64,000 nt of DNA, from the NCBI RefSeq assembly GCF_002007645.1, contig NZ_CP019791.1, positions 930,001 to 994,000 of the forward strand, written 5' to 3'. The notes under the pieces are model-generated. The model was not told the DNA's origin. It searched no databases and was given only the letters and a program-made list of their open reading frames with translations. Made by a program: the position numbers and the translations under genes. Of this stretch, positions 1-64,000 are shown in pieces. Each line of letters starts with the position of its first letter. Position 1 is the stretch's first letter. This DNA comes from Anaerohalosphaera lusitana. GTDB taxonomy: Bacteria; Planctomycetota; Phycisphaerae; Sedimentisphaerales; Anaerohalosphaeraceae.

Positions 1-130
1 TTATCGCGCGCTGGCTGGGCATGGCGAGTTTTGCTTTTATATGTGCGCGTGGGAAGATCTTGCCGTCGGCGTGTGCGGCGGCTGGGAGGATCAGTGTCAG
101 CAGTAATGCGGTTGTGATCAGCTTTTTCAT
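1..130 (-). CDS. N-terminus of an exported protein (cut by window edge)
   Basis: The first 43 codons of a minus-strand gene lie here; the rest is outside the window. It opens MKKLITTALLLTLILP and continues to an AHA site, a clear Sec signal peptide, so the product is probably secreted or periplasmic. The mature part starts DGKIFPRAHIKAKLAMPSQR. This faintly recalls the start of DUF2330-type proteins, but too little is present to name it. It lies about 50 bp downstream of the transglutaminase gene in the same direction and may be its operon partner. Confidence 0.6.
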   Translation of the reverse strand, partial: MKKLITTALLLTLILPAAAHADGKIFPRAHIKAKLAMPSQRAI

Positions 131-180
131 GATTGCCTCTGCGCGGAATCGTTTTGCGAATTATTGTTTGCCGGGTGTTT

Positions 181-1665
181 TTATTCGAGCTGGGCGGCGG
201 TTATGCGGAAGTAACCGAGGGTGTTCTGGATGTTGAGGAAGTCGCCTGGTTCGCCGTCGCCTCTGCCGAGGATTATTCGGCCGACGGAGCAGCCTCGGGA
301 AGCTTTTCTGGTGGCGTCGAGTCCGACCCATTGGCCGTTGACGTATGCTTCGGACCATGCGTGTCCGCCGAAGACCTGTTCGGAGCCGAAGAGGCCGTCG
401 ACGTAGAGCAGGCCGGTGACGACGCGTGAGGGGATTCCGACGGCGCGGCACATTGCGGTGGTGAGGACGGCGTGTTCGGTGCAGTCGCCCTGTTTGCTTT
501 GTGCGACTTCGGCGGCGGATGCGTAGCCTACGGAGAGGTCCTTTGCGGTGATGTAGCCGTGGACGAATCGTTCGATCTTTTTGACGGCCTGGGCGGTGGT
601 TTCGCAGTCCTTCGTGGCCTGCTGTGCGAGCTGTTTTATGGTTTCGTCTTCGGACTGGACGTATCGGCTGGACTCGAGGGCGGCGAGAAGCGTTTCGTCA
701 TCGCCGGTGTAGGGGAAGGTTCCGCCGGCGGGGGTTGCTTTGGTGACTTCGACGATGAGGCTTCCGTTTGCTTTTTGCATGACGCTTTGGCCTGGGCCCG
801 CGGGGATCCAGAGGTCGCCTTTTTTGAGGGATTCGATCGTGTAGACAGCGCGGGTTTTGTCGCCGAGGTTGGTGAGGCGGGTTGGGCTCTTGATGAGCAT
901 TTTGTTCATGAAGTCGAGGGTGTCGTTTGGGCTGAGTGCGAATTCTTTTGTGCAGGAGATGAGTTCGAGCTTCATGCCCATCATGGCGGTGACGACTTTT
1001 ACGGGCATCATGTCATCGCCTACGACGTGGTTTTCGGTGGTGATGCTGCCGGTGGGAGCCTGGATGGTGCTGTATATTTTGCGGGCGTCGATGACCTTGC
1101 CGAAGAGGTCGATCTGTTCGATGGGGCCGAGCTTATTGTGCATGGGTACGACCTGGAGCATGGAGGGGTCGAAATACTTGACGGTGAAGGTGTCGCCTTC
1201 TTCAAAGTCGTGCTGCTTGACGTAGAGGGCTATGCCTTCGTCCATGAGGGCATCTTCGGGTAGGGGGATGATCTTTTCTTCGGTTCGGCCCATGGAGGTT
1301 ATTTCGGCGACGAAGTTGCCGTCTTCGTTTACGCGGCCGGTGGTTTGCTGTCCGAAGCCGCCGGCGTTCATGCTGGATTCGAAGCTGAGGGGTTTGCCGT
1401 CGGATGTTTCGACGGTTTTGATGGACATGGATATGCCGACGTCGGTTCCCATTCGGTTCATGGTCATTGACATTTGGGTGGTGTGGGTGACGCGGTCGTC
1501 CTGCTGGAGGCGGGTCATAGCGGCGTGGCCGATCTTGTTGCCGTCGACGAGGACGGCGAAGTAAATTTTTTCTTCATCGGCGGGGGCGGTTTCGGACTGG
1601 GCCGCGAGCATCGGGGTTGAGCATATCGCGAGGAGCAGGAAGAAGGTGATTGTCTTTTTGAACAT
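181..1665 (-). CDS. Secreted transglutaminase-like protein, copy 1
   Basis: This 494-residue protein has an N-terminal signal peptide (about residues 1-22, ending MLAAQ), an unassigned beta-rich region, and a C-terminal transglutaminase-like (papain-fold) domain. The expected triad is visible: Cys395 in GDCTEHA, His435 in GGHAWSEA and Asp450 in GLDATR. Proteins of this superfamily hydrolyse or cross-link peptide amides; the substrate here is unknown. The next gene upstream in the same direction (1690-3147) is a clear paralogue with the same layout, so the pair arose by tandem duplication and is probably co-transcribed. The start is ATG at 1665. Confidence 0.85.
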   Translation of the reverse strand: MFKKTITFFLLLAICSTPMLAAQSETAPADEEKIYFAVLVDGNKIGHAAMTRLQQDDRVTHTTQMSMTMNRMGTDVGISMSIKTVETSDGKPLSFESSMNAGGFGQQTTGRVNEDGNFVAEITSMGRTEEKIIPLPEDALMDEGIALYVKQHDFEEGDTFTVKYFDPSMLQVVPMHNKLGPIEQIDLFGKVIDARKIYSTIQAPTGSITTENHVVGDDMMPVKVVTAMMGMKLELISCTKEFALSPNDTLDFMNKMLIKSPTRLTNLGDKTRAVYTIESLKKGDLWIPAGPGQSVMQKANGSLIVEVTKATPAGGTFPYTGDDETLLAALESSRYVQSEDETIKQLAQQATKDCETTAQAVKKIERFVHGYITAKDLSVGYASAAEVAQSKQGDCTEHAVLTTAMCRAVGIPSRVVTGLLYVDGLFGSEQVFGGHAWSEAYVNGQWVGLDATRKASRGCSVGRIILGRGDGEPGDFLNIQNTLGYFRITAAQLE

Positions 1666-1689
1666 ATTTTTCCTTTCGTGTGTCTGGTT

Positions 1690-3147
1690 TTATTCGGTTT
1701 CGATGCTCTGAATTTTGAAATAGCCTATGGATCTGTACATGCCCATGTAGTCGGCGGGGTCTCCATCGCCTTTTCCAAATGCGACATGACCTATGTTCCA
1801 GCCGGTCGGGTGAGTGGGATCCAGGCCTACCCATTGGCCGTTGACGTATGCTTCGCACCATGCATGTAGCCAGAATGCTTTTTGCATGTAGACGATGCCC
1901 ATGACGACGCGTGCGGGTATTCCGGCAGCACGGCACATGCCTGTTGCGAGCAGTGCGTGTTCGGTGCAGTCGCCCAGTCCGGTTCTGGCGACTTCGGCGG
2001 CTGAGGCGTAGCCGATGGACAGGTCATTCTCGGATACATAGCTGTAGACAAAGCGTTCGATCTCTTTTACGGCCTGGGCGGCGGTTTCACAGTCGGTGAC
2101 GGCTTTGTTTGCAAGTTCTTTGATCTTTTCATCATCTTTCTGGATATACGTGCTGGCTTTAAGTGCGTCGAGCAGGTCGGAGTCGTCGCCATCGTATGGA
2201 AAGGTTCCGCCGGTCATTTCGGCTTTGGATACTTCGATTATTGTGGTGCCGTCAGCTTTTCGCATTACGCTTTGGCGGGGGCCTGCGTGGAAGTGCAGTT
2301 TGCGGTCGGTGAGCGGTTTTATGACGTATTTTGCGGTTGTCTTTCTGGAGAGGTCCTTGAGCCAGGTCGGACTTGGTATCAAGACGCGTTCGATAATATC
2401 GTATTTTTCGTTCTCACTGAGAGCCTCACCCCTGGTGCATATCGCCGTTTCCATTTTCATGCCCATCTGGGGGGAGACGTCTCTGATGAGCTTGAAGTCT
2501 TCGTTTGCGTAGTAGGCTGTGTACGGCATGGCGGCTGTGGAGCATTTCATGAGAGTGTCGATCCGTGTTGCCCGCAGGTTTTTGCCTTCAGCTTCAATTT
2601 CCTGCTCTTCTCCGACGCGAACTTTCATGGGCACCGCGTCTTGAAAGAGGGGTTCGAACATGTGGACAGTGAATGTATCGCCTCTGGTCAGGCCGTTGTT
2701 TTTGATGTGTAGAAAAAGCCCTTCGTCCATGACCGTGTCTTCGGGGAGGGGGATCCGGCGGGTGGTCGTGCGGCTCGTCGATATGGTTTTGATGTTCATG
2801 ACGCCATTGTCTACCGTGCCTATGTTCCTGCGTACATCGCCGCCGGAAGACTGTTCGTATTCGAATGCTATCGGCTTGCCTGTGAGGGTTTCGACAATCT
2901 TTTCTTTTTCGATTACCTTTGTATCGGTTCCCAGTCGCGTCATGATATAGTTGGTTTCAGTTGTGTTGGTAATCTTGCCGTCGGATATGTGCCTGGTTTT
3001 AACCATGTGACCGACTTTATGGCCGTCGAATAGAAGTTTGTAGTAGTGGGTCTGCTTTTCACTGCCGGCGGGCGTATTTTCTGCGGCGGGGAGGAGGGGA
3101 GATATGACAATAAAGGTCAGAATTGCGAGAATTATCTGTCTGGTCAT
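1690..3147 (-). CDS. Secreted transglutaminase-like protein, copy 2
   Basis: This 485-residue paralogue of the 181-1665 product has a signal peptide MTRQIILAILTFIVISPLLP and a C-terminal transglutaminase-like domain. The triad is Cys394 (GDCTEHA), His428 (WLHAWCEA) and Asp443 (GLDPTH). The reading frame is open for another 113 codons upstream, but that stretch lacks a signal peptide and would overlap the divergent gene at 3305. I therefore place the start at the ATG ending at 3147, which begins a proper signal sequence and has a weak AAGG upstream. It lies 24 bp ahead of its paralogue. Confidence 0.85.
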   Translation of the reverse strand: MTRQIILAILTFIVISPLLPAAENTPAGSEKQTHYYKLLFDGHKVGHMVKTRHISDGKITNTTETNYIMTRLGTDTKVIEKEKIVETLTGKPIAFEYEQSSGGDVRRNIGTVDNGVMNIKTISTSRTTTRRIPLPEDTVMDEGLFLHIKNNGLTRGDTFTVHMFEPLFQDAVPMKVRVGEEQEIEAEGKNLRATRIDTLMKCSTAAMPYTAYYANEDFKLIRDVSPQMGMKMETAICTRGEALSENEKYDIIERVLIPSPTWLKDLSRKTTAKYVIKPLTDRKLHFHAGPRQSVMRKADGTTIIEVSKAEMTGGTFPYDGDDSDLLDALKASTYIQKDDEKIKELANKAVTDCETAAQAVKEIERFVYSYVSENDLSIGYASAAEVARTGLGDCTEHALLATGMCRAAGIPARVVMGIVYMQKAFWLHAWCEAYVNGQWVGLDPTHPTGWNIGHVAFGKGDGDPADYMGMYRSIGYFKIQSIETE

Positions 3148-3304
3148 TTTAGCAGCCTTTTTGTAAGAATGAGTGTTAATTGCGTGTGATTGTATCTTTT
3201 TTGGTTTGCATTTTCCAGATAAAAGCTTTGGGATACAAAATTTAATAGCCTTTAAGATGTGAAAACAGTACAATAACTGTTTTGGTGGTTTTTGTGAGGT
3301 GTTT

Positions 3305-3649
3305 ATGGGTGAAAATGCTGTGAGAGATGTGTTTGGCAGGGGGGAGCTGCCGTGGGATAGGGTTGCGCGGGTTTTTGCGCTGCTTTTTGCGGCGACGCTG
3401 CTGCTTGCGGGGGCAGGGGGGATCTGGATCACGGGGCAGAATCGGACGCTGATCAATTCGAACGAGGCGCTTACCGAGACGAACAAGTCACTGACGGCGG
3501 AGGTGGAGAGGTTCAGCGGTGAGTTGGCGGAGCGTGAGGCGGAGATCGAGAGGCTGGAGGAGCGGGTCGACGAGCTGGAGGGTGAGGTATTGCGGCTGAA
3601 GGTGCAGAATGCTTCGCTGAGGGCGAAGGCGGGGGAAGGGGCGGAGTAG
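3305..3649 (+). CDS. Small membrane-anchored coiled-coil protein
   Basis: A 114-residue protein with one transmembrane segment at about residues 18-40 (VARVFALLFAATLLLAGAGG). After it comes a long charged heptad-rich region (ERFSGELAEREAEIERLEER) that should form a coiled coil. The layout, short inner segment, one TM helix and an outer coiled coil, recalls FtsB/FtsL-type division proteins. Its place just before murE would suit that, but no diagnostic motif is seen and the link is inference. ATG 3305 is chosen because GAGG lies 5 nt upstream; a GTG at 3299 is also possible. Confidence 0.65.
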   Translation: MGENAVRDVFGRGELPWDRVARVFALLFAATLLLAGAGGIWITGQNRTLINSNEALTETNKSLTAEVERFSGELAEREAEIERLEERVDELEGEVLRLKVQNASLRAKAGEGAE

Positions 3650-3928
3650 GGTTAAGGGCTTATGGGTGCTGGAGTTGGCGGTCGGATTTGTGCGGGAACT
3701 GCCTGCGTGACCCGACTTCGGGGGGATTTTTGTGTTCGGGTTCACAAAAATAGTTTCGGTGTGGGTTCTGACTTCTTGCAATAATTTTTTCTTTAGTTAA
3801 AATGCTCCACACACGAAATACAGGGTGTAGAGTGCGTGGTGCCTTCCGATAATTCTGACCAGGGTTTCTCGCGGTGTTTCTGCACTCGATCTAGTTGAAA
3901 ATATGGCACAAATCAAGGTATATAAAAT

Positions 3929-5350
3929 ATGACTTTTACCCAGTTGCTGACGTTGGTCCAGGAATCACAGGATAAGATAGGCGTCTGCTCGGATTCGAGA
4001 CAGGTTACGGAAGGTGATGTTTTTGTGGCTGTGGCGGGCAGTAATGTTGACGGGCACGAGTACATCGGGCAGGCGATAGAGAAGGGCGCGGGTTACGTGG
4101 TTGCCCAGCGCGAGCCCTCGACGAACGGTGTGCCGGTTGTGATGGTCGACGACAGCGCGAAGGCACTGGGTGAGCTGGCGCAGGCGCGGTACGGCAACCC
4201 TGCGTCGCGGATGACGAGCCTGGCGGTTACGGGGACGAACGGCAAGACGACGGTTGCTTATATCGTGCGTTCGATCATATCCTGCACGCCTCACAAGTGC
4301 GGGATGATCGGGACGGTGCAGTATGATACGACGGCTCGGGAGGAATCGGCATCGCTGACGACGCCGGACTCGCTGCAGATCGCTCGGCTTACGAATGAGA
4401 TGGTTGAGAATAATGCGAGGTTCATGGCGATAGAGGCGTCGAGTCATGCGCTGGATCAGGAGAGGCTGGCGGGGCTGAAGTTTACTGCGGCTGCGTTTAC
4501 GAATCTGTCGGGTGATCATCTGGACTATCACGAGAGCGAGGAAGAGTACCTGGCGGCGAAGACGAAGCTTTTCAGGAATCTGCCGATGCATGCTGTGGCT
4601 GTGCTGAACGCGGGTTCGCCGCATGCGAGGAAGATCGCGGCTGAGACGAAGGCGCGGGTGCTGTGGTACGGCATCGACAGGCATGCGGATATTATCGCGA
4701 GCATTCACAAGATGGACGCGGACGGGACGACGTACGGGCTGCACTTCAACGGACATTCGCAGCCGATCAGGACGAAGCTGCTGGGCAAGCATAACGTGGC
4801 TAATCAGCTCGCGGCGGCGGGGCTGTGTATTGCGGCTGGGTTCGATCTGAATACGGTCGCACGCGGTATCGAGCGGCTGGAGAGGATACCGGGCAGGCTC
4901 GATCCGGTGGAGTCGGACAAGCCTTTCAAGGTGCTGGTGGATTACGCTCATACGGACGATGCGCTGGCGAATGTGCTGGCGACGCTGCGGCCGATATGCG
5001 AGGGGGAGCTGACTGTCGTGTTCGGCGCGGGCGGGGATCGGGACAAGACGAAGCGGGCGCGGATGGCGAAGGTCGCGGAGGAGAAGGCGGACAGTATCTA
5101 TGTGACGTCGGACAATCCGCGGACGGAGGATCCGGGGCAGATCATCGATGATATTTTGGCGGGGTTTGCGGATGCGGATAAGGTGACGGTCGAGCAGGAC
5201 CGCAAGAAGGCGATCGAGCTGGCGGTGAAGAACGCCAAGGCGGGGGATGTGGTGCTGATCGCGGGCAAGGGGCATGAGACGTACCAGGTGCTGGGAACAG
5301 AGCGGATCGATTTTGATGATCGTGAAGTGGCCGCGGCGGTTATGGGGTAG
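3929..5350 (+). CDS. murE: UDP-MurNAc-tripeptide synthetase MurE
   Basis: Adds the third residue of the peptidoglycan stem peptide to UDP-MurNAc-L-Ala-D-Glu in the cytoplasm, using ATP. The 473 residues show the Mur ligase order: an N-terminal substrate domain with SDSRQVTEGDVFVAVAG, the ATP loop GTNGKTT at 102-108, central-domain motifs IEASSHALDQER and NLSGDHLDYH, and a C-terminal domain. The DNPR motif at 395-398 is typical of enzymes that add meso-diaminopimelate. Length is normal. TTGAAA and TATATA boxes 18 bp apart sit at 3895-3924, so close to the ATG that the message might be almost leaderless. murF and mraY lie 4-6 kb downstream, separated by two unrelated genes. Confidence 0.97.
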   Translation: MTFTQLLTLVQESQDKIGVCSDSRQVTEGDVFVAVAGSNVDGHEYIGQAIEKGAGYVVAQREPSTNGVPVVMVDDSAKALGELAQARYGNPASRMTSLAVTGTNGKTTVAYIVRSIISCTPHKCGMIGTVQYDTTAREESASLTTPDSLQIARLTNEMVENNARFMAIEASSHALDQERLAGLKFTAAAFTNLSGDHLDYHESEEEYLAAKTKLFRNLPMHAVAVLNAGSPHARKIAAETKARVLWYGIDRHADIIASIHKMDADGTTYGLHFNGHSQPIRTKLLGKHNVANQLAAAGLCIAAGFDLNTVARGIERLERIPGRLDPVESDKPFKVLVDYAHTDDALANVLATLRPICEGELTVVFGAGGDRDKTKRARMAKVAEEKADSIYVTSDNPRTEDPGQIIDDILAGFADADKVTVEQDRKKAIELAVKNAKAGDVVLIAGKGHETYQVLGTERIDFDDREVAAAVMG

Positions 5351-5529
5351 GAAAAGTCCGAGATGAAGTGGTACGGGTTGACTTATGTCATGTGCTCGTT
5401 TCTAACTAAGCCGACTTCGGCACAAAATCGACAGCAGAGAACGATCATTGTACTAGGTTGGACCTCCTTTATGGGACTATCGAATTTAGAAAGGGTTGGT
5501 TTCCTGCTGATTTTTATTCTTCTCTTTGG

Positions 5530-7308
5530 CTACTCCATCCCTTCGAGCCAGTATTCAGCAAGAATAGATAGATCGGTCAGATTAACGGTATCGTCATAGT
5601 TTGTGTCTACTGCTAGATATTTGCGTAAAAGAGGATATGTTTGCGCTTCCTCGATATTCCAAACTGAAACCAAATCCCACCCGGCATTTACAAAAGTATC
5701 AATTGTTTTCATTTGTTCAGTTGAAATACCTTTTGCCCCTGTACCGCCTGCACTGGTAGTCATATTGGATGTTTCAATATTCCAAAAACTATTGATGACA
5801 TTACCCTCAAAGTTCCATCCTACGAGGCCCCCGACATCGTGACTTGTAGTCTCCGCTGAGACTGGACCAGTAGAATAACAGCCGGATACATTGCCTTCGT
5901 TGTTGTCCCCAACCAATCCACCAATACGGCTACCAATGCCCATAACTGAAGCTGTTGAATAACTGGAATAAATATTGCCCTTAAGATTGTCCCCTACCAG
6001 GCCCCCAATATAATGACTCCCTATAACTGATCCAACCGAAAAGCTGCGTTCAATATATCCGCTGTTAAAACCCACTAGCCCACCAGCTCCGTCGCTGGTG
6101 GTTTCAACGTTGCTGGAAGAATAGCAAGTTTTTATTATGGCATAATCGCTATTATAACCTAGTAATCCTCCAATGTGTCGATTGGTTGCGTTGACAGAGC
6201 CCGTGGAATAACTATCCAGAACATTTCCTCCATTTGCGTATCCAAGCAGGCCACCGACATATTCGATTCCGTTAGTTAATCCTGTCGTATAGCATCCTGA
6301 TATGGTGCCGTAATGTTTATAACCAAGCAGACCTCCTGAATAATTGCCAGAGGCGGTGACCAGGCTTTCTGAATAAGAGGATTCGATATCTCCGTAGTAA
6401 CTGTAACCTATGAGACCACCTGTATAAGTAGCTCCGTATACTTCGCCAAAAGATGAACTGTCCGACACAGTTCCTCCATAGCTGTTATACCCAAGTAGCC
6501 CGCCTGAGTATGGTCCACTGGCATTTACATCGCTCGTTGAACACCCGTTGGTTATAGTGGCATAGTTCGCATTTGCGCCGACCAAGCCACCCACAAATTC
6601 CACGCCGTCTACCGTTCCTTCTGAAGAACAATTGTGAATTGTTCCATCGTTGAGACCGACAAGTCCCCCAATATATGAAGCTGAGTTATTAACGGTACAA
6701 ATAGAAGAACAGCTTTTTATTTCAGCGTTATAATTACGACCGATTAATCCGCCCACTTGTTCGTTTCCATTAACAGTTCCCGACGACGAATTGTCTAATA
6801 ATTCACAGTTAGAAATACTTCCAGCCAATACTCCGACATAGTTCTGCCCTATAATTGAAACGTTAGTTATATTTAAATTTTTAACAGATGCTGGTGAACT
6901 TATTAAGCCAAACAGGCCGCAAATGTCTGCACCGTTAATAGATAACTTGCTTATGGTATGATCGGCGCCGTCAAATATGCCCTGATACTCTGTGCCCTGA
7001 AAACCATTGTTAGAACTGTCTGTATCGGGTGCAATTGGGGCATGAGTATAAATAATCCTTCCCGGTAAATTTGGGTCGAGGTCCAAATCACATTCGAGAC
7101 GGGTCTGGACTTCGGCGCGCCAGTAACGTGTATCTCCGCAAAACTCTTGGAAGTCTTCAAAATCTTCAATCAGATACGGGTATTGTTCGGAGCCATCAGG
7201 TTTGTTCTCTATGCCATAAGATGCTTCTCCCATGTCTCCATCAATAGCTAAGACACAGCTAGACACAATTGCTAAAATGGTGATGATGAATGTTTGCTTA
7301 TTTCCCAT
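5530..7308 (-). CDS. Secreted GLUG-repeat protein with C-terminal dockerin-like segment
   Basis: A 592-residue protein with a signal peptide (MGNKQTFIITILAIVSSCVL) and many copies of the GLUG motif (variants of VGGLVGxNxGxIxxCYSTG) from about 120 to 545. Such repeats form a right-handed beta-helix-like surface domain. A stretch with GISTEQMKT follows, and the C-terminus is dockerin-like (DTNYDDTVNLTDLSILAEYW). GLUG proteins are usually cell-surface adhesins; the ligand is unknown. The gene points against the mur genes, is richer in A+T than its neighbours, and splits murE from murF. It therefore looks like a later insertion into the cluster. Confidence 0.85.
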   Translation of the reverse strand: MGNKQTFIITILAIVSSCVLAIDGDMGEASYGIENKPDGSEQYPYLIEDFEDFQEFCGDTRYWRAEVQTRLECDLDLDPNLPGRIIYTHAPIAPDTDSSNNGFQGTEYQGIFDGADHTISKLSINGADICGLFGLISSPASVKNLNITNVSIIGQNYVGVLAGSISNCELLDNSSSGTVNGNEQVGGLIGRNYNAEIKSCSSICTVNNSASYIGGLVGLNDGTIHNCSSEGTVDGVEFVGGLVGANANYATITNGCSTSDVNASGPYSGGLLGYNSYGGTVSDSSSFGEVYGATYTGGLIGYSYYGDIESSYSESLVTASGNYSGGLLGYKHYGTISGCYTTGLTNGIEYVGGLLGYANGGNVLDSYSTGSVNATNRHIGGLLGYNSDYAIIKTCYSSSNVETTSDGAGGLVGFNSGYIERSFSVGSVIGSHYIGGLVGDNLKGNIYSSYSTASVMGIGSRIGGLVGDNNEGNVSGCYSTGPVSAETTSHDVGGLVGWNFEGNVINSFWNIETSNMTTSAGGTGAKGISTEQMKTIDTFVNAGWDLVSVWNIEEAQTYPLLRKYLAVDTNYDDTVNLTDLSILAEYWLEGME

Positions 7309-7852
7309 CTCTCTCTCCTTCCCAAAAAAGTTAATTTATTTATATAATGCCAGTTCAGTGAAGATATTCAGGTGCACAGAAGCTACCCCTTAAATGGCGT
7401 TGGTCTAGCAGTAATGTCCCTTTTTAGTAGCAACAATTCTCCATAGATTCCACCATGAGAAATCCTCCCACTGACCTTTGTAAGTACAATGCTACGAAAT
7501 CTAAATGAAATTTCAACTATGATTTTGCTCTTTTGTACTGACATTTCCGAATCATATGGTGAGATGTATTTATGCTTGATCCATCGATAAAACTGAAAAG
7601 TCCACTACGGTTAGCCAATAAAAAAATCTATATCTAGATTACTCTTAGCTTCTGCAAGTGAAATGGTACAATTATTCCAGTGAGAGCTAACAATTATTCA
7701 ATTATGTCCATGATGCACTACAAGGAGATGGGGAGACTGTTGATTCTGGTGAGCTTTAGCAGTTTCAGAGCAACCTAAGGTCTGCTTGCAAAATAGTTCA
7801 TGTTTCGCTAAGATGTTTTGGTGGGGTTTATCTTTGTTTTTTGGAGCGAGTT
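7309..7852. other. Divergent intergenic region, nothing recognised
   Basis: These 544 bp separate the divergent GLUG and sulfatase genes and must hold promoters for both. The stretch is A+T rich compared with the sulfatase. I see no gene, tRNA, strong hairpin or repeat in it. Confidence 0.5.
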
Positions 7853-9304
7853 ATGTGTGATTGGGTTGTTGGTCGTCGGGAGTTTCTTAAGGGTTTGGGG
7901 CTTGGGGCGGTTTGTCTGGGTTTGTCGCCTGTTTTGGGGGCGGTTGGTGGGTCTTCGGGCAAGAAGGGTAAGCCGAATGTGTTGTTTATTGCGGTGGACG
8001 ATCTTCGGCCCGAGCTGGGGTGTTACGGGCAGGGGCATATCAAGTCGCCGAATATCGATCGGTTGGCGGATACGGGTACGCTGTTCAGGCGGGCGTACTG
8101 CAATGTGCCGGTGTGCGGGCCATCGCGGGTGAGTCTGATGACGGGGCTGCGCGTTGGGTCGGGGGCGTGGAAGACGGCGGGGATCAAACGGGAGTTTACT
8201 TCGTTGCCCGCATATTTCAAGCGGAACGGGTATACGGCTGTTTCCAACGGCAAGATATTTCACCATATGCATGACCGGGAAGAGGACTGGTCGCGTGAGC
8301 CGTGGCGGTCGGTGCCTATTTATCACGGGGGAAACTGGGCGAAGTATAACAAGAACGGGCTTTGGCAGGACGAAGAGTCGGGTGAGCATATCAATCCGTC
8401 GAAGGGGCGGGGGCCTTATTATGAGTGTGCGGATGTGGAGGATGACGCGTACCAGGACGGGAAACTGGCTGAGAAGGCGGTCAGGGATATGCGGGAGCTT
8501 GCAAGTGCGGATGAGCCTTTCTTTTTGGCGTGCGGGTTCTGGCGGCCTCATCTGCCTTTGAACGCGCCGAAGAAGTACTGGGATATGTACGATGCGGAGG
8601 AGATAGAGCTGGCGGATAATCGGTTCCGGCCGAAGAATCTGCCTAAGCAGGTGCGGAACTCGGGTGAGATATTTCAGTATTCCGAGGTGCGGGAGGGGTT
8701 CAATTCGTATGAGTTCCATCGGCGGACGCGGCATGCTTATTATGCGTGTGTGAGCTATGTCGATGCGCAGATCGGCAAGCTGCTGGATGAGCTGGATCGG
8801 CTGGGGATCGCGGACAATACGATCGTGGTGCTTTGGGGAGATCATGGATGGCACCTGGGTGAGCATGATTTCTGGGGCAAGCACAACACGCTGAACAATG
8901 CGCTGCAGTCGCCGCTGATCGTGCGTGATCCGCGGGGTGAGGCGGGGGCGACGGATTCGCTGGCGGAGTTTGTGGATGTTTATCCGACGCTGTGTGAGCT
9001 GGCGGGGGTTGCGGTGCCGGACCATTTGGACGGAAAGAGCCTGGCGGGTGTGATGAAGGATACTGATGTGCGGATTCATGATGCTGTGTTCGCTCGGTGG
9101 GGCGATGCGGTGGCGATGAAGACGGATAGGTACCTGTATACGGAGTGGGTCAAGGGCGGCGAGACGACGGGACGGATGCTGTTCGACCATAAAAATGACC
9201 CGGAGGAGAACATTAACATAGCCGAAAAGCCGGAAAATGCCGAACTTGTAAAGAGGCTGAGCGGAAAAGTTCACGAGCATTTACGGATTTTGAGCGATAA
9301 GTAG
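7853..9304 (+). CDS. Tat-exported type I sulfatase (iduronate-2-sulfatase-like)
   Basis: Hydrolyses sulfate esters, probably on sulfated polysaccharide, outside the cytoplasm. The 483-residue protein starts with a twin-arginine signal (GRREFLKGLGLGA). The metal-binding NVLFIAVDDLRPELGCYG follows. The formylglycine motif C-G-P-S-R has its cysteine at residue 88, so a separate maturase is needed. GDHGWHLGEHDFWGK and a C-terminal FDHKNDPEENIN match the iduronate-2-sulfatase-like group. ATG 7853 has GGAG 6 nt upstream; TTG 7841 is less likely. The stop is only 2 bp before murF, so this catabolic gene and an essential wall gene are translationally coupled. Confidence 0.93.
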   Translation: MCDWVVGRREFLKGLGLGAVCLGLSPVLGAVGGSSGKKGKPNVLFIAVDDLRPELGCYGQGHIKSPNIDRLADTGTLFRRAYCNVPVCGPSRVSLMTGLRVGSGAWKTAGIKREFTSLPAYFKRNGYTAVSNGKIFHHMHDREEDWSREPWRSVPIYHGGNWAKYNKNGLWQDEESGEHINPSKGRGPYYECADVEDDAYQDGKLAEKAVRDMRELASADEPFFLACGFWRPHLPLNAPKKYWDMYDAEEIELADNRFRPKNLPKQVRNSGEIFQYSEVREGFNSYEFHRRTRHAYYACVSYVDAQIGKLLDELDRLGIADNTIVVLWGDHGWHLGEHDFWGKHNTLNNALQSPLIVRDPRGEAGATDSLAEFVDVYPTLCELAGVAVPDHLDGKSLAGVMKDTDVRIHDAVFARWGDAVAMKTDRYLYTEWVKGGETTGRMLFDHKNDPEENINIAEKPENAELVKRLSGKVHEHLRILSDK

Positions 9305-9306
9305 AT

Positions 9307-11277
9307 ATGAAAGCGATCACAATACGAGAATTGGCGGGGGCTGTTGGTGCGGTTCGTACTGGTTTTGACGAGCATTCGGCTGCCGGGGGGCTTGGGATCG
9401 CCACGTCGCCTTCGGCTCCTCGCGATGACAGGCAGGGGGAGTCAGGAAGGGGCGAAGGGGATGACATACTAGGAAAAGATAAGGAGTCGCTTCGCGACAG
9501 CTTTTCTATGCTGGGTCCGCCTGAGGCGGATGACAAGGGTGTGGATGGTTGTTCTATGCTGGGTCCGCCTGAGGCCGATGGCAAAAAGGGGGATAGTGCG
9601 GAGGGGGAAAAGGAGAAGGGCAATAGAGAGCCGAATTGCGGGGCAGGTGGTGATGCTGTTGCAGGGAGTGCATGCGGCGGCGATTTGTTCTCTGGGCCCC
9701 GGATCAAGTCCGGGGTGACAGCAGGAGGCAGGGATGATATTGGGGGGCGTGGTGATGGTGTTGGGGGCGGGGGTGACAAGGATAGCGGTTTAAAGGAGGA
9801 CGGGCATTCGGGGTCGTCGGGTTTGAGATTGCCACGTCGCTGCGCTCCTCGCAATGACAATGGGGGCTGGGGTGCGGTTGGTGCGGATTCAGTAAGGGAT
9901 AAGGAGTCGCTTCGCGATGCTGATTCATGCTGGATCCCGGATCAAGTCCGGGATGACAATCTGCGCGATCGTGAAATTATTGGCGTTAGTACGGATACTC
10001 GGACGCTTGGTGCTGGGGAGTGTTTTTTTGCGATTCGGGGGGAGAATTTTGACGGGCATGCGTATGTTTCGGCGGCGGTTGAGAAGGGTGCGGCGTGTGT
10101 CGTGGTGGAGGATGGCGCGTGCGTGAGCGGGTGCGGGGTGCCGTGCGTGGTTGTGGAGGACACGGTGCGGGCGCTGGGTGATCTGGCGCGGTGGTATCGT
10201 GAGCAGTTGGGGGCGAAGGTGGTGGCGATCACGGGGTCGGCGGGCAAGACGACGGTACGGCATATTCTGGGGCACGTTCTGTCGCAGCATTTCCGGTGTC
10301 ATCAGGCGAAGAAATCGTTCAACAATCATATCGGGCTGCCTTTGACGCTGCTGGGGGCGGATGAGGACGACGAGATAATCGTGTGCGAGCTTGGGACGAA
10401 CAGTCCGGGGGAGATCGAGTATTTGTCTCGGGTGGCTGGGCCTGACGCGGCGGTGGTGAACAATGTGGGCGAGGCGCACCTGGAGGGGTTCGGGACGGTC
10501 GAGAATATCGCGCAGGAGAAGACGTCGATCCGGGCGGGGCTGAGGGACGGCGGGAAGCTGCTTATCAATGTTGATTGTGCGGTGCTGGTGAGTTATTGCG
10601 ATGAGGCGGGGCTGTCGTACGTGGGATTCGGGACGGGGGCGAGTGCTGATGTTCGGGCGAGCGAGGTGAAGACGACGGGACTGGCGGGGGAGCTGGTGGT
10701 TGATGATATGGTGATATCGGTGCCGTTGGCAGGGGAGGCGAATCTGTATAATGCGCTGGCGGCGTATGCAGTTGCGCGGCAGTTCGGGGTGACGGCGGAT
10801 GAGTTCGCCAAGGCGATGCCGGGGCTGGAGTCGCCGGAGATGCGGCTGGATTTGCAATACGCGGGGCGGGTTACTATAATCAACGACTGTTACAATGCGA
10901 ATCCGGCGTCGATGCGGAACGCGGTTGAGACGCTGGGGCACCTGGTGCGGGGGCATGACGGACGCGCGGTGTTTATCTGCGGGCACATGGCTGAGCTTGG
11001 GGCGGATGCGGACCGGCTGCATGCCGAGCTCGGTGGGACGATCGGTGCGGCGGAGCTGGATCTGCTGGTCGGGGTGGGGGCGCATGCGGATGTGACGGTT
11101 GAAGCGGCGGCTCGGGCATCGGAAAACGGGCTGAAAACGCGGATTTTCCCGGACGTTGAGGTACTTTGTAATAATCTGCAACAAATCGTTCGGCCTGACG
11201 ATATAATACTCGTGAAAGGTTCGCGGGCGGCGGGGCTCGAAAGGGCAATCGACGAGCTGGTGGGCCTTTTCGGGTGA
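9307..11277 (+). CDS. murF: MurF (UDP-MurNAc-tripeptide-D-Ala-D-Ala ligase) with a 200-residue repeat-derived insert
   Basis: Adds D-Ala-D-Ala to the UDP-MurNAc-tripeptide. Residues 1-20 (MKAITIRELAGAVGAVRTG) and 223-656 (from EIIGVSTDTRTL) form a normal MurF of about 454 residues. They include the ATP loop TGSAGKTT at 309-316, the ELGTNSPGEI region and NDCYNANPASM. Between them, about residues 21-222 (9367-9966) are low-complexity Gly/Asp/Arg-rich sequence built from dispersed palindromic repeats, with no stop codon in 600 nt. The insert falls in the substrate-binding N-terminal domain, presumably a surface loop. The start is 2 bp after the sulfatase stop, and mraY follows after 39 bp. Confidence 0.93.
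   Translation: MKAITIRELAGAVGAVRTGFDEHSAAGGLGIATSPSAPRDDRQGESGRGEGDDILGKDKESLRDSFSMLGPPEADDKGVDGCSMLGPPEADGKKGDSAEGEKEKGNREPNCGAGGDAVAGSACGGDLFSGPRIKSGVTAGGRDDIGGRGDGVGGGGDKDSGLKEDGHSGSSGLRLPRRCAPRNDNGGWGAVGADSVRDKESLRDADSCWIPDQVRDDNLRDREIIGVSTDTRTLGAGECFFAIRGENFDGHAYVSAAVEKGAACVVVEDGACVSGCGVPCVVVEDTVRALGDLARWYREQLGAKVVAITGSAGKTTVRHILGHVLSQHFRCHQAKKSFNNHIGLPLTLLGADEDDEIIVCELGTNSPGEIEYLSRVAGPDAAVVNNVGEAHLEGFGTVENIAQEKTSIRAGLRDGGKLLINVDCAVLVSYCDEAGLSYVGFGTGASADVRASEVKTTGLAGELVVDDMVISVPLAGEANLYNALAAYAVARQFGVTADEFAKAMPGLESPEMRLDLQYAGRVTIINDCYNANPASMRNAVETLGHLVRGHDGRAVFICGHMAELGADADRLHAELGGTIGAAELDLLVGVGAHADVTVEAAARASENGLKTRIFPDVEVLCNNLQQIVRPDDIILVKGSRAAGLERAIDELVGLFG
9391..9430 (+). repeat. Palindromic repeat, unit A, in murF
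   Basis: This unit contains GCCACGTCGCC...CTCCTCGCGATGACA and is read in murF as GIATSPSAPRDD. A second copy lies at 9821-9859 (read LRLPRRCAPRND). It belongs to the widespread class of bacterial dispersed repeats that give the spurious peptide SLRGAQRRGN on the opposite strand. Confidence 0.75.
9483..9535 (+). repeat. Palindromic repeat, unit B, in murF
   Basis: This 53-bp unit starts GGAGTCGCTTCGCGAC and ends GAGGCGGATGACA. It matches 18152-18204 at 47 of 53 positions by eye. Partial copies lie at 9554-9582 (read SMLGPPEADGK) and 9903-9917. It holds two short inverted repeats (GTCGCTTCGCGAC and GGTCCGCC...GGCGGA). Confidence 0.75.
9691..9720 (+). repeat. Palindromic repeat, unit C, in murF
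   Basis: The unit has the core CCCCGGATCAAGTCCGGGG, an inverted repeat, followed by TGACA. A second copy in murF lies at 9928-9958 (CCCGGATCAAGTCCGGG, read WIPDQVRDD), and a diverged one at 18044-18074. Confidence 0.75.
9821..9859 (+). repeat. Palindromic repeat, unit A copy 2, in murF
   Basis: Second copy of the 9391-9430 unit (GATTGCCACGTCGC...CTCCTCGCAATGACA), again read through in the murF frame. Confidence 0.75.
9903..9958 (+). repeat. Composite of unit B start and unit C, in murF
   Basis: GGAGTCGCTTCGCGA, the start of unit B, runs into a complete unit C with the perfect inverted repeat CCCGGA / TCCGGG. The composite suggests units inserted into one another or recombined. Confidence 0.65.
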
Positions 11278-11316
11278 GCGACATAAATGGATTCAGAATA
11301 GCTTTGCAAAGTTAAA

Positions 11317-12459
11317 TTGATATATCACTTTTTACACACATTCAGAGAGTTCTTTACCGGTACGCTTGGCTTTTATGCCTATGAAGAGGTCATGTTCCGG
11401 GCGATACTGGCGGCGATAACGTCGGCTACGATCGCGCTGATCACGGGGCCGAAGATCATCCGGTGGCTGATGAAGAAGAAGATCGGCGATCATCCGGAGT
11501 TCAATCATACCGACCTGAACGATCTGATGAAGGAGCGGGCGAATACGCCGACGATGGGCGGGCTGATCATTCTGCTGGCGATGATGGTTTCGACTTTTCT
11601 GTGGGCGAAGCTGGACAATCCGTTCATTCACAAGGCGATATTTATCGTTATATGGTTCGGGGCGATCGGGGCGGTGGATGACTGGCTGAAGCTGACGAGC
11701 AAGATAAAGAACCGTTCGCGGGACGGGCTGAAGGCCTGGGAGAAGCTGGTGTTCCAGTTCGGCGGGGCGGTGCTGATCGCTCATTTTCTGTATGCGGATT
11801 TTGCGAATGTGCCGGACGCGCGGATGCTGTGGCTGCCTTTTTACAAGCACGGGATACCGCTAGCGGGGTGGGCGTTCGCGATTATTGCGGTGCTGTATAT
11901 TTCGGCGACTTCGAATGCGGTGAACCTGACGGACGGGATGGACGGGCTGGCGCCGGGGTGTATCGGGATAGTTTCGGCGACGCTGATCATTCTGTGCTAT
12001 GTGTCGTCGGAGTCGATGTCGCCTCACGGGGAGTCGCAGACGTGGGCGTCGTATCTATTGCTGCCGCACATTCCGCAGGCGGGTGAGCTATGCATTTTTT
12101 ACGCGTCGATCATGGGGGCGATATTGGGGTTTTTGTGGTACAATTCGCATCCGGCGCAGGTTTTTATGGGGGATATCGGTTCGCTGCCTTTGGGTGCGGC
12201 TATGGGGTACGGAGCGGTGGTTGCCAGGCACGAGATATTGCTGCTGCTGATCGGGGGTGTGTTCGTGATGGAGATGCTTTCGGTCATTATGCAGGTGGGG
12301 TATTACAAGTATTCGGGGGGCAAACGCATTTTCCGGTGTGCGCCGATACACCATCACTTTCATCTCAAGGGCTGGTCCGAGCCGCAGGTGGTTTCGCGGT
12401 TCTGGCTGCTGGCGATTTTCTTCGCGACGATCGCACTGGCAACGCTGAAGCTGCGGTAG
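11317..12459 (+). CDS. mraY: Phospho-MurNAc-pentapeptide transferase MraY
   Basis: An integral membrane enzyme that transfers phospho-MurNAc-pentapeptide to undecaprenyl phosphate, making lipid I. The 380 residues contain the family signatures TPTMGGLIIL, DDWLKL, NAVNLTDGMDGLA, MGDIGSLPLGA and the C-terminal CAPIHHHFHLKGW. About ten hydrophobic helices are visible. No ATG fits the conserved N-terminus; TTG 11317 gives MIYHFLHTF, which matches the family start. The last 93 bp of coding sequence and 47 bp beyond are repeated at 15179-15318. The murD, ftsW, murG and murC genes that usually follow are absent. Confidence 0.97.
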   Translation: MIYHFLHTFREFFTGTLGFYAYEEVMFRAILAAITSATIALITGPKIIRWLMKKKIGDHPEFNHTDLNDLMKERANTPTMGGLIILLAMMVSTFLWAKLDNPFIHKAIFIVIWFGAIGAVDDWLKLTSKIKNRSRDGLKAWEKLVFQFGGAVLIAHFLYADFANVPDARMLWLPFYKHGIPLAGWAFAIIAVLYISATSNAVNLTDGMDGLAPGCIGIVSATLIILCYVSSESMSPHGESQTWASYLLLPHIPQAGELCIFYASIMGAILGFLWYNSHPAQVFMGDIGSLPLGAAMGYGAVVARHEILLLLIGGVFVMEMLSVIMQVGYYKYSGGKRIFRCAPIHHHFHLKGWSEPQVVSRFWLLAIFFATIALATLKLR

Positions 12460-12506
12460 GGCGTGCGGGGCAGTCGCTAAAGGGGAGTCAGTTTTGCTTC
12501 CATTGT
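12367..12506 (+). repeat. Direct repeat, copy 1 (3' end of mraY)
   Basis: This 140-bp stretch, the mraY 3' end plus 47 bp, recurs at 15179-15318 with 4 mismatches counted by eye. The two mismatches inside the coding part are both synonymous. Confidence 0.9.
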
Positions 12507-12537
12507 TTATGAATCATTCGATTGTCCGGATGATCTA

Positions 12538-13711
12538 GTGCCGTTTCAATTATCTAAGTTTAACTTTTGCTGATTTTTTTTATTGCGATATGCTACGTAT
12601 CTATTCAGAGCGATTTTAAGCTCATTGTGGTTTTGATAATTAGTTCCGCGTATGACGAATTCCTTAACATGGGTAAACTGACATTCGATAGGATTTAGCC
12701 ATGATGCGTTGGTCGGCGTCCAGATCAGATGAATATTGTTCTCGCGACAGTACCGCAGAACCTTGTCCTTGCGGTGCGGCGAGAAATTGTCCAGTATCAG
12801 ATGGATCCGCTGGTTCGCAGGATACTTTTTCCTGGTCAGTTTCAAAACTTCCAAGAACTCCTGATGCCGCTTGCGTGGCCGAACATATCCCCAGAGCTTT
12901 TTCTGATGGACATCGTAAAACGCCAGCCAGTGCTGAACGCCGTGTTTGCGGGTATAGGTCGCAGGCAGCCTCTTGGGATGGTCGGTATGACAGTAATTCC
13001 GGCCTGGCTGAGGACGAATCTCCAGCGGTCCGAACTCGTCGAATGATATGGTCGGCCCGTTTGAGGCCGGCTGGTTCACATATCTGCGAATTAGTTTTTT
13101 TTAGACTTGAGATTGGGGTCGTTGCACTCTTTCCACGTCTTTGTCCGCCGGAGCTTGACCTTCTTTTCACGCAGGATGGTCCTGAGTGTTTCAATGCTGA
13201 TCGTAGGAACGATCTTTTCCTGGACAAGATATTCACGCAGTTTTTCCAGGGACCACCGCTTAAAAGGGCAGTCCAGAAGATCGGGCGGACATTTTGCAGT
13301 CTCGGCAATAATGGCCTTGTCGTCCTCGGTAAACTCCGGCGGTCTTCCCGGCCGGGGCTTGGGCTCCAACGCCTTAAGGCCGCGTTGGTTAAAGTCTTTG
13401 ATGATGGCCCTGACATGGTGCGGCGAATAGTGAACCAGCTCGGCGATAGCAGGAACTTTATAGCCCTGGTTAGAGGCAAGAATGACTTGGCCGCGACGAA
13501 TCTTGATTCGGCTTTTGCTGCTGCGGAGTATCCGCTGAATTTGCTGGCCTTCACTGGTACTGAGGTCTCTGGCGTACAGACACATAAGAAATCCCTTTCT
13601 CTGCTTGTAAGCGTGAAATTATTTCTTCGTGTCATTCTATATAATACCAGATTATGCATGGCGCAAGTCTTAAATCATGGAAAAGTTAAAATTATATTTT
13701 TGAAACGGCAC
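12538..13711 (-). mobile_element. IS630-family insertion sequence, complete
   Basis: A 1174-bp element bounded by TA at 12536-12537 and 13712-13713, the dinucleotide target duplication typical of IS630/Tc1-mariner elements. The ends are imperfect inverted repeats of about 33 bp that both begin GTGCCGTTTCAA and share TTTAACTTTT further in. It carries one transposase gene in two frames. It sits 31 bp beyond the first mraY-tail repeat, inside the segment bounded by the two repeats. Confidence 0.93.
12546..13585 (-). CDS. IS630-family transposase made by -1 frameshift (ORF A + ORF B)
   Basis: ORF A (13585-13091, 164 aa) holds the N-terminal helix-turn-helix DNA-binding region (IAELVHYSPHHVRAII...GRPPEFTEDD). 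ORF B (12546 to about 13094) holds the DDE catalytic core: Asp in ISFDEFGPL, Asp in LILDNFSPHR, Glu in NPIECQFTHVKEF. ORF A ends at a run of eight A followed by CTAA. The heptamer A-AAA-AAC at 13100-13094 is a classic -1 slippery site. Slipping there gives ...KKN-LIRRYVNQPASNG and a single 346-residue transposase of normal family length. ORF B also has an in-frame GTG at 13079, but that would split the domain. Confidence 0.88.
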
Positions 13712-13778
13712 TAGTTAGCAGACCACCTGAATCAACAACTGCTGTCCTGTTTAAATTGGTCAGCCTAAGTTATAAGAC

Positions 13779-15053
13779 TCAATCCGCATTAAGCGATCTA
13801 TATACCGAATCGAGAGCTCTTCTGAGAATCCAAGCTTTTTCTCGGGGGCTCTCTTCTTCACGGGTTTCACGAAGAGCGTTCCGTAATGTTTCTCGCTCTG
13901 CTTCTCTGAGACCGTTCTCATTGGATTTCAGCAAAGATTCAACCGTAACTTCGTAAATTGCAGCGCATGCAGAAAACTGGCCTGCATTAAACACAGGTAC
14001 TCCTCTACTTATGGCAAGTTCGATGACAGATTTTGCATCTTGCCGGGGTGTTTTTTTCCCGGTCGCAGGGAGCAATACACTGTCGATCACATGAATCACA
14101 CCATTGGATGCAGGAATGTCAGGGGTGATTACTTTGGCATTATTTACTGTGAATGATCCACTCGTTTTGATTGCTAGCGTTTGCCCCTGGATAGTTTCTG
14201 AATCCTGAGAAGCCAATAATATCTTTGAGGGCAACACGTGATAGGTTAGTATCGCGGTCAGCTTGTCACGGTTTTCCTCTTTTAATAACTCGTCAACAGT
14301 GCCCTTCGGTAACTTTGCAAACGCCTTGTCGGTAGGTGCGAAGACTGTAAACGGTCCATCGCCCTTGAGTGTTTCTACCAGACCAGCGGCCTTGAGAGCG
14401 GCTACGAGTGTCTCGAACTGGCCTGCAGCTACAGCGGTTTCAACAATATCTTTATCATTCTTTGCTGCCGCATCAGTTTTGATGGCTCTGATTGAGGCAA
14501 CTTCCAAACGGAAGGGACCTGCTTTTTTATCAGACAATGTAAATCCAACACTTTGAATGTCACCAGCTTTGGGGGGTGCAACTCCGGAAACCCGTCGACC
14601 AAAAGTAGTATACTCAAATGAATCGATCGGGAAGCGGACTTCCTTCCATGTGTCTTTTTGAGTTTTGAGGGTTGCACGATATGATGTGGCCGAATTGCGG
14701 GAAGACGGCCGGATGTCGAAGTAATATGGTCTTCCATCACCTCTAACACGAAGTGCAAAAGCTTCATATGCTTCAAGGTTAAGGTCAGTTGGCTTTGATC
14801 GAATGGATGCAAATCCGCCTTGATTTTCAAGCGACAAATTCCCGGAGAATACCAGTGTATTGTCTTCACTTACACGAGCTCGGCCTTCGGATATTCCACC
14901 CATAACTGTGTCGTTAACCGAAAGCCATTTTGATTCTGCTGATTCACCTGTAAAGTCGAACAAGGTCTTTTGTGATGACTCAGCGGCGATCCCCGTGGAT
15001 AAGGAGAACAATGTTATTAGCAAAATTACTGCGTTTGTTCTAAGATGTCTCAT
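13779..15053 (-). CDS. Exported CIA30-fasciclin fusion protein
   Basis: A 424-residue protein with a signal peptide ([20 protein letters not shown]). A CIA30-like beta-sandwich covers about 28-185 ([33 protein letters not shown]). A FAS1/fasciclin domain covers about 195-330 ([40 protein letters not shown]), and a charged helical tail ends it. CIA30 domains resemble carbohydrate-binding jelly rolls and FAS1 domains mediate adhesion, so an envelope or matrix role is likely. ATG 15053 is preferred over 15059 because AAGGA lies 7 nt upstream. The gene lies between the IS and the second mraY-tail repeat, so it probably arrived with that segment. Confidence 0.85.
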
Positions 15054-15153
15054 TGTCATGTCCTTCCAAGAAGCTGTTTAAAATTTGCATTATTGTTGGC
15101 TGTGTTTTTACTTATACGGTGTCGGAATTTTGGTGTTCAGCCTAATCCTCATT

Positions 15154-15318
15154 TGCCGATTCATCATCAATTCATCTGAAGGGCTGGTCCGAGCCGCAGG
15201 TGGTTTCGCGGTTCTGGCTGCTGGCGATTTTCTTCGCGACGATCGCTCTGGCGACGCTGAAGCTGCGGTAGGGCGTGCGGGGCAGTAGCTAAAGGGGAGT
15301 CAGTTTTGCTTGCATTGT
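15154..15318 (+). pseudogene. Orphan copy of the mraY 3' end
   Basis: 15179-15318 matches 12367-12506 at 136 of 140 positions. A weaker match continues upstream to about 15154 with an indel, so it cannot encode the MraY HHHFHLKGW region intact. It has no MraY N-terminus and no start codon. It is best seen as the scar of a duplication or of a recombination that imported 12507-15153. Confidence 0.85.
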
Positions 15319-15364
15319 ATGCGGGATAATGCTATTGTGGCGGTGGTTTATTCAGGAGATCGCC

Positions 15365-16735
15365 ATGCGTAAAGTAATTATCATACTGACACTCATTTCT
15401 ACTTCATATCTTTTTGCTGGAGAGCAGACGGCAAAAGAGATCGCGGAAGCTGCCAGAGATGGAAGTTCCGAATCGCTTGCCCAATTGGAAGAAATGGCAG
15501 ATGGTGGCAATGCCGATGCGCAGTATGAGCTGGGCAGGATGTATCATGATGGTGCTGGTGTTCGGCTGGATAATGGGCTGGCTAAGAAATGGTTCGAACG
15601 ATCGGTTGCGAGGGGGAATCCTAAAGCCTTATACAAGCTGGCTGTTATGTATAAGTACGGGAGAGGGACTGTTAGAGACTTGGATAAAGCTCAGGAATAT
15701 TTTAAAAAGGCTTTCGCTGGCATAGAGGAACCTGCAAATCAAGGTGACGCAGAAGCGCAATACCTTTTTGGCAATATGTATTATCATGGGAATGGTACGG
15801 CAGTTGATAATAGGAAGGCTTATGACTGGTTTTCTAGAGCTGCAAAGGTTGGTAATTATACGGCTCAATACGCCCTAGGTTATATGTATCTGTATGGTGA
15901 AGGTGTTCAACAGGATGACATTAAATCCACGAAATGGTTTTCTAAAGCGTTGCCTGCTCTCAGAAAAGCTGCTGAACATGGAGATATCTACGCTCAACTA
16001 GATTTAGGCAATATGCTCTATAGTGGTTACGGTGTACCTGAAGATGAGACTAGAGCAGCCGAATGGTATTCCAAAGCTGCTGAACGAGGATTTGCTGATG
16101 CACAGTACGAATTAGCAGTTATGTATGGGGCAGGGAGGGGTGTCAAGGCGGACCAATGTAAGGAAGATGAACTGCTTGAGAAGGCCGCTGAACAAGGGCA
16201 CTTAAAGGCTCAACTTAGGCTGGCGAAAATATGTGACTGGCGGCGTCAGTACGAGCAGGCATTCAAGTGGTATCGGCGGGCGGCTGAGCAAGTACATAGC
16301 GGAGCAATGTATGAGTTAGCTTCAATGTATGATGCGGGTCGTGGAGTTGAGCAGAGTAAAGAAAAAGCGGCTGAGTGGTGCGAGCGGGCAGCGGAACATG
16401 GGTATATTCAGGCGCAATCCGATATGGGCTATCTGTATGAGCATGGTGAGGGTGTTGAGCAGGATTATTCGAAAGCTTTTGAGTGGTATTGCAAAGCGTC
16501 TGAGCGAGGTTACCCAATTGCTCAGCTTCGCTTGAGTTATTTATACAGTAAAGGGCTGGGAGTGTCAGTTGGTCGGGTTAAGGCTTATAAGTGGTGTGTG
16601 CTATCTGGCCGAGATGCTTCTATTCTCGACGATGCCAGAAAACAAAAGGAATTGCTCGAAAAGACCATGAGCGAAGATGAGATCAAGGAAGCGATGAATT
16701 TAGCAGAGCAATGGTATAGGGATTACGAGCGATAA
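15365..16735 (+). CDS. Exported Sel1-repeat protein
   Basis: A 456-residue protein with a signal peptide (MRKVIIILTLISTSYLFAGE) and about ten Sel1-like (TPR-type) helical repeats, for example ADAQYELGRMYHDGAGV, AQYLFGNMYYHGNGT and AQSDMGYLYEHGEGVEQDY. Sel1 proteins are scaffolds for protein-protein contacts; the partner is unknown. The extracellular or periplasmic site is inferred from the signal peptide. ATG 15365 has AGGAG upstream and starts the signal peptide; an in-frame ATG at 15329 adds 12 residues without a better ribosome site. The gene is A+T richer than neighbouring housekeeping genes. Confidence 0.88.
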   Translation: MRKVIIILTLISTSYLFAGEQTAKEIAEAARDGSSESLAQLEEMADGGNADAQYELGRMYHDGAGVRLDNGLAKKWFERSVARGNPKALYKLAVMYKYGRGTVRDLDKAQEYFKKAFAGIEEPANQGDAEAQYLFGNMYYHGNGTAVDNRKAYDWFSRAAKVGNYTAQYALGYMYLYGEGVQQDDIKSTKWFSKALPALRKAAEHGDIYAQLDLGNMLYSGYGVPEDETRAAEWYSKAAERGFADAQYELAVMYGAGRGVKADQCKEDELLEKAAEQGHLKAQLRLAKICDWRRQYEQAFKWYRRAAEQVHSGAMYELASMYDAGRGVEQSKEKAAEWCERAAEHGYIQAQSDMGYLYEHGEGVEQDYSKAFEWYCKASERGYPIAQLRLSYLYSKGLGVSVGRVKAYKWCVLSGRDASILDDARKQKELLEKTMSEDEIKEAMNLAEQWYRDYER

Positions 16736-16756
16736 TAAATTCTGTTGGAGTTGGAC

Positions 16757-16936
16757 ATGCGGAGACCGGATAAGTTCAGGCGAGGGGTGATGTTGGTATG
16801 GTTTGGCGTACTGGCGTGGATATGGCTTAGCCTTGGAGACGGTCAGGTTCTTTACACAGGTCTGCTGGCTACTTTGCTTGTGTATCCGGGGGTGGTGCTG
16901 ATCGGGGATGCGTTTTGGCCGCCGGATGAGGAATAG
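16757..16936 (+). CDS. Small two-helix membrane protein
   Basis: A 59-residue protein with two hydrophobic helices (GVMLVWFGVLAWIWLSL and TGLLATLLVYPGVVLIG) and an acidic tail ending FWPPDEE. ATG 16757 has GGAG 6 nt upstream. It starts 21 bp after the Sel1 gene and may be co-transcribed with it. I do not recognise the family. Confidence 0.6.
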   Translation: MRRPDKFRRGVMLVWFGVLAWIWLSLGDGQVLYTGLLATLLVYPGVVLIGDAFWPPDEE

Positions 16937-16958
16937 TGTTTGTGAGCCTGAGCGGATG

Positions 16959-17813
16959 TTACAGTTCGAACTGGTAGCTTAGGGTTTTGTAGATCAGTTT
17001 GGCGGCCAGGTAGTTGGGGGCCTTGTTTTGGGGGTTGGGGCAGAGTTCTGCTATGTCGAAGCCTACGATGTTTTTTGTTTCGGCGACTTTTCGCAGGAAT
17101 CGGAGGACCTCGTACCAGGTCATTCCGCCGGGCTCGGGGGTGCCGGTGGAGGGCATGATGGAGGAGTCGAAGACGTCGAGGTCGATGGTTATGTAGACCT
17201 GGTCGGTGAGTATGTCGACGGCGTCGTTGGCCCATTCGCGGCGGTTGTATATTTCTTCGGCGAAGAAGACGCGGTCGGGGTCCATGAGCTGTTTTTCGGA
17301 GGCGTCCATGGAACGAATGCCGACCTGGACGCAGGGGGCGATCTCGGAGGCGCGGGCCATTACGCAGGCGTGGTTGTGTTTTGAGCCTTCGTATTCGTCG
17401 CGGAGGTCGGCGTGGGCGTCGAGTTGGAGGACGCTGAGGTTTTCGTATTTTTCTGCGTGGGCCTGGATGGCGCCGACGGAGACGGAGTGTTCGCCGCCGA
17501 TGACGACGGTGTGTTTGTTGTCGGCGAGCCAGAAGGCGGTTCGGTCGCGGACCTGCTGGACCATGCGGAAGGGATCGGGATCGCATTGGATGGGGTTGTC
17601 GGTCCAGATGCCGCGTTTGTAGACTTCGGAATCGGTTTCGATATCGTAGCGTTCGAGCTGGTAGGCGGCGTCGATGATGGCAGCGGGGCCCTTGTCTGCA
17701 CCCTTTTGCCAGGTGCTGGTCTCGTCGTAGGGGACGGGGATGAGGACGATCGATGAGCCGTTTGGCTCGCTGTTGTTGTCGTGCCAGTCGCCGAACTGCT
17801 TACGGTCAGTCAT
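16959..17813 (-). CDS. speB: Agmatinase / arginase-family ureohydrolase
   Basis: Probably hydrolyses agmatine to putrescine and urea in the cytoplasm. The 284 residues show the dimanganese site of the family: GGEHS, DAHADLRD and DLDVFDSSIMPSTGTPEPGG. The C-terminal DIAELCP and length match bacterial agmatinases. Substrate choice cannot be read with certainty, but the pyruvoyl arginine decarboxylase at 37920 would supply agmatine, which supports agmatinase over arginase. The gene converges on the small membrane protein at 16757. Repeats lie upstream. Confidence 0.88.
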   Translation of the reverse strand: MTDRKQFGDWHDNNSEPNGSSIVLIPVPYDETSTWQKGADKGPAAIIDAAYQLERYDIETDSEVYKRGIWTDNPIQCDPDPFRMVQQVRDRTAFWLADNKHTVVIGGEHSVSVGAIQAHAEKYENLSVLQLDAHADLRDEYEGSKHNHACVMARASEIAPCVQVGIRSMDASEKQLMDPDRVFFAEEIYNRREWANDAVDILTDQVYITIDLDVFDSSIMPSTGTPEPGGMTWYEVLRFLRKVAETKNIVGFDIAELCPNPQNKAPNYLAAKLIYKTLSYQFEL

Positions 17814-18043
17814 GCCGGTATCCTTTCCTGTTTTGATGTATGGTTATACATAGAAATAATGCAAAACTTTTGGTGTTTATGCAAGTGTGATCGTGAGAAA
17901 TGTGGCGGCGTAGTTGTATGCGGTGCGCAAGGCGTTACGTGGGGACTCGCGGCTGGGTCGCCGCTCGCGTTTTTGCGCCATGATCGTTATTGTGGACGCG
18001 CGGAGTGAGGCTGTTGTGATCGTGCATGCGGGCTCGTTGCGTT

Positions 18044-18074
18044 CTCTGGATCCCAAATCAAGTTTGGGGTGGCA
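18044..18074 (+). repeat. Dispersed palindromic repeat, unit C relative
   Basis: CTCTGGATCCCAAATCAAG followed by TTTGGGGTGGCA is a diverged intergenic copy of the repeats at 9691-9720 and 9928-9958. Confidence 0.6.
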
Positions 18075-18151
18075 TATGTCTTGTTGGTGCGGGTCGCGCG
18101 GCGGACACGAAGGTTTTTTTGTTTTTAGGCGGGTTCGGCGGCGGCAATTGT

Positions 18152-18204
18152 GGAGTCGCTTCGCGACGGCTATTTTACGCTTGGTCCGCCGGAGGCGGAT
18201 GACA
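18152..18204 (+). repeat. Dispersed palindromic repeat, unit B copy
   Basis: A 53-bp copy matching murF positions 9483-9535 at 47 of 53 bases with no gaps. It shows that the murF insert is built from mobile or amplified repeats, not from MurF-specific sequence. Confidence 0.75.
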
Positions 18205-18229
18205 TTTTGCACGTTGTGTGTCCGTCTGG

Positions 18230-19327
18230 TCAATACATTTCTGTCAGGGTCTGTTCTACTATTTCGGGGGGGACGTCGTGGGCCCACTGGTTGTTTTTGC
18301 ACAGGGCGGTGCCGATCTGGTCGAGGAGTACGAATTTTGGCCAGCCTGCGACGGCTTTTTTGTCTCGGCGGATTATGTCGATCAGTTGGTCTTTGTCGAG
18401 TTCGGCGGGGATGCTTACGGGCAGGCCGAGGCGGGTGAGGATGTATTCTATCTTTGCGACGCGGCCCTTGTCGCCGATGCCCATTTTCGCTTCGATCATT
18501 GCGGCGCCGACCATGCCTATGCCGACGCATTCGCCGTGGAGAAGTTCGTAGTTGCTTGCAGATTCGACGGCGTGGCCGATGGTGTGGCCGTAGTTGAGGA
18601 TGCGGCGTTTGTTTTTCTCGGTGGGGTCCTCTTCGACGACGGCGGCCTTGATGCGGCAGTTGCGTTCGGCGATCTGTTCGAGGGTGGCGGTGTCTTTTGC
18701 GCGGAGCTCTGTGATGTGCTGTTCGAGGAATTCGAAGTAGTCGGCGTCCGCGATCAGGCCGTGCTTGATGGATTCTGCCAGGCCCGCGAGGTATTCGCGG
18801 TCGTCGAGGGTTTTGAGCGTCTCGACGTCGATGCAGACTTCGGTGGGCTGCCAGAAGGCGCCGAAGGCGTTTTTGCTGAGTGTGGAGTCGACGCCGGTTT
18901 TGCCGCCTACGCTGCTGTCGGCCTGTGCGACGGTGGTAGTGGGGATCTGTACGACGTCGACGCCGCGTTTGAAGATGGCGGCTGCGAAGCCCGCGATGTC
19001 GCCGACGGTTCCGCCGCCGAGTGCGACGATGACGGAGTCGCGGCCCATGAATTCTTTTTCCATCGCCTCGATGATGTTGACGACGGTTTGTATGTGTTTT
19101 GATTTTTCGCCGGGCGGGTCGATGACGCAGCTTTGGACTTCGTTGGTGCCGGTGAGTTTTTCCAGATGGCCGGCTTTGACGAGGTTTGCGTCGGTGACGA
19201 TGAACATGGATTTGCCGGCGTATCGTTCGGTGAGTTCGGGCCAGAGGTCGGCGAGTTGTCCGGAGCCGATGGTGATGGTGTAGGCCTGGGCGGGTTTTGC
19301 GGGGATGTTTACTTTGATCTGGGTCAC
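18230..19327 (-). CDS. aroB: 3-dehydroquinate synthase
   Basis: Second step of the shikimate pathway, converting DAHP to 3-dehydroquinate with NAD and a divalent metal. The 365 residues carry GGGTVGDIAGFAAA, IPTTTVAQADSSVGGKTGVD, the metal ligands within LAESIKHGLI and NYGHTIGHAVE. Length is normal. It lies 49 bp downstream of apt in the same direction, so the two may share a message. The start is ATG 19327 (MTQIKVNIPAKP). Confidence 0.96.
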   Translation of the reverse strand: MTQIKVNIPAKPAQAYTITIGSGQLADLWPELTERYAGKSMFIVTDANLVKAGHLEKLTGTNEVQSCVIDPPGEKSKHIQTVVNIIEAMEKEFMGRDSVIVALGGGTVGDIAGFAAAIFKRGVDVVQIPTTTVAQADSSVGGKTGVDSTLSKNAFGAFWQPTEVCIDVETLKTLDDREYLAGLAESIKHGLIADADYFEFLEQHITELRAKDTATLEQIAERNCRIKAAVVEEDPTEKNKRRILNYGHTIGHAVESASNYELLHGECVGIGMVGAAMIEAKMGIGDKGRVAKIEYILTRLGLPVSIPAELDKDQLIDIIRRDKKAVAGWPKFVLLDQIGTALCKNNQWAHDVPPEIVEQTLTEMY

Positions 19328-19376
19328 GGTTTTACCTCGGATTTGGCGATTGGGTTAGCTGTCGGGCCGCGGCGGG

Positions 19377-19889
19377 TTAGTACGAGATCACGGAATAGAT
19401 GGGGTATTTCTGAAGCATGAGTCGGCCCGGCAGGTCGGTGAGTTCGACGAGGAAGGCGGTGGCGACTATTTCAGCGCCGAGACGTTCCATGAGTGAGCAT
19501 GCGGCTTTCATCGTGCCGCCGGTCGCGAGCAGGTCGTCGAACATGAGGACGCGGCTGCCGGGTTTGACGGCGTCGGCGTGGACCTCGATGGTGTTGCTGC
19601 CGTATTCGAGGTCGTAGGTCATCGCTTCGCTGCGGCAGGGGAGTTTGCCGGGTTTGCGGATGGGTATAAAGCCTGCGCCGATCTCGCGGGCTATTGCGGC
19701 GCCGAAGATGAAGCCGCGTGCCTCGATGGCTGCGACGTAGTCGACGTTCTTGTTTTTGTAGGGTTCGGCGATGGCGTCGATGGCGTAGGACATGGCGTCC
19801 TTGTCGCCGAGCAGGGGGGTGATGTCACGAAAGAGAATGCCCTGGACGGGGAAGTCTTTTATGTCTCGAATGTATTGCTTTAGATCCAT
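19377..19889 (-). CDS. apt: Adenine phosphoribosyltransferase
   Basis: Salvages adenine with PRPP to give AMP. The 170 residues show PVQGILFRDITPLL, the early region EARGFIFG and the PRPP loop VLMFDDLLATGGTM. This is the normal size. Adenine released by MTA phosphorylase (45148) is a likely substrate in this cell. The gene lies upstream of aroB in the same direction. Confidence 0.95.
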   Translation of the reverse strand: MDLKQYIRDIKDFPVQGILFRDITPLLGDKDAMSYAIDAIAEPYKNKNVDYVAAIEARGFIFGAAIAREIGAGFIPIRKPGKLPCRSEAMTYDLEYGSNTIEVHADAVKPGSRVLMFDDLLATGGTMKAACSLMERLGAEIVATAFLVELTDLPGRLMLQKYPIYSVISY

Positions 19890-20052
19890 TGAACCGCCTG
19901 GAAAAGAAAACCGAAAACCGTTTTAGTAACCGCGACTGGTTCCGCATGCCGTCCTTTTTCGTGTTGTCGCTGTGGGCGAGCTTACGAACGGACGGATGTG
20001 GAAGGCATCCGCGGTGACAGTTGTCGAGCAGCTCTCCGGATTGATCCGCTTT

Positions 20053-20865
20053 TTACTGCGACATCAGCTCGTTGAGCTTTGCGAGGCCGCTGGCCTGAAT
20101 CTGGCGTACGCGTTCGCGTGTCAGGCCGAGCACCTTGCCGATCTCTTTGAGCGTTAGCGGTTCCTGGCCGCCGATGCCGAAACGGAGGGTCAGTATCCTG
20201 GCCTCGCGTTCGTCGATCTCGCTGAGCATGTCGACTGCCTTTGCGAGTTCCTCGTCGCTTCCGAGGATCTCGTCGGGCACTGTGATTTTATCGTCTTTGA
20301 GTGTTTCGTCAAGGCCTGAGTTTTCTTCGCTGGCGGCGTCGCCCTGGAAGCCTGCGTCGACCATGTCTACCACATCGCGGACGGCTTTGGCCTTTTTCTG
20401 GGGCAGGCCCATTTCTTCGGCCATTTCCTTGAGGCTGGCGGGTCGGCCCAGTTCGTCCTTTAGTTTGTCGGAGACCTGGCGGTACTGGTTGACTAGTTCG
20501 ACCATGTATGTGGGGATATGTATGGGCTGGGCGTTCATGAGCAGGGAGCGTTTTATGCCCTGCTTGATCCACCAGGCAGCGTATGTGCTGAAGCGAACGC
20601 CGTGCTCGGGATCGAACGAGTCGACGGCCCGTAAAAGTCCGATATTGCCTTCTTCGATGAGGTCGCCGAGTGTGAGGCCGCGACCGTTGAAGCGTTTTGC
20701 GATGTTGACGACGAGGCGGAGATTGCTGCAGACCATGCGTTCTCTTGCGAGCGGGTCGTCTTCTTCGTGTATGCGTCTGGCGAGCTCTTTTTCGTCCTCC
20801 CATGTTAGCAGCGGCGATTCGTCTATTTCTTTGAGATAGTCCTTTAGTGTGACGTCAAATGCCAT
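20053..20865 (-). CDS. RNA polymerase sigma factor, sigma-70 group 1/2 type without region 1.1
   Basis: A 270-residue sigma factor with region 1.2 (DYLKEIDESPLLTWEDE), region 2 (NLRLVVNIAKRFNGRGL, DLIEEGNIGLLRAVDSFDP, FSTYAAWWIKQGI), region 3, and region 4.2 (LTLKEIGKVLGLTRERVRQI). It lacks region 1.1 and the long non-conserved segment, so it is either a short primary-type factor or an alternative one related to RpoD/RpoS. ATG 20865 has GGGAG 6 nt upstream; a longer frame reaches 20928 without a better site. Confidence 0.92.
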   Translation of the reverse strand: MAFDVTLKDYLKEIDESPLLTWEDEKELARRIHEEDDPLARERMVCSNLRLVVNIAKRFNGRGLTLGDLIEEGNIGLLRAVDSFDPEHGVRFSTYAAWWIKQGIKRSLLMNAQPIHIPTYMVELVNQYRQVSDKLKDELGRPASLKEMAEEMGLPQKKAKAVRDVVDMVDAGFQGDAASEENSGLDETLKDDKITVPDEILGSDEELAKAVDMLSEIDEREARILTLRFGIGGQEPLTLKEIGKVLGLTRERVRQIQASGLAKLNELMSQ

Positions 20866-21623
20866 ATAAAACTCCCGCCTGGTGCTTTGGGGCGTATTGT
20901 GGGCCCGGCCGCGACCGGCTAAAAACAAGATTGCCTTTTCATCAGTGTCCGGAATTCGTCAGCAACTTCCGGCGTATCCGTGTTGTACGGTATTCAATTT
21001 TCCTGCGATTACGTCAGAAAGCAAGTATCGCAACGCTTTTATGGGACGGCTTGCGGGCCGAGCCCATTTCCTTTGCTTTATCGGCAGAAAAGAGGGGCGG
21101 ATTAACGTGGCGTCGAATAATCGATTATGCAAAAATCAGTACACACAAGCGGCGAGAGGGATTGTGTTAATGGGAATGCAAATATGATAGCTGGGAGTCT
21201 AAGGATTATTAGAAGCGGTTTCAAAACTCAGATTTGCCTTTCGGCGGCCCTTTTTCCGTTCGGCTGCGTTGTGCAAAACCGTCAATACACCCTTTAGGGT
21301 GATAAATAACGCGATGAAAGTCTAATATGGCCGACAAGTCAACGCCCACGCAATGGCTGACATCAGTGCCAGCCATTAATGCGTTATAGCTATGGCCGGT
21401 TTTACACGCCTTGCCGAGACGAAAAAATTGCTCGCCGGCAAGCCAAAAGCAGTTTTGAAACAGCTTCTAGCCAGGTAGCTTCGGTGGAAAGAAAAATCAT
21501 CTGTTGAGAGTTAGGGTTGTTTTGAAGCAAGTTAGGGATTATTGATGGGAGAGCGACGCAGATTTTGCGGCAGCCTCTTGAAGACCGTTATTTGAAAGTT
21601 ACTGCATATGCCGCGTTTAGGCT
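20866..21623. other. Long intergenic region containing a MITE-like element
   Basis: The 758 bp between the sigma factor and the envelope stress operon hold no gene with a ribosome site or family match. The MITE-like element at 21212-21467 is the only structured part recognised. Confidence 0.5.
21212..21467. mobile_element. MITE-like element with long terminal inverted repeats
   Basis: 256 bp whose ends read GAAGCGGTTTCAAAACT and, as reverse complement, GAAGCTGTTTCAAAACT. Imperfect pairing continues inward for some 60-70 bp (CGGCGG..., GTCTCGGC versus GTTCGGCT). TA flanks both ends, as expected from an IS630/Tc1-type transposase. It has no coding capacity. The terminal GTTTCAA is shared with the IS at 12538, though the outermost bases differ. 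Confidence 0.65.
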
Positions 21624-22094
21624 TTAAATCTCGGTTGCGTGCAGGGCCTGTTGGGCTTTTTCGTCCTGGCTCATTTCGGCGTTTGAGTTTATGTCGTTGT
21701 AGTCGCCTCGGAGGGCCTTAAGGGCGTTCTTTTCGCGGTAGATCTCCTGGGAGGTTCTAAAGCCCAGTCTGCGGAACATTTCGAGCGGTGGACACCAGCC
21801 CTGGACGGCATGCTGTAGGAGGAAGCCTGCGACTACGGCGGGGAGCAGATACCATTTTCTACTGCGGGTGGTGCCCATGATAATGCCGAACATTGAGACA
21901 GCGGCTGCGTTGGTTTGAAGTGTGCGTTCTATGTCCCATTCCTGATCGAGCTGGTTGATGCGGTCCTCGATCTGGTCGAGTCTTCGGGAGTAGTAGCAGA
22001 TCTTTGCTTCGGTGTCCTGCCGGATCCTTTCGTTTATGTAATCGGCTGTGTGAGCCTCGACGCGGGATCGCGCAGATTCGGTTTCAGCAATCAT
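21624..22094 (-). CDS. DUF2892 (YgaP-like) membrane protein
   Basis: A 156-residue protein. The N-terminal half is a charged coiled coil (ICYYSRRLDQIEDRINQLDQ). It is followed by a DUF2892-type membrane hairpin (KWYLLPAVVAGFLLQHAVQG, WCPPLEMFRRLGFRT) and a polar tail. DUF2892 domains are inner-membrane modules of unknown function. It is the last gene of a five-gene set of small envelope proteins running from 23181. Confidence 0.8.
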   Translation of the reverse strand: MIAETESARSRVEAHTADYINERIRQDTEAKICYYSRRLDQIEDRINQLDQEWDIERTLQTNAAAVSMFGIIMGTTRSRKWYLLPAVVAGFLLQHAVQGWCPPLEMFRRLGFRTSQEIYREKNALKALRGDYNDINSNAEMSQDEKAQQALHATEI

Positions 22095-22133
22095 GTTTGC
22101 CTCCGGTGTTTTAGAATTCTGTTTCGTTGTGTT

Positions 22134-22445
22134 TCACTTTTTGACGGACGCCTTTGACATGAGCAGGATGATGCCGGAGATCAGCACGAGACCGCCTCCC
22201 ATGATCAGGGCCGCTGCAGCGGGTGAGACGACCATCTTCAGGAGCAGGTATCCGCCGAAGATAAGGAAAGCCGCTCCGACAAGAAAAATAATCGTGCTGA
22301 TGAACAGGGCGGCGGAGAAGCTGACCACCTGCACCAGGGCATGTTTGACGGTGCCTGCCTCTCGCTCGAGTTTGAGTTTGACCATGTCCGAGGAGAGGCG
22401 GGCAGCGTCACCTATAGTCGTGATTATGTCATGCATCAGGCTCAT
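22134..22445 (-). CDS. Putative YqjE/phage-holin-family membrane protein
   Basis: A 103-residue protein with an amphipathic start (DIITTIGDAARLSSDMVKLK) and two transmembrane helices (about 40-65 and 70-97). This is the layout of the DUF1469/YqjE group often annotated as a holin-superfamily protein. Its ATG overlaps the stop of the preceding YqjD-like gene (ATGA), implying translational coupling. In Enterobacteria YqjD and YqjE are also neighbours and are stress-induced. Confidence 0.8.
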   Translation of the reverse strand: MSLMHDIITTIGDAARLSSDMVKLKLEREAGTVKHALVQVVSFSAALFISTIIFLVGAAFLIFGGYLLLKMVVSPAAAALIMGGGLVLISGIILLMSKASVKK

Positions 22446-22783
22446 GAGGATCTCCGCCCGAGGATACCTGCGACAACGATGCCTACCGCGAAGGATATGA
22501 GTACGGAAGCGAGCGGTTTCTTCTCGATGTATTTTCGGGAGGTGTTGAGGGCCTCGTCGCCGTGTTCGCGGACTGCTTTTTGAGCATGGTCAAAGCGTTC
22601 CTTTGTACGTCCTTCGAGGTCGGCCATCGCTTCCTTGAGCTTGTTTCGGCTTCGCATGACTTTCTCCTGGCTGTAGCCTCCGACTGAGCCGAGCATCTCT
22701 GTCAGGTCGGATCTTAGTTTGCGTATGTCATTTTTGAGTTGTTCCACTTCGCGATTGATCTCTTTTGTTCTTTCGGTTGCCAT
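22442..22783 (-). CDS. YqjD/ElaB-like (DUF883) membrane-anchored protein
   Basis: A 113-residue protein, mostly a charged helix (TKEINREVEQLKNDIRKLRS ... AQKAVREHGDEALNTSRKY). It ends in one C-terminal transmembrane segment with a glycine pattern (LASVLISFAVGIVVAGIL) and a basic end. This is the DUF883 layout; E. coli YqjD anchors ribosomes to the membrane in stationary phase, but the role here is inference. ATG 22783 has AAAGGA 5 nt upstream. The stop overlaps the next gene. Confidence 0.82.
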   Translation of the reverse strand: MATERTKEINREVEQLKNDIRKLRSDLTEMLGSVGGYSQEKVMRSRNKLKEAMADLEGRTKERFDHAQKAVREHGDEALNTSRKYIEKKPLASVLISFAVGIVVAGILGRRSS

Positions 22784-22835
22784 ATAAGTCCTTTCCATTG
22801 AAGTGTTATTCTAGAAGTATTTTTTCTTTGTACCG

Positions 22836-23006
22836 TTAAGTCCTGCCCAACAAATTCATAATGAGCAGAACGACGAATAGTGCCAGAAAGATGAAAAATA
22901 GAATTTTCGCTATGCCTGCGCTGGCTGCGGCGATGCCCGAGAAGCCGAACACCGCTGCGATTATTGCAACAATAAGAAATGTCAGTGCCCATCCTAAAAG
23001 TCCCAT
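22836..23006 (-). CDS. DUF1328 (YtjA-like) small membrane protein
   Basis: A 56-residue protein opening [20 protein letters not shown], with a second helix ([20 protein letters not shown]) and the ending NLLGRT. The pattern with [15 protein letters not shown] between the helices is diagnostic of DUF1328. AGGAG lies 7 nt upstream of the ATG. It is the second gene of the envelope stress operon. Confidence 0.9.
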
Positions 23007-23046
23007 TAGCGTTCTCCTGCAATTTGCGGGTTCGACTGGTATTTAC

Positions 23047-23181
23047 CTAGAATTCTTCGTCTAGCTCCTCGCCTGCATTTTCGATGTCTTCGCCTGCTCC
23101 TTGTATAGTTTCGCAACCCATCGGTGCCAGTGCTGTCAATGCAAGCAGGAAGGCCAATAGAATCGTTACAGATTTCTTCAT
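23047..23181 (-). CDS. Entericidin-family small lipoprotein
   Basis: A 44-residue protein with signal sequence MKKSVTILLAFLLALTALAP, a lipobox cysteine (MGC) and the mature segment CETIQGAGEDIENAGEELDE. This matches the CNTVKGAGEDIxxAG pattern of entericidin A/B. AAGGGG precedes the ATG. It is the first gene of the set that continues with DUF1328, YqjD-like, YqjE-like and DUF2892 genes. The lipobox has Pro at -3, which is unusual. Confidence 0.85.
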   Translation of the reverse strand: MKKSVTILLAFLLALTALAPMGCETIQGAGEDIENAGEELDEEF

Positions 23182-23479
23182 TTTGTTGTCCCCTTAAACT
23201 AATTCCATCATATCAGTGTCAATGGTAACTGATTCGTAAAGGTATGCCATCAGGGATGTGCCCAAAAGATATGCAGGAAAAACCTGTCTTTGGGTAAGCA
23301 CGGTGCTTGAGGGGTTCGCCACAGGTGGAGAATGTGGATCGTTGTAGGCTGTGGAGGCAGTGTTTTGCGGAAAAAAAGAATTTTGGCAAGATTTTTCGCC
23401 AATCTGTGGGTTTTTAACTCCTAGAGTATCGTGCAGGGACAAATTTTTGTAAATGGGTGCAGATTTGTTGGAGATAGCG

Positions 23480-26400
23480 ATGAAAAAGGTCTTGTTGTGT
23501 GTTGTGTTAGTGTGTCTGGTTTCAAGCCTTAGTTTTGCCGTGCTTCCGGATAATCTGAGTATAGATGTTGCGGACGTTGACGGCGATGGGGACTCTGATG
23601 TGCTGGTTTTGACGAAGCGGTCACTGCGGGCGGATGATTACAAGGTGTTTACGTGGGATCCGGCGACGGGCTATACGCAGGTATCGGCACCGGAGGTGAG
23701 GACCTACCGCGGCTATGTTCAGGATGATCCGGATATTCGGGTGAATGCTTCGATCGAGCCGGGGGGTATTCTGCAGGCGAACCTTACGGTAGGGCGCAAT
23801 GCCATCAAGCGAATAGAGAATGTGAGTGTGGATGTTTCCGGGCCCGAGGGTACGGCGGATCCAGGGTCGGGGAATGTTGTGGTTTCAAGGACAGTGGATC
23901 GAGTTTCGCCAACGCCTCGGGGATACGTGATACCGAAGTATACCATGCGTCAGATGCATGTGGGGATGGATATTGCGAATGATTATTATGAGGCTTCGAA
24001 CAACAGTGTTGCCCAGGCGATAGCTCGTGCTGAGCAGCGGGTGAATGATGCAGATCATTTTTATGCCCGTGATATGGGTATGGCGTGGGAGATACAGGAG
24101 TGCGTGGTGCGTGTGGGAGGCGATCCGGACAACTGGAAGACCTGGTGGTGGAGCGGGACTTCGGCTTACATAAATACCAAGGTCAAATTCAAGGCGCCGG
24201 GCGGCGGTGGATCCAGCGGTGTGGTTTTTGATGCGTCGAACTTGAACCATCAGCATTCGTGTACGGTCGGGAGCATGGCTCAGTATGCGAAGTCGCTGGG
24301 ACACGAGGTTGCACACGGATATGGTGCGGGACACTACAGTTCGATCAGCGATACGATGGGCGGGTCAAGGTCATGCCTTGGAACAGGTACCGTTCAGCGG
24401 ATGATCGATCACAGTAATGTCGCTCAGGAGGCTGCGGCGCCGGCTATCGTTTATAGTGAGGATCTGGTGCCATATGCGATGGAAGACGGGGCGGTCACTG
24501 TTAAGGATCAGCCCGTTGAGGTCGATCTGCTCGAAAATGATTATGACGGCAACGGGGATGACATCTCGCTCGAGTGTGTTGATGCCGTGACGTCGAGTGG
24601 CGGCAGTGTCGAGGTCGTTGAGGACGGTGTTATTCGATATACGCCTGCGGAAGGATTTGTGGGCTCGGATGAGTTCTCTTATCATGTCTCCGATAGCGGA
24701 GGGCTGACTAACAGGACTGGATATGTGCAGATATACGTCAGGCCTGCTGGTGTCGCGACGCACATTCTTCTGGATGAGACGGATGGGTATGTCGCTCACG
24801 ATGTGGGGCCTTTTGCAGCACATGGCAGTTTGACTGGCGGCCTGTCTTTTGCTGATTCTACCGGCGGAGTGATCGGGAATGCGTTGGAGAGTTTTGCGAG
24901 CGGATCGAGCGGGGCCAGGGCAGATTTTGCCGGGACGGGTGATCCGATGGACGGTGATCTGAGTGTTTCGCTATGGGCGAAGTATACGCAGGTGCCGACA
25001 GCCAACGGTGTGCTTGCTTGTAAAGGCGGCGCGGTAATACCGGGGCGGTTCAATAATCCGAGGGGCGGCTGGTTTATTGGTCACACTGCTTCGGGATTCA
25101 AGTTTGCCGGTAATATGCAGCGGGACCTGTGGCAGAATGGGGAGAAATTCGACAGAACGTCAAGCAGCGGCATCGCGACTGATAAGTGGTATCATCTTGC
25201 GATGGTGATAGACAGGGACAGCGGTACGATACGTGCATGGGTTAACGATCGAGAGGTGACCGGTTCGGAGTGGGGTGCTGATGTGCCGGACGGTATAATC
25301 GATTGCCGGTGGCCGTTGGTGCTTTTCGATGCTCAGAGTCAGCAGACCCAGGGGACAGATACGCCTGTGATCATTGACGACGTGCGGATATATCATGAGG
25401 CTCTGTCCGGGGCTGACGTTACTGCTTTGTATAATTCGGCCGACGACGACATACCGGCTGGGTCTCCTGATCCCGCGAATCTCTCGAATAGTTTTACCGG
25501 AGATCGGCTTTCGTGGATAGGCGGCAGGCCGTCGGGTTATATTTTTGATGTTTATCTTGGTGATAGTGAGGCTGCTGTTGAAGGGGCGGACGCGAGCTCG
25601 CCTGAGTATCTGGGTTGGACAACTTATAACTATTGGAACGTGGATCTTGAGCCTGGCAGGGAATACTTCTGGCGGGTTGATGAGAGAAACGCCGGGGCGA
25701 TGGTTACGGGGCGAGTCTGGAGGTTCCGTACAAAAGAGCTGGGTGCCAGTTATAGTCTGGATTTCGGTACGAGCAGTTCAGCGGTTGAAGAAGGGTTTAG
25801 CCGTGTGCTGTTTGGGGATCCGACATATGTGAACTGGGGACGATTCGAGCTTACTTCGAGCACGGGGTCGGCTGGAACATCCACGAACGGAGGCAATGGT
25901 GATCTGCTGCACGACTATGTCAAGGCGTCCGGAGGCGGGGTTTCGCTTACATTGACGTTCAGTGGGGTTATGACGGGTGATTATACTTTGAAATTCTATC
26001 AGTGGCTGCAGGATATTTATGCCGTACCCGAAGAGGCGTGGCTTCAGGAGCAGGGTTCAAGTACGCATTTGCTGGATTTCGCGAGGGATGGAAAAAGTAC
26101 GACTCCGCGAACGGGCAATGTGCATCTGGAAGCGAGCAAGACTTATGAATTTGTGATACTTGAGAAGAACAACCGAAACGCTGCTTATATTGCGGGTTTT
26201 GAGCTTATCAAGGCGAATGAGCCGCCGGCGTTTGCTAGTGATCCGTTGGCGAAATCCGCGGCGGGCGAGGGTATTACATATGCCGGCCAGCTCAGCAACG
26301 ACGTGACCGATCCGGACATCTCGGATGTGACGGTATTCAGAAAGGTCAGCGGACCGGGATGGCTGAACATCTCAGAGGATGGTGAGATGTCGGGTGTGCC

Positions 26401-26662
26401 GTCGGCTGGTGATATAGGATACAACAGCTTCACTGTGAAGGCTGCTGATATGGTCGGTGCTTATGATCAGGCTACGCTTCAGATCGAGGTGATCGATATG
26501 TACACAGGCAGTCTGGGCTTTGCCGACTTTGCGGGTTTCGCAGTGCAGTGGTTGAGTTCCGGCTGTGCGGATTATTGCGGCGGGGCGGATCTAAACGGTG
26601 ATGGTCAGGTTAATATGGCTGATCTGGAGGCCATGGGGGTTGGATGGCTTGTGGCTGATTGA
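23480..26662 (+). CDS. Large secreted metallopeptidase with LamG, Ig-like and dockerin-like modules
   Basis: A 1060-residue secreted protein. Order: signal peptide (1-20), N-terminal region, zinc peptidase domain with HExxHxxGxxH (His275, Glu276, His279, His285 in HEVAHGYGAGHY), a cadherin/VCBS-like module (about 345-435), LamG/concanavalin-like module (about 440-660), FN3-like module (680-760), a beta-sandwich with DFGTSSSAVEEGFSRV (760-900), a putative Ig module (910-1005), and a C-terminal dockerin-like segment (ADLNGDGQVNMADLEAMGVG). The motif is of metzincin type. Likely role: extracellular breakdown of protein or proteoglycan. ATG 23480 has GGAG 6 nt upstream and begins the signal peptide. 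Confidence 0.85.
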   Translation: MKKVLLCVVLVCLVSSLSFAVLPDNLSIDVADVDGDGDSDVLVLTKRSLRADDYKVFTWDPATGYTQVSAPEVRTYRGYVQDDPDIRVNASIEPGGILQANLTVGRNAIKRIENVSVDVSGPEGTADPGSGNVVVSRTVDRVSPTPRGYVIPKYTMRQMHVGMDIANDYYEASNNSVAQAIARAEQRVNDADHFYARDMGMAWEIQECVVRVGGDPDNWKTWWWSGTSAYINTKVKFKAPGGGGSSGVVFDASNLNHQHSCTVGSMAQYAKSLGHEVAHGYGAGHYSSISDTMGGSRSCLGTGTVQRMIDHSNVAQEAAAPAIVYSEDLVPYAMEDGAVTVKDQPVEVDLLENDYDGNGDDISLECVDAVTSSGGSVEVVEDGVIRYTPAEGFVGSDEFSYHVSDSGGLTNRTGYVQIYVRPAGVATHILLDETDGYVAHDVGPFAAHGSLTGGLSFADSTGGVIGNALESFASGSSGARADFAGTGDPMDGDLSVSLWAKYTQVPTANGVLACKGGAVIPGRFNNPRGGWFIGHTASGFKFAGNMQRDLWQNGEKFDRTSSSGIATDKWYHLAMVIDRDSGTIRAWVNDREVTGSEWGADVPDGIIDCRWPLVLFDAQSQQTQGTDTPVIIDDVRIYHEALSGADVTALYNSADDDIPAGSPDPANLSNSFTGDRLSWIGGRPSGYIFDVYLGDSEAAVEGADASSPEYLGWTTYNYWNVDLEPGREYFWRVDERNAGAMVTGRVWRFRTKELGASYSLDFGTSSSAVEEGFSRVLFGDPTYVNWGRFELTSSTGSAGTSTNGGNGDLLHDYVKASGGGVSLTLTFSGVMTGDYTLKFYQWLQDIYAVPEEAWLQEQGSSTHLLDFARDGKSTTPRTGNVHLEASKTYEFVILEKNNRNAAYIAGFELIKANEPPAFASDPLAKSAAGEGITYAGQLSNDVTDPDISDVTVFRKVSGPGWLNISEDGEMSGVPSAGDIGYNSFTVKAADMVGAYDQATLQIEVIDMYTGSLGFADFAGFAVQWLSSGCADYCGGADLNGDGQVNMADLEAMGVGWLVAD

Positions 26663-26691
26663 GGACGAATGAACCTTACAGATGAATTGAA

Positions 26692-26727
26692 AAGGACGGC
26701 TCCGTGATGGGCCGCCCTTCCTTTTTT
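26692..26727 (+). terminator. Rho-independent terminator after the metallopeptidase gene
   Basis: AAGGACGGC and GCCGCCCTT form a stem with one internal mismatch, followed by TTTTTT. Confidence 0.8.
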
Positions 26728-26741
26728 GACCGATTTTTCTG

Positions 26742-27065
26742 TCAGGACATCTTTGCGGGGTTGGGGGTTTTTAGGACGAGGAAAGTTGCTGGTGTGTCCG
26801 TTTTGTTTTTGATCTGCATGGGTGTTTTGTAGGCGACGGGGGTGAGGGAGCCTTTTTCGAGGGTGTTTTCGGTACCATCGAGGTTTGCGGTGATCGTGCC
26901 CTCGATAATGAGCAGGTGGACGTTGGAGTTTGCGTTGTGGTCCGGGACGGCCTGGCCTGGCTTGAGGGCGATCTGCATTATGAGGATGTCATCGGTGTCG
27001 ACGACTTTGCGCTTGCCCATTTTGTCGTCAGCGTATGGGATGTCTTTCAATACATTCGTATTCAT
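26742..27065 (-). CDS. Small cupin-domain protein
   Basis: A 107-residue single-domain cupin (LKPGQAVPDHNANSNVHLLI, EKGSLTPVAYKTPMQIKN). The first cupin motif keeps two histidines (DHNANSNVH); the second motif lacks the usual histidine, so metal binding is uncertain. AAAGGA lies 7 nt before the ATG. It follows the hcp operon in the same direction, but a strong terminator at 27090-27127 lies between, so it may be expressed separately. Similar cupins accompany hcp in other anaerobes; that link is inference. Confidence 0.82.
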   Translation of the reverse strand: MNTNVLKDIPYADDKMGKRKVVDTDDILIMQIALKPGQAVPDHNANSNVHLLIIEGTITANLDGTENTLEKGSLTPVAYKTPMQIKNKTDTPATFLVLKTPNPAKMS

Positions 27066-27089
27066 TCAGTATCCTTTCGTCTTGTTTGC

Positions 27090-27127
27090 GGCAAAAAAGA
27101 AACCCGAATTGAGCCGAAGCTCGCATC
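27090..27127 (-). terminator. Rho-independent terminator after hcp
   Basis: On the minus strand CCCGATGCGAGC, loop TTCG, then GCTCAATTCGGG, followed by a T-rich run (the A run at 27090-27095 on the plus strand). Confidence 0.85.
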
Positions 27128-27148
27128 GGGCTCTTTGTGAAGGCAGAA

Positions 27149-28801
27149 TTAGCTGAGGCATTCAGCCAGATCGTCCTCGACAGTCGCAACCGGAGCAAGT
27201 CCGAATTGCTCGACGAGTACGTTTAGAACGTTCGGGCCCACGAATGCGGGCAGAGACGGGCCGAGCTTCATATCCTTGATACCCAGGTGGAGCAGGGTCA
27301 GCAGGATCGCGACGGCCTTTTGTTCGTACCAGCTCAGGATCATCGAAAGCGGCAGGTCGTTGACTCCGCAGTCGAATGCTTTGGACAGCGCTACCGCGAT
27401 CTGGATCGCGGAGTATGCATCATTACACTGGCCGCAGTCGAGGATGCGCGGGATGCCTTCGATATCGCCGAATTCCATTTTGTTGAACCGGTACTTGCCG
27501 CATGCCAGGGTGAGGATCACGCAGTCGTCGGGTACCTTTTCTGCGAACTCGGTGTAGTAGTTGCGTCCGGGTTTTGCGCCGTCGCAGCCGCCGATCAGGA
27601 AGAAGTGCTTGATCTTGCCTGCCTTGACTAGGTCGACGACATTTTCGGCGACGCTCATTACGGTGTTGTGTGCGAATCCGATGGGGATGCGTTTTTCGGG
27701 TGCGTCCTCGGTAAAGCCGGGCTGAGCGAGTGCGGCTTCGATGACGGGTGTAAAGTCGTAATCGTCAATATGCTGGACATCCGGCCAGCCGACCAGCCCC
27801 GAAGTAAAGATGCGGTCCTTGTAGCTGTCCTTGGGCTTCTGCAAGCAGTTGGTGGTCATGAGTATTGCGCCGGGGAACTCGTCGAATTCCTTACGCTGAT
27901 CCTGCCATGCACCGCCGTAATTGCCTACGAGGTGGTCGAACTTCTTGAGCTCTGGATAGGCGTTGCAGGGGAGCATTTCGCCGTGGGTGTAGACGTTAAT
28001 TCCCTTGCCCTCGGTCTGCTTTAGAAGCTCGTGCAGGTCCTTGAGGTCATGTCCTGAGACGACGATAGCCTTGCCCTTTACCGGGGTTACACGGCATTGA
28101 GTGGGCTCGGGATTGCCGTAGGTTTTGGTGTTGCCGGCGTCGAGCAGTTCCATCGCACGCAGATTTATTGCACCTGTCTTGAGTGCCATGGCGGTGAGCT
28201 GTTCGACGTCCTGGGGTTCACGGCTGACGTAGTCGAACGCTTCGTGGACGAATGCGTAGACTGCGTCGTCCTGCTGGCCGAGGATCTGTGCGTGGTCCGC
28301 GTAGGCGGAGAGGCCCTTGAGGCCGTAGACGATCAGTTCCTGCAGGCCGGTGACATCATCGCCGTATTCTTTGAGACGGTTCTCGATGGTGACGGATTCG
28401 CCGAGATCGACGAGTGCGTTGAGATCGTTGACCGACTTCCACCAGTCGATGTGCAGGTTGAGATCCTCGGGCTGTTTGCCCTGTTTGCGGCATGCATCTT
28501 CGTACAGATTGCCGATCTTCTGACGGATCTCGGTCGCCTTCTGAAGCAGACGCTGGAAATCGACGGCGTCGAAGTTGACGTTTGTCAGCGTGCTGAAGCA
28601 GGCTTTGATGGTGAATACGTTCGTCTCGTCGTCGGTTACGCCCAACTGCCGCGCTGCATGTGCGTAGCGGGATATTTCCTTAAGTGCGTGCACGGTTAGG
28701 TCCTGAAGCGATGCCACTTCCGGGCCCTTGCCGCAAACGCCGTGAGCGGTACAACCAGAACCTTTGGCTGTCTGTTCACATTGGTAGCAAAACATGTTCA
28801 T
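27149..28801 (-). CDS. hcp: Hydroxylamine reductase / hybrid-cluster protein
   Basis: The 550-residue cytoplasmic Hcp carries a 4Fe-4S cluster and a hybrid Fe-S-O cluster. It reduces hydroxylamine in vitro and nitric oxide under nitrosative stress. The N-terminal cysteines follow C-x2-C-x8-C-x5-C (FCYQCEQTAKGSGCTAHGVC), the class I spacing of strict anaerobes. Hybrid-cluster ligands lie in VSGHDLKDL, TTNCLQ and LACGKYRFN...DCGQCNDAY. ATG 28801 has GGAGG 8 nt upstream. It is the third gene of an operon with an Rrf2 regulator and an HD-domain protein. Confidence 0.97.
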   Translation of the reverse strand: MNMFCYQCEQTAKGSGCTAHGVCGKGPEVASLQDLTVHALKEISRYAHAARQLGVTDDETNVFTIKACFSTLTNVNFDAVDFQRLLQKATEIRQKIGNLYEDACRKQGKQPEDLNLHIDWWKSVNDLNALVDLGESVTIENRLKEYGDDVTGLQELIVYGLKGLSAYADHAQILGQQDDAVYAFVHEAFDYVSREPQDVEQLTAMALKTGAINLRAMELLDAGNTKTYGNPEPTQCRVTPVKGKAIVVSGHDLKDLHELLKQTEGKGINVYTHGEMLPCNAYPELKKFDHLVGNYGGAWQDQRKEFDEFPGAILMTTNCLQKPKDSYKDRIFTSGLVGWPDVQHIDDYDFTPVIEAALAQPGFTEDAPEKRIPIGFAHNTVMSVAENVVDLVKAGKIKHFFLIGGCDGAKPGRNYYTEFAEKVPDDCVILTLACGKYRFNKMEFGDIEGIPRILDCGQCNDAYSAIQIAVALSKAFDCGVNDLPLSMILSWYEQKAVAILLTLLHLGIKDMKLGPSLPAFVGPNVLNVLVEQFGLAPVATVEDDLAECLS

Positions 28802-28831
28802 AGGTTTGACCTCCAATTGAGATTAGCTTAA

Positions 28832-29329
28832 TTAGCTTTTAATAATTCCTGTATAGTTCGCGCGGGCAATACGCTTGCCCGTTTGAGTTCTGAGTATCTG
28901 GTCGAAGTAATCTGTTTCGGTCAGATTTGCATGCGCGGGATATTCCTCGGCGAAGTTGACTATCCTGTCCGCGTCCCAGATGCAATTGAATTCCATCGTA
29001 TTCATGCCCCCTGAATGATGGTTCGCGATGATATCGCAAACGTGCTCGATCGTTTCGTTGTCAATGTCGAGTTCGGTCATGATCTTTCGAGCTACGGGCG
29101 GTCCTTCGATCTGCTGGTACCGTCCTGCAGTACTATTGTAACGGCGTTGGGAGTTGTGTATACCTATGTCGTGCAGGATTGCCGCAATTTTTACAAGCTG
29201 CAGATTTGTCTTTTCCGCGACGGCGATCTGTTCGGCGATTTGCAGCACCTGCAAGGCGTGGCTGATGCGACGCTGGTCGGAGCCGAAGTATGTCTGCATT
29301 TTCTGTTGTACTTGCGCTGGCAGATTCAC
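28832..29329 (-). CDS. HD-domain phosphohydrolase
   Basis: A 165-residue protein with the HD metal motif: RISHALQVLQIAEQI, ILHDIGIH (His-Asp pair), IIANHHSGG and a final WDADRIVNF. HD proteins hydrolyse phosphate esters or nucleotides; the substrate is unknown. It starts with GTG 2 bp after the Rrf2 stop and ends 30 bp before hcp. It is therefore the middle gene of the regulator-HD-hcp operon. Confidence 0.88.
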   Translation of the reverse strand: MNLPAQVQQKMQTYFGSDQRRISHALQVLQIAEQIAVAEKTNLQLVKIAAILHDIGIHNSQRRYNSTAGRYQQIEGPPVARKIMTELDIDNETIEHVCDIIANHHSGGMNTMEFNCIWDADRIVNFAEEYPAHANLTETDYFDQILRTQTGKRIARANYTGIIKS

Positions 29330-29331
29330 TT

Positions 29332-29745
29332 TCAGTTGTCCTCCGGAGCAGCGACATCGGCGAGTGTGGTTTCGGTGAGGTATTGATCCATCTGGGACTG
29401 AAGTTTACCCAGTTTTTTGTGCAGCGGGCACTTTGCGTTGATCGGGCATTGAAAACTTCCGGTCAGGCATTTGTTTATGCTTACCGGCCCCTGAATGGCA
29501 AGTACGACGTCAGCGATGCTTATCTTTTGAGGGTGCTTGCTGAGGCTGAAGCCTCCTTTGGGCCCCATTTTGCTCTTGACGAGTCCTGCGGCCTGTAGCT
29601 TTTGCATCAGTTTTGCTGCCAGTGCGGAAGGTATCTGCTGTTCAGTGCTGATCTGTTTAGTAGATACAGCCTTTCCGCTTTCAAGCTGTGCGAGCATCGC
29701 CATCGCCCGCAGTGCGTAGTCTGTGTCTCTTCTGATGACGTCCAT
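29332..29745 (-). CDS. Rrf2-family [Fe-S] transcriptional regulator
   Basis: A 137-residue winged-helix regulator (RRDTDYALRAMAMLAQLESG, STKQISTEQQIPSALAAKLM, GPKGGFSLSK). Three cysteines in NKCLTGSFQCPINAKCPLH are the usual Fe-S ligands of IscR/NsrR/RsrR-type members. It heads the operon with the HD gene and hcp, so it probably senses nitric oxide, iron or redox state and controls hcp. ATG 29745 fits the ribosome site better than ATG 29754, which abuts AGGA. A palindrome lies just upstream at 29779-29799. Confidence 0.9.
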   Translation of the reverse strand: MDVIRRDTDYALRAMAMLAQLESGKAVSTKQISTEQQIPSALAAKLMQKLQAAGLVKSKMGPKGGFSLSKHPQKISIADVVLAIQGPVSINKCLTGSFQCPINAKCPLHKKLGKLQSQMDQYLTETTLADVAAPEDN

Positions 29746-29778
29746 GATTTTCATTCCTGCAAAAGTTTCATTACTGAA

Positions 29779-29799
29779 GTAGGATTATATTAGTCCTAC
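29779..29799 (-). promoter_or_regulatory. Probable Rrf2/IscR-type operator over the operon promoter
   Basis: A 21-bp palindrome with arms GTAGGA and TCCTAC and the core GACTAATATAATC on the minus strand. It resembles the IscR type 1 pattern GACTRWWWYAGTC with one mismatch. A TTGAAC box (29815-29810) lies 17 bp from TAATAT (29792-29787), so the operator overlaps the -10. This suggests autoregulation. Confidence 0.6.
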
Positions 29800-30127
29800 A
29801 CTGGTGTTGGTTCAAGGGTAAAATAAAAATTTTGCGGGAAAATGGAAAAAGGTCTTTTTGAAAAGATAGGTATAGTAAAAGTTAGGGTTAGTCGGTAAAG
29901 TGAGCGGGCCCGAAATATATGCATTTTCAGGGCGTAAACAGATTTTTGACTTGATAAGTTAGTTTGGACGTAATATGTTAGCTGAGACTAAGTTGGAATT
30001 AATGTTTACGGTCGGTTGAGAAATACTTCAGTTTTTTTGGTTTGAGGTGTAGTTGCTCGGTGATTGTGCCGATCCGCCTATCAGTAATAATGCCGATGGT
30101 TGAGGCCGAAATATGAAAGGAGACATT
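29800..30127. other. Intergenic region before the porin gene
   Basis: 328 bp, A+T rich. It holds the promoter of the Rrf2-hcp operon at its left edge and presumably that of the porin. No gene or firm structure is seen in the rest. Confidence 0.45.
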
Positions 30128-31399
30128 GTGAAGTTAAGCACAAACAAGTTTTTGGATTTAGTCGTGGTCGCAGTTTGCCTGTCGATCGTAACGGGGGCGT
30201 ATGCAGTTGAGGATGGCTTCGGAGAGACACATGCCCAAGAGGTACTCAGTGAGTCTGCCGGCCCGGAATTGAATCTCTTTGAAAGGCCGGGGCTGGAGTT
30301 TGATGTGGGCGTCACGCAGATATATCAGCGGAACGTGCGGGGCGGACTGAGTACGAACAGCGGCAGGGGCGAGTATTCGGGCAGTTTTGATGTTGAGCTG
30401 GCTGGTGATCTTGAGGAGCTTTTTGGATTTGAGGGCTGGCGGTTCTACATGCTCAACGAGGGAAGCTGGACGGACAGCGAAGGGATCGACGCATGGTCGG
30501 TCGGAAGCTGGTTCGGCGTGAATGGTGACGCCGCGGGTGACCGAGCCTGGGATGTCACGGAGCTGTGGTTCGAAAAAGACATCAGTGACGAGCTGGTATT
30601 GAGGTTGGGTAAAATCGATCTGACGGGCGGTTTCGAGTGCAAGGGTTGTCCGGTTTCCTTTGACGGCAATGCCTATGCTAACGATGAGACTTCACAGTTT
30701 CTAAATAACGCGCTGGTCAATAATCCGACGATACCGTTTCCGGATAACGGGCTCGGAGCTGTGCTGCATTACTACGGCGGGGGCATGTGGTACTGGAGCA
30801 TTGGTATAGCTGATGCACAGGCGGATGCACGCGAGACGGGTTTTTCGACGACGTTCCACGAAGAGGACTATTATTTCCTGATCGCCGAAGCGGGTCTGGT
30901 CGGTCATACACATTCCGCGAACGGCGATCTGCTGGGCGCTGCAAGGTTCGGGCTTTGGTACGATCCGCAGGATAAGGAGCGGTTCGACGACGGTGAGACG
31001 CACCGGGATGATCGCGGTTTCTATATCAGTGCGGACCAGAAGGTTTACAATGAAAGTCACGATCAGAGCCAGGGGTTGGGTGTGTTCGGCAGGTATGGTT
31101 ATGCCAGCGGAGAGGTCAACGAGGTTACAAATTTCGTGAGTTTCGGTATGGCGTATACCGGGCTGTTCGAGGGGCGTGACACGGATCGGCTGGGTGTTGG
31201 GTTTGCCAGCGGGACGTTCAGCGACGATGACGCGCAGTTTACGGACGACTATGAGCGTGTGATCGAAGCATACTACAGCATAGACGTTGCGGACTGGATC
31301 AGTGTCAGTCCGAGCGTGCAGTATGTCGCGAATCCAGGCGGAAATGATGTTGCAAGCGATGCGGTTGTTGTAGGACTGAGGACGCAAATGGTGTTCTAA
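30128..31399 (+). CDS. OprB-family carbohydrate-selective porin
   Basis: A 423-residue outer-membrane beta-barrel protein with a signal peptide (residues 1-27, ending GAYAVED). Family stretches include VTELWFEKDISDELVLRLGK, AYTGLFEGRDTDRLGVGF and IEAYYSIDVADWISVSPSVQ, and the C-terminus ends on phenylalanine (GLRTQMVF), as usual for barrels. OprB porins let sugars cross the outer membrane. I prefer GTG 30128 because AAAGGAG lies 5 nt upstream; the ATG at 30113 overlaps that ribosome site. Confidence 0.88.
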   Translation: MKLSTNKFLDLVVVAVCLSIVTGAYAVEDGFGETHAQEVLSESAGPELNLFERPGLEFDVGVTQIYQRNVRGGLSTNSGRGEYSGSFDVELAGDLEELFGFEGWRFYMLNEGSWTDSEGIDAWSVGSWFGVNGDAAGDRAWDVTELWFEKDISDELVLRLGKIDLTGGFECKGCPVSFDGNAYANDETSQFLNNALVNNPTIPFPDNGLGAVLHYYGGGMWYWSIGIADAQADARETGFSTTFHEEDYYFLIAEAGLVGHTHSANGDLLGAARFGLWYDPQDKERFDDGETHRDDRGFYISADQKVYNESHDQSQGLGVFGRYGYASGEVNEVTNFVSFGMAYTGLFEGRDTDRLGVGFASGTFSDDDAQFTDDYERVIEAYYSIDVADWISVSPSVQYVANPGGNDVASDAVVVGLRTQMVF

Positions 31400-31424
31400 A
31401 ACCGCCGGATGCAATGATAATCAG

Positions 31425-31464
31425 TGGGCCGTGTGTTGTTTGAAGCAGCACGCGGTCCATTTTT
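31425..31464 (+). terminator. Terminator after the porin gene
   Basis: A 14-bp stem with three G-U pairs (TGGGCCGTGTGTTG / CAGCACGCGGTCCA) followed by TTTTT. Confidence 0.8.
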
Positions 31465-31552
31465 GTGCGCTTTTGAGGTGGAATTTCTTGTGATTATGGC
31501 GGGGCGGGGTAAAATATGGCTGTGAGATTACTGTTCAATTGAGGTGCTGAGT

Positions 31553-32026
31553 ATGCGTAGGATGGTATTGGTAGTTTTTTGTGTTGTAACGATGCTGTGC
31601 AGTGCCGGCTGCATGGATAAGATACTTGCGTGGAACGAAGATACAACGACCGATCTGCTCGGGCGCAAGGCGGATCTGGTTGCCACGCTTGCGGAGATAG
31701 ATGCGGTGGCGGATCTGAAGAGCGATGACGGCAAGTACAAGGGCTTTATGGTTATTGCCAAAAGGCCCGGTCTGGAGATCCCTGCTCAGGAGCGGCTGAT
31801 AAAACGAGTTTACGAAGAGCTTTATTTTGATGATGCCAAGGGTGATGTGCTGGTTACGCTGGTCGAGAATACGAATTTTTCGCACGAAGCCAAGCGTGAG
31901 ATAATGGTTGGGCTGAACAATATCGAGAGTGAGGAAGAGAAGATCCGTGTGCTCGACGCGGTTCAGTTCAGGCGGATCGGTGTAAATGCCGCGATGGGCG
32001 AGCGAATGGGCGGCGCGGAAGAATAA
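31553..32026 (+). CDS. Putative lipoprotein of unknown function
   Basis: A 157-residue protein with a lipoprotein signal (MRRMVLVVFCVVTMLCSAGC; lipid-bearing cysteine at 20). The mature part is helical and charged, with no known domain. ATG 31553 has GAGG 8 nt upstream. It precedes the SOUL lipoprotein by 69 bp in the same direction and is probably co-transcribed with it. Confidence 0.75.
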   Translation: MRRMVLVVFCVVTMLCSAGCMDKILAWNEDTTTDLLGRKADLVATLAEIDAVADLKSDDGKYKGFMVIAKRPGLEIPAQERLIKRVYEELYFDDAKGDVLVTLVENTNFSHEAKREIMVGLNNIESEEEKIRVLDAVQFRRIGVNAAMGERMGGAEE

Positions 32027-32095
32027 GACAGTTTTGATACAGCATGCGGAGCTGTTAAGAAATAGTGATCACGCTCAATTTGAAAGGGGGCGGCA

Positions 32096-32971
32096 ATGGG
32101 ATTCATTGGTAAAACAACGGGGCTGCTTGGCGGTATTGCGGTTGCATTGGGGCTGGCAGGTTGTGCAGTCAGCCAGCAGACGGCATATACGAATGCCGGC
32201 AGTACGGTGACCAAAGGTGAGGTTATCGAGGAGATCGAGAAGGCTGTCGATGGGGCGGAGGAGCTCAAGGGTGAAGGTGAAACGGGGGCGGCCAGGGACG
32301 AACTGGCGGCTAAGGCCCAGGAGCTCGGAAGTAAGCTGGGCAGCAGCGACGCCGGTTATGTGCTCAGCGAGGCAGCGCGTGAGGAAGTTACGATGTCCGA
32401 CGAGCAGGCGTTTGATTATCTCAAGCGGCGGATGGAAACTGCTGTGGATGCGCTAAAATTTGAGGCGAATGTCTCGGCGGATCTTCCCGAGGGCTGGCCA
32501 GAACCGAGCATGGTGGGGCTTGTACGCCTAAAGAAGTACCCCGTTGTGCGTATGGTAAAGGCTGAAGGTGCGGATCAGGGAGAGACTTTCGGTGTACTGT
32601 TCAGTCATATCAAGGAGCGAGAGATTCCGATGACCGCGCCGGTGCAGATGGATTATGAGGCTGAGGGAGAAGGGATGCGAATGGAGGCGATGTCGTTTTA
32701 CTATCCCAGCGAGGAGGTCGGCACGACCGGGCAGGCGGATCAGGCAGTTGTCTTCGACAGCGAGCCGATGAAGGTTGTTAGTGTTGCTGTGAAGGGCGCT
32801 TACAACAAGGGGACGTATGAGCCTGCTGTTGAGAAGCTCAAGGCATGGCTGGAAGAGCAGGACAAATATGAGGCGGTTGGTGGTGTCCGCGTGCTGGGCT
32901 ATAACGGCCCGTTTACACCCTGGTGGATGAAATACAGCGAGGTGCAAATACCGGTCAGTGAAAAGCGCTAA
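32096..32971 (+). CDS. SOUL heme-binding-family lipoprotein
   Basis: A 291-residue protein with a lipobox (GLAGC, cysteine 23). A helical linker of about 100 residues follows, then a SOUL domain from about 120 to the end. SOUL signatures are clear: IPMTAPVQM, MSFYYPSEE and LGYNGPFTPWWMKYSEVQIP. SOUL proteins bind heme or related tetrapyrroles in some members, but no heme ligand can be fixed here. Envelope anchoring suggests binding outside the cytoplasm. GGGGG lies upstream of the ATG. A bidirectional terminator follows. Confidence 0.88.
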   Translation: MGFIGKTTGLLGGIAVALGLAGCAVSQQTAYTNAGSTVTKGEVIEEIEKAVDGAEELKGEGETGAARDELAAKAQELGSKLGSSDAGYVLSEAAREEVTMSDEQAFDYLKRRMETAVDALKFEANVSADLPEGWPEPSMVGLVRLKKYPVVRMVKAEGADQGETFGVLFSHIKEREIPMTAPVQMDYEAEGEGMRMEAMSFYYPSEEVGTTGQADQAVVFDSEPMKVVSVAVKGAYNKGTYEPAVEKLKAWLEEQDKYEAVGGVRVLGYNGPFTPWWMKYSEVQIPVSEKR

Positions 32972-32985
32972 CCGCTAAAAATAAG

Positions 32986-33037
32986 AAAAAACGCTCCCCA
33001 GCAGGCCGAGGATACGGTCCGGAGAGCGTTTTTTTTG
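32986..33037. terminator. Bidirectional terminator between convergent genes
   Basis: AAAAAACGCTC pairs with GAGCGTTTTTTTT around a G+C-rich loop. T runs exist on both strands, serving the SOUL gene (plus) and the small gene at 33074 (minus). Confidence 0.85.
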
Positions 33038-33073
33038 TTTTTCAAGTTATTCGCCGTTCAGACTGCGATTATG

Positions 33074-33340
33074 CTATTCGGCGATAAATGGCGATTCGGG
33101 CAAGTAGAAGTAATCGTTCAAGACGATCTCTTCGGCGACCTGATTAGGCACGCCTTTGATATTTGTAAGCTCATGAAATCTCTCGGTTCTTTCTTTGGTG
33201 GTGTGTGCCATGTCGTAGAGATGTTCGCGAGTCTTGATCTCGTGGTAGAGGATTGGTTTGCGTTCAAGGATGTCTCTTTGCTCCGGAGGGATGTACTTTC
33301 CCATGTCCTTCTTTGCTTTGCGTTTCTGCTTTGGGCTCAT
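33074..33340 (-). CDS. Small basic protein of unknown function
   Basis: An 88-residue protein with a lysine-rich start (MSPKQKRKAKKDMGKYIPPE) and no membrane segment or known domain (AHTTKERTERFHELTNI, ending YFYLPESPFIAE). It ends just before a good terminator, which supports it as a real gene. Upstream, TTGAGAGGT provides GAGAGG about 5 nt before the ATG. Confidence 0.65.
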   Translation of the reverse strand: MSPKQKRKAKKDMGKYIPPEQRDILERKPILYHEIKTREHLYDMAHTTKERTERFHELTNIKGVPNQVAEEIVLNDYFYLPESPFIAE

Positions 33341-33834
33341 GGTAAACCTCTCAAGAAGATAATAAAGTATTAACTTGTAACGCGTTAGATCAACTTATCT
33401 CTAACCTACCCTAGTTTACGAAATGATCGGGATTTGGTGCAAGATTAAAAGAGATTTTACGATGACAGCTTTCTAAAAGACAGGTACAGCAGGGTTTTTG
33501 GTTGTGTGACACTGATATTAGGGGACGGGGGACGAGGCTCAACGTTGTGTGCGAAGGGATTTTTCTTCACTTCGATCTGTTACATCCTTCTCCGAGCTGC
33601 GTCATAATATACGGAGGGAGGCGGCTGGGCATGATTCCGGCTTGGATGGTACGAAAAATGGCGTGCGGAGGAAGTGAATGCAGATAAAATTGGAGCTTTC
33701 AATCTGTTTTTAGTTGATTTATGCGGTGCGGAGGTTAGGGTAGTGCTAATCAACGCTTTTGCTGTTCGGATTGTTGTTAATTCGAACTGTCGCGGAGAGC
33801 GGAAATTTTGAACGGTTTTTGTGGGAGTATGCAA
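33341..33834. other. Divergent intergenic region
   Basis: 494 bp between the small basic protein and htrA. It must hold promoters for both. The only notable element is a perfect TAACGCGTTA palindrome near 33378-33387. No gene is seen. Confidence 0.45.
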
Positions 33835-35223
33835 ATGGTGAAGAGGATTCTGTTGGTTCTCGTTTCTGGGGTGATTCTTGCGGGGCTGAGCGGCTGTAAT
33901 AAGCCTGCGACAGTGAATAAGGTTATCGAGGATGAACCTGAACGGCTGCTGGATTTCCGCAAGATAGTGCAGCAGGCCAAGGATGAAGTTTTTCCGACTG
34001 TGGTCTATATCAAATGTATCCGTGAGGACCATACGCAGGGTAAGAAGATGTCGCAGGAGGTGGGCGGCAGCGGTGTGATCATCTCGGTGGATGGTGAGGT
34101 GCTGACTAACTGGCACGTGGTGGACAAGGCGCTGGAAGTGCGGTGTCTGCTGTATGACGGCCGGGCTATGGATGCGGAGGTGCTGGGAACGGACAAGGAT
34201 GCGGACCTGGCGCTTTTGAAGCTGGACAAGGGTGAAGATGAACAGGTACCGTTTGCGAATGTCGGCGATTCGTCGAAGCTGCGCGAGGGCGATTTCGTGA
34301 TGGCAATGGGGGCGCCGCTGGGTCTTAGCAGGTCGGTCTCGATCGGGATCATATCATGTACGGACCGGTATCTGCCCGACGACAGTCAGTACAGCGTGTG
34401 GCTGCAGACTGATGCATCGATCAGCCCGGGCAACAGCGGCGGGCCGTTGGTGAATACCGATGGTGAAGTCGTCGGGATCAATACTCTGGGTGTGATATTC
34501 GGCGGGGACATGGGTTTTTCGATACCGAGCAACACGGTGAAAATGCTGGTGCCTCAGCTTCGCGAGCACGGCGAGGTGAAATGGAGCTGGCTGGGTCTGC
34601 AGCTTCAGGCGCTGCGAGATTTCGAGAAGGATATTTATTTCGACGGTGACCAGGGCGTTATCGTTGCTGAGACCGACCCCGAGAGCCCGGCAAGGCGAGC
34701 GGGTCTGCAGCCGCGGGACAGGATCATGAGCATCGCGGGGCGTGACGTCCGCTGTCTTACGCAGGAGGATCTGCCGGCGATACGCAGAACTATCGGCATG
34801 CTGGAAAAGGGCGAGATCGTGACGCTTCAGTACAGCAGGGGCGGTGAAATCAGGACCGTGGAGCTCAAGCCGACCGATAAGGGCGCGGTCGAGGGTGAGG
34901 AGCTGGACTGCCCTCGATGGGACATGACGGTCAAAGAGATCAACCGGTTTGACAAGCCTGATCTGTACTTCTACCGGAACGAGGGCGTTTTCATTTACGG
35001 TGTGAAGTATCCGGGCAATGCCAGGGATGCCGGTCTGCGTGAGAATGACATTATTTTGAAGATCGACGGCGAGAAGGTCAAGACGCTCGACGATGTCAGC
35101 AGGATACGCAAGGAGCTTGTGGACAAGGTTGACGAAAAGTCGAAAGTAGTCGTGAGTGTTCTGCGCAAGGGGCTGCTGCGGCAGTGCGTTCTTGATTATT
35201 CGCGGGACTACGAGAAGGAATAG
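33835..35223 (+). CDS. HtrA/DegP-type serine protease, membrane lipoprotein
   Basis: Envelope quality-control protease of 462 residues. A lipoprotein signal (VLVSGVILAGLSGC) is followed by a trypsin-like S1C domain with His94 (NWHVVD), Asp124 (DADLALLKL) and Ser201 (SPGNSGGPL), so it should be active. Two PDZ domains follow (about 255-340 and 365-445). ATG 33835 has GGGAG 7 nt upstream; ATG 33829 also fits. The next gene, 58 bp downstream, is a PDZ protein with related architecture and no catalytic serine, so the two may work as a pair. Confidence 0.93.
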   Translation: MVKRILLVLVSGVILAGLSGCNKPATVNKVIEDEPERLLDFRKIVQQAKDEVFPTVVYIKCIREDHTQGKKMSQEVGGSGVIISVDGEVLTNWHVVDKALEVRCLLYDGRAMDAEVLGTDKDADLALLKLDKGEDEQVPFANVGDSSKLREGDFVMAMGAPLGLSRSVSIGIISCTDRYLPDDSQYSVWLQTDASISPGNSGGPLVNTDGEVVGINTLGVIFGGDMGFSIPSNTVKMLVPQLREHGEVKWSWLGLQLQALRDFEKDIYFDGDQGVIVAETDPESPARRAGLQPRDRIMSIAGRDVRCLTQEDLPAIRRTIGMLEKGEIVTLQYSRGGEIRTVELKPTDKGAVEGEELDCPRWDMTVKEINRFDKPDLYFYRNEGVFIYGVKYPGNARDAGLRENDIILKIDGEKVKTLDDVSRIRKELVDKVDEKSKVVVSVLRKGLLRQCVLDYSRDYEKE

Positions 35224-35281
35224 AGTTGAGTTTTAAAGCAGCGTCAAATGATAAATTGATTGCAAATTCAAGGAGAATGCG

Positions 35282-37519
35282 ATGAGATCGAAGCTTCTTA
35301 TGTTAGTCTTGGCATTGTTTGTGTGCGGATCTGTCTTTGCAGCGGAAGGGATGGATGAGCAGGATAAGTTTACGCTTGCTGAAAAAGTTGAGCTGGCGAA
35401 ATCGATCAGTGATTCGGTAGTGCAGGTGCGTTACTATCTCAAGACCGACAAGGGTGAACAGCCCGAGGGCGCGAGTGTGCAGCGGTACTGTCCAAACTGC
35501 GGAAGTTATCACAGTTATTCGACGGGCAGTGAGTTGATCAAGGAAGAACGGCCTTTTGAGGCGGCTGGTTATGCGATCGGCGATAATAAGTTTGTCGCGC
35601 AGGAACTGACAATTCACCCGCGTTTTGTTGAAGATGTGAAGATCGCGTTTAACGGCAAGGAAGTTGATGCGGAAGTTTCGGCTTATGCCAAAGACTGCGG
35701 CGTGATGATGCTGGAAGCGGAGGAGGAACTTGCAGGTGTCAAACCATTGGAGTTCAATCCGGACGCCGAAGGTGATCTTGTCGCGGTTGAATACGACAAG
35801 GCGAATGCGCAGTGGGGCATGACGGTCAAGGGTTTCAGTATCAGTGCTTCGGTTAAAGAGGACGGGCTTACCTGCGGTGTCGGTTCTGCCAGCGGAGTGA
35901 TCATGAACCGCCAGGGCGATGCCGTCGGGATATGTTTGAGCATGGAGATGCCGCTGGATGATGGATGGAAGGGTTCGCCCGCGGACTGGGAGCTGGTGCC
36001 TGCCGGCGAGATGGATGCGATGGAGGATAAGATCGAGCAGATAGCTGATGGCGGTTTGCTTCGTGTTAAGCTCAATCTTCGCAGCCCGCGGAAGAACCAG
36101 TCTTCGATGGGCTATTACAGCAGCAATGATGATGAGGAGAAGACCGAGATCGATACCTGCGGTGTGCTGGTGAATGCTAAGAAGCTGCTCGTGTTGAAAA
36201 AGCTCAAACCCAAGGTCACTGCCCGTCTTGAGAAGATCACTGTTTATCCGGCAGATGGTGAGCCGGTGACCGCAGAGTTCTCCGGGACGCTGAAGGACTA
36301 CGGCGCATTCGTTGCGGAGCTTAGCGAGGAGCTCGAGGGTGAGGTCGAGCTGTCGCAGGCTAGTGTTTTTGATTATCGCAACAAGCCATTGATCTATGCG
36401 CTGGTTCGGGTTCAGGGTGACAGCAAGGTGAGTTATTACGGGCACAAACGTATCGCGCAGTTTCAGGAAGGATGGAAGAGTCAGATTTATCCGCAGGTCA
36501 GCAGCGGCAGCTATGATGAAGAGGGCAAGATGTTTTTGTTTGATTCGGCTGGTCGGCTCGTTTCGATGCCGATCGCAAGACGCGAGAAGGTCGAGAGCGA
36601 CCGGGGTTATTTTTACGATGATGATACACTGATGACTTACTCGGGATATCTCAATCCGGTGCTGGCTGATCTGGCGAGCAATGTTGATCATTCGAATGTG
36701 CCGTTGACCGAGGAAGAGGAGAACCGGCTCGCGTGGATCGGTGTAGAGCTTCAGCCTTTGAATCAGGAACTGGCGAGGGTGAACAATGTCTCTGACATGA
36801 CCAAGGACGGAGAAAACGGGGCGCTGGTCAGTTATGTTTATCCGAATTCGCCTGCTGCGAAAAAGGGAATCGAGCTTGGTGATGTGCTCATACGTCTGCA
36901 TATCGAGGGCGTCCCGCAGCCGATGGAGGTTGATCTCAGCTCGGGCTACTTCATGGAAAGCTTCCCGTGGGATCAGTATGACATGATACCGGGTGAGTAC
37001 TTCGATCGGATACCTACGCCCTGGCCGAACGCGGAAAATACGTTTACGCGGGCACTGACGAATGTCGGCTTCGGCAAGGAATACACCGCTGAGTTCGCGC
37101 GTGACGGTGAGACGTTTACGAAGGAATTCGAGGTGACTCAGAGTCCGGCACATTACGGCAGTGCGAAAAAGTTCAAGTCTGAGGACCTGGGCATGACGGT
37201 GCGGAACCTGACGTATGAGGTCCAGCGGTACTTCCAGCGAACGGACGATGATCCCGGCGTGATCGTGAGCAAGATCGAGCCGGGTGAGAAGGCGGCTGTG
37301 GCTGGGATCAGACCCTACGAGATCATAACGCATGTGAACGATAAGCCGGTAAGTGATGTGGAGGCGTTCGAGAATCTGGTCAAGAACGGCGAGGAGATGC
37401 GTTTTGCGGTCAAGCGTATGACCAAGGGACGGGTCGTGAAGATCAAGACGGATGCCGGCGGGGATGAAACTGCCGAGGCTGAAAATGAGGAATCTGACGA
37501 AACCGTCACCGCGGGGTAA
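35282..37519 (+). CDS. Exported PDZ protein with two degenerate protease-like regions
   Basis: A 745-residue protein: signal peptide (MRSKLLMLVLALFVCGSVFA), a CxxC pair (YCPNCGSYHSY), a trypsin-like region at about 80-255, a second similar region at about 260-440, then two PDZ domains (about 480-560 and 645-720). At the expected nucleophile, the first region reads CGVGSASGVIMNRQGDAVGI in place of GNSGGP. No histidine-aspartate pair is evident, so it is probably not a protease. It follows htrA by 58 bp and shares WIGVELQPL-type PDZ starts with it. It may be a substrate adaptor or regulator of HtrA. A terminator follows. Confidence 0.75.
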   Translation: MRSKLLMLVLALFVCGSVFAAEGMDEQDKFTLAEKVELAKSISDSVVQVRYYLKTDKGEQPEGASVQRYCPNCGSYHSYSTGSELIKEERPFEAAGYAIGDNKFVAQELTIHPRFVEDVKIAFNGKEVDAEVSAYAKDCGVMMLEAEEELAGVKPLEFNPDAEGDLVAVEYDKANAQWGMTVKGFSISASVKEDGLTCGVGSASGVIMNRQGDAVGICLSMEMPLDDGWKGSPADWELVPAGEMDAMEDKIEQIADGGLLRVKLNLRSPRKNQSSMGYYSSNDDEEKTEIDTCGVLVNAKKLLVLKKLKPKVTARLEKITVYPADGEPVTAEFSGTLKDYGAFVAELSEELEGEVELSQASVFDYRNKPLIYALVRVQGDSKVSYYGHKRIAQFQEGWKSQIYPQVSSGSYDEEGKMFLFDSAGRLVSMPIARREKVESDRGYFYDDDTLMTYSGYLNPVLADLASNVDHSNVPLTEEEENRLAWIGVELQPLNQELARVNNVSDMTKDGENGALVSYVYPNSPAAKKGIELGDVLIRLHIEGVPQPMEVDLSSGYFMESFPWDQYDMIPGEYFDRIPTPWPNAENTFTRALTNVGFGKEYTAEFARDGETFTKEFEVTQSPAHYGSAKKFKSEDLGMTVRNLTYEVQRYFQRTDDDPGVIVSKIEPGEKAAVAGIRPYEIITHVNDKPVSDVEAFENLVKNGEEMRFAVKRMTKGRVVKIKTDAGGDETAEAENEESDETVTAG

Positions 37520-37549
37520 CTTCTAATCGCAGGTATTAGTGAATTTCAG

Positions 37550-37579
37550 GGCTGGTCCGATTGGACCAGCCTTTTTCTT
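37550..37579 (+). terminator. Rho-independent terminator of the htrA operon
   Basis: Perfect 9-bp stem GGCTGGTCC / GGACCAGCC with loop GATT, then TTTTTCTTTT. Confidence 0.92.
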
Positions 37580-37805
37580 TTCATATGGGCTATGAAGCGG
37601 GGGGGAAGAGTTGAGAAAATGTCTGATTTAAGGTTGCCTGATGCGGGGTGCGCGCGTTAGAAGAACATAAGAACGAGGGCGAAAAAAATATTTGGCTGAC
37701 AGAAGCGAGAGTGTAAGAGCAGCCTCCATAAGTCTTTACTGTAGAGATGTTTATGTCGAGATGCTGGAGGCGGTTGTTAGGGCTCGCTTTTTGGTGGGAA
37801 TAGTA

Positions 37806-37834
37806 TTGACATTTTGGCTGTTAAAAGGTAAATA
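37806..37834 (+). promoter_or_regulatory. Sigma-70-type promoter for arginine decarboxylase
   Basis: TTGACA at 37806-37811 and TAAATA at 37829-37834 with a 17-bp spacer. Transcription should start near 37841, giving an 80-nt leader. Confidence 0.7.
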
Positions 37835-37919
37835 GCTGAGCCATTAAGTGGAACTATTGTTGGTGATTTATGGACGAATATTTCAGTAGAAACGAAAATA
37901 AGATTATGAGGGCAGAGAG

Positions 37920-38531
37920 TTGGCAAATGTATTTACTCAAGCATCACTACAAGTAGGTACGGGAATGCAGGACTACGGGGGACTCAATGGGGTTTTGGTA
38001 GGCAATCGCATTCCTAAAGATTATTTCGTGACAGAGGGCACGGGTCAAAGCGACATTACTGTGCACGCGGGCAGCTATCATCTTGCGCTGCGCAACGCGG
38101 GCATAGAGATGTGCAACATCATGTGCTACTCTTCAATCCTTCCTAAGATCGCACGGCAGATAGATAAGCCTGCTGAGCTTACGCACGGGTCGGTCATGGA
38201 GACGATTAGTGCGGTTGCGACGGCGGATCGCGGTCAGCGTGCTACGGCCGGGATTATCTACGGCTGGCTGCGGCGGAAGGACGACGGCGAAAAGCACGGC
38301 GGACTGGTCTGTGAGTACAACGGTCATAAGGCCGAGGCGGACGCGTGTGCGGAACTGCGGTCGAGTCTGAAAGAGCTGTATACGAACGGCTACAGCGATG
38401 ACTTCGACATGGACGAGATCGTGCTGCACAGTACCAGTTTCGTGCCCGAAAAGCGGTACGGGACAGCGCTGATCGCACTATGCTTCGTCAATTACGTCGT
38501 GCCGATGCTGGGCAATACGCAAGGCCTGTAA
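37920..38531 (+). CDS. pdaD: Pyruvoyl-dependent arginine decarboxylase
   Basis: Decarboxylates arginine to agmatine. The 203-residue proenzyme shows IPKDYFVTEGTGQSDITVHA, the self-cleavage site Ser71-Ser72 in CYSSILPKIA (cleavage turns Ser72 into the pyruvoyl group), and ATADRGQRATAGIIYGWL. Compared with the archaeal enzyme it has about 25 extra N-terminal residues. No ATG fits the frame start: TTG 37920 with AGGG upstream is used, and ATG 37965 is an alternative. Agmatine would feed the agmatinase at 16959. Confidence 0.92.
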   Translation: MANVFTQASLQVGTGMQDYGGLNGVLVGNRIPKDYFVTEGTGQSDITVHAGSYHLALRNAGIEMCNIMCYSSILPKIARQIDKPAELTHGSVMETISAVATADRGQRATAGIIYGWLRRKDDGEKHGGLVCEYNGHKAEADACAELRSSLKELYTNGYSDDFDMDEIVLHSTSFVPEKRYGTALIALCFVNYVVPMLGNTQGL

Positions 38532-38641
38532 TCAGGTCTTTTTACAGATAGAGCAGCATATGCGGGGATTGTGCGCGCCACTTGTAGATGGATGGATTCT
38601 ATATGTTGACAATGCGTGCAAAGTTTGGTGACGCAAAAAGC

Positions 38642-38676
38642 GTGGGCCTGCATTCGGGAGGGATATGCAGGCCCAC
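38642..38676 (+). terminator. Strong stem-loop downstream of arginine decarboxylase
   Basis: A perfect 12-bp stem GTGGGCCTGCAT / ATGCAGGCCCAC with an 11-nt loop. There is no T run after it, so it may end transcription weakly or protect the 3' end of the message. Confidence 0.5.
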
Positions 38677-38781
38677 TTCACGTAAAAGCGCTCTCGGGAG
38701 GAGAAGGAGACTTTTATTTTTAAATTTTCATGTAATGCTCAAAAGAAAAGTCCGAGCGGAGACAGTTTTGGCCAAAAAGTC

Positions 38782-38810
38782 TTGCATTTTTTGCCGAAAA
38801 ATGGTCTAAT
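38782..38810 (+). promoter_or_regulatory. Promoter of the candidate small RNA
   Basis: TTGCAT (38782-38787) and TCTAAT (38805-38810) with a 17-bp spacer; predicted start near 38817. Confidence 0.5.
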
Positions 38811-38816
38811 TGTTCT

Positions 38817-38906
38817 CGGCCTGGCACAAGCGCACACACACATGCCTGGCCAAGCACCCAAGCGGGCCAGCGATCCCTGCCACATCGTCGCTGGCCCTCC
38901 TTTTTT
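38817..38906 (+). ncRNA. Candidate small RNA of about 90 nt
   Basis: Begins 7 nt after a promoter-like -10. It contains a first hairpin (GGCCTGGCA ... TGCCTGGCC, one mismatch, 38818-38851). A second, perfect 10-bp hairpin follows (GGGCCAGCGA / TCGCTGGCCC, 38864-38897), then CC and six T, as in an intrinsic terminator. No reading frame with a ribosome site lies inside. I do not recognise a known RNA family. Confidence 0.45.
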
Positions 38907-39116
38907 AGTTCCTTTTTGGGAGCCACCTCTATACTGCAGGGCCTAATGGAATTGGAGCATCTTTTCGGGAAAAAGTGCGCAAAAATTTCGCTGTGAGGAT
39001 ATACGAATTTGCTGAACCGAGGCCCTCAGGGCTGTTGGTGTGTCTAAGTTGCTGTCAATAAGGGAGTTACGGGTTTAGGCGGCAGGGCTTGTCGATATGC
39101 GTTTTTTAATTGCGGA

Positions 39117-39602
39117 CTATTCGCCTTTTTTTGTGATTTCGGTTTTTCTTTGCTCCAGCCTTTTTTGGGCATTGGCGAAGCGTCTTTTCTCATCATCGGT
39201 TGCAGGTTCGAGGGGAGGGATTACGGTTGGTCTGTGTTTTTCGTCCAGGGCCACGAATGTCAGGTGCGCGGTGGTGGCGACGGTTGAGTTGCCTGTGTAT
39301 GGGTTTTCTTTAGTGACCTTCACACCTACTTCCATGGAGGTTCTGCCCACATAGTTAACCGAAGCCTTCAGCAGGACGTGGTCGCCGATGTTGATCGGCT
39401 GGCGGAACTGGATCTGGTCAATCGATGCCGTGACGACTTCGGTGCGTGCGTGCCGCTGGGCCGCCATGGATGCGACTGTGTCGATCCAGGACATGATCGT
39501 GCCTCCGAAGGCCGTGCCGTGGGGATTTGCGTGGTGGGGCATAAGCAGGTAACGTGTGGTGACGGCACTCTGGCAGGGCTTTTTAGGCTTCTGATCGGCC
39601 AT
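39117..39602 (-). CDS. Hot-dog-fold acyl-CoA thioesterase (YciA/BFIT type)
   Basis: A 161-residue thioesterase. TRYLLMPHHANPHGTAFGGTIMSWIDTVASMAAQRHA carries the conserved N/D-H-x-x-x-GG core seen as NPHGTAFGG. IDQIQFRQPINIGDHVLLKA and the tail TAHLTFVALDEKHRP complete the single hot-dog domain. It hydrolyses acyl-CoA thioesters in the cytoplasm. It lies downstream of rpmA in the same direction, but the terminator at 39678-39710 separates them. Confidence 0.88.
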   Translation of the reverse strand: MADQKPKKPCQSAVTTRYLLMPHHANPHGTAFGGTIMSWIDTVASMAAQRHARTEVVTASIDQIQFRQPINIGDHVLLKASVNYVGRTSMEVGVKVTKENPYTGNSTVATTAHLTFVALDEKHRPTVIPPLEPATDDEKRRFANAQKRLEQRKTEITKKGE

Positions 39603-39677
39603 AAGTCTATGCTCCAGAATAATTTATCGATCATGCACATTTCGCGTCAGTAATTGCGGCTGTCTGTGTCTATAAAT

Positions 39678-39710
39678 AAAAAAAGAGCGGCCAAAAAGCC
39701 ACTCTTTTTT
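39678..39710. terminator. Terminator after rpmA
   Basis: AAAAAGAG-C-GGC, loop CAAAAA, then GCC-A-CTCTTTTTT: a nearly perfect stem with T runs on both strands. On the minus strand it follows rpmA. Confidence 0.85.
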
Positions 39711-39744
39711 CACGTTATACTGTGAAATGTGTTAGTTTCGCAAT

Positions 39745-39981
39745 CTATGCAACTACGTGGACCTTGCGACCCTTGAACTGTACTATGCCTTCCTTGAGTG
39801 CGAAAAGCGTGCAGTCCTTGCCGAGGCCTACGTTAAAGCCCGGCTGGAACTTTGTGCCGCACTGGCGTACGAGAATCGAACCGGCCTTTGCCTGCTGGCC
39901 GCCGTAGAGCTTGATACCACGATATTGGGGATTGGAATCCCGACCGTTTCTTGAAGAACCTTGTCCCTTCTTATGTGCCAT
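39745..39981 (-). CDS. rpmA: Ribosomal protein L27
   Basis: The 78-residue large-subunit protein whose N-terminus reaches the peptidyl-transferase centre. It matches the family throughout: [51 protein letters not shown]. It begins directly with MAHKKG, so it does not need the N-terminal cleavage seen in Firmicutes. The usual partner rplU (L21) is not beside it; the gene appears monocistronic. Confidence 0.96.
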
Positions 39982-40192
39982 TTTTAAATCCTCAAACTGC
40001 CTAAGTATTTACAGACCTTGTCTAAAGCGACATATAATACGGGTGGGGGACGGCGTTGTCCAGTCAAATTTTGGCATAAAAGCCAATTATCTGGCCCTTA
40101 GTTGTGTTTTCAGTGCTGGGGGGACGGGTTATGAGGTTCAATTGAGCCTCAGCGATTCCGGAATTTTTCTTGTGGCGTGGGAAAAATGTGTA

Positions 40193-40220
40193 TTGTTTTA
40201 TGGTGGTAAGGCCCTATAAT
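40193..40220 (+). promoter_or_regulatory. Promoter of the PEP-CTERM gene
   Basis: TTGTTT at 40193-40198 and a perfect TATAAT at 40215-40220, 16-bp spacer. The start near 40227 gives a 130-nt leader. Confidence 0.65.
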
Positions 40221-40263
40221 ATAGTTCATAAAGGGTTTTTGGAGGCGATAATTGGATGTTGGC

Positions 40264-40319
40264 AGATTCGGGTGGTGAAACCACTTCGCTGTCGAATGGC
40301 GATATCATTTCCCGGATCT
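40264..40319 (+). promoter_or_regulatory. Candidate structured leader RNA (three-way junction)
   Basis: A 9-bp closing stem pairs 40264-40272 (AGATTCGGG) with 40311-40319 (CCCGGATCT, one G-U). It encloses hairpin TGGT-GAA-ACCA (40273-40283) and hairpin TCGC...GCGA (40286-40302), leaving an unpaired TATCATTT. The element sits in the long leader 39 nt before the gene start. It does not match any riboswitch consensus I can recall, including cyclic-di-GMP, purine or THF types. Confidence 0.35.
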
Positions 40320-40357
40320 TAATTTATTACTCGGGGTTTTTGAGAAGGGAGAAGATG

Positions 40358-41044
40358 ATGAGGACTAACAGAATTATTTTATGTTTGATGGTGTTGGCTC
40401 TGTTTAGTGCAGGGGCAATGGGTGCATTTATTGTGGAGACCCACAGCAGCGGCCGGGGCAATGCAAATTTCAACGCTGTCAACGGAGATCCGCATTACTC
40501 AAGTCCGACATCGGGTGCGCCAGGGCTTACTGCGACCCATCATGCATGGGGCAGCTACGGGGCGTTTCCGGATATTTACGAATTTTCGTATACTCCCGGA
40601 ACAGATGCGGACAACTGGGCTGTGCCGGACTATCAGTATTTCGGCAACGGTGACTACACGACGGGCAAGCCTGGCGGTCAGACGGGCTACTACAATGTTT
40701 ATATAACATTCCCAAGCAGTATCAATGTGTCTTCGCTCTGTGACATAACCGTTACAAGCGACGGCGATCCAGTTGTTCTGACTGGGGTAAACATGAATAC
40801 GGGCGGGACCACTACCGAGGGTCAGCCATGGCTTGGTGCCAATGACAGTTGGTGGATGATCGCCGAGCGGGTTCTTCTCACCGAAGGCCAGACCTACACA
40901 GTCACGCAGGCAGCGCAGGATGATTCATATGTTTCTATGAGATCCGCAGGTGTTATGTGGGAGTTCGTCGAAACGCCTGAGCCGACTACGATCGCTTTGC
41001 TTGGATTGGGATCGCTGGCATTGAGGCGCAGAAGAAAAGCATAA
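40358..41044 (+). CDS. PEP-CTERM surface protein
   Basis: A 228-residue secreted protein with a signal peptide (MRTNRIILCLMVLALFSAGA), a Gly/Ser/Tyr/Asp-rich body, and a C-terminal PEP-CTERM sorting signal (PEPTTIALLGLGSLALRRRR). Exosortase recognises this signal, removes it and passes the protein to the surface. The body resembles no enzyme; a structural or matrix role is likely. ATG 40358 has AGGGAG 6 nt upstream; ATG 40355 is adjacent. A good promoter and a folded leader precede it. Confidence 0.88.
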   Translation: MRTNRIILCLMVLALFSAGAMGAFIVETHSSGRGNANFNAVNGDPHYSSPTSGAPGLTATHHAWGSYGAFPDIYEFSYTPGTDADNWAVPDYQYFGNGDYTTGKPGGQTGYYNVYITFPSSINVSSLCDITVTSDGDPVVLTGVNMNTGGTTTEGQPWLGANDSWWMIAERVLLTEGQTYTVTQAAQDDSYVSMRSAGVMWEFVETPEPTTIALLGLGSLALRRRRKA

Positions 41045-41064
41045 GAAGTTATTAAGAAGTCAGG

Positions 41065-41092
41065 GGCAGGCTTCGACGAGTCTGCCTTTTTT
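41065..41092 (+). terminator. Terminator after the PEP-CTERM gene
   Basis: GGCAGGCT, loop TCGACG, AGTCTGCC (one G-U), then TTTTTT. Confidence 0.88.
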
Positions 41093-41164
41093 GTGGCTTG
41101 CAAGGATGCAGGGCGCTGAACAGAAGCACGGAAGAGCGTTCTTAAGTGCAGTGGAGAGAACAGT

Positions 41165-44100
41165 ATGATGGGGAACTTTTCTATCAAGTGGGGGAGTTTT
41201 TTGAAACGGGGGGGGATGACATTTTTTGGTTTTGTCATTTGCTCATTAGTGACGTCTGTTGGGTTCGCACTTCAGCCGGGGTTCGATCAGGTACTTGTTA
41301 AGGAGGTCGGTGTAACCCGCGCGTGGGGCGTAGGGGCAGGCGACTTCAACAACGACGGGATCGAAGATATTGTTACCGGCGACACCTATGGCGATGTACA
41401 TCTTTATCTTGGCAACGGTGACGGAACTTTTGTTGACGGCGGTGTCGTCATTAACCAGACCTATCACAATGCGTATGCTCTGGCAGCAGCGGATTTCAAC
41501 GACGACGGCAATGACGATTTCGTACTGACGATGACTGGAGATTACGGCACGACGATCCTGGACGGTCAGGTGCATCTGTATCTCGGCAATGGTGACGGTA
41601 CGTTCGTTTCCAACGGCTGGCCGCAGGCGGGGCAGGTGGTCGGTGATGCCGGTACCGATGTGATGGCTGTTGCTGCGGCGGATGTGGACGGCGACGGCGA
41701 TGTCGATCTGGTTGCCGGTGATGTTACCGGTTCGGGCAACAGTGCAGCGGATGTGACGCTGTATCGCAACCAGGGCAACGACACATCCGGCAATCCGACA
41801 TGGGCTGCGGAGACGATCGTTTCGGCGACGGGTGTTGTAGACCCTGAGCTGCCGCCATATTATCCGCCGACCAGCTATATGCATGGTTACGGTGTCGCGT
41901 TCGGCGATCTGGACGGCGACGGAGATCAGGATCTGCTTCTGAGTGACCGGGCGAGCTATGCTTATGTTTACCGCAACGATGGTGCGGGAAATTTTGCGCC
42001 GATCCGCTACAATGCGATAAGCACCAGACCTTTAGCGCTTGGCAGACTGCATGCGGTCTTTACCAGCAAGCTGTCATTAAGCTGCGGAGATTTTAACGGT
42101 GACGGTCTTGTCGACTTCGTAACCGGCGGCAGTGACGGTGACTGGGAAGGCGTTGTCGATCTGTGGCTCAACGAGGGAAATGACGGATCGGGAAATCCGC
42201 AGTTTGGTTTCGCCGGCAATATCGGAGCGAACGGTACGGATGCCAAGGGTATTGCGACACTTCAGATAAACAGCGATACAGACAGTTACGTTGACGTTGT
42301 GTTCGGCAATTACGAAGGCGTGCTTACCGGCCTTTTGACGGACAGGACGGATACGGACGGTGACGGCATTATAGACAGATACGACAATGCGCCGCTGTAT
42401 CCGAATGCCCCGCGGCTGGATATGAATGACGACGGCGGGATCAATTCGCTGGACCAGCTTGACAATGATCAGGATGGCGTGGGTGACCCTGCGGACGCTG
42501 ATGACGATGATGATGGTGTCGATGATATAACGGACAACAGCCCGATGGTCGCCAATGCTGACCAGAAAGACACTGACGGCGACGGCAGGGGCGATGCTTC
42601 CGATCCGCTGAACGATACCGACAGTGACGGTGACGGCATTCTTGACGGGCCGATAGATCCTGAGCTGTACATGCATGCGATGCAGGCCAAGGGTGAATGG
42701 TCGAAGAGCGATACGCACTTCATTATCCGCATCGATGCACTTGGCAGAGCGTTCCAGAACGAGTTTACGCAATTGATGACGGATGCAGCGATCTGGGGAC
42801 CGACCGAGTGGGAAACTAAAAAGCTCGAAAACTATAACGGCATCGGTGACAGTCCCGCAACGAGCGGTTACCAGGTGCCTTCCGATCTGCCGGGCGGTAA
42901 ATCCACGCCGCTTACGCTTGTAGTGATCCCGAGGAGGATCTGGAATGCGTTCGGTGATCCGGATCCGGTTGCCTGGATGAACGACAGGCTGGCGAATGAC
43001 AATCTCGAGATCGGTCAGCACGGCACTTATCACGCGAACAATACTATGCTCGGCGACTGGGCAAGCGATCCGACCATCAACTACTATTCGTGCGAGACGT
43101 GCGGTTTTACGATGGAAGAAATGTTCCAGTATCTGCGTGTTGGTAAACGTACGCTGCTCGGCGATTACAGTGATATGTGGCTGCAGGACAGCGGTGCCGA
43201 TCCGGCGACTTCGCCTTATGTTGACTGGACGAACGCAGCGAATCCGCTGATCAGTTATGCTCCGCCGTTCAACACTTCGGATGCTCCCAGCCGTGACGCA
43301 ATCAGCAGGCTTGGTTACCTTGCGTTCAGTGCGAGCATATGGGAAGAGAACACTTCGATCTTCACGCCCGAAGGTTCGCATCACGAGCAGTTCGATCAGT
43401 TCGGCATGTATCACGCGAGTGCCGATCTGCAGGTCGATCCTGAGTACAGCGGCAGTGACACGATGACGTACACGGAATACCTCAACAGCATCACGCAGTT
43501 CGGGCAGTTGAACACGTGGCTGATCGAAGAGGTTGAATGGTGCACGCGTTACTGTAACGATTTGCCGCGACTCGAACCATGTGCAGCCTCTCCGAGCGGT
43601 CTCAATCGTGAGACGAACATGGTCGATCCGGACCGATGGGCGAAATGGCTGACCCTGCTCGACTTCGTCAACGCGAACGGCCAGCCGATGACGCTTGGTG
43701 ATTACGCACTGGCGGTAAGTTTCGACAACGCACCGACGGTTGCGAACCCCGACCAGGCGGATGCCGACCATGACGGTATCGGCGATGTTATAGATGATGC
43801 TGTGATCGCCAGTGACGGAGTTACTCTGGCTTGGAACGGTGATGTTGCCGAGGGTACACTGACGGCAACCCTGACTGCAGGCGGAAACGGTATTGCGGAT
43901 CAGACTGTTCAGATTTCATGGGACAGCGACGGCGATGGTACCGACGAGCTGCTCACCGCAACGACAGACAGCACCGGCACTGCAACGGTAACCCTGCAGT
44001 CCGCCAGAAGTGGCGGCAGCTATCTTTGCGATATCTACTGGGACGGCATACTCGTCCAGTCGAGTACAACGGTTGAAGTCACTGTGCCTTGTACGCTGGC

Positions 44101-44275
44101 TGCTGACCTGACGGGTGACTGCCAGGTGCGTTTCGATGATTTCGCGGTACTTGCATCGGAGTGGATGATGACCGGTGATACCGCTGATTGCGCACTTACG
44201 GCGGACATAGCAGGCAGTGACTGCACGGTTGACATGGCTGATCTTGAAGTGCTGGCTGGTGAATGGCTTAATTAG
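41165..44275 (+). CDS. Secreted FG-GAP/TSP3 protein with a polysaccharide-deacetylase-like domain
   Basis: A 1036-residue secreted protein. After a signal region come five or more FG-GAP/VCBS calcium repeats (GDFNNDGIEDIVTGD, ADFNDDGNDDFV, ADVDGDGDVDLVAGD, GDLDGDGDQDLLL), thrombospondin type-3 repeats (TDTDGDGIIDRYDNAPLYPN), and a NodB-like region at about 515-770 (IRIDALGR, IGQHGTYHANN with HxxxH, SYAPPFNTSD). A second TSP3 repeat, an Ig-like module and a paired dockerin-like C-terminus (LTGDCQVRFDDFAVLASEWM ... DLEVLAGEWLN) follow. Catalysis is plausible but not proven: the usual TFDDG motif is only partly kept. GGAGAG precedes ATG 41165. Confidence 0.8.
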   Translation: MMGNFSIKWGSFLKRGGMTFFGFVICSLVTSVGFALQPGFDQVLVKEVGVTRAWGVGAGDFNNDGIEDIVTGDTYGDVHLYLGNGDGTFVDGGVVINQTYHNAYALAAADFNDDGNDDFVLTMTGDYGTTILDGQVHLYLGNGDGTFVSNGWPQAGQVVGDAGTDVMAVAAADVDGDGDVDLVAGDVTGSGNSAADVTLYRNQGNDTSGNPTWAAETIVSATGVVDPELPPYYPPTSYMHGYGVAFGDLDGDGDQDLLLSDRASYAYVYRNDGAGNFAPIRYNAISTRPLALGRLHAVFTSKLSLSCGDFNGDGLVDFVTGGSDGDWEGVVDLWLNEGNDGSGNPQFGFAGNIGANGTDAKGIATLQINSDTDSYVDVVFGNYEGVLTGLLTDRTDTDGDGIIDRYDNAPLYPNAPRLDMNDDGGINSLDQLDNDQDGVGDPADADDDDDGVDDITDNSPMVANADQKDTDGDGRGDASDPLNDTDSDGDGILDGPIDPELYMHAMQAKGEWSKSDTHFIIRIDALGRAFQNEFTQLMTDAAIWGPTEWETKKLENYNGIGDSPATSGYQVPSDLPGGKSTPLTLVVIPRRIWNAFGDPDPVAWMNDRLANDNLEIGQHGTYHANNTMLGDWASDPTINYYSCETCGFTMEEMFQYLRVGKRTLLGDYSDMWLQDSGADPATSPYVDWTNAANPLISYAPPFNTSDAPSRDAISRLGYLAFSASIWEENTSIFTPEGSHHEQFDQFGMYHASADLQVDPEYSGSDTMTYTEYLNSITQFGQLNTWLIEEVEWCTRYCNDLPRLEPCAASPSGLNRETNMVDPDRWAKWLTLLDFVNANGQPMTLGDYALAVSFDNAPTVANPDQADADHDGIGDVIDDAVIASDGVTLAWNGDVAEGTLTATLTAGGNGIADQTVQISWDSDGDGTDELLTATTDSTGTATVTLQSARSGGSYLCDIYWDGILVQSSTTVEVTVPCTLAADLTGDCQVRFDDFAVLASEWMMTGDTADCALTADIAGSDCTVDMADLEVLAGEWLN

Positions 44276-44301
44276 TTAGACGGCAGTTTCTATAGAATGC
44301 A

Positions 44302-44339
44302 AAACAGGAGGTGCTAAAAAACAGCGCCTCCTGTTTTTA
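44302..44339. terminator. Bidirectional terminator
   Basis: AACAGGAGGTGCT pairs with AGCGCCTCCTGTT around a short A-rich loop and is followed by TTTTT. It serves the plus-strand gene ending at 44275 and possibly the convergent thioredoxin gene. Confidence 0.88.
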
Positions 44340-44380
44340 TTTGTAAGCACTTTTGAGAAAGCTTACAGTGAACTACACTC

Positions 44381-44977
44381 TCACTCAGCCAATATTATCG
44401 CTCGGGCATGTTCTTCATTGACCAGGCCCTGGGTGGCCAGTTTGATATTGCCCTGTTTGTCAAGGTATATGCTTGTCGGGATGCCGGTCACGAGGCTGTA
44501 CGGTTTTGGAAGCTGTTTGTCGGTGGCAATGACTGTGTAGTTCAAGTTTTCCTGCTCAGCAAAAGATTTGACTGTCCTATCAGCTTCATTTGAAATTGCA
44601 AGGATCATCAGCTCGTCTTTACTCATTTCTTCTCTTAACGCTTTGAGGTGCGGAATTTCCATTTTGCAGGGCGGACACCACGTTGCCCAGAAGACGAGTA
44701 CCACGTTTGTGCCCTTGTAGTCAGACAGATTATGGGTTTCGCCGGTTATGTCTGTCAACTCAAGTTCCGGAGCGGGCTTGCCGTACCATTGTTCGAAGAT
44801 AGGTGCCCACGTGTCGGCATCGGCGATGACTTTGTCGATCTGGGTCTGGGGCTCTTTTTCTGCCTGTGCCTCTTGCGGCTGCGCCTCCTCGTACGGGCCC
44901 TTGTCGATTATGAAAAGTATCACAATGATAAGCAATATTGCAGCTATGAAACTTGCCAGGAGGTTTCTGTTTGTCAT
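44381..44977 (-). CDS. Membrane-anchored TlpA/ResA-like thioredoxin
   Basis: A 198-residue protein with an N-terminal transmembrane anchor (LLASFIAAILLIIVILFII), a Glu/Gln-rich linker, and an AhpC-TSA/thioredoxin domain with C101-P-P-C104 (FWATWCPPCKMEIPHL). The cis-proline region is VTGIPTSIYLDKQG. It faces the periplasm and probably reduces disulfides, for example in apocytochrome c or other exported proteins. The start is ATG 44977, divergent from mtnP. Confidence 0.9.
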   Translation of the reverse strand: MTNRNLLASFIAAILLIIVILFIIDKGPYEEAQPQEAQAEKEPQTQIDKVIADADTWAPIFEQWYGKPAPELELTDITGETHNLSDYKGTNVVLVFWATWCPPCKMEIPHLKALREEMSKDELMILAISNEADRTVKSFAEQENLNYTVIATDKQLPKPYSLVTGIPTSIYLDKQGNIKLATQGLVNEEHARAIILAE

Positions 44978-45147
44978 GTTTGCATCCTTTCGTTCGATGT
45001 TGCGTTTGAAGGCGGTAAACTTAAATTACGCCCCTTTATAGCGTTATACGTTGTGGACTGGGCCGGTGTTCTGTTGTATACTGAATATCTCCCCGATGCG
45101 GTCGGGATTCTTATGCAAATTTTGCCATCAATTATGGAGATCGCAAT

Positions 45148-46023
45148 ATGTCGGAACAAAGAATCGGTGTTATAGGCGGTACGGGCCTGGGTGATATTCT
45201 TGGCGAGCATATTTCGGATGTTCGTTTTGAGAAAGTGGATACGCCGTTCGGTGCACCCAGCGGCGAGATAATGCTCGGCAGTCTGGCCGGTAAGCAGATC
45301 GCGTTCATAAACAGGCATGGTGAGGGGCACATTTACGGGCCCAGCGATGTGCCGTTCGCGGCGAATATCTTTGCGCTCAAGAAGCTGGGTGTAAAGTCCG
45401 TGATCGCGAGCGCGGCGGTCGGGTCGCTCCGAGAAGAGATCCGGCCGGGCGAGCTGGTGCTTGTGGATCAGTTTATCGACAAGACGTTCCGTCGGCGGGG
45501 CAGTTTCTTTGACGGCGTAGCGGCGGTGCATGCGGAGATGGCCGAACCGTGCTGCAAGATGCTGCGAGATGCCATGCTGCGTGCTGCGGGCAATCTGCAG
45601 GTACGGACCCATGCTGCGGCGACATATGTGGCGATGGAGGGTCCGCAGTTTTCGACCAAGGCCGAGTCGAAGATGCACCGCGCATGGGGCGGGGATATGA
45701 TCGGTATGACCGGCATGCCCGAGGCGAAGCTGGCGCGCGAGGCGCAGATGTGCTATTCTCTGGTCGCGCTGGCGACGGATTACGACTGCTGGCGGGAGTC
45801 GGTGGGATTGACGGATAAGCACGATCTGCTCCGGGAGATACTGGGGAACCTTGAGAAAGCGACTGAAAATGCGATCAATCTGATCGAGGCAGTGCTCAAG
45901 AGCGAGGAAAAACTGATATTCGATGATTGCCCGTGCAGGCACAGCCTGGAGATGGCGGTCATGACGAAGCAGGAGGTGATCGATCAGGCGAAATGGGAGC
46001 AGTTGGGGGTTTTGTTCGATTGA
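45148..46023 (+). CDS. mtnP: S-methyl-5'-thioadenosine phosphorylase
   Basis: Cleaves MTA, the by-product of spermidine synthesis, into adenine and methylthioribose-1-phosphate. The 291 residues show GVIGGTGLGDIL, FINRHGEGHIYGPSDV, ASAAVGSLREEI, MEGPQFSTKAES and GMTGMPEAKLAREA...ATDYDCW. The MTG-MPE form fits MTA phosphorylase better than purine nucleoside phosphorylase. GGAG lies 8 nt before the ATG. Adenine released here can be salvaged by apt (19377). Confidence 0.93.
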   Translation: MSEQRIGVIGGTGLGDILGEHISDVRFEKVDTPFGAPSGEIMLGSLAGKQIAFINRHGEGHIYGPSDVPFAANIFALKKLGVKSVIASAAVGSLREEIRPGELVLVDQFIDKTFRRRGSFFDGVAAVHAEMAEPCCKMLRDAMLRAAGNLQVRTHAAATYVAMEGPQFSTKAESKMHRAWGGDMIGMTGMPEAKLAREAQMCYSLVALATDYDCWRESVGLTDKHDLLREILGNLEKATENAINLIEAVLKSEEKLIFDDCPCRHSLEMAVMTKQEVIDQAKWEQLGVLFD

Positions 46024-46074
46024 CGATCGTGACTGATTGACTTTTGGTTATGAACCTGCGACAATCCTGCGGCA

Positions 46075-48444
46075 ATGGCGAAAGATTTTACTAAGAGCTT
46101 GTTCGGGGGCGATGACCGGGCCGCGGAGGCGGCTGGGCAGGAGGTGCTCGTTGCGCTCGATACGGGGGCGGATGCGGTTTTCAGCTATGTGCTGCCGGAT
46201 GCGATGGGTTCGGTCGCGGTAGGCCAGCGCGTGGAGGTTCCGTTCGGCAGGGGGAACAAGAAGAAGGTCGGGTTTGTGATCGGCCTGCCGAAGCATGATG
46301 ATGCGGACGAGGCGACCGCAGATGATGGACGTGCGTTCAAGCTAAAAGCCGTGACTAAGATTGTGGACGATGAGCCATTGCTCAGCGAAAAGCTGGTTCG
46401 GCTGGCGAAGTGGATCAGCGATTATTACGTGTGCCCGATGGGGCAGGTGCTCGGGGCGATGGTGCCCGCAGCGGTGAAGAAGGGTGTGGGGGTCAAGAAA
46501 AAGAGCTTTCTATATCTGGGTGAATGTTATAAGGACAAAAAACTTACCAGCGGTAAGCAGAAGGCGATCGTTGCGGTGCTTGAGGACCTGTTGGCAACGA
46601 ATCCGGAGCATGCGATAGAAAAATCCGAGGTGCTGGAAGAGGCTGAATCGAGCCCCGGACCGTTGCGCCGGCTGATCGCTGAGGGGATCGTCATGCAGGA
46701 ATCGCGAGAAGTTCTGCCTGGTCTGCCGGATGTGCCGGAGGAATTTCTCGAAGCCAGCGGAGCGGACATCGTGCTCAATGACGAGCAGGCGGCGGCACTG
46801 GCCAAGATCGGCGAATCGATGGAACAGGACGATTTCGGCGTGACGCTGCTGTACGGTGTGACCGACAGCGGCAAGACCGAGGTGTATATCCGTGCGATAC
46901 AAAAGGCGGTCGAGCGAGGCGAGCAGGCGATAGTGCTGCTGCCCGAGATCGCCCTGACCACCCAGACGGTCAACCGGTTCAAGCAGCGGTTCGAGTGGGT
47001 CGCGGTGATGCACTCGGGACTCAGCGCGATGGAGCGGAACGCGCAATGGCAAAGGATAAAGCACGGCCAGGCGGATGTCGTACTGGGTGCGCGGTCGGCG
47101 GTCTTCGCGCCGGTCCGAAAGCTGGGCCTGATCGTGGTGGACGAGGAGCACGAGGGCAGCTATAAGCAGGACTCCGTGCCGCGGTACCATGGGCGGGATG
47201 TCGCGGTGGTGCGTGCCAAGCTGGAGGGGGCGCATGTGATTCTAGGCAGCGCGACGCCCGCGCTGGAAACGCTGGAGAACTGCCGGACGAAGGAACATTT
47301 TCAGCTCGTCGAGATGCGAAAGCGGGTGAACGATCTGCCCATGCCGAAGATGCGGCTGGTGGACATGACGATGGTGCGAGGTGCGGACGAGGACGACGGC
47401 GTGACGCTGATCAGTCCCGATCTGGAAGACAAGCTCCGGGCCGTTCTGAGCAGGGGCGAGCAGGCAATACTGCTTCTCAACAGACGCGGCTACAGCAATT
47501 TCGTGTACTGCCCGAAATGCCGCCACACACTGCACTGCAAGAACTGCGATGTGACGCTGACGTTCCACAAACGAAGGAGCGGCAGCAAGGCGGTTTCGTT
47601 CGGCGGACGGATGGGCCACGGCTACGCGGTGTGTCATTACTGCATGTCAAAAACGCTCGTGCCCGAAAAGTGCCCGCTGTGCAGCAAGCGGATGGTGATG
47701 ATCGGGCTGGGCTCGCAGCGGCTGGAGGAGGAACTGTCGCGAAAGGTGCCCGATGCGCGGGTCAAGCGGGTCGACAGTGACGTGATGGCGGGCGCGAAGG
47801 CGGAAGAATATTACGAAATGCTCAAGGATTTCGCGCAGGGGCGGATCGACGTCCTGGCCGGCACGCAGATACTGGCGAAGGGACTGCACTTTCCCAACGT
47901 CACGCTGGTCGGGGTCATCAGTGCGGATACTGCGCTTGCGATACCGGATTTTCGTTCGAACGAGCGGACGTTCCAGATGCTCTCGCAGGTCGCCGGGCGC
48001 GCGGGACGGTCCGAGAAGAAGGGCGAGGTGATCGTCCAGACCTATCTGCCCGAGACCGAGGCGATAGAGCGGGCGATGGAGCATGACTATAAAGGCTTTG
48101 TCGAACATGAGTTGGGCGTGCGGGCCAAGTGCGAGCTGCCGCCTTACGGACGGATGGCGAACGTGCTGATGCGGGACGAGAAATTCGAACGGCTCAGCAA
48201 GGCGTGCGGCGAGATGCGGGCGCGGATAGACTATCTTGCCGGGCAGCTCGGGCTGGATATGTTGGTTCGCGGCCCGATGGAGTGCGGCATCGCACGGATG
48301 CATGGCCAGCACCGGATGCAGATCGTGGTGCAGGCGAAAGATGCGACAGTGATCGGGCGGCTGTTCAAGAATCTGCGGGCAATGGGACCGATACGGCCAG
48401 CGGTGACAGCGGTGGTGGATGTGGACCCGGTGAGTTTGTTATAG
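46075..48444 (+). CDS. priA: Primosomal protein N' (replication restart helicase)
   Basis: 3'-to-5' superfamily-2 helicase that reloads the replisome at stalled forks. The 789 residues contain the N-terminal fork-binding domain (SYVLPDAMGSVAVGQRVEVP), Walker A GVTDSGKT (261-268), DEEHEGSYKQD, GSATPALETLE, and a zinc-binding region with cysteine pairs (YCPKC, HCKNC, CHYC, KCPLC). Helicase motifs VLAGTQILAKGLHFPNVTLV and QVAGRAGR follow. A roughly 20-residue basic insert lies between the second and third cysteine pairs. It starts 51 bp after mtnP. Confidence 0.96.
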   Translation: MAKDFTKSLFGGDDRAAEAAGQEVLVALDTGADAVFSYVLPDAMGSVAVGQRVEVPFGRGNKKKVGFVIGLPKHDDADEATADDGRAFKLKAVTKIVDDEPLLSEKLVRLAKWISDYYVCPMGQVLGAMVPAAVKKGVGVKKKSFLYLGECYKDKKLTSGKQKAIVAVLEDLLATNPEHAIEKSEVLEEAESSPGPLRRLIAEGIVMQESREVLPGLPDVPEEFLEASGADIVLNDEQAAALAKIGESMEQDDFGVTLLYGVTDSGKTEVYIRAIQKAVERGEQAIVLLPEIALTTQTVNRFKQRFEWVAVMHSGLSAMERNAQWQRIKHGQADVVLGARSAVFAPVRKLGLIVVDEEHEGSYKQDSVPRYHGRDVAVVRAKLEGAHVILGSATPALETLENCRTKEHFQLVEMRKRVNDLPMPKMRLVDMTMVRGADEDDGVTLISPDLEDKLRAVLSRGEQAILLLNRRGYSNFVYCPKCRHTLHCKNCDVTLTFHKRRSGSKAVSFGGRMGHGYAVCHYCMSKTLVPEKCPLCSKRMVMIGLGSQRLEEELSRKVPDARVKRVDSDVMAGAKAEEYYEMLKDFAQGRIDVLAGTQILAKGLHFPNVTLVGVISADTALAIPDFRSNERTFQMLSQVAGRAGRSEKKGEVIVQTYLPETEAIERAMEHDYKGFVEHELGVRAKCELPPYGRMANVLMRDEKFERLSKACGEMRARIDYLAGQLGLDMLVRGPMECGIARMHGQHRMQIVVQAKDATVIGRLFKNLRAMGPIRPAVTAVVDVDPVSLL

Positions 48445-48498
48445 GGAGTCTTGGGCCAAAGACAGGCCCGGGCTGTTCACCTGTATGATCTTACAGAA

Positions 48499-48573
48499 TC
48501 GGGGAGACAGGATTTGAACCTGCGACCTCTGCGTCCCGAACGCAGCGCTCTAGCCAAGCTGAGCTACTCCCCG
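48499..48573 (-). tRNA. tRNA-Pro (anticodon CGG)
   Basis: On the minus strand a 75-nt cloverleaf folds: acceptor CGGGGAG / CTCCCCG, D arm GCTC...GAGC, anticodon arm CTGCG-TTCGGGA-CGCAG with anticodon CGG, variable loop AGGTC, T arm GCAGG-TTCAAAT-CCTGT. The discriminator is A. CCA is not encoded. Confidence 0.95.
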
Positions 48574-48808
48574 GCGGGAAAAGTGCGTAATATACCCCTT
48601 AATCGGCCTTAACGCAAGCTAATACATCGCAAAATAAGCAACATTCGGCCAACAAAACCCTTCATATGCAGTCGCTATCTATCACAAGCCCTGAATCGGC
48701 TATCATTAAATGCTTTACGGGGCAGTTAAACTGGTTTGAAAACGACCTATGTATAAGGTTTTTGTAAGAAAGCTGAATGCTGGATTCGCCTTAGCAAGAG
48801 CTTTATTG

Positions 48809-48836
48809 TTGACATTGCCAGCAAACTGCCTACTAT
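48809..48836 (+). promoter_or_regulatory. Promoter-like element just before the RHS fragment
   Basis: TTGACA at 48809-48814 and TACTAT at 48831-48836, 16-bp spacer. It ends 4 bp before the ATG at 48841, so it could only give a leaderless or truncated message. It may be chance. Confidence 0.35.
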
Positions 48837-48840
48837 ATTG

Positions 48841-49728
48841 ATGGAGTTTGATAACAGCGGCTCATTAACAAGATCATACGTCCACGCCAACGCCCAGGTG
48901 CTCAGCCAGGATGACTATACGCAGGCGGACCCGGTCACGGGTGAGCCGAACCGGTATTACTACATCCACGACCGGCTGGGTTCTGTCCGCATCGTATACC
49001 ATCCTGCGATGGCCGAGCCGATCAACAGCTATACGTACGATCCATACGGCCAGGATTTCGCCAGTGAATGCAGCCCGATCGTATACCCGAACCAGCAGAC
49101 GCAGTACAACCCGTTCAAGTTTACCGGCCAGTGGCACGACAGCGAGTTCAACCATTACTACCTCCGTGCCCGCATGTACGACCCATTCATGGCAAGATTT
49201 ACGACGCGGGATCCGGTTTTTGGAAAAGCAGATGAATGCTTGACCTTGCATAAGTATCTTTTTTCGCTCAATGACCCGGTAAACAATCTCGATCCTTCCG
49301 GCAAATCCGCTATTAATATTATGGCTGGTCTTGAAGCAGCGGCTACGGTCTATGCAACTGGGCTCACAATAGCAACAGTTGGCGCAGATCTAGGAAACCT
49401 TGATCTTATAATAGCTGGGGGCTATGTTCAGCAGCTCAGTGGGCTGGCTTTTGCATGGGGCTATGCGACTGCCGGTGCGGGCGACAAGGTTGTGCGAGTG
49501 TCGCGATGGGGCAAGCCTGGTCTAGGCAAAGGTGATTGGGTAATGAAGGGTAAGGCTAATTACCTCAATTGGATATTCTCAGGTAAATTGCAGCCTGGTA
49601 TGACAAACCAATTTGCTTCGTATAAAACTGCCCAAGAGTTTCTAGTGAATTCGAGCGACTTGGTTTGGCCATCTGGATTTTTTGGTTTCATGAAGGGACT
49701 GTTGGGGCAACGAAGGTACATGCCTTAG
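48841..49728 (+). CDS. Orphan RHS C-terminal segment with toxin tip
   Basis: A 295-residue piece of an RHS/YD-repeat polymorphic toxin. Residues 1-150 are the RHS-associated core (YYIHDRLGSVRIVYHPAM, YDPYGQDF, FTGQWHDSEFNHYYLRARMY, FTTRDPVFG). After the usual NNLDPSGK junction come a hydrophobic stretch and a C-terminal tip (VSRWGKPGLGKGDWVMKGKA ... GMTNQFASYKTAQEFL ... LGQRRYMP). The tip resembles a domain I recall at RHS ends annotated TreTu, an ADP-ribosyltransferase acting on EF-Tu; that match is from memory and unsure. The large RHS shell, signal and pre-core are missing. The first 14 nt equal the start of the copy at 51340, so the gene begins at a cassette boundary. Confidence 0.82.
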   Translation: MEFDNSGSLTRSYVHANAQVLSQDDYTQADPVTGEPNRYYYIHDRLGSVRIVYHPAMAEPINSYTYDPYGQDFASECSPIVYPNQQTQYNPFKFTGQWHDSEFNHYYLRARMYDPFMARFTTRDPVFGKADECLTLHKYLFSLNDPVNNLDPSGKSAINIMAGLEAAATVYATGLTIATVGADLGNLDLIIAGGYVQQLSGLAFAWGYATAGAGDKVVRVSRWGKPGLGKGDWVMKGKANYLNWIFSGKLQPGMTNQFASYKTAQEFLVNSSDLVWPSGFFGFMKGLLGQRRYMP

Positions 49729-49753
49729 GATAATAAAAACCTTTTTCGAGAGG

Positions 49754-50116
49754 ATGATCATTGAGATGATTTATATTAGCATAGGCATCATATTTCTTGG
49801 ATTTGTGTATGATCTATTGGAGTTTCTTATGCGATCGTATTCTTTTCTTAAAGGAAATTCAGCTCCTAGTCCCACACCAATTATTGGTTTAGTCGCCATA
49901 GTAATTGGAATAATAGGCCTTGCTGTTACTTCGCAAATAACAGTAAGGCAAGCTATTTGGCTCGGGGCATTAGGTTTCGTATCGCATATTTTCTTTCAGG
50001 TGGTTGGTCCTTTAGTCATGACAATGATAATGAATGGTGTTCATCATAGACCTCTTTTTGACTCGCGGCCTTTGCCAAAATCAGACAAAAGACAAAAGCA
50101 GAAAAACAAAAATTAA
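49754..50116 (+). CDS. Putative immunity protein 1 (small membrane protein)
   Basis: A 120-residue protein with about three transmembrane helices (YISIGIIFLGFVYDLLEFLM, PIIGLVAIVIGIIGLAV, AIWLGALGFVSHIFFQVVG) and a basic tail ending KQKQKNKN. It lies 25 bp after the RHS toxin tip, the usual place of the cognate immunity gene. No family is recognised. GAGAGG lies immediately before ATG 49754 and 12 nt before ATG 49766, so the start is uncertain. It is A+T rich like the rest of the cassette. Confidence 0.65.
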   Translation: MIIEMIYISIGIIFLGFVYDLLEFLMRSYSFLKGNSAPSPTPIIGLVAIVIGIIGLAVTSQITVRQAIWLGALGFVSHIFFQVVGPLVMTMIMNGVHHRPLFDSRPLPKSDKRQKQKNKN

Positions 50117-50160
50117 AGCGGGGGCGGTTATAGCAGGTTGGGCGCGGCCATAGGTGGATT

Positions 50161-50748
50161 GTGGATTATTTAAAATTATCTTTAGGTTTAGCAATACTAA
50201 TTGCAGTCGTTTTACTTTTGCTAAGCCCTTTGCCTGCGTTGCATTTGAACAAGCGGATGTTGCATAAATTGGACCGGCACGAATTGAATGATCGGGAACA
50301 GGTGAAATTTTACATGCCTCCCAGATTATGGATTTTCTCAGTGCATGGTGTTTTAGTTTCGTTGGTTATAGGTTTGGTATTCTGTGGCATCGTTTGCGCT
50401 ATATTGGCACTTTTGAATGTGTCTTCCTGGTCGGTTGCAATTCTCTTCTTCTGGATATACTATTTTACAATTACTTACGGAATTCCTCTTGTGGCATTCA
50501 ACGAGCATAAGAATGACCATGTTTGTATCGCGGACGAATCTTTAGAACTGCAGATTGCCTCTAAAAAAATTGTTGTGCCTTTCGGGCATCTATCAGAAGT
50601 AAAGGGGACTAGGGATGAGATCGTCATAATGACGACAAACAAAAAGAAACATAGAATTCCAGACAACATGGCTATTAGTTTAGTTCGGCGAGATGACTTG
50701 TTTGATAAGTTGAAGCGATTGGTGCCCGAGAGAGTGTCAGAAAAATGA
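50161..50748 (+). CDS. Putative immunity protein 2 (membrane plus PH-like domain)
   Basis: A 195-residue protein with an N-terminal hydrophobic helix, two central helices (about 60-110) and a C-terminal beta-rich part (HVCIADESLELQIASKKIVV ... EIVIMTTNKKKHRIPD) that resembles a bacterial PH-like fold. GTG 50161 is used, with AGGTGG just upstream. Its stop overlaps the ATG of the next gene (ATGA). The next protein has the same architecture, so the two are probably distant paralogues kept as immunity genes from lost toxin modules. Confidence 0.6.
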   Translation: MDYLKLSLGLAILIAVVLLLLSPLPALHLNKRMLHKLDRHELNDREQVKFYMPPRLWIFSVHGVLVSLVIGLVFCGIVCAILALLNVSSWSVAILFFWIYYFTITYGIPLVAFNEHKNDHVCIADESLELQIASKKIVVPFGHLSEVKGTRDEIVIMTTNKKKHRIPDNMAISLVRRDDLFDKLKRLVPERVSEK

Positions 50749-51353
50749 AAGAAAGAATATTAGCTTTTTTATCTGCAACGCCATTTATTGCTACGTTTGG
50801 TTCGGTTATATTCTTTGTTGAAAAGCATCGGGCTGCGATGCTAGAGAAGGGGCAAGCTACTGTTGTAGATGGCGGAGTCATGTTTACGGGACCAGACCAA
50901 TTCTGGCTTTTTACACCGACTGGCTTTTGTTTTGTTCTGGCGATCTTGTTCGTGCTAATTGGTGTATGTGTGGTTCTTTCGAAATTGATAGCCGAGTTTT
51001 CCTTGAAATTGTGGCTGCCTATAATTTGTATCGGCTGGGTGACAACTGTTGCAAGCACATTTGCACTGTTTCACATCCACAGAGATGATTACGTTTTGCT
51101 AAACGATAAAGCCATAAGCCAAAAGTTCGGAAGTCGAAACTGGAGTGCCCAATGGGACGACATTCGAAAAATCCAGGATAAAGGCCGAGCTTTCATTATA
51201 TATCTGGAGGATGGAAAGACATTTCGAATTTCTGATGCGCAGATAGCTAGGCTATATGACAGCGGCAAACTCACCAGTCATCTTACTAAAATCAGTGAAA
51301 TTACGAGTCATATAGGGTCTGAGAAAAAATTCAAGTTAATTGATGGAGTTTGA
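50745..51353 (+). CDS. Putative immunity protein 3 (membrane plus PH-like domain)
   Basis: A 202-residue protein with three hydrophobic helices in the first 115 residues and a C-terminal PH-like part (YVLLNDKAISQKFGSRNW, FIIYLEDGKTFRISD). It is translationally coupled to the preceding gene through ATGA. Its last four codons and stop (IDGV-stop) are formed by the start of the second RHS core copy, TTGATGGAGTTTGA. The gene end was therefore created by the cassette junction. Confidence 0.6.
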   Translation: MKERILAFLSATPFIATFGSVIFFVEKHRAAMLEKGQATVVDGGVMFTGPDQFWLFTPTGFCFVLAILFVLIGVCVVLSKLIAEFSLKLWLPIICIGWVTTVASTFALFHIHRDDYVLLNDKAISQKFGSRNWSAQWDDIRKIQDKGRAFIIYLEDGKTFRISDAQIARLYDSGKLTSHLTKISEITSHIGSEKKFKLIDGV

Positions 51354-51671
51354 TAACAGCGGCTCATTAACAAGATCATACGTCCACGCCAATGCCCAAG
51401 TGCTCAGTCAGGATGACTATACGCAGGCGGACCCGGTTACGGGTGAGCCGAACCGGTATTACTATATCCACGACCGGCTGGGCTCTGTCCGTATCGTGTA
51501 CCATCCTGCGATGGCCGAGCCGATCAACAGCTATACGGGGGCCTGTCCCGGCAAGCAGTAGGCCGGGAATCCATACAGCCAGGATTTCGCCAGTGAATGC
51601 AGCCTGATCGTGTACCCGCAGCAGACGCAGTACAACCCTTTCAAGTTCACCGGCCAGTGGCAGCATGGCGT
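51340..51671 (+). pseudogene. Second RHS core copy, broken
   Basis: Starts at the same base as the copy at 48838 (TTGATGGAGTTTGATAACAG) and is nearly identical for about 200 bp, with mostly silent differences. At 51538-51569 a palindromic insert introduces a stop after SYTGACPGKQ. Homology then resumes (ATACAGCCAGGATTTCGCC) in another register, lacks the AAC codon found before CAGCAG in copy 1, and ends near FTGQWQ. No toxin tip follows. Confidence 0.85.
51538..51569. repeat. Palindromic insert in the RHS pseudogene
   Basis: About 32 bp replacing 4-5 bp of the intact copy. It holds the inverted repeat TCCCGGC (51546-51552) / GCCGGGA (51562-51568) with a 9-nt loop. In style it is like the unit C repeats in murF. 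Confidence 0.65.
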
Positions 51672-51716
51672 GGTTTTTAACCCAGCTTTGATGTTATTCA
51701 GCTTTTCGGCTTTGCG

Positions 51717-52790
51717 TTATATTGTCGGCGGTTGGTTGCCGTGGATCGTTCGGCCGTACCAGCCATCGAAGGTGTTTGCGGTTTTGAATTTTTCATATTC
51801 TCCGTCCTTTGCGACCGGCTCTGTTTTTTCAAGCAGCTTTTTCTGCTCCTGTTCGCTCATCGGCTCGAAGATCCGTGCGTTTTCGATATTCTTTTTGAGC
51901 AGATCCATGTTTTCCATGCCCGAGACCACCGACGCGACCGGCTGGCTCCATGCAAAGCGTAACGCCTGTTCAGGACTTATCACGCCGGGACGCAGCAGGT
52001 AGCCGCCCCCCATCGTCTTCATGGCGATCACCGCGATCTGTTTTTCCACGGCGACCGGCATCACGTTCTCTATGAAGCTTCGGTAGTGCGGATCGAATGC
52101 GTTTACGGGCATCTGAAGTGTGTCCCAGCCGTCAAACTGCTGCATCATCTCGGTGAACAGGGCCGGGCTTTTGTGGCCCGTGAAGCCGATAAAGCGGATT
52201 TTACCTTCTTTTTGGGCCTGCAGGAGAGGGCCTATACCCCCGTCCTCGGCGAAAAAACGCCTCGGATCGTCGCGGTAGATGACCTCGTGGACCTGGCACA
52301 GATCTATAGTGTCGACCTGCAGCCTGCGAAGGCTTTCTTCGATCTGTTTGCGAGTGGTTTCCTTGTCTCTGCCGTGGGTTTTGGTCATGACAAACGCCTT
52401 GTCGCGGTAGCCGTCCCTGAGGGCTCTTCCGACGATCTTTTCGGATCGGCCGCGATGGTATTCCCAGGCATTGTCAATAAATGTAACGCCATTGTCGACT
52501 GCATAACGGACAAAATTTATCGCCTGCTGATCGTCTTCGACACGGCCAAGGTGGTGGCCTCCGAGACAGATTATCGGCACTTTCTCACCTGTTTTGCCGA
52601 GCGGACGCAGCGGGATACCCTCGGAATTCCGCTCGAATGAGTTGTTGTTTTGTACAATCTTTTTGTTGCCCCGATGCTGTGCTCCATATGCAGTATTTGC
52701 GGTCAAACCTGCCGCAGCCAGCCCCAGTCCGCCTGTTCCGGCCTTCAAAAAAGTCCGCCTGTCGAATCTGCCTGAGTTGTTGTCAGTCAT
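51717..52790 (-). CDS. Tat-exported aldo/keto reductase
   Basis: A 357-residue protein with a twin-arginine signal (FDRRTFLKAGTGGLGLAAAG) and a complete aldo/keto reductase barrel. Catalytic-type residues are Asp/Tyr in FIDNAWEYHRGRSE, Lys in VMTKTHG and His in LCQVHEV. C-terminal cofactor-loop residues are less clear (ISPEQALRFAWSQPVASVVS). Planctomycetes have many such exported reductases; the substrate is unknown. AAGGAG lies 6 nt before ATG 52790. It converges on the RHS remnant. Confidence 0.92.
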   Translation of the reverse strand: MTDNNSGRFDRRTFLKAGTGGLGLAAAGLTANTAYGAQHRGNKKIVQNNNSFERNSEGIPLRPLGKTGEKVPIICLGGHHLGRVEDDQQAINFVRYAVDNGVTFIDNAWEYHRGRSEKIVGRALRDGYRDKAFVMTKTHGRDKETTRKQIEESLRRLQVDTIDLCQVHEVIYRDDPRRFFAEDGGIGPLLQAQKEGKIRFIGFTGHKSPALFTEMMQQFDGWDTLQMPVNAFDPHYRSFIENVMPVAVEKQIAVIAMKTMGGGYLLRPGVISPEQALRFAWSQPVASVVSGMENMDLLKKNIENARIFEPMSEQEQKKLLEKTEPVAKDGEYEKFKTANTFDGWYGRTIHGNQPPTI

Positions 52791-53225
52791 GGAAATCTCC
52801 TTTCCTCTTGGACGTCAATGTCAGTATTCACGTATCTCTATCCGTATTTTGCCCGTCGCGCAGCAAAAAAACTATTGGGAAAAGCCCGAAATAGAGGCAG
52901 GTGAATGCGTATTCGGAGCAGAAAATCCATTTATTCGTCTAAAATCAGCGGAAAATATTCATTTTTTCAGTCTATTCCTGTGTTTTTGATGCTGTAATTA
53001 GCTAGACTGATCAAGTGTACAAGTGTGAACTTGCGATTCGGACAGGCCAATGCGTGTCAAGTACCACTTGATATTGTTAAGTAATGCAAGCGGGGTACCA
53101 GGGCTATTGGTGCGCGTTTTTGCCTCTGTTTTTGGTCAATTAAGGCTTTGTGACAAGGCGCATTCCAAATTTGCCGATCTTATTTAATAGCTAACTGACA
53201 GGACTATAGTACGAAGGAGAAAGTA
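52791..53225. other. Divergent intergenic region
   Basis: 435 bp between the reductase and the M6 peptidase. AAGGAG sites flank both starts. No gene, repeat or convincing promoter pair was recognised in between. Confidence 0.45.
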
Positions 53226-56200
53226 GTGATTTCAAGAAATCTCGGATGGTTGGTGATGGCCCTTCTTTTCGTAAGCTGCGGTGCGTGTTTTGCGGCGCCT
53301 CATCACGGTGAAGTATATGATCTCAAGCAGCCGGACGGCAGTCGTGTACCGGCGAAGGTATGGGGTGACGAGTTCTACCAGCGGGTGGAAAGTCTGGACG
53401 GTTACACGCTGGTGCGTGATGAGACAACCGGCTGGATCTGCTATGCTGAGGTGTCTGCGGACGGTTCTGATTTTGTAAGTACTGGCGTTGTTTACGAAGT
53501 CGAGACTGATACTGCAGGCAATAATAAGAAGGTCAAAAATGTAGGCAAGAGACTGCCCAGGCAAAAGCACTTAAAACTGAAAAAGGGTGCAGTACTCAAA
53601 AAGGCGAAGGAAAGACGCAAGGAGCTGCTTGGCGAAAAAGCTGATGAGTATTTCAATTTCGGTCTTGCAGAAGATGGTTACAGCACCGATGAGGCGGCTG
53701 CAATGGCGACTGCACCGGCTCCGCTGACCGGTTCGGTTGTTGGTCTTACTGTACTGATAGATTTTCCGGATGATCGTGGAACTATAGCCGTCAGCGAGGT
53801 TGAGGACTATTGCAATCAGATCGGCTACAGCGGTTACAATAACAACGGTTCCATACGCGACTATTTTTATGACGTCTCGAACGGCAATCTTGAATATACA
53901 AATCAGGTGGTCGGCTATTACACAGCCAACTATAATAAATCGTATTACGACGATTGCGATAACGGCAAGGCTCGTGAACTTATTGGGGAAGCGTTGAACT
54001 GGCTTGAATCGCAGAACTTTGATTTTACTACTCTGTCGCGTGACGGCAGCAACAGAATAATCGCGCTGAACTTTTTCTATGCGGGCAACCGTGGTTGCGG
54101 ATGGGCCAAGGGACTCTGGCCTCATAAGGGCTGGTACGACAGCTATGTCGGCAGCCAGGGTGTGCGGACCGGTGATTACCAGATCACCGATATGCGGTCG
54201 AGCCTTGTGATAGGCACCTTCTGTCATGAGAATGGACACATGACCTGCGACTGGCCGGACCTTTATGACTACGGTTATGAATCAAGCGGTACCGGCGGAT
54301 ATTGTCTGATGTCCAGCGGGCACGGTACAAATCCGCAGGTGCCTAATCCGTATTTCCGCGATCTGCGGGGCTGGGAGAATATTGTCGATATCACGGATGA
54401 CATGCCCGGTACGGTTCGGACGCACACTGCGAATTCACACACGACGTTCAGGTATTCACATCCAACGAATTACAAGGAATTCTTCCTTGTAGAAAGCAGG
54501 CGGCGAGTCGGGCGTCACACTGGCATACCTGATGAGGGCATGCTGATCTGGCACGTCGATGCGGATGGTTCGAACAATAATGAGCAGATGACCGAGGCCA
54601 GCCATTATAAGGTGTCGGTCGAACAGGCTGACGGCAGATTCGATCTGGAAAACGGTACAAACAGCGGCGGAAGCGGTGATCTGTTCCATGCGAATTACCG
54701 GGATGTATTCAATGATAACACGCTGCCCGATGCGAGATGGTGGGATGGTTCGGAGTCCGGGCTTGGCATTCGTGATATAGGGCCTGTTGGCAATACGATG
54801 GACTTTACTGTTGATAATGTTACGACGACCCTGTTCGTCAGTCCGGGCGAGGAGCTGGCGTATGATCATGTATGGTCACTGCCACTGCCTTCTACCACTA
54901 AGACTTTCGAACTTGCGAACACTACGAACGCGACACTGAACTGGACAGCAGATGAAAACGCTGACTGGTTCGATCTGTCGCCCTCCAGTGGTACACTTGC
55001 AGCCGGAGCGAGTACGACTGTATCGGTCGTCCTGAACGGCGCAGCGGCGCTGCTTGGTCCGGCCGAGCATGCTGAACCAGTCGCGTTCACGGATACCACA
55101 AACGATGTGTCGCTGGGACGGGATGTGGTGCTTAATGTCATTCCGAAGGGACTGCACGCTTATTGGCAGTTCGACCAGACGACTGGATATACAGCGAGTG
55201 ATGCCACAGGCAACGGTTTTGACGGATCGCTGGAGAATATGTCGTTCAGCGGCGGTACAACGGCCGGTAAATTCGGCCAGGCGCTTAGCTTTGACGGCAT
55301 TGATGATTTCATTACTGTCAGTGAGCTGGGTCTCAATACCAACAATATAACTATCGCTGGTTGGCTCAATGCTGCCGCTATCCAGACCGAATACGCGGGC
55401 ATTTTCTCGAATCGGGTTGATGGCGCCGCTAATTTCAACTTCAAGAAGTCAAACAAGCTTGGATATCACTGGAACAACGGCCACTGGACATGGTCCACCG
55501 ATTTCTCTGTTCCGACAAATGAATGGGTATTCGTAGCGATGGTCCTCGAACCTGATAAGGTCACGATGTATATGGATGACGGAACCTTACGGAGTGACTC
55601 CTGGAATGCTGTGCATTCACCTGAGTCTTTTGCCGGTTACAGCGTGATCGGTCGTGACGCCGGTTACAGCAGTCGCAGCTATCAAGGTGCGATAGACGAT
55701 CTGCGGATCTATAATTATGCTCTCAGCAGCAGTGAAATTGCTCTTCTGCCGCAGGGAGGGCCAGCGGAATGCCCTAAGCCGGCCAACGGTGAAACCGGAA
55801 TTGCTCCTCAGCCTTTGAGCTGGATTGGCGGACCGGTTGCGGACCGCTACCTGGTTTACCTCGGTACGAATCAAAGTGCTGTTGCCGACGCGACGCCCAG
55901 TTCACCCGAATACCAGGGACAGACCAGCGAAACACAGTGGGAGTTTGACTGGAACTCAAACAGCACATATTTCTGGCGTGTCGATACGATCACCGATTCG
56001 GGAAGTACCATCGCTGGAGCAGTGTGGCAGTTCGAAACCGGCGACGGAACGGGTATGATAACCCGTGAAGTCTGGAATAGCATCACAGGCATTAACATTT
56101 CGGATCTGACTTCCGATTCGCGATATCCTGATCAGCCCGATGAGACTGGTGTGCTGATGAGCTTTGAAACACCTGTAGATATAGCGGATGACTACGGCAC

Positions 56201-57617
56201 GCGGGTACACGGATTCTTGAAACCCAAGGTGACAGGTACATACAAGTTCTGGATCGCCGGTGATGACTGGTGTGAGTTGTGGCTCAGCTCGGGTTTCGAT
56301 CCGGCCGACGCCTCGATGATCGCCCAGGTGCCCGGCTGGACGGGACAGAAGGTATGGGACGAATATCCCGAGCAGGCAAGCGGAACAATAAGCCTGGTTG
56401 CAGGCGAGATGTACTACATCAAGGCACTTCACAAAGAGAGCGGCGGCGGTGACCACCTGGCCGTCGCATGGCAGGGGCCGGATATCGTGCAGCAGGTAAT
56501 ACCCGGTGAATTCCTCATGCCTTATTACGAGGGATATAACGGTGAACCTGTTTTCAATAACGCGAATATCACAGGTGCAGAAGCGATCGAGCGCCAGCCT
56601 TATAGCGGTTCGCTGGTCGGCACCGCAAGCGATCCTGAAGGCGACAGCATTTTATATTCAAAGGCAGCAGGACCTGACTGGCTAATGATCGCCGGTGACG
56701 GCGGGATGATGGGTACGCCTGCGGATGCCGATGTCGGTGCCAACATTTTCACCGTTCGAGTAACCGATCAATATGGCGGTTATGATGAGGCGACTCTTAC
56801 GATCCAGGTCAATGAAAGGTATACAGGCGAGCTCGGCATGACTGATCTGATTGGATTTGCCTCGCACTGGCTTGAATTGACGCCTACTGGTGATCCGGCG
56901 GATCTCAATGATGATGGCGCCGCTGATTTCACTGATTATGCAGGTCTGCTCAGAGATTGGCTCGAAACAGTTTATGTGCCTGATATGCTCGACTATTGGC
57001 CGATCGAGACTGACGCGAGCAATTACGTCAGTCCTCATGCAGGCAGACTGTATGGCGATGCGGCAATCAACACAGCCGATGCTGCTCCTGGCAGTACAGC
57101 GTGCGTGCAGCTTGACGGCGACGGAGATTACGTCGAGATATCAGGTTATTACGGCATTACAGGCACTGCGTCTCGAACCGTTACAGCGTGGATCAAGACC
57201 AATTACCAGGCAGGTGATGCAGTTACCGGTGAGATAGTAACGTGGGGTCGTCCCGATCAGACAGGCAAGAGATGGACGATGCGCTTGACCGCGGATGGTG
57301 CATTGCGGCAGGAAGTCAAATACGGCTATATCAACGGCACTACCAACATTGCTGACAATACCTGGCACCACGTCGCAGTGGTTCTGGAAGATGACGGCAG
57401 CCCTGATATAAGTGAGGCACTTCTCTATGTCGACGGACAATTGGAACCCGTTGGAGGTTTCGGTCCTCGTGCCGTGGATACTGGTATGTTGTCTCCCGTT
57501 CGTCTTGGCGTATGCCTGGAGGTGGCGGGGCCGCGATTCTTCAAAGGGCTGATCGATGAAGTCCGCATTTACGACAGAGCTTTGACGGCGGACGAAATAA
57601 GTCGCCTGGCTCAGTAA
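53226..57617 (+). CDS. Giant secreted M6-family metallopeptidase
   Basis: A 1463-residue secreted protein. Order: signal peptide (1-23), propeptide, M6 (immune-inhibitor-A-like) zinc peptidase at about 165-545 with HENGH (His334, Glu335, His338) and WPDLYDYG, a BACON-like module (about 545-640), LamG 1 (645-845), FN3-like (850-935), PA14-like (945-1105; GFLKPKVTGTYKFWIAGDDW), a putative Ig module (1110-1195), a dockerin-like pair (LGMTDLIGFASHWLE, DLNDDGAADFTDYAGLL), and LamG 2 to the end. Unusually, the dockerin-like pair is not C-terminal. GTG start with AGGAGA 5 nt upstream. Likely role: breakdown of glycoprotein-rich matter. Confidence 0.88.
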   Translation: MISRNLGWLVMALLFVSCGACFAAPHHGEVYDLKQPDGSRVPAKVWGDEFYQRVESLDGYTLVRDETTGWICYAEVSADGSDFVSTGVVYEVETDTAGNNKKVKNVGKRLPRQKHLKLKKGAVLKKAKERRKELLGEKADEYFNFGLAEDGYSTDEAAAMATAPAPLTGSVVGLTVLIDFPDDRGTIAVSEVEDYCNQIGYSGYNNNGSIRDYFYDVSNGNLEYTNQVVGYYTANYNKSYYDDCDNGKARELIGEALNWLESQNFDFTTLSRDGSNRIIALNFFYAGNRGCGWAKGLWPHKGWYDSYVGSQGVRTGDYQITDMRSSLVIGTFCHENGHMTCDWPDLYDYGYESSGTGGYCLMSSGHGTNPQVPNPYFRDLRGWENIVDITDDMPGTVRTHTANSHTTFRYSHPTNYKEFFLVESRRRVGRHTGIPDEGMLIWHVDADGSNNNEQMTEASHYKVSVEQADGRFDLENGTNSGGSGDLFHANYRDVFNDNTLPDARWWDGSESGLGIRDIGPVGNTMDFTVDNVTTTLFVSPGEELAYDHVWSLPLPSTTKTFELANTTNATLNWTADENADWFDLSPSSGTLAAGASTTVSVVLNGAAALLGPAEHAEPVAFTDTTNDVSLGRDVVLNVIPKGLHAYWQFDQTTGYTASDATGNGFDGSLENMSFSGGTTAGKFGQALSFDGIDDFITVSELGLNTNNITIAGWLNAAAIQTEYAGIFSNRVDGAANFNFKKSNKLGYHWNNGHWTWSTDFSVPTNEWVFVAMVLEPDKVTMYMDDGTLRSDSWNAVHSPESFAGYSVIGRDAGYSSRSYQGAIDDLRIYNYALSSSEIALLPQGGPAECPKPANGETGIAPQPLSWIGGPVADRYLVYLGTNQSAVADATPSSPEYQGQTSETQWEFDWNSNSTYFWRVDTITDSGSTIAGAVWQFETGDGTGMITREVWNSITGINISDLTSDSRYPDQPDETGVLMSFETPVDIADDYGTRVHGFLKPKVTGTYKFWIAGDDWCELWLSSGFDPADASMIAQVPGWTGQKVWDEYPEQASGTISLVAGEMYYIKALHKESGGGDHLAVAWQGPDIVQQVIPGEFLMPYYEGYNGEPVFNNANITGAEAIERQPYSGSLVGTASDPEGDSILYSKAAGPDWLMIAGDGGMMGTPADADVGANIFTVRVTDQYGGYDEATLTIQVNERYTGELGMTDLIGFASHWLELTPTGDPADLNDDGAADFTDYAGLLRDWLETVYVPDMLDYWPIETDASNYVSPHAGRLYGDAAINTADAAPGSTACVQLDGDGDYVEISGYYGITGTASRTVTAWIKTNYQAGDAVTGEIVTWGRPDQTGKRWTMRLTADGALRQEVKYGYINGTTNIADNTWHHVAVVLEDDGSPDISEALLYVDGQLEPVGGFGPRAVDTGMLSPVRLGVCLEVAGPRFFKGLIDEVRIYDRALTADEISRLAQ

Positions 57618-57626
57618 AATTTATTC

Positions 57627-57678
57627 ATCCCGGCGAGCTCTGCGGATTGATATTTCTTTGGAGCTTGTCGGGATTTTT
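57627..57678 (+). terminator. Terminator after the M6 peptidase gene
   Basis: ATCCCGGCGAGCTC pairs with GAGCTTGTCGGGAT (two G-U pairs) over a 20-nt loop, then TTTT. Confidence 0.8.
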
Positions 57679-57699
57679 ATGCGCGTACAAAAGCTGAAT

Positions 57700-58632
57700 T
57701 CACGCTTTGCCGATTAAATCCTGTATCGCGGCCGGCAGGTCGGGGTATTTAAACTCAAAGCCGGCCTCGGTGAGCTTCCGAGGCAGGACATTTTGGTCGA
57801 CAAGCAGAAGCTCTTTTGCCATCTCACCCATAGCGAGTTTCAGCACAAAACCCGGGATGGGCATGGGCAGCGGTCGCCTCATGGCGGTGCTTATCAATCT
57901 TGCCAGTTGTTTTGCGTTTGCAGGGTTGGGCGCGGTAACATTTACGGGTCCCGAAAGCTGCGGAGTTTCAAGGATGAGCTTGACGGCTTTGACAGTGTCT
58001 TCGAGGTGGATCCAGGATACGTGCTGCGAACCCGGCGCCGGGTAGTTGCCAAACCAGTATTTAAACGCGGGCAGCATCTTTTCCAGCATCCCGCCGTGCT
58101 CAGAGAGGACCGGCCCAAATCTTGCTGCGGCACACCGCGTGGGTGAATCGGCCAGCGGCAGCATGGTATCTTCCCACTCCACGCAGACACTTGAAAGGAA
58201 CGTATTGCCTGGCCCGGCAAATTCATCCACTTCCTCACCCGGTCGGTGTCCGTAATAACCTGTCGCCGACGCCTGGATCAGGGCTGCGGGTTTTTGGTGC
58301 GAATCCTGAATTGCTTCGACGATCGCTTTACTCGCCTGGAGTCTGCTGTGAAGAATTCGTACTTTCTGAGTTTTGGTCCATTTGTGAGATGCGATATTCT
58401 CACCCGCCAGATTGATCACAGCAGTATCTTCGCTCAGAAGTGCTTCGGTCGGCCAGGTGTCCGTGCCGTTCCAGTGCACCAGTCGGATCTTATCCTTGGC
58501 GAGTTCAGGGTGCTTGTCCGGATAGCGTGACAGGGCGATCACTTCGTATCCCGAATTGGAGAGCAGGCGGCACAAAGGCTGGCCGATAAAGCCAGTTGCA
58601 CCTGCGATTACTATTTTTCTAATAGTAGTCAT
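57700..58632 (-). CDS. TIGR01777-family NAD(P)-dependent epimerase
   Basis: A 310-residue extended short-chain dehydrogenase-like protein (YfcH/SDR39U1 type). Nucleotide loop GATGFIGQPLCRLL, VINLAGENI, TGYYGHRPGEEVDE with the catalytic Tyr region, ARFGPVLSEHGGMLEKMLPA, and a C-terminal DUF1731-like segment (LPRKLTEAGFEFKYPDL). The substrate is unknown. It is divergent from menA. Confidence 0.92.
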   Translation of the reverse strand: MTTIRKIVIAGATGFIGQPLCRLLSNSGYEVIALSRYPDKHPELAKDKIRLVHWNGTDTWPTEALLSEDTAVINLAGENIASHKWTKTQKVRILHSRLQASKAIVEAIQDSHQKPAALIQASATGYYGHRPGEEVDEFAGPGNTFLSSVCVEWEDTMLPLADSPTRCAAARFGPVLSEHGGMLEKMLPAFKYWFGNYPAPGSQHVSWIHLEDTVKAVKLILETPQLSGPVNVTAPNPANAKQLARLISTAMRRPLPMPIPGFVLKLAMGEMAKELLLVDQNVLPRKLTEAGFEFKYPDLPAAIQDLIGKA

Positions 58633-58693
58633 AAGGATATTATAGTATGTTATGTGTCGATTGGAAGTATGTTTTTGTTATGAAATTATTGCT

Positions 58694-59608
58694 ATGGGTA
58701 AGAATAGAGCAAAGATAATGAGAGACTGGCTGCAGGCCGTTCGTGTTTTTTCGCTGACTGCTTCAGTGGTGCCGGTGTTGCTTGGTGCCGTCCTTGCCAA
58801 GACATCGCAGGCTGGTATTGCATGGTGGATGCTGCCGCTGGTGCTGCTCGCGGCAATGTTTTTCCAGGCGGGCACGAACATGGTGAGCGATTATTACGAT
58901 TACAAAAAGGGCGTCGATACGGATTACACTTTCGGCGGCAGCAAGGTTATCGTGCAACGCAAGCTGTCCGCAAAAAGTGTTCTAACGGCCGGCCTTGCGA
59001 TGTTTGCTGCTGGCTGCGCGATCGGACTGGTTTTTGTCTGGTTCCGCGGGCCGGTGATTCTGGCGATCGGTGTGATCGGCTTTCTGGGAGGTCTGTTATA
59101 TAGTGCCGGGCCGGTTGGCTATAAGTATCTCGCGCTGGGTGATCTGGCGGTGTTCATTCTGATGGGACCGTTGATGGTGATCGGCAGCTATTTCGTTTTG
59201 ACGGGAGGCTATTCACATCCGGTCCTGTTAAATTCTTTGCCGATTGGTTGCCTGGTCACGGCGATACTGGCGGCAAATAATCTGCGTGATATTAAGCATG
59301 ATCGCCAGGCAGGCGTGAGGACGTTCGCGAACACGGCAGGACCGCAGGCCGCGCGCATAGAGTATTATCTGCTGATCGCTCTTGCTTATGCTGTTGTTGT
59401 GATAAATATTCTGCTCGATATTTTGACGGCATGGGCGTTGTTGGTGCTAGTTACTTTACCGATTGCGGTGAACAATATCCGCCGTATCAAAACCGGCGAT
59501 ATTGAAGATCCGGCGACGCTGGCGGATGCCGATGTGATCAGTGCTAAGCTGCATCTCGCATTTGGAATCGTTCTTATTGGTTCTGTTATTTTGGGGCATT
59601 TAATATGA
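58694..59608 (+). CDS. menA: 1,4-dihydroxy-2-naphthoate polyprenyltransferase
   Basis: Attaches the isoprenoid tail in menaquinone synthesis. It is a UbiA-superfamily membrane enzyme of 304 residues with about eight helices. The metal/prenyl motifs are NMVSDYYDYKKGVD and NNLRDIKHDRQAGVRT. ATG 58694 (MGKNRAKIMRDW) is used; ATG 58718 is possible and neither has a strong ribosome site. The stop overlaps the CPBP gene (ATGA) and menG follows, so menA-CPBP-menG form one operon. Confidence 0.93.
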   Translation: MGKNRAKIMRDWLQAVRVFSLTASVVPVLLGAVLAKTSQAGIAWWMLPLVLLAAMFFQAGTNMVSDYYDYKKGVDTDYTFGGSKVIVQRKLSAKSVLTAGLAMFAAGCAIGLVFVWFRGPVILAIGVIGFLGGLLYSAGPVGYKYLALGDLAVFILMGPLMVIGSYFVLTGGYSHPVLLNSLPIGCLVTAILAANNLRDIKHDRQAGVRTFANTAGPQAARIEYYLLIALAYAVVVINILLDILTAWALLVLVTLPIAVNNIRRIKTGDIEDPATLADADVISAKLHLAFGIVLIGSVILGHLI

Positions 59609-60231
59609 TCGCTATCTATGCATTTTGCGCTCTGGCTGCTGTTCTGTGGTTCGTCATCTTTTCGCCCTGGACCGCGGAACACGTTTCGTTCTGGCCAGCA
59701 ATGGTTTTCTCGACAGGTTTGCTTGCTGCGGCTGCTTTGACGGCACAGCGGGAAAAGTTGCGAGAGCTTTTCGCATGGCAGTTCCGATATGCGTTGATAG
59801 GCGTTGTAAGTGCAGTATTTTTGTACGGCGTTTTCTTTTTCGGAGATATCGTTGCGCGATGGATGCTGCCGTTTGCTCAAAGGCAGATCGAGGGTGTGTA
59901 CGGCTCGCGTCAGGAACTGCCCTTGTGGCTGATCAGCGTTTTTCTGATTCTGGTGATAGGTCCTGCTGAGGAGATATTCTGGCGCGGTTTCGTACAGCAG
60001 CGTCTCGGTTCGCGTTGGGGTTCTTTTGCTGGCTGGTTTGCGGCTACGGCTGTCTATACCGGCGTACACGTTTTTTCGCTCAATTTCATGCTGCTGGTTG
60101 CATCGGCGGTTTGCGGCGGTTTCTGGGGGCTGCTCTACTGGCGATATAAATCCTTGTGGCCGGTGATAATTTCGCACGCTCTCTGGGATGTAATGATATT
60201 CGTTATCTGGCCGGTCGGAGCAGGAGTTTGA
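59605..60231 (+). CDS. CPBP-family intramembrane metalloprotease
   Basis: A 208-residue membrane protein with six or so helices and the CAAX/CPBP motifs: AEEIFWRGFVQQRLG (EExxxR), TGVHVFSLNF and SHALWDVMIF. The family includes Rce1-like proteases and bacteriocin immunity proteins; the target is unknown. It sits between menA (overlapping by ATGA) and menG (1 bp gap), an unusual place for a protease and a sign of shared translation. Confidence 0.9.
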   Translation: MIAIYAFCALAAVLWFVIFSPWTAEHVSFWPAMVFSTGLLAAAALTAQREKLRELFAWQFRYALIGVVSAVFLYGVFFFGDIVARWMLPFAQRQIEGVYGSRQELPLWLISVFLILVIGPAEEIFWRGFVQQRLGSRWGSFAGWFAATAVYTGVHVFSLNFMLLVASAVCGGFWGLLYWRYKSLWPVIISHALWDVMIFVIWPVGAGV

Positions 60232-60232
60232 T

Positions 60233-60958
60233 ATGTCTAGCGGTAAGAGCAAACTTGACATCAAGAAATTGTTCGATGATCTTGCATGCCGATATGATCT
60301 GATCAATCGCGTGCTCAGTGCGGGTACGGACATGCACTGGCGTAAAAAGGCTATCGAATTTGCCGCCCCGTCGGCGGGTATGAGAATTCTTGATATGTGC
60401 TGCGGCACGGGCGATGTTGTTTTTGCATTTGACGAGCATCTTGACAGAAAGGCGGAACTTGTCGGCTGTGATTTCAGCGAGGAGATGATAAGCATTGCGA
60501 AAAAACGCACCACGAAAAAATATGGCGGTGCCGAAAACGCACATCCCAGGCATATCGAATGGCTTGTGGGGGATTGTCAATCGACTGACCTGGACGGCGG
60601 CAGCTTTGACATAGTCAGTTGTGCTTTTGGTGTGCGCAATATGAATGATCGTCAGGCCGGGCTCAGGGAGATGCATCGGCTGCTCAAACCGGGCGGACGA
60701 ACGTGCATACTCGAGTTCTCATTGCCGCAAAACTTTCTGTTTCGCTTTTTGGGATTGACATATCTGTCAGTTTTTCTTCCAATCATCGGCGGTATCTTTT
60801 CCGGCCGTATCCGCGCTTACCGCTACCTGAGCCGTTCGATACGCACGTGGGACAGGGAGGTCGATCTGACTGCGGAGCTCCAGCAGGCGGGCTTTTCACG
60901 GACTGATGTTCATCGTCTCGGTATAGGTATGGCAGCGGTACATGTAGCTCATAAGTGA
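60233..60958 (+). CDS. menG: Demethylmenaquinone methyltransferase
   Basis: SAM-dependent methylation of demethylmenaquinone, the last step of menaquinone synthesis. The 241 residues match UbiE/MenG: YDLINRVLSAGTDMHWRKKA, ILDMCCGTGDV (SAM loop), GCDFSEEMI, FGVRNMNDR and the family end GIGMAAVHVAHK. It is the last gene of the menA-CPBP-menG operon, 1 bp after the CPBP stop. Confidence 0.95.
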   Translation: MSSGKSKLDIKKLFDDLACRYDLINRVLSAGTDMHWRKKAIEFAAPSAGMRILDMCCGTGDVVFAFDEHLDRKAELVGCDFSEEMISIAKKRTTKKYGGAENAHPRHIEWLVGDCQSTDLDGGSFDIVSCAFGVRNMNDRQAGLREMHRLLKPGGRTCILEFSLPQNFLFRFLGLTYLSVFLPIIGGIFSGRIRAYRYLSRSIRTWDREVDLTAELQQAGFSRTDVHRLGIGMAAVHVAHK

Positions 60959-60990
60959 GCTCGAGTGCAGCGTTGTGAAACAGCTCGCAA

Positions 60991-61926
60991 CTACTCCCGG
61001 TCGCGGTTGAACCTGGCGAGTATTTCCGCCCCGCCATTCGCTAGCAAAGATTCAGCCAGCTCATCGGCGGCGGCTTCGGCGTCCTGTCGCTGAGCCCGTA
61101 TCTGCTCTCTTACGAACGGTTCTCCTGCCGGGTCCGCGATCATGGCCGAGATCGAAACGGCATCACCTTCGACCATTGCCAATGCTCCCAGCGGGATCGA
61201 GCATCCGCCATGCAGTCTCGCCAGTATCCTGCGTTCCAATTCAGCTCTCAGGCGGGCCCCATTGTCATCGATCTGCGAGACGATCACGTTTGCAGTTTTG
61301 TCATCGCTTCGCGTCTGTATCGCAAGTGCTCCCTGGGCCGGGGCAGGCAAGAAATCTTCGAACGGCAGCACAGCGGATATTTCGTCTTCTTTGCCCATTC
61401 TGATAAGCCCCGCGTGGGCAAGGATAAGGGCATCGTACTGGCCGCCCCTGAGTTTTCCTATCCTTGTATCTACATTCCCCCGGCAGGGCCGGGCGTGTAC
61501 GTCTGGACGTAGATGCTTGAGCTGGGCGATCCTGCGGACGCTGCTCGTGCCCACTACAGCGCCGGGCTTGAGCCCCTTGATCGATGTCGAACCATCCGAG
61601 CATATCAGCGCATCGGCAGGTGAAACCCGTTTGGGCACGGCGGTAATCGCAAGGCCGGGCGTGATGGCAGTGGGCAGATCCTTGAAGCTGTGCACAGCGA
61701 CATCGGCTGCATTTTCCAGAAGGGCCTTTTCGAGTTCGGACGTAAAAAAGCCTACCGAAGATGAGGATTTATAGAGAAAGTCAGATTTATCTCGGTCACC
61801 GCGTGTCGAAATCTCGACCAGCTCGATCTGCAGATCCGCATTCACCTCTCGCAGCATATTGCAGACAAGCTTTGTCTGGGCAATGGCGAGTTTGCTCGCA
61901 CGTGTTGCTATTCGGATCGCTGGCAT
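60991..61926 (-). CDS. hemC: Porphobilinogen deaminase
   Basis: Polymerises four porphobilinogen units to hydroxymethylbilane. The 311 residues include IRIATRASKLAIAQTKLV, AVHSFKDLPT, GTSSVRRIAQL, the chain-binding region CRGNVDTRIGKL and the dipyrromethane-cofactor cysteine in HGGCSIPLGA. I choose ATG 61926 because GGAG lies 6 nt upstream and it begins at the conserved IRIATR strand. The frame is open to 61980 with no better site. It is divergent from the ahb-like gene and converges with menG. Confidence 0.94.
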   Translation of the reverse strand: MPAIRIATRASKLAIAQTKLVCNMLREVNADLQIELVEISTRGDRDKSDFLYKSSSSVGFFTSELEKALLENAADVAVHSFKDLPTAITPGLAITAVPKRVSPADALICSDGSTSIKGLKPGAVVGTSSVRRIAQLKHLRPDVHARPCRGNVDTRIGKLRGGQYDALILAHAGLIRMGKEDEISAVLPFEDFLPAPAQGALAIQTRSDDKTANVIVSQIDDNGARLRAELERRILARLHGGCSIPLGALAMVEGDAVSISAMIADPAGEPFVREQIRAQRQDAEAAADELAESLLANGGAEILARFNRDRE

Positions 61927-62017
61927 CGGTTTCTCCGCAGTTATCGACTCATTTTGAGCCATTTTTAGCTGAACGCCCATGCCAATGCAAGAGTATTCAA
62001 ATCAAATCAGCGCTTTA

Positions 62018-62046
62018 TTGCTATATGCATCGCAAACAGGTATAAT
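62018..62046 (+). promoter_or_regulatory. Promoter of the ahb-hemX-hemA operon
   Basis: TTGCTA at 62018-62023 and a perfect TATAAT at 62041-62046, spacer 17 bp. Start predicted near 62053. Confidence 0.7.
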
Positions 62047-62069
62047 AAATTTCGTTTGTACCGGTTGTT

Positions 62070-62636
62070 TTGAGAAATATCTCAGGCGTGGTCCAAAGAT
62101 TTTGGATTTCTATTGACCATCCTGCAGTACATGATTCACGGGCGGAGCGTTTTTTGTCTAAGTCGCTTTCCAAAAAGCAGTTAAAGGTCCTCAGCGTGAT
62201 ACAGAAGGGCATGCCCCTCTCGGCAGCTCCGTATGCTGACATGGCGGAGTCTATCGGCATGGCGACCGAAGAATTTCTGGATGTTTTGCGGCAGTGGAAG
62301 GATGATGGGACGATCCGCCGGGCCGGTGCGGTGGTAAACCACCTTCGAATGGGTGTTGCAGGCGGGATTATGGTGGCCTGGGATGTGCCCGATGATTCGG
62401 TTGAAAGTGTCGGACACCTTTTCGCTGCCTTTAAGCAGGTTTCACATGCGTACGAGCGCCCGCGTGTGCCGGGATGGAAATATAACGTGTTTACTATGGT
62501 GCACGGCGACACGCCGAAGGCGGTAGAAACGACCATCGACCGGATGAGCGAAAAAAGCGGCATTACAGATTTTCGCAAGCTCCGAACCGTGCGTGAGCTG
62601 AAGAAGACCCCGCCTGTTTATGTCAAGGAAGAGTAA
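62070..62636 (+). CDS. Siroheme decarboxylase-like protein (AhbA/AhbB, Lrp/AsnC type)
   Basis: A winged-helix Lrp/AsnC-like protein of up to 188 residues (KQLKVLSVIQKGMPLSAAPY, DDGTIRRAGAVVNHLRMGVA, HAYERPRVPGWKYNVFTMVH). The last stretch with R-P-x-x-P-G-W-x-Y-N is typical of siroheme decarboxylase subunits, which turn siroheme into didecarboxysiroheme in the alternative heme pathway of anaerobes. Only one subunit is seen; the partner may lie beyond the window. The start is unclear: TTG 62070 opens the frame, but TTG 62154 has GGAG 6 nt upstream and starts right before the HTH. Confidence 0.82.
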   Translation: MRNISGVVQRFWISIDHPAVHDSRAERFLSKSLSKKQLKVLSVIQKGMPLSAAPYADMAESIGMATEEFLDVLRQWKDDGTIRRAGAVVNHLRMGVAGGIMVAWDVPDDSVESVGHLFAAFKQVSHAYERPRVPGWKYNVFTMVHGDTPKAVETTIDRMSEKSGITDFRKLRTVRELKKTPPVYVKEE

Positions 62637-62645
62637 AAGACCGCT

Positions 62646-63542
62646 ATGCAGAATATTTCCCTTATTGAAAATGCTTTTTTGTTTGCCGGTGCAGCCTTTT
62701 ATCTGGCTGCGGCGGTTCTGGGGATGGTGCGCCTTTATAAAGAAGTGAACATGCCCGCCGGCCTGCTTGCAGTTCTGATAGCCTTTGGCAGCGTTATGCT
62801 TGCGGGCGTATTATTTGCAAGAGGATTCGAAAAAGGCCAGGTCCCGCTGGTCGATACGTTTGAATTTGTGCTTGCCCTGACCGTTGTATTCAGCCTGGCC
62901 GAGTTTTTTACACCCCACAACTTGCGAAAGGGCTGGTTCGAGGCGGTCCTGTCTTTGCTGCTGTTCGCCCTCACCGTTACTGGATTCTCACTGGCCGGAC
63001 CGGTCGGTACGCTTGACCCTGCAGTAAAAACACCGTGGGTTCTGGTGCACGGAATTTCGATGCTTGTTGCGGCGGCGGCGATTTTCTTTTCAGCAGCAAT
63101 GGCATACCTGCTGCTTGTGGGCAGAAGCAAATTGAAAAGCAAGAACCCCCTGCATGTGATCGGTAAGATGCCCAGCATCGAAAAACTCGCAAAGCTCAAC
63201 ATGCTGGGCCTGCGACTCTGCACTGCAGCGATGACCTTCGGTATCGTCAGCGGTATCGGCATGGCGTTAAGTCAGGCCGAGGCAATCGATATGACCGCCG
63301 GCGACTGGCTGGTGGACGGCAAGATAATTCTCATCATGCTGGTGTGGGTGCTTCTTATAATTATATTGCTGATGAATGTATTTGCGGGTATCAGTTCGCG
63401 TGCAATTGCATATGTAACCATTGGTGCATTTCTCCTGGCTTTGCTTGCGATCGTGGGCGTGGCCGTGCTGGGCGGGGGGGCTCACGATTTTCTAGCATAT
63501 GCAGGATCGTTTCGTACGGAAGGGGGTGTTCTGTGCGGATAA
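62646..63542 (+). CDS. HemX/CcsA-family membrane protein
   Basis: A 298-residue protein with eight hydrophobic helices, of the cytochrome c assembly (CcsA/HemX) family. Conserved features are ARGFEKGQVPLVDTFEFVLA, TPWVLVHGISMLVAAAAIFF and AMAYLLLVGR. The WWD heme-handling motif of true CcsA is not seen, which favours HemX, a protein thought to influence glutamyl-tRNA reductase. It starts 9 bp after the ahb-like gene and overlaps hemA. Confidence 0.85.
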   Translation: MQNISLIENAFLFAGAAFYLAAAVLGMVRLYKEVNMPAGLLAVLIAFGSVMLAGVLFARGFEKGQVPLVDTFEFVLALTVVFSLAEFFTPHNLRKGWFEAVLSLLLFALTVTGFSLAGPVGTLDPAVKTPWVLVHGISMLVAAAAIFFSAAMAYLLLVGRSKLKSKNPLHVIGKMPSIEKLAKLNMLGLRLCTAAMTFGIVSGIGMALSQAEAIDMTAGDWLVDGKIILIMLVWVLLIIILLMNVFAGISSRAIAYVTIGAFLLALLAIVGVAVLGGGAHDFLAYAGSFRTEGGVLCG

Positions 63543-64000
63543 TTGCGTTGGGAATAAATCATAAGACCGCGCCCGTGGAACTCCGGGAACGGCTGGCGTT
63601 CGATGAAGTTGCTGCATTGTCAGCTCTCGGAGCACTCAAACAGCAGAACCCGTCCGGCGAATTTGCACTGCTTTGCACCTGCAACCGTGTCGAACTTTAT
63701 GCAGCGATAAAAAAAGATTGCGATCTGGCCGCTGACGACCTTCTGTCAACGCTGGCTGAATGCAAGGGCATTGATGCTTCTGCGATTCAACCCGCCGTAT
63801 ATGTTTTGGAAGGTGTCAAGACTGTCCGGCATCTGCTGACGGTCGCGTCCAGCCTGGACAGCATGGTGATCGGCGAACCGCAGATCATTTCACAGGTCAA
63901 GGACAGCTACCGTCTGGCGTGCAGGAACGGCTTCACCGGCAAAGTGCTGAACCACCTTTTCCACACCGCCTTCAGCACCGCCAAAAAGGTCTACTCCGAC
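63533..64000 (+). CDS. hemA: Glutamyl-tRNA reductase, N-terminal part
   Basis: First committed step of tetrapyrrole synthesis in the C5 pathway. The 156 residues in the window show INHKTAPVELRERLAF, the catalytic cysteine region LLCTCNRVELYA and SLDSMVIGEPQIISQVKD. The usual Ser-Thr-Cys-Asn-Arg reads C-T-C-N-R here, with the nucleophilic cysteine kept. GTG 63533 overlaps the end of hemX by 10 bp and has GGGGG upstream. The gene runs off the window. Confidence 0.95.
   Translation, partial: MRIIALGINHKTAPVELRERLAFDEVAALSALGALKQQNPSGEFALLCTCNRVELYAAIKKDCDLAADDLLSTLAECKGIDASAIQPAVYVLEGVKTVRHLLTVASSLDSMVIGEPQIISQVKDSYRLACRNGFTGKVLNHLFHTAFSTAKKVYSD

Follow-up and report, generated by a model that had tools for sequence, protein, structure and literature searches.

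In the 64,000-nt window of the Anaerohalosphaera lusitana genome analysed here, an array of CGTC-type REPs probably lies in frame within a loop of MurF, where it would be translated through without stopping catalysis. The murF gene (9307-11277, plus strand) was called as an open frame of 656 codons with the Mur_ligase, Mur_ligase_M and Mur_ligase_C domains, and its score with TIGR01143 was 387.9 bits against a cut-off of 288.6; it was the sole place in the genome over this cut-off, four other places matching below it. Likeness to the first residues of relatives, together with the reading frame and the predicted structure, divided the gene into a native N-terminus (residues 1-20, 9307-9366), an inserted block of 603 nt (about residues 21-222, 9367-9969) and the MurF core (from about residue 223, 9973-11274), which in comparison with relatives restarted at about residue 222 with GVSTDTRT and which phmmer matched to 1gg4 from residue 223. 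No stop codon occurred in the murF frame over 9361-9970, where the two remaining forward frames had 5 and 18. The original prediction, made from the letters of the sequence, had described an in-frame, stop-free block of about 600 nt of dispersed palindromic repeats in murF, and this was borne out, the open frame containing three unit types that were dispersed over the genome.

Six unit places were found in the block with covariance models R1 (unit C), R2 (unit B) and R3 (unit A), built from 35, 24 and 23 copies, respectively, the E-values of which are rough. All six shared the orientation of the gene, in the order C (9388-9430), B (full copy, 9484-9535, E 1.1e-27), shortened B (9544-9583, E 7.7e-12), A (palindrome at 9692-9720), C (9819-9859) and a hybrid (9904-9958), in which a B head was joined to an A palindrome (9930-9958) and which was matched by both R2 and R3; together they covered 260 of 609 nt. 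An internal duplication (9367-9518 and 9799-9937, about 150 nt, 70% identity) spanned the C unit to the B head. A repeat listing gave direct-repeat families inside the block but no inverted repeats, for which its minimum was 12 nt; with 5-8 pairs the stems fall short of this, so the evidence for palindromes is covariation, which was counted for units A and C. The stem of unit A was paired in 100% of 112 cells, 17 of them double changes versus 4.9 in shuffles, and that of unit C in 98.4% of 245 cells, with 16 double-change cells versus 3.9. Unit A has a stem of 8 pairs, a loop of 5 and CTGG before the stem (a CCA tail), and unit C has an outer stem of 5 pairs.

Scanning of the genome yielded at least 74 matches for unit C, at least 100 for unit B and at least 61 for unit A, which after merging made up at least 221 places, grouped in 81 clusters; this count is a lower bound, because each model scored no more than the 150 best of its roughly 2900-3700 first-look candidates. 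The stretch from 1.87 to 2.96 Mb had few scored copies, one of them at 2152552, again among the best 150 candidates per model. Outside murF, the window held an intergenic unit A at 18046-18074 and an intergenic unit B at 18153-18204, both on the plus strand; the latter is the copy that had been predicted at 18152, and it was 88.7% identical to the murF copy over 53 nt (47/53). At the scored places the units ended in ATGACA (154/221) or GTGACA (31/221), which on the opposite strand is TGTC before the stem, and 8 further places ended in ATGACG (CGTC on the other strand). Units A, B and C are distinct, but they were not the several unrelated units of the original prediction, since 185 of the 221 places shared the ATGACA or GTGACA end. 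Stem covariation and this shared end would place them near the CGTC-tagged REPs. In the order, unit C was found in 11 of 40 genomes, own genome included, spread across families.

Crude codon-based prediction of genes over 499,573 nt surrounding the 81 clusters placed 196 of the 221 units between genes, 22 in genes and 3 partly in genes, overlapping their ends. Units internal to genes were found only in murF (six) and in a gene for a DPP-IV/S9 peptidase (nine). Other candidate hosts were rejected: in a DUF4186 ORF three units sat ahead of the conserved part, a unit at 139130 and two at 818536-818771 fell in long N-terminal stretches that were taken by eye as wrong starts, and an in-gene unit at 4065093 was a weak match (E 0.006). 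The arrays were strictly oriented, all 50 multi-unit clusters having one orientation and all 140 adjacent pairs lying head-to-tail. After setting apart 4 clusters in genes and 4 unscorable for strand, the upstream gene was on the strand of the units in 52 of 73 clusters (binomial p 0.0004), and the downstream gene in 32 of 73, without bias. A tandem array of five unit A palindromes at an exact 131-nt spacing was noticed at 27463-28015 of the contig (G000:C1, locus L081).

Alignment of related MurF proteins, which had been proposed as a check, revealed no block at any of the 109 other loci, three of which had an N-terminus too short to tell; the MurF of family and order relatives was without it. 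The 110 loci, own included, came from two overlapping sets. No more than 90 open codons preceded the MurF core in 103 of 110 loci, three of these having no more than 9, and at six other loci with a longer upstream frame, a normal MurF N-terminus followed the upstream reading frame.

The peptidase gene (G000:C1:1120125-1123595, corresponding to 3126-6596 of locus L061; 1156 codons) contains a second in-gene block, larger than and related to that of murF, which the original prediction had not seen. Its domains were Peptidase_S9 and a DPPIV_N split into two stretches by about 300 in-frame residues (about 900 nt) with nine unit places, the order of which differed from that in murF. Relatives aligned to the protein up to about residue 480 and again from about residue 787, and the junction at this site was uninterrupted in the loci of all 19 relatives. 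In an AlphaFold model from 16 sequences, which is weaker than that of MurF (mean pLDDT 65.8), residues 481-790 were below 50. A possible target-site duplication at the insert was discarded, 198 of 2000 shuffles scoring as high. Among the S9 copies, pS was 0.065-0.161 and pN 0.035-0.105, silent changes thus weakly exceeding coding ones; the changes were too few, and purifying selection was not claimed.

The two blocks had sequence in common beyond the unit matches. When the in-gene A units, of which murF has one and the S9 gene four, were compared with 50 nt upstream included, the other in-gene copies outranked all intergenic copies for each of the five, and murF and S9 A units were 86-90% identical over 79 nt. 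Among the four in-gene C units, the other type covered by this ranking, two had their murF or S9 counterparts ranked ahead of all intergenic copies, an intergenic copy came in between for one S9 unit, and the first murF C was closest to intergenic copies. The second murF C copy with 28 nt upstream was closest to a copy in the S9 block (64 nt at 92%). Blastn with the units masked (E <= 0.01, 499,573 nt) matched 58 nt before the murF unit A (9634-9691) to the S9 block and to one other place, 1070977-1071030. This place belongs to an intergenic array; it has a stop in the corresponding frame, and a transposase-bearing insertion interrupts it. The 3' part of the 58 nt also forms the head of intergenic A units. 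The inserted element (1071048-1072711, L101) split the loop of an A-type palindrome, had an ORF of 490 aa and ended in AGACTGTGTCGC and GCGACACAGTCT. At the protein level, four segments of the murF and S9 blocks were 63-79% identical. Among 161 genomes of the order, the murF-block protein was matched only in own genome, in which two further weak matches were found outside murF and the S9 gene.

Both blocks were free of stops in frame (0/203 codons in murF, 0/261 in S9). As a control of our own choice we used 37 intergenic arrays. In the three frames of the unit strand these had 405 stops among 12,231 codons, and no array of 100 or more codons was open throughout in any of the three. The Poisson chance of 203 open codons was 0.0012, or 0.014 using the best frame of each array; for the S9 block, taken as 290 codons, it was 6.8e-5, or 0.0022 using the best frame. 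The translated murF block was hydrophilic and acidic (GRAVY -0.96, net charge -14, 20% D+E), whereas 111 frames of intergenic arrays averaged a GRAVY of +0.16 and 6.7% D+E, with only one as low as murF. The S9 block, at -0.28, was not unusual, 14 of the 111 being as low. The spacers in the murF block were 69% purine versus a mean of 51% in 36 intergenic arrays (sd 7.6 points, highest 79%). RNA folding relative to mononucleotide shuffles was not striking (z -2.09 for the murF block, -0.93 for the S9 block). The phase of the TGAC tails was dropped as evidence of translation because it is already implied by the open frame and adds nothing. Some points speak against translation: the best-frame chance for murF is not very small, the S9 block is of ordinary hydrophilicity, silent changes outnumber coding ones only weakly among the S9 copies, and the comparable composite at 1070977-1071030 is non-coding and has a stop in the frame concerned. 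On grounds of composition and frame, the murF block is nevertheless probably translated.

In the AlphaFold model of MurF, based on 66 sequences, residues 24-214 had a pLDDT below 50 and 426 residues reached at least 90; the first two ten-residue blocks, covering residues 1-20, averaged 95 and 87. MurF structures were the best fold matches of the model (4qf5, target TM 0.85). With an N-terminus like that of relatives and a core that matches TIGR01143, 1gg4 and 4qf5, the two parts are predicted to make up a normal enzyme, as had been proposed, and the flanks of the block to fold as MurF. The block is thus most likely a disordered (floppy) loop in an otherwise intact MurF, in keeping with the original prediction; the low pLDDT is compatible with disorder and not proof of it, because it is expected of any segment lacking homologs. 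The sole recognisable murF of this genome, then, appears to encode a working enzyme with a loop of about 200 residues that derives from repeats.

The large size of the insert and the presumably essential role of the enzyme could speak for its removal, like an intron from the RNA or like an intein from the protein, leaving an enzyme of normal length, an idea raised along with the disordered loop in the original prediction. It was not upheld: no Rfam intron family scored above gathering in 9000-10300, where the one match (20.2 versus 50 bits) was taken as chance, and the Pfam matches of the protein at E <= 0.01 were Mur ligase domains alone. An open frame would be unnecessary in an insert that is removed, yet both blocks are open and that of murF is hydrophilic as well, and we regard removal as very improbable. 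Translation might instead start inside the block, the array being a 5' leader and MurF lacking its first 20 residues. Seven in-frame ATG, GTG or TTG codons do lie at residues 68-175, and the TIGR01143 match starts only at the core. However, none of the seven had more than 4/6 matches to AGGAGG in the preceding 16 nt, the last of them would still leave 47 block residues, and residues 1-20 keep the MurF pattern and are predicted with confidence to fold. An internal start, moreover, fails to explain the S9 gene, because there the block splits DPPIV_N; it is quite improbable for murF.

Assemblies are known to fail at repeats, but the genome is one contig of 4,250,973 bases with a completeness of 99.96, and the frame was kept in two separate genes despite their different unit orders, which makes an assembly or sequencing artefact hardly credible. 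It is also conceivable that the loop was taken into service and kept by selection for a function of its own, be it in binding a partner, in locating MurF or in regulating it. The open hydrophilic frame and the occurrence of related inserts in two genes would fit such a function; yet the two host proteins have no other evident feature in common, none of the relatives has the block, and the signal of purifying selection among the S9 copies is weak, so that we consider it improbable. The reading we prefer is that of a REP array translated as part of a working MurF.

In-frame inserts of the CGTC/ATGAC type in essential genes are already known. RPE-6 and RPE-4 of Rickettsia are CGTC-1 and CGTC-4 (PMC3733652), and ATGAC marks RPE-4, RPE-6 and RPE-7 (PMC3767692). 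By motif and description, the blocks resemble these RPEs and the "extended RPE-4", which are ATGAC palindromes in ORFs that leave the frame unbroken, lie at solvent-exposed sites of unrelated genes including essential ones, and occur with more than one type per site (PMC3767692). The likeness to Rickettsia elements noted originally therefore stands: both the murF and S9 blocks keep the frame of a known gene, the murF block is absent from relatives, and ATGAC occurred at 8.2 and 9.1 per kb, respectively, on the gene's strand only, the background in the DNA surveyed being about 1.1 per kb on each strand. They differ in size and build, the RPEs listed in that source being 68-192 bp long (PMC3767692), whereas the blocks here are head-to-tail mosaics of several units.

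With the CGTC-tagged REPs, as described in PMC3733652, the units share a TGTC variant of the tag at the palindrome end, a mostly intergenic location by the crude gene call, the want of a dedicated transposase and the existence of intragenic copies. A stem of 8-9 pairs, a loop of 4-5 and a CCA tail are given for these REPs, to which unit A conforms and unit C, with its 5 pairs, does not. The REPs of that source form predominantly head-head dimers, and clusters are rare except in Neisseria and Wolbachia (PMC3733652), in contrast to the single-orientation arrays found here. The largest intragenic CGTC clusters in that source encode 43-82 residues, shorter than the loops of about 200 (murF) and about 300 residues (peptidase) described here. 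REP/RAYT systems are likewise dispersed short palindromes, but theirs are GTAG-tagged, a tag that the units lack. The single Y1_Tnp (IS200-like) gene found in the genome (4079829-4080176, L119, 223 aa) was not flanked by units, the nearest being the weak match at 4065093 (about 14.7 kb away) and the next at 4180668. A literature search that covered few of the subscription papers turned up no account of a REP insert in murF or elsewhere in the order. As judged against these sources, four features appear to be new: inserts of this size (603 nt and about 900 nt), their build as head-to-tail mosaics of different unit types, a host of this lineage, and sub-blocks common to two coding inserts.

A course of events may be sketched from these data. 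The array, with its TGTC/ATGACA-ended units, would sit in MurF domain 1, in the loop that follows its first strand, and the array, or its first unit, may have entered murF by the route by which REPs spread. Growth could have followed by duplication, as the 152 nt repeated at 70% within the block would suggest, and by exchange or copying between arrays, to which the sub-blocks shared with the S9 gene may point, with selection retaining a frame that was stop-free and hydrophilic. The mRNA would be read straight through to give an acidic, disordered MurF loop of about 200 residues that leaves catalysis running. If translated, the block illustrates the extent to which selfish non-coding DNA can turn into protein with the host enzyme unbroken. 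A bolder and rather unlikely reading is that a coding-adapted array (stop-free, purine-rich, hydrophilic) arose in this lineage and spread between genes as copies that kept the frame, the composites shared by the murF and S9 blocks being such copies; selfish palindromes would then be a source of prefabricated disordered linkers for enzymes, essential ones included. If translated, the murF and S9 inserts are also a natural pair with common parts in which the spread of arrays and their conversion to coding sequence can be studied.

The surroundings of murF in the window had some features of their own. A sulfatase gene (7841-9304, plus strand), an unusual neighbour, stops two bases ahead of the murF start codon. 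Directly after mraY, at 12546-13585 on the minus strand, two adjoining ORFs with HTH domains and DDE_3, respectively, represent a split transposase, which we take to be IS630-like. Further on, at 13779-15059 (minus strand), a CIA30 domain and a fasciclin domain were found in one protein.
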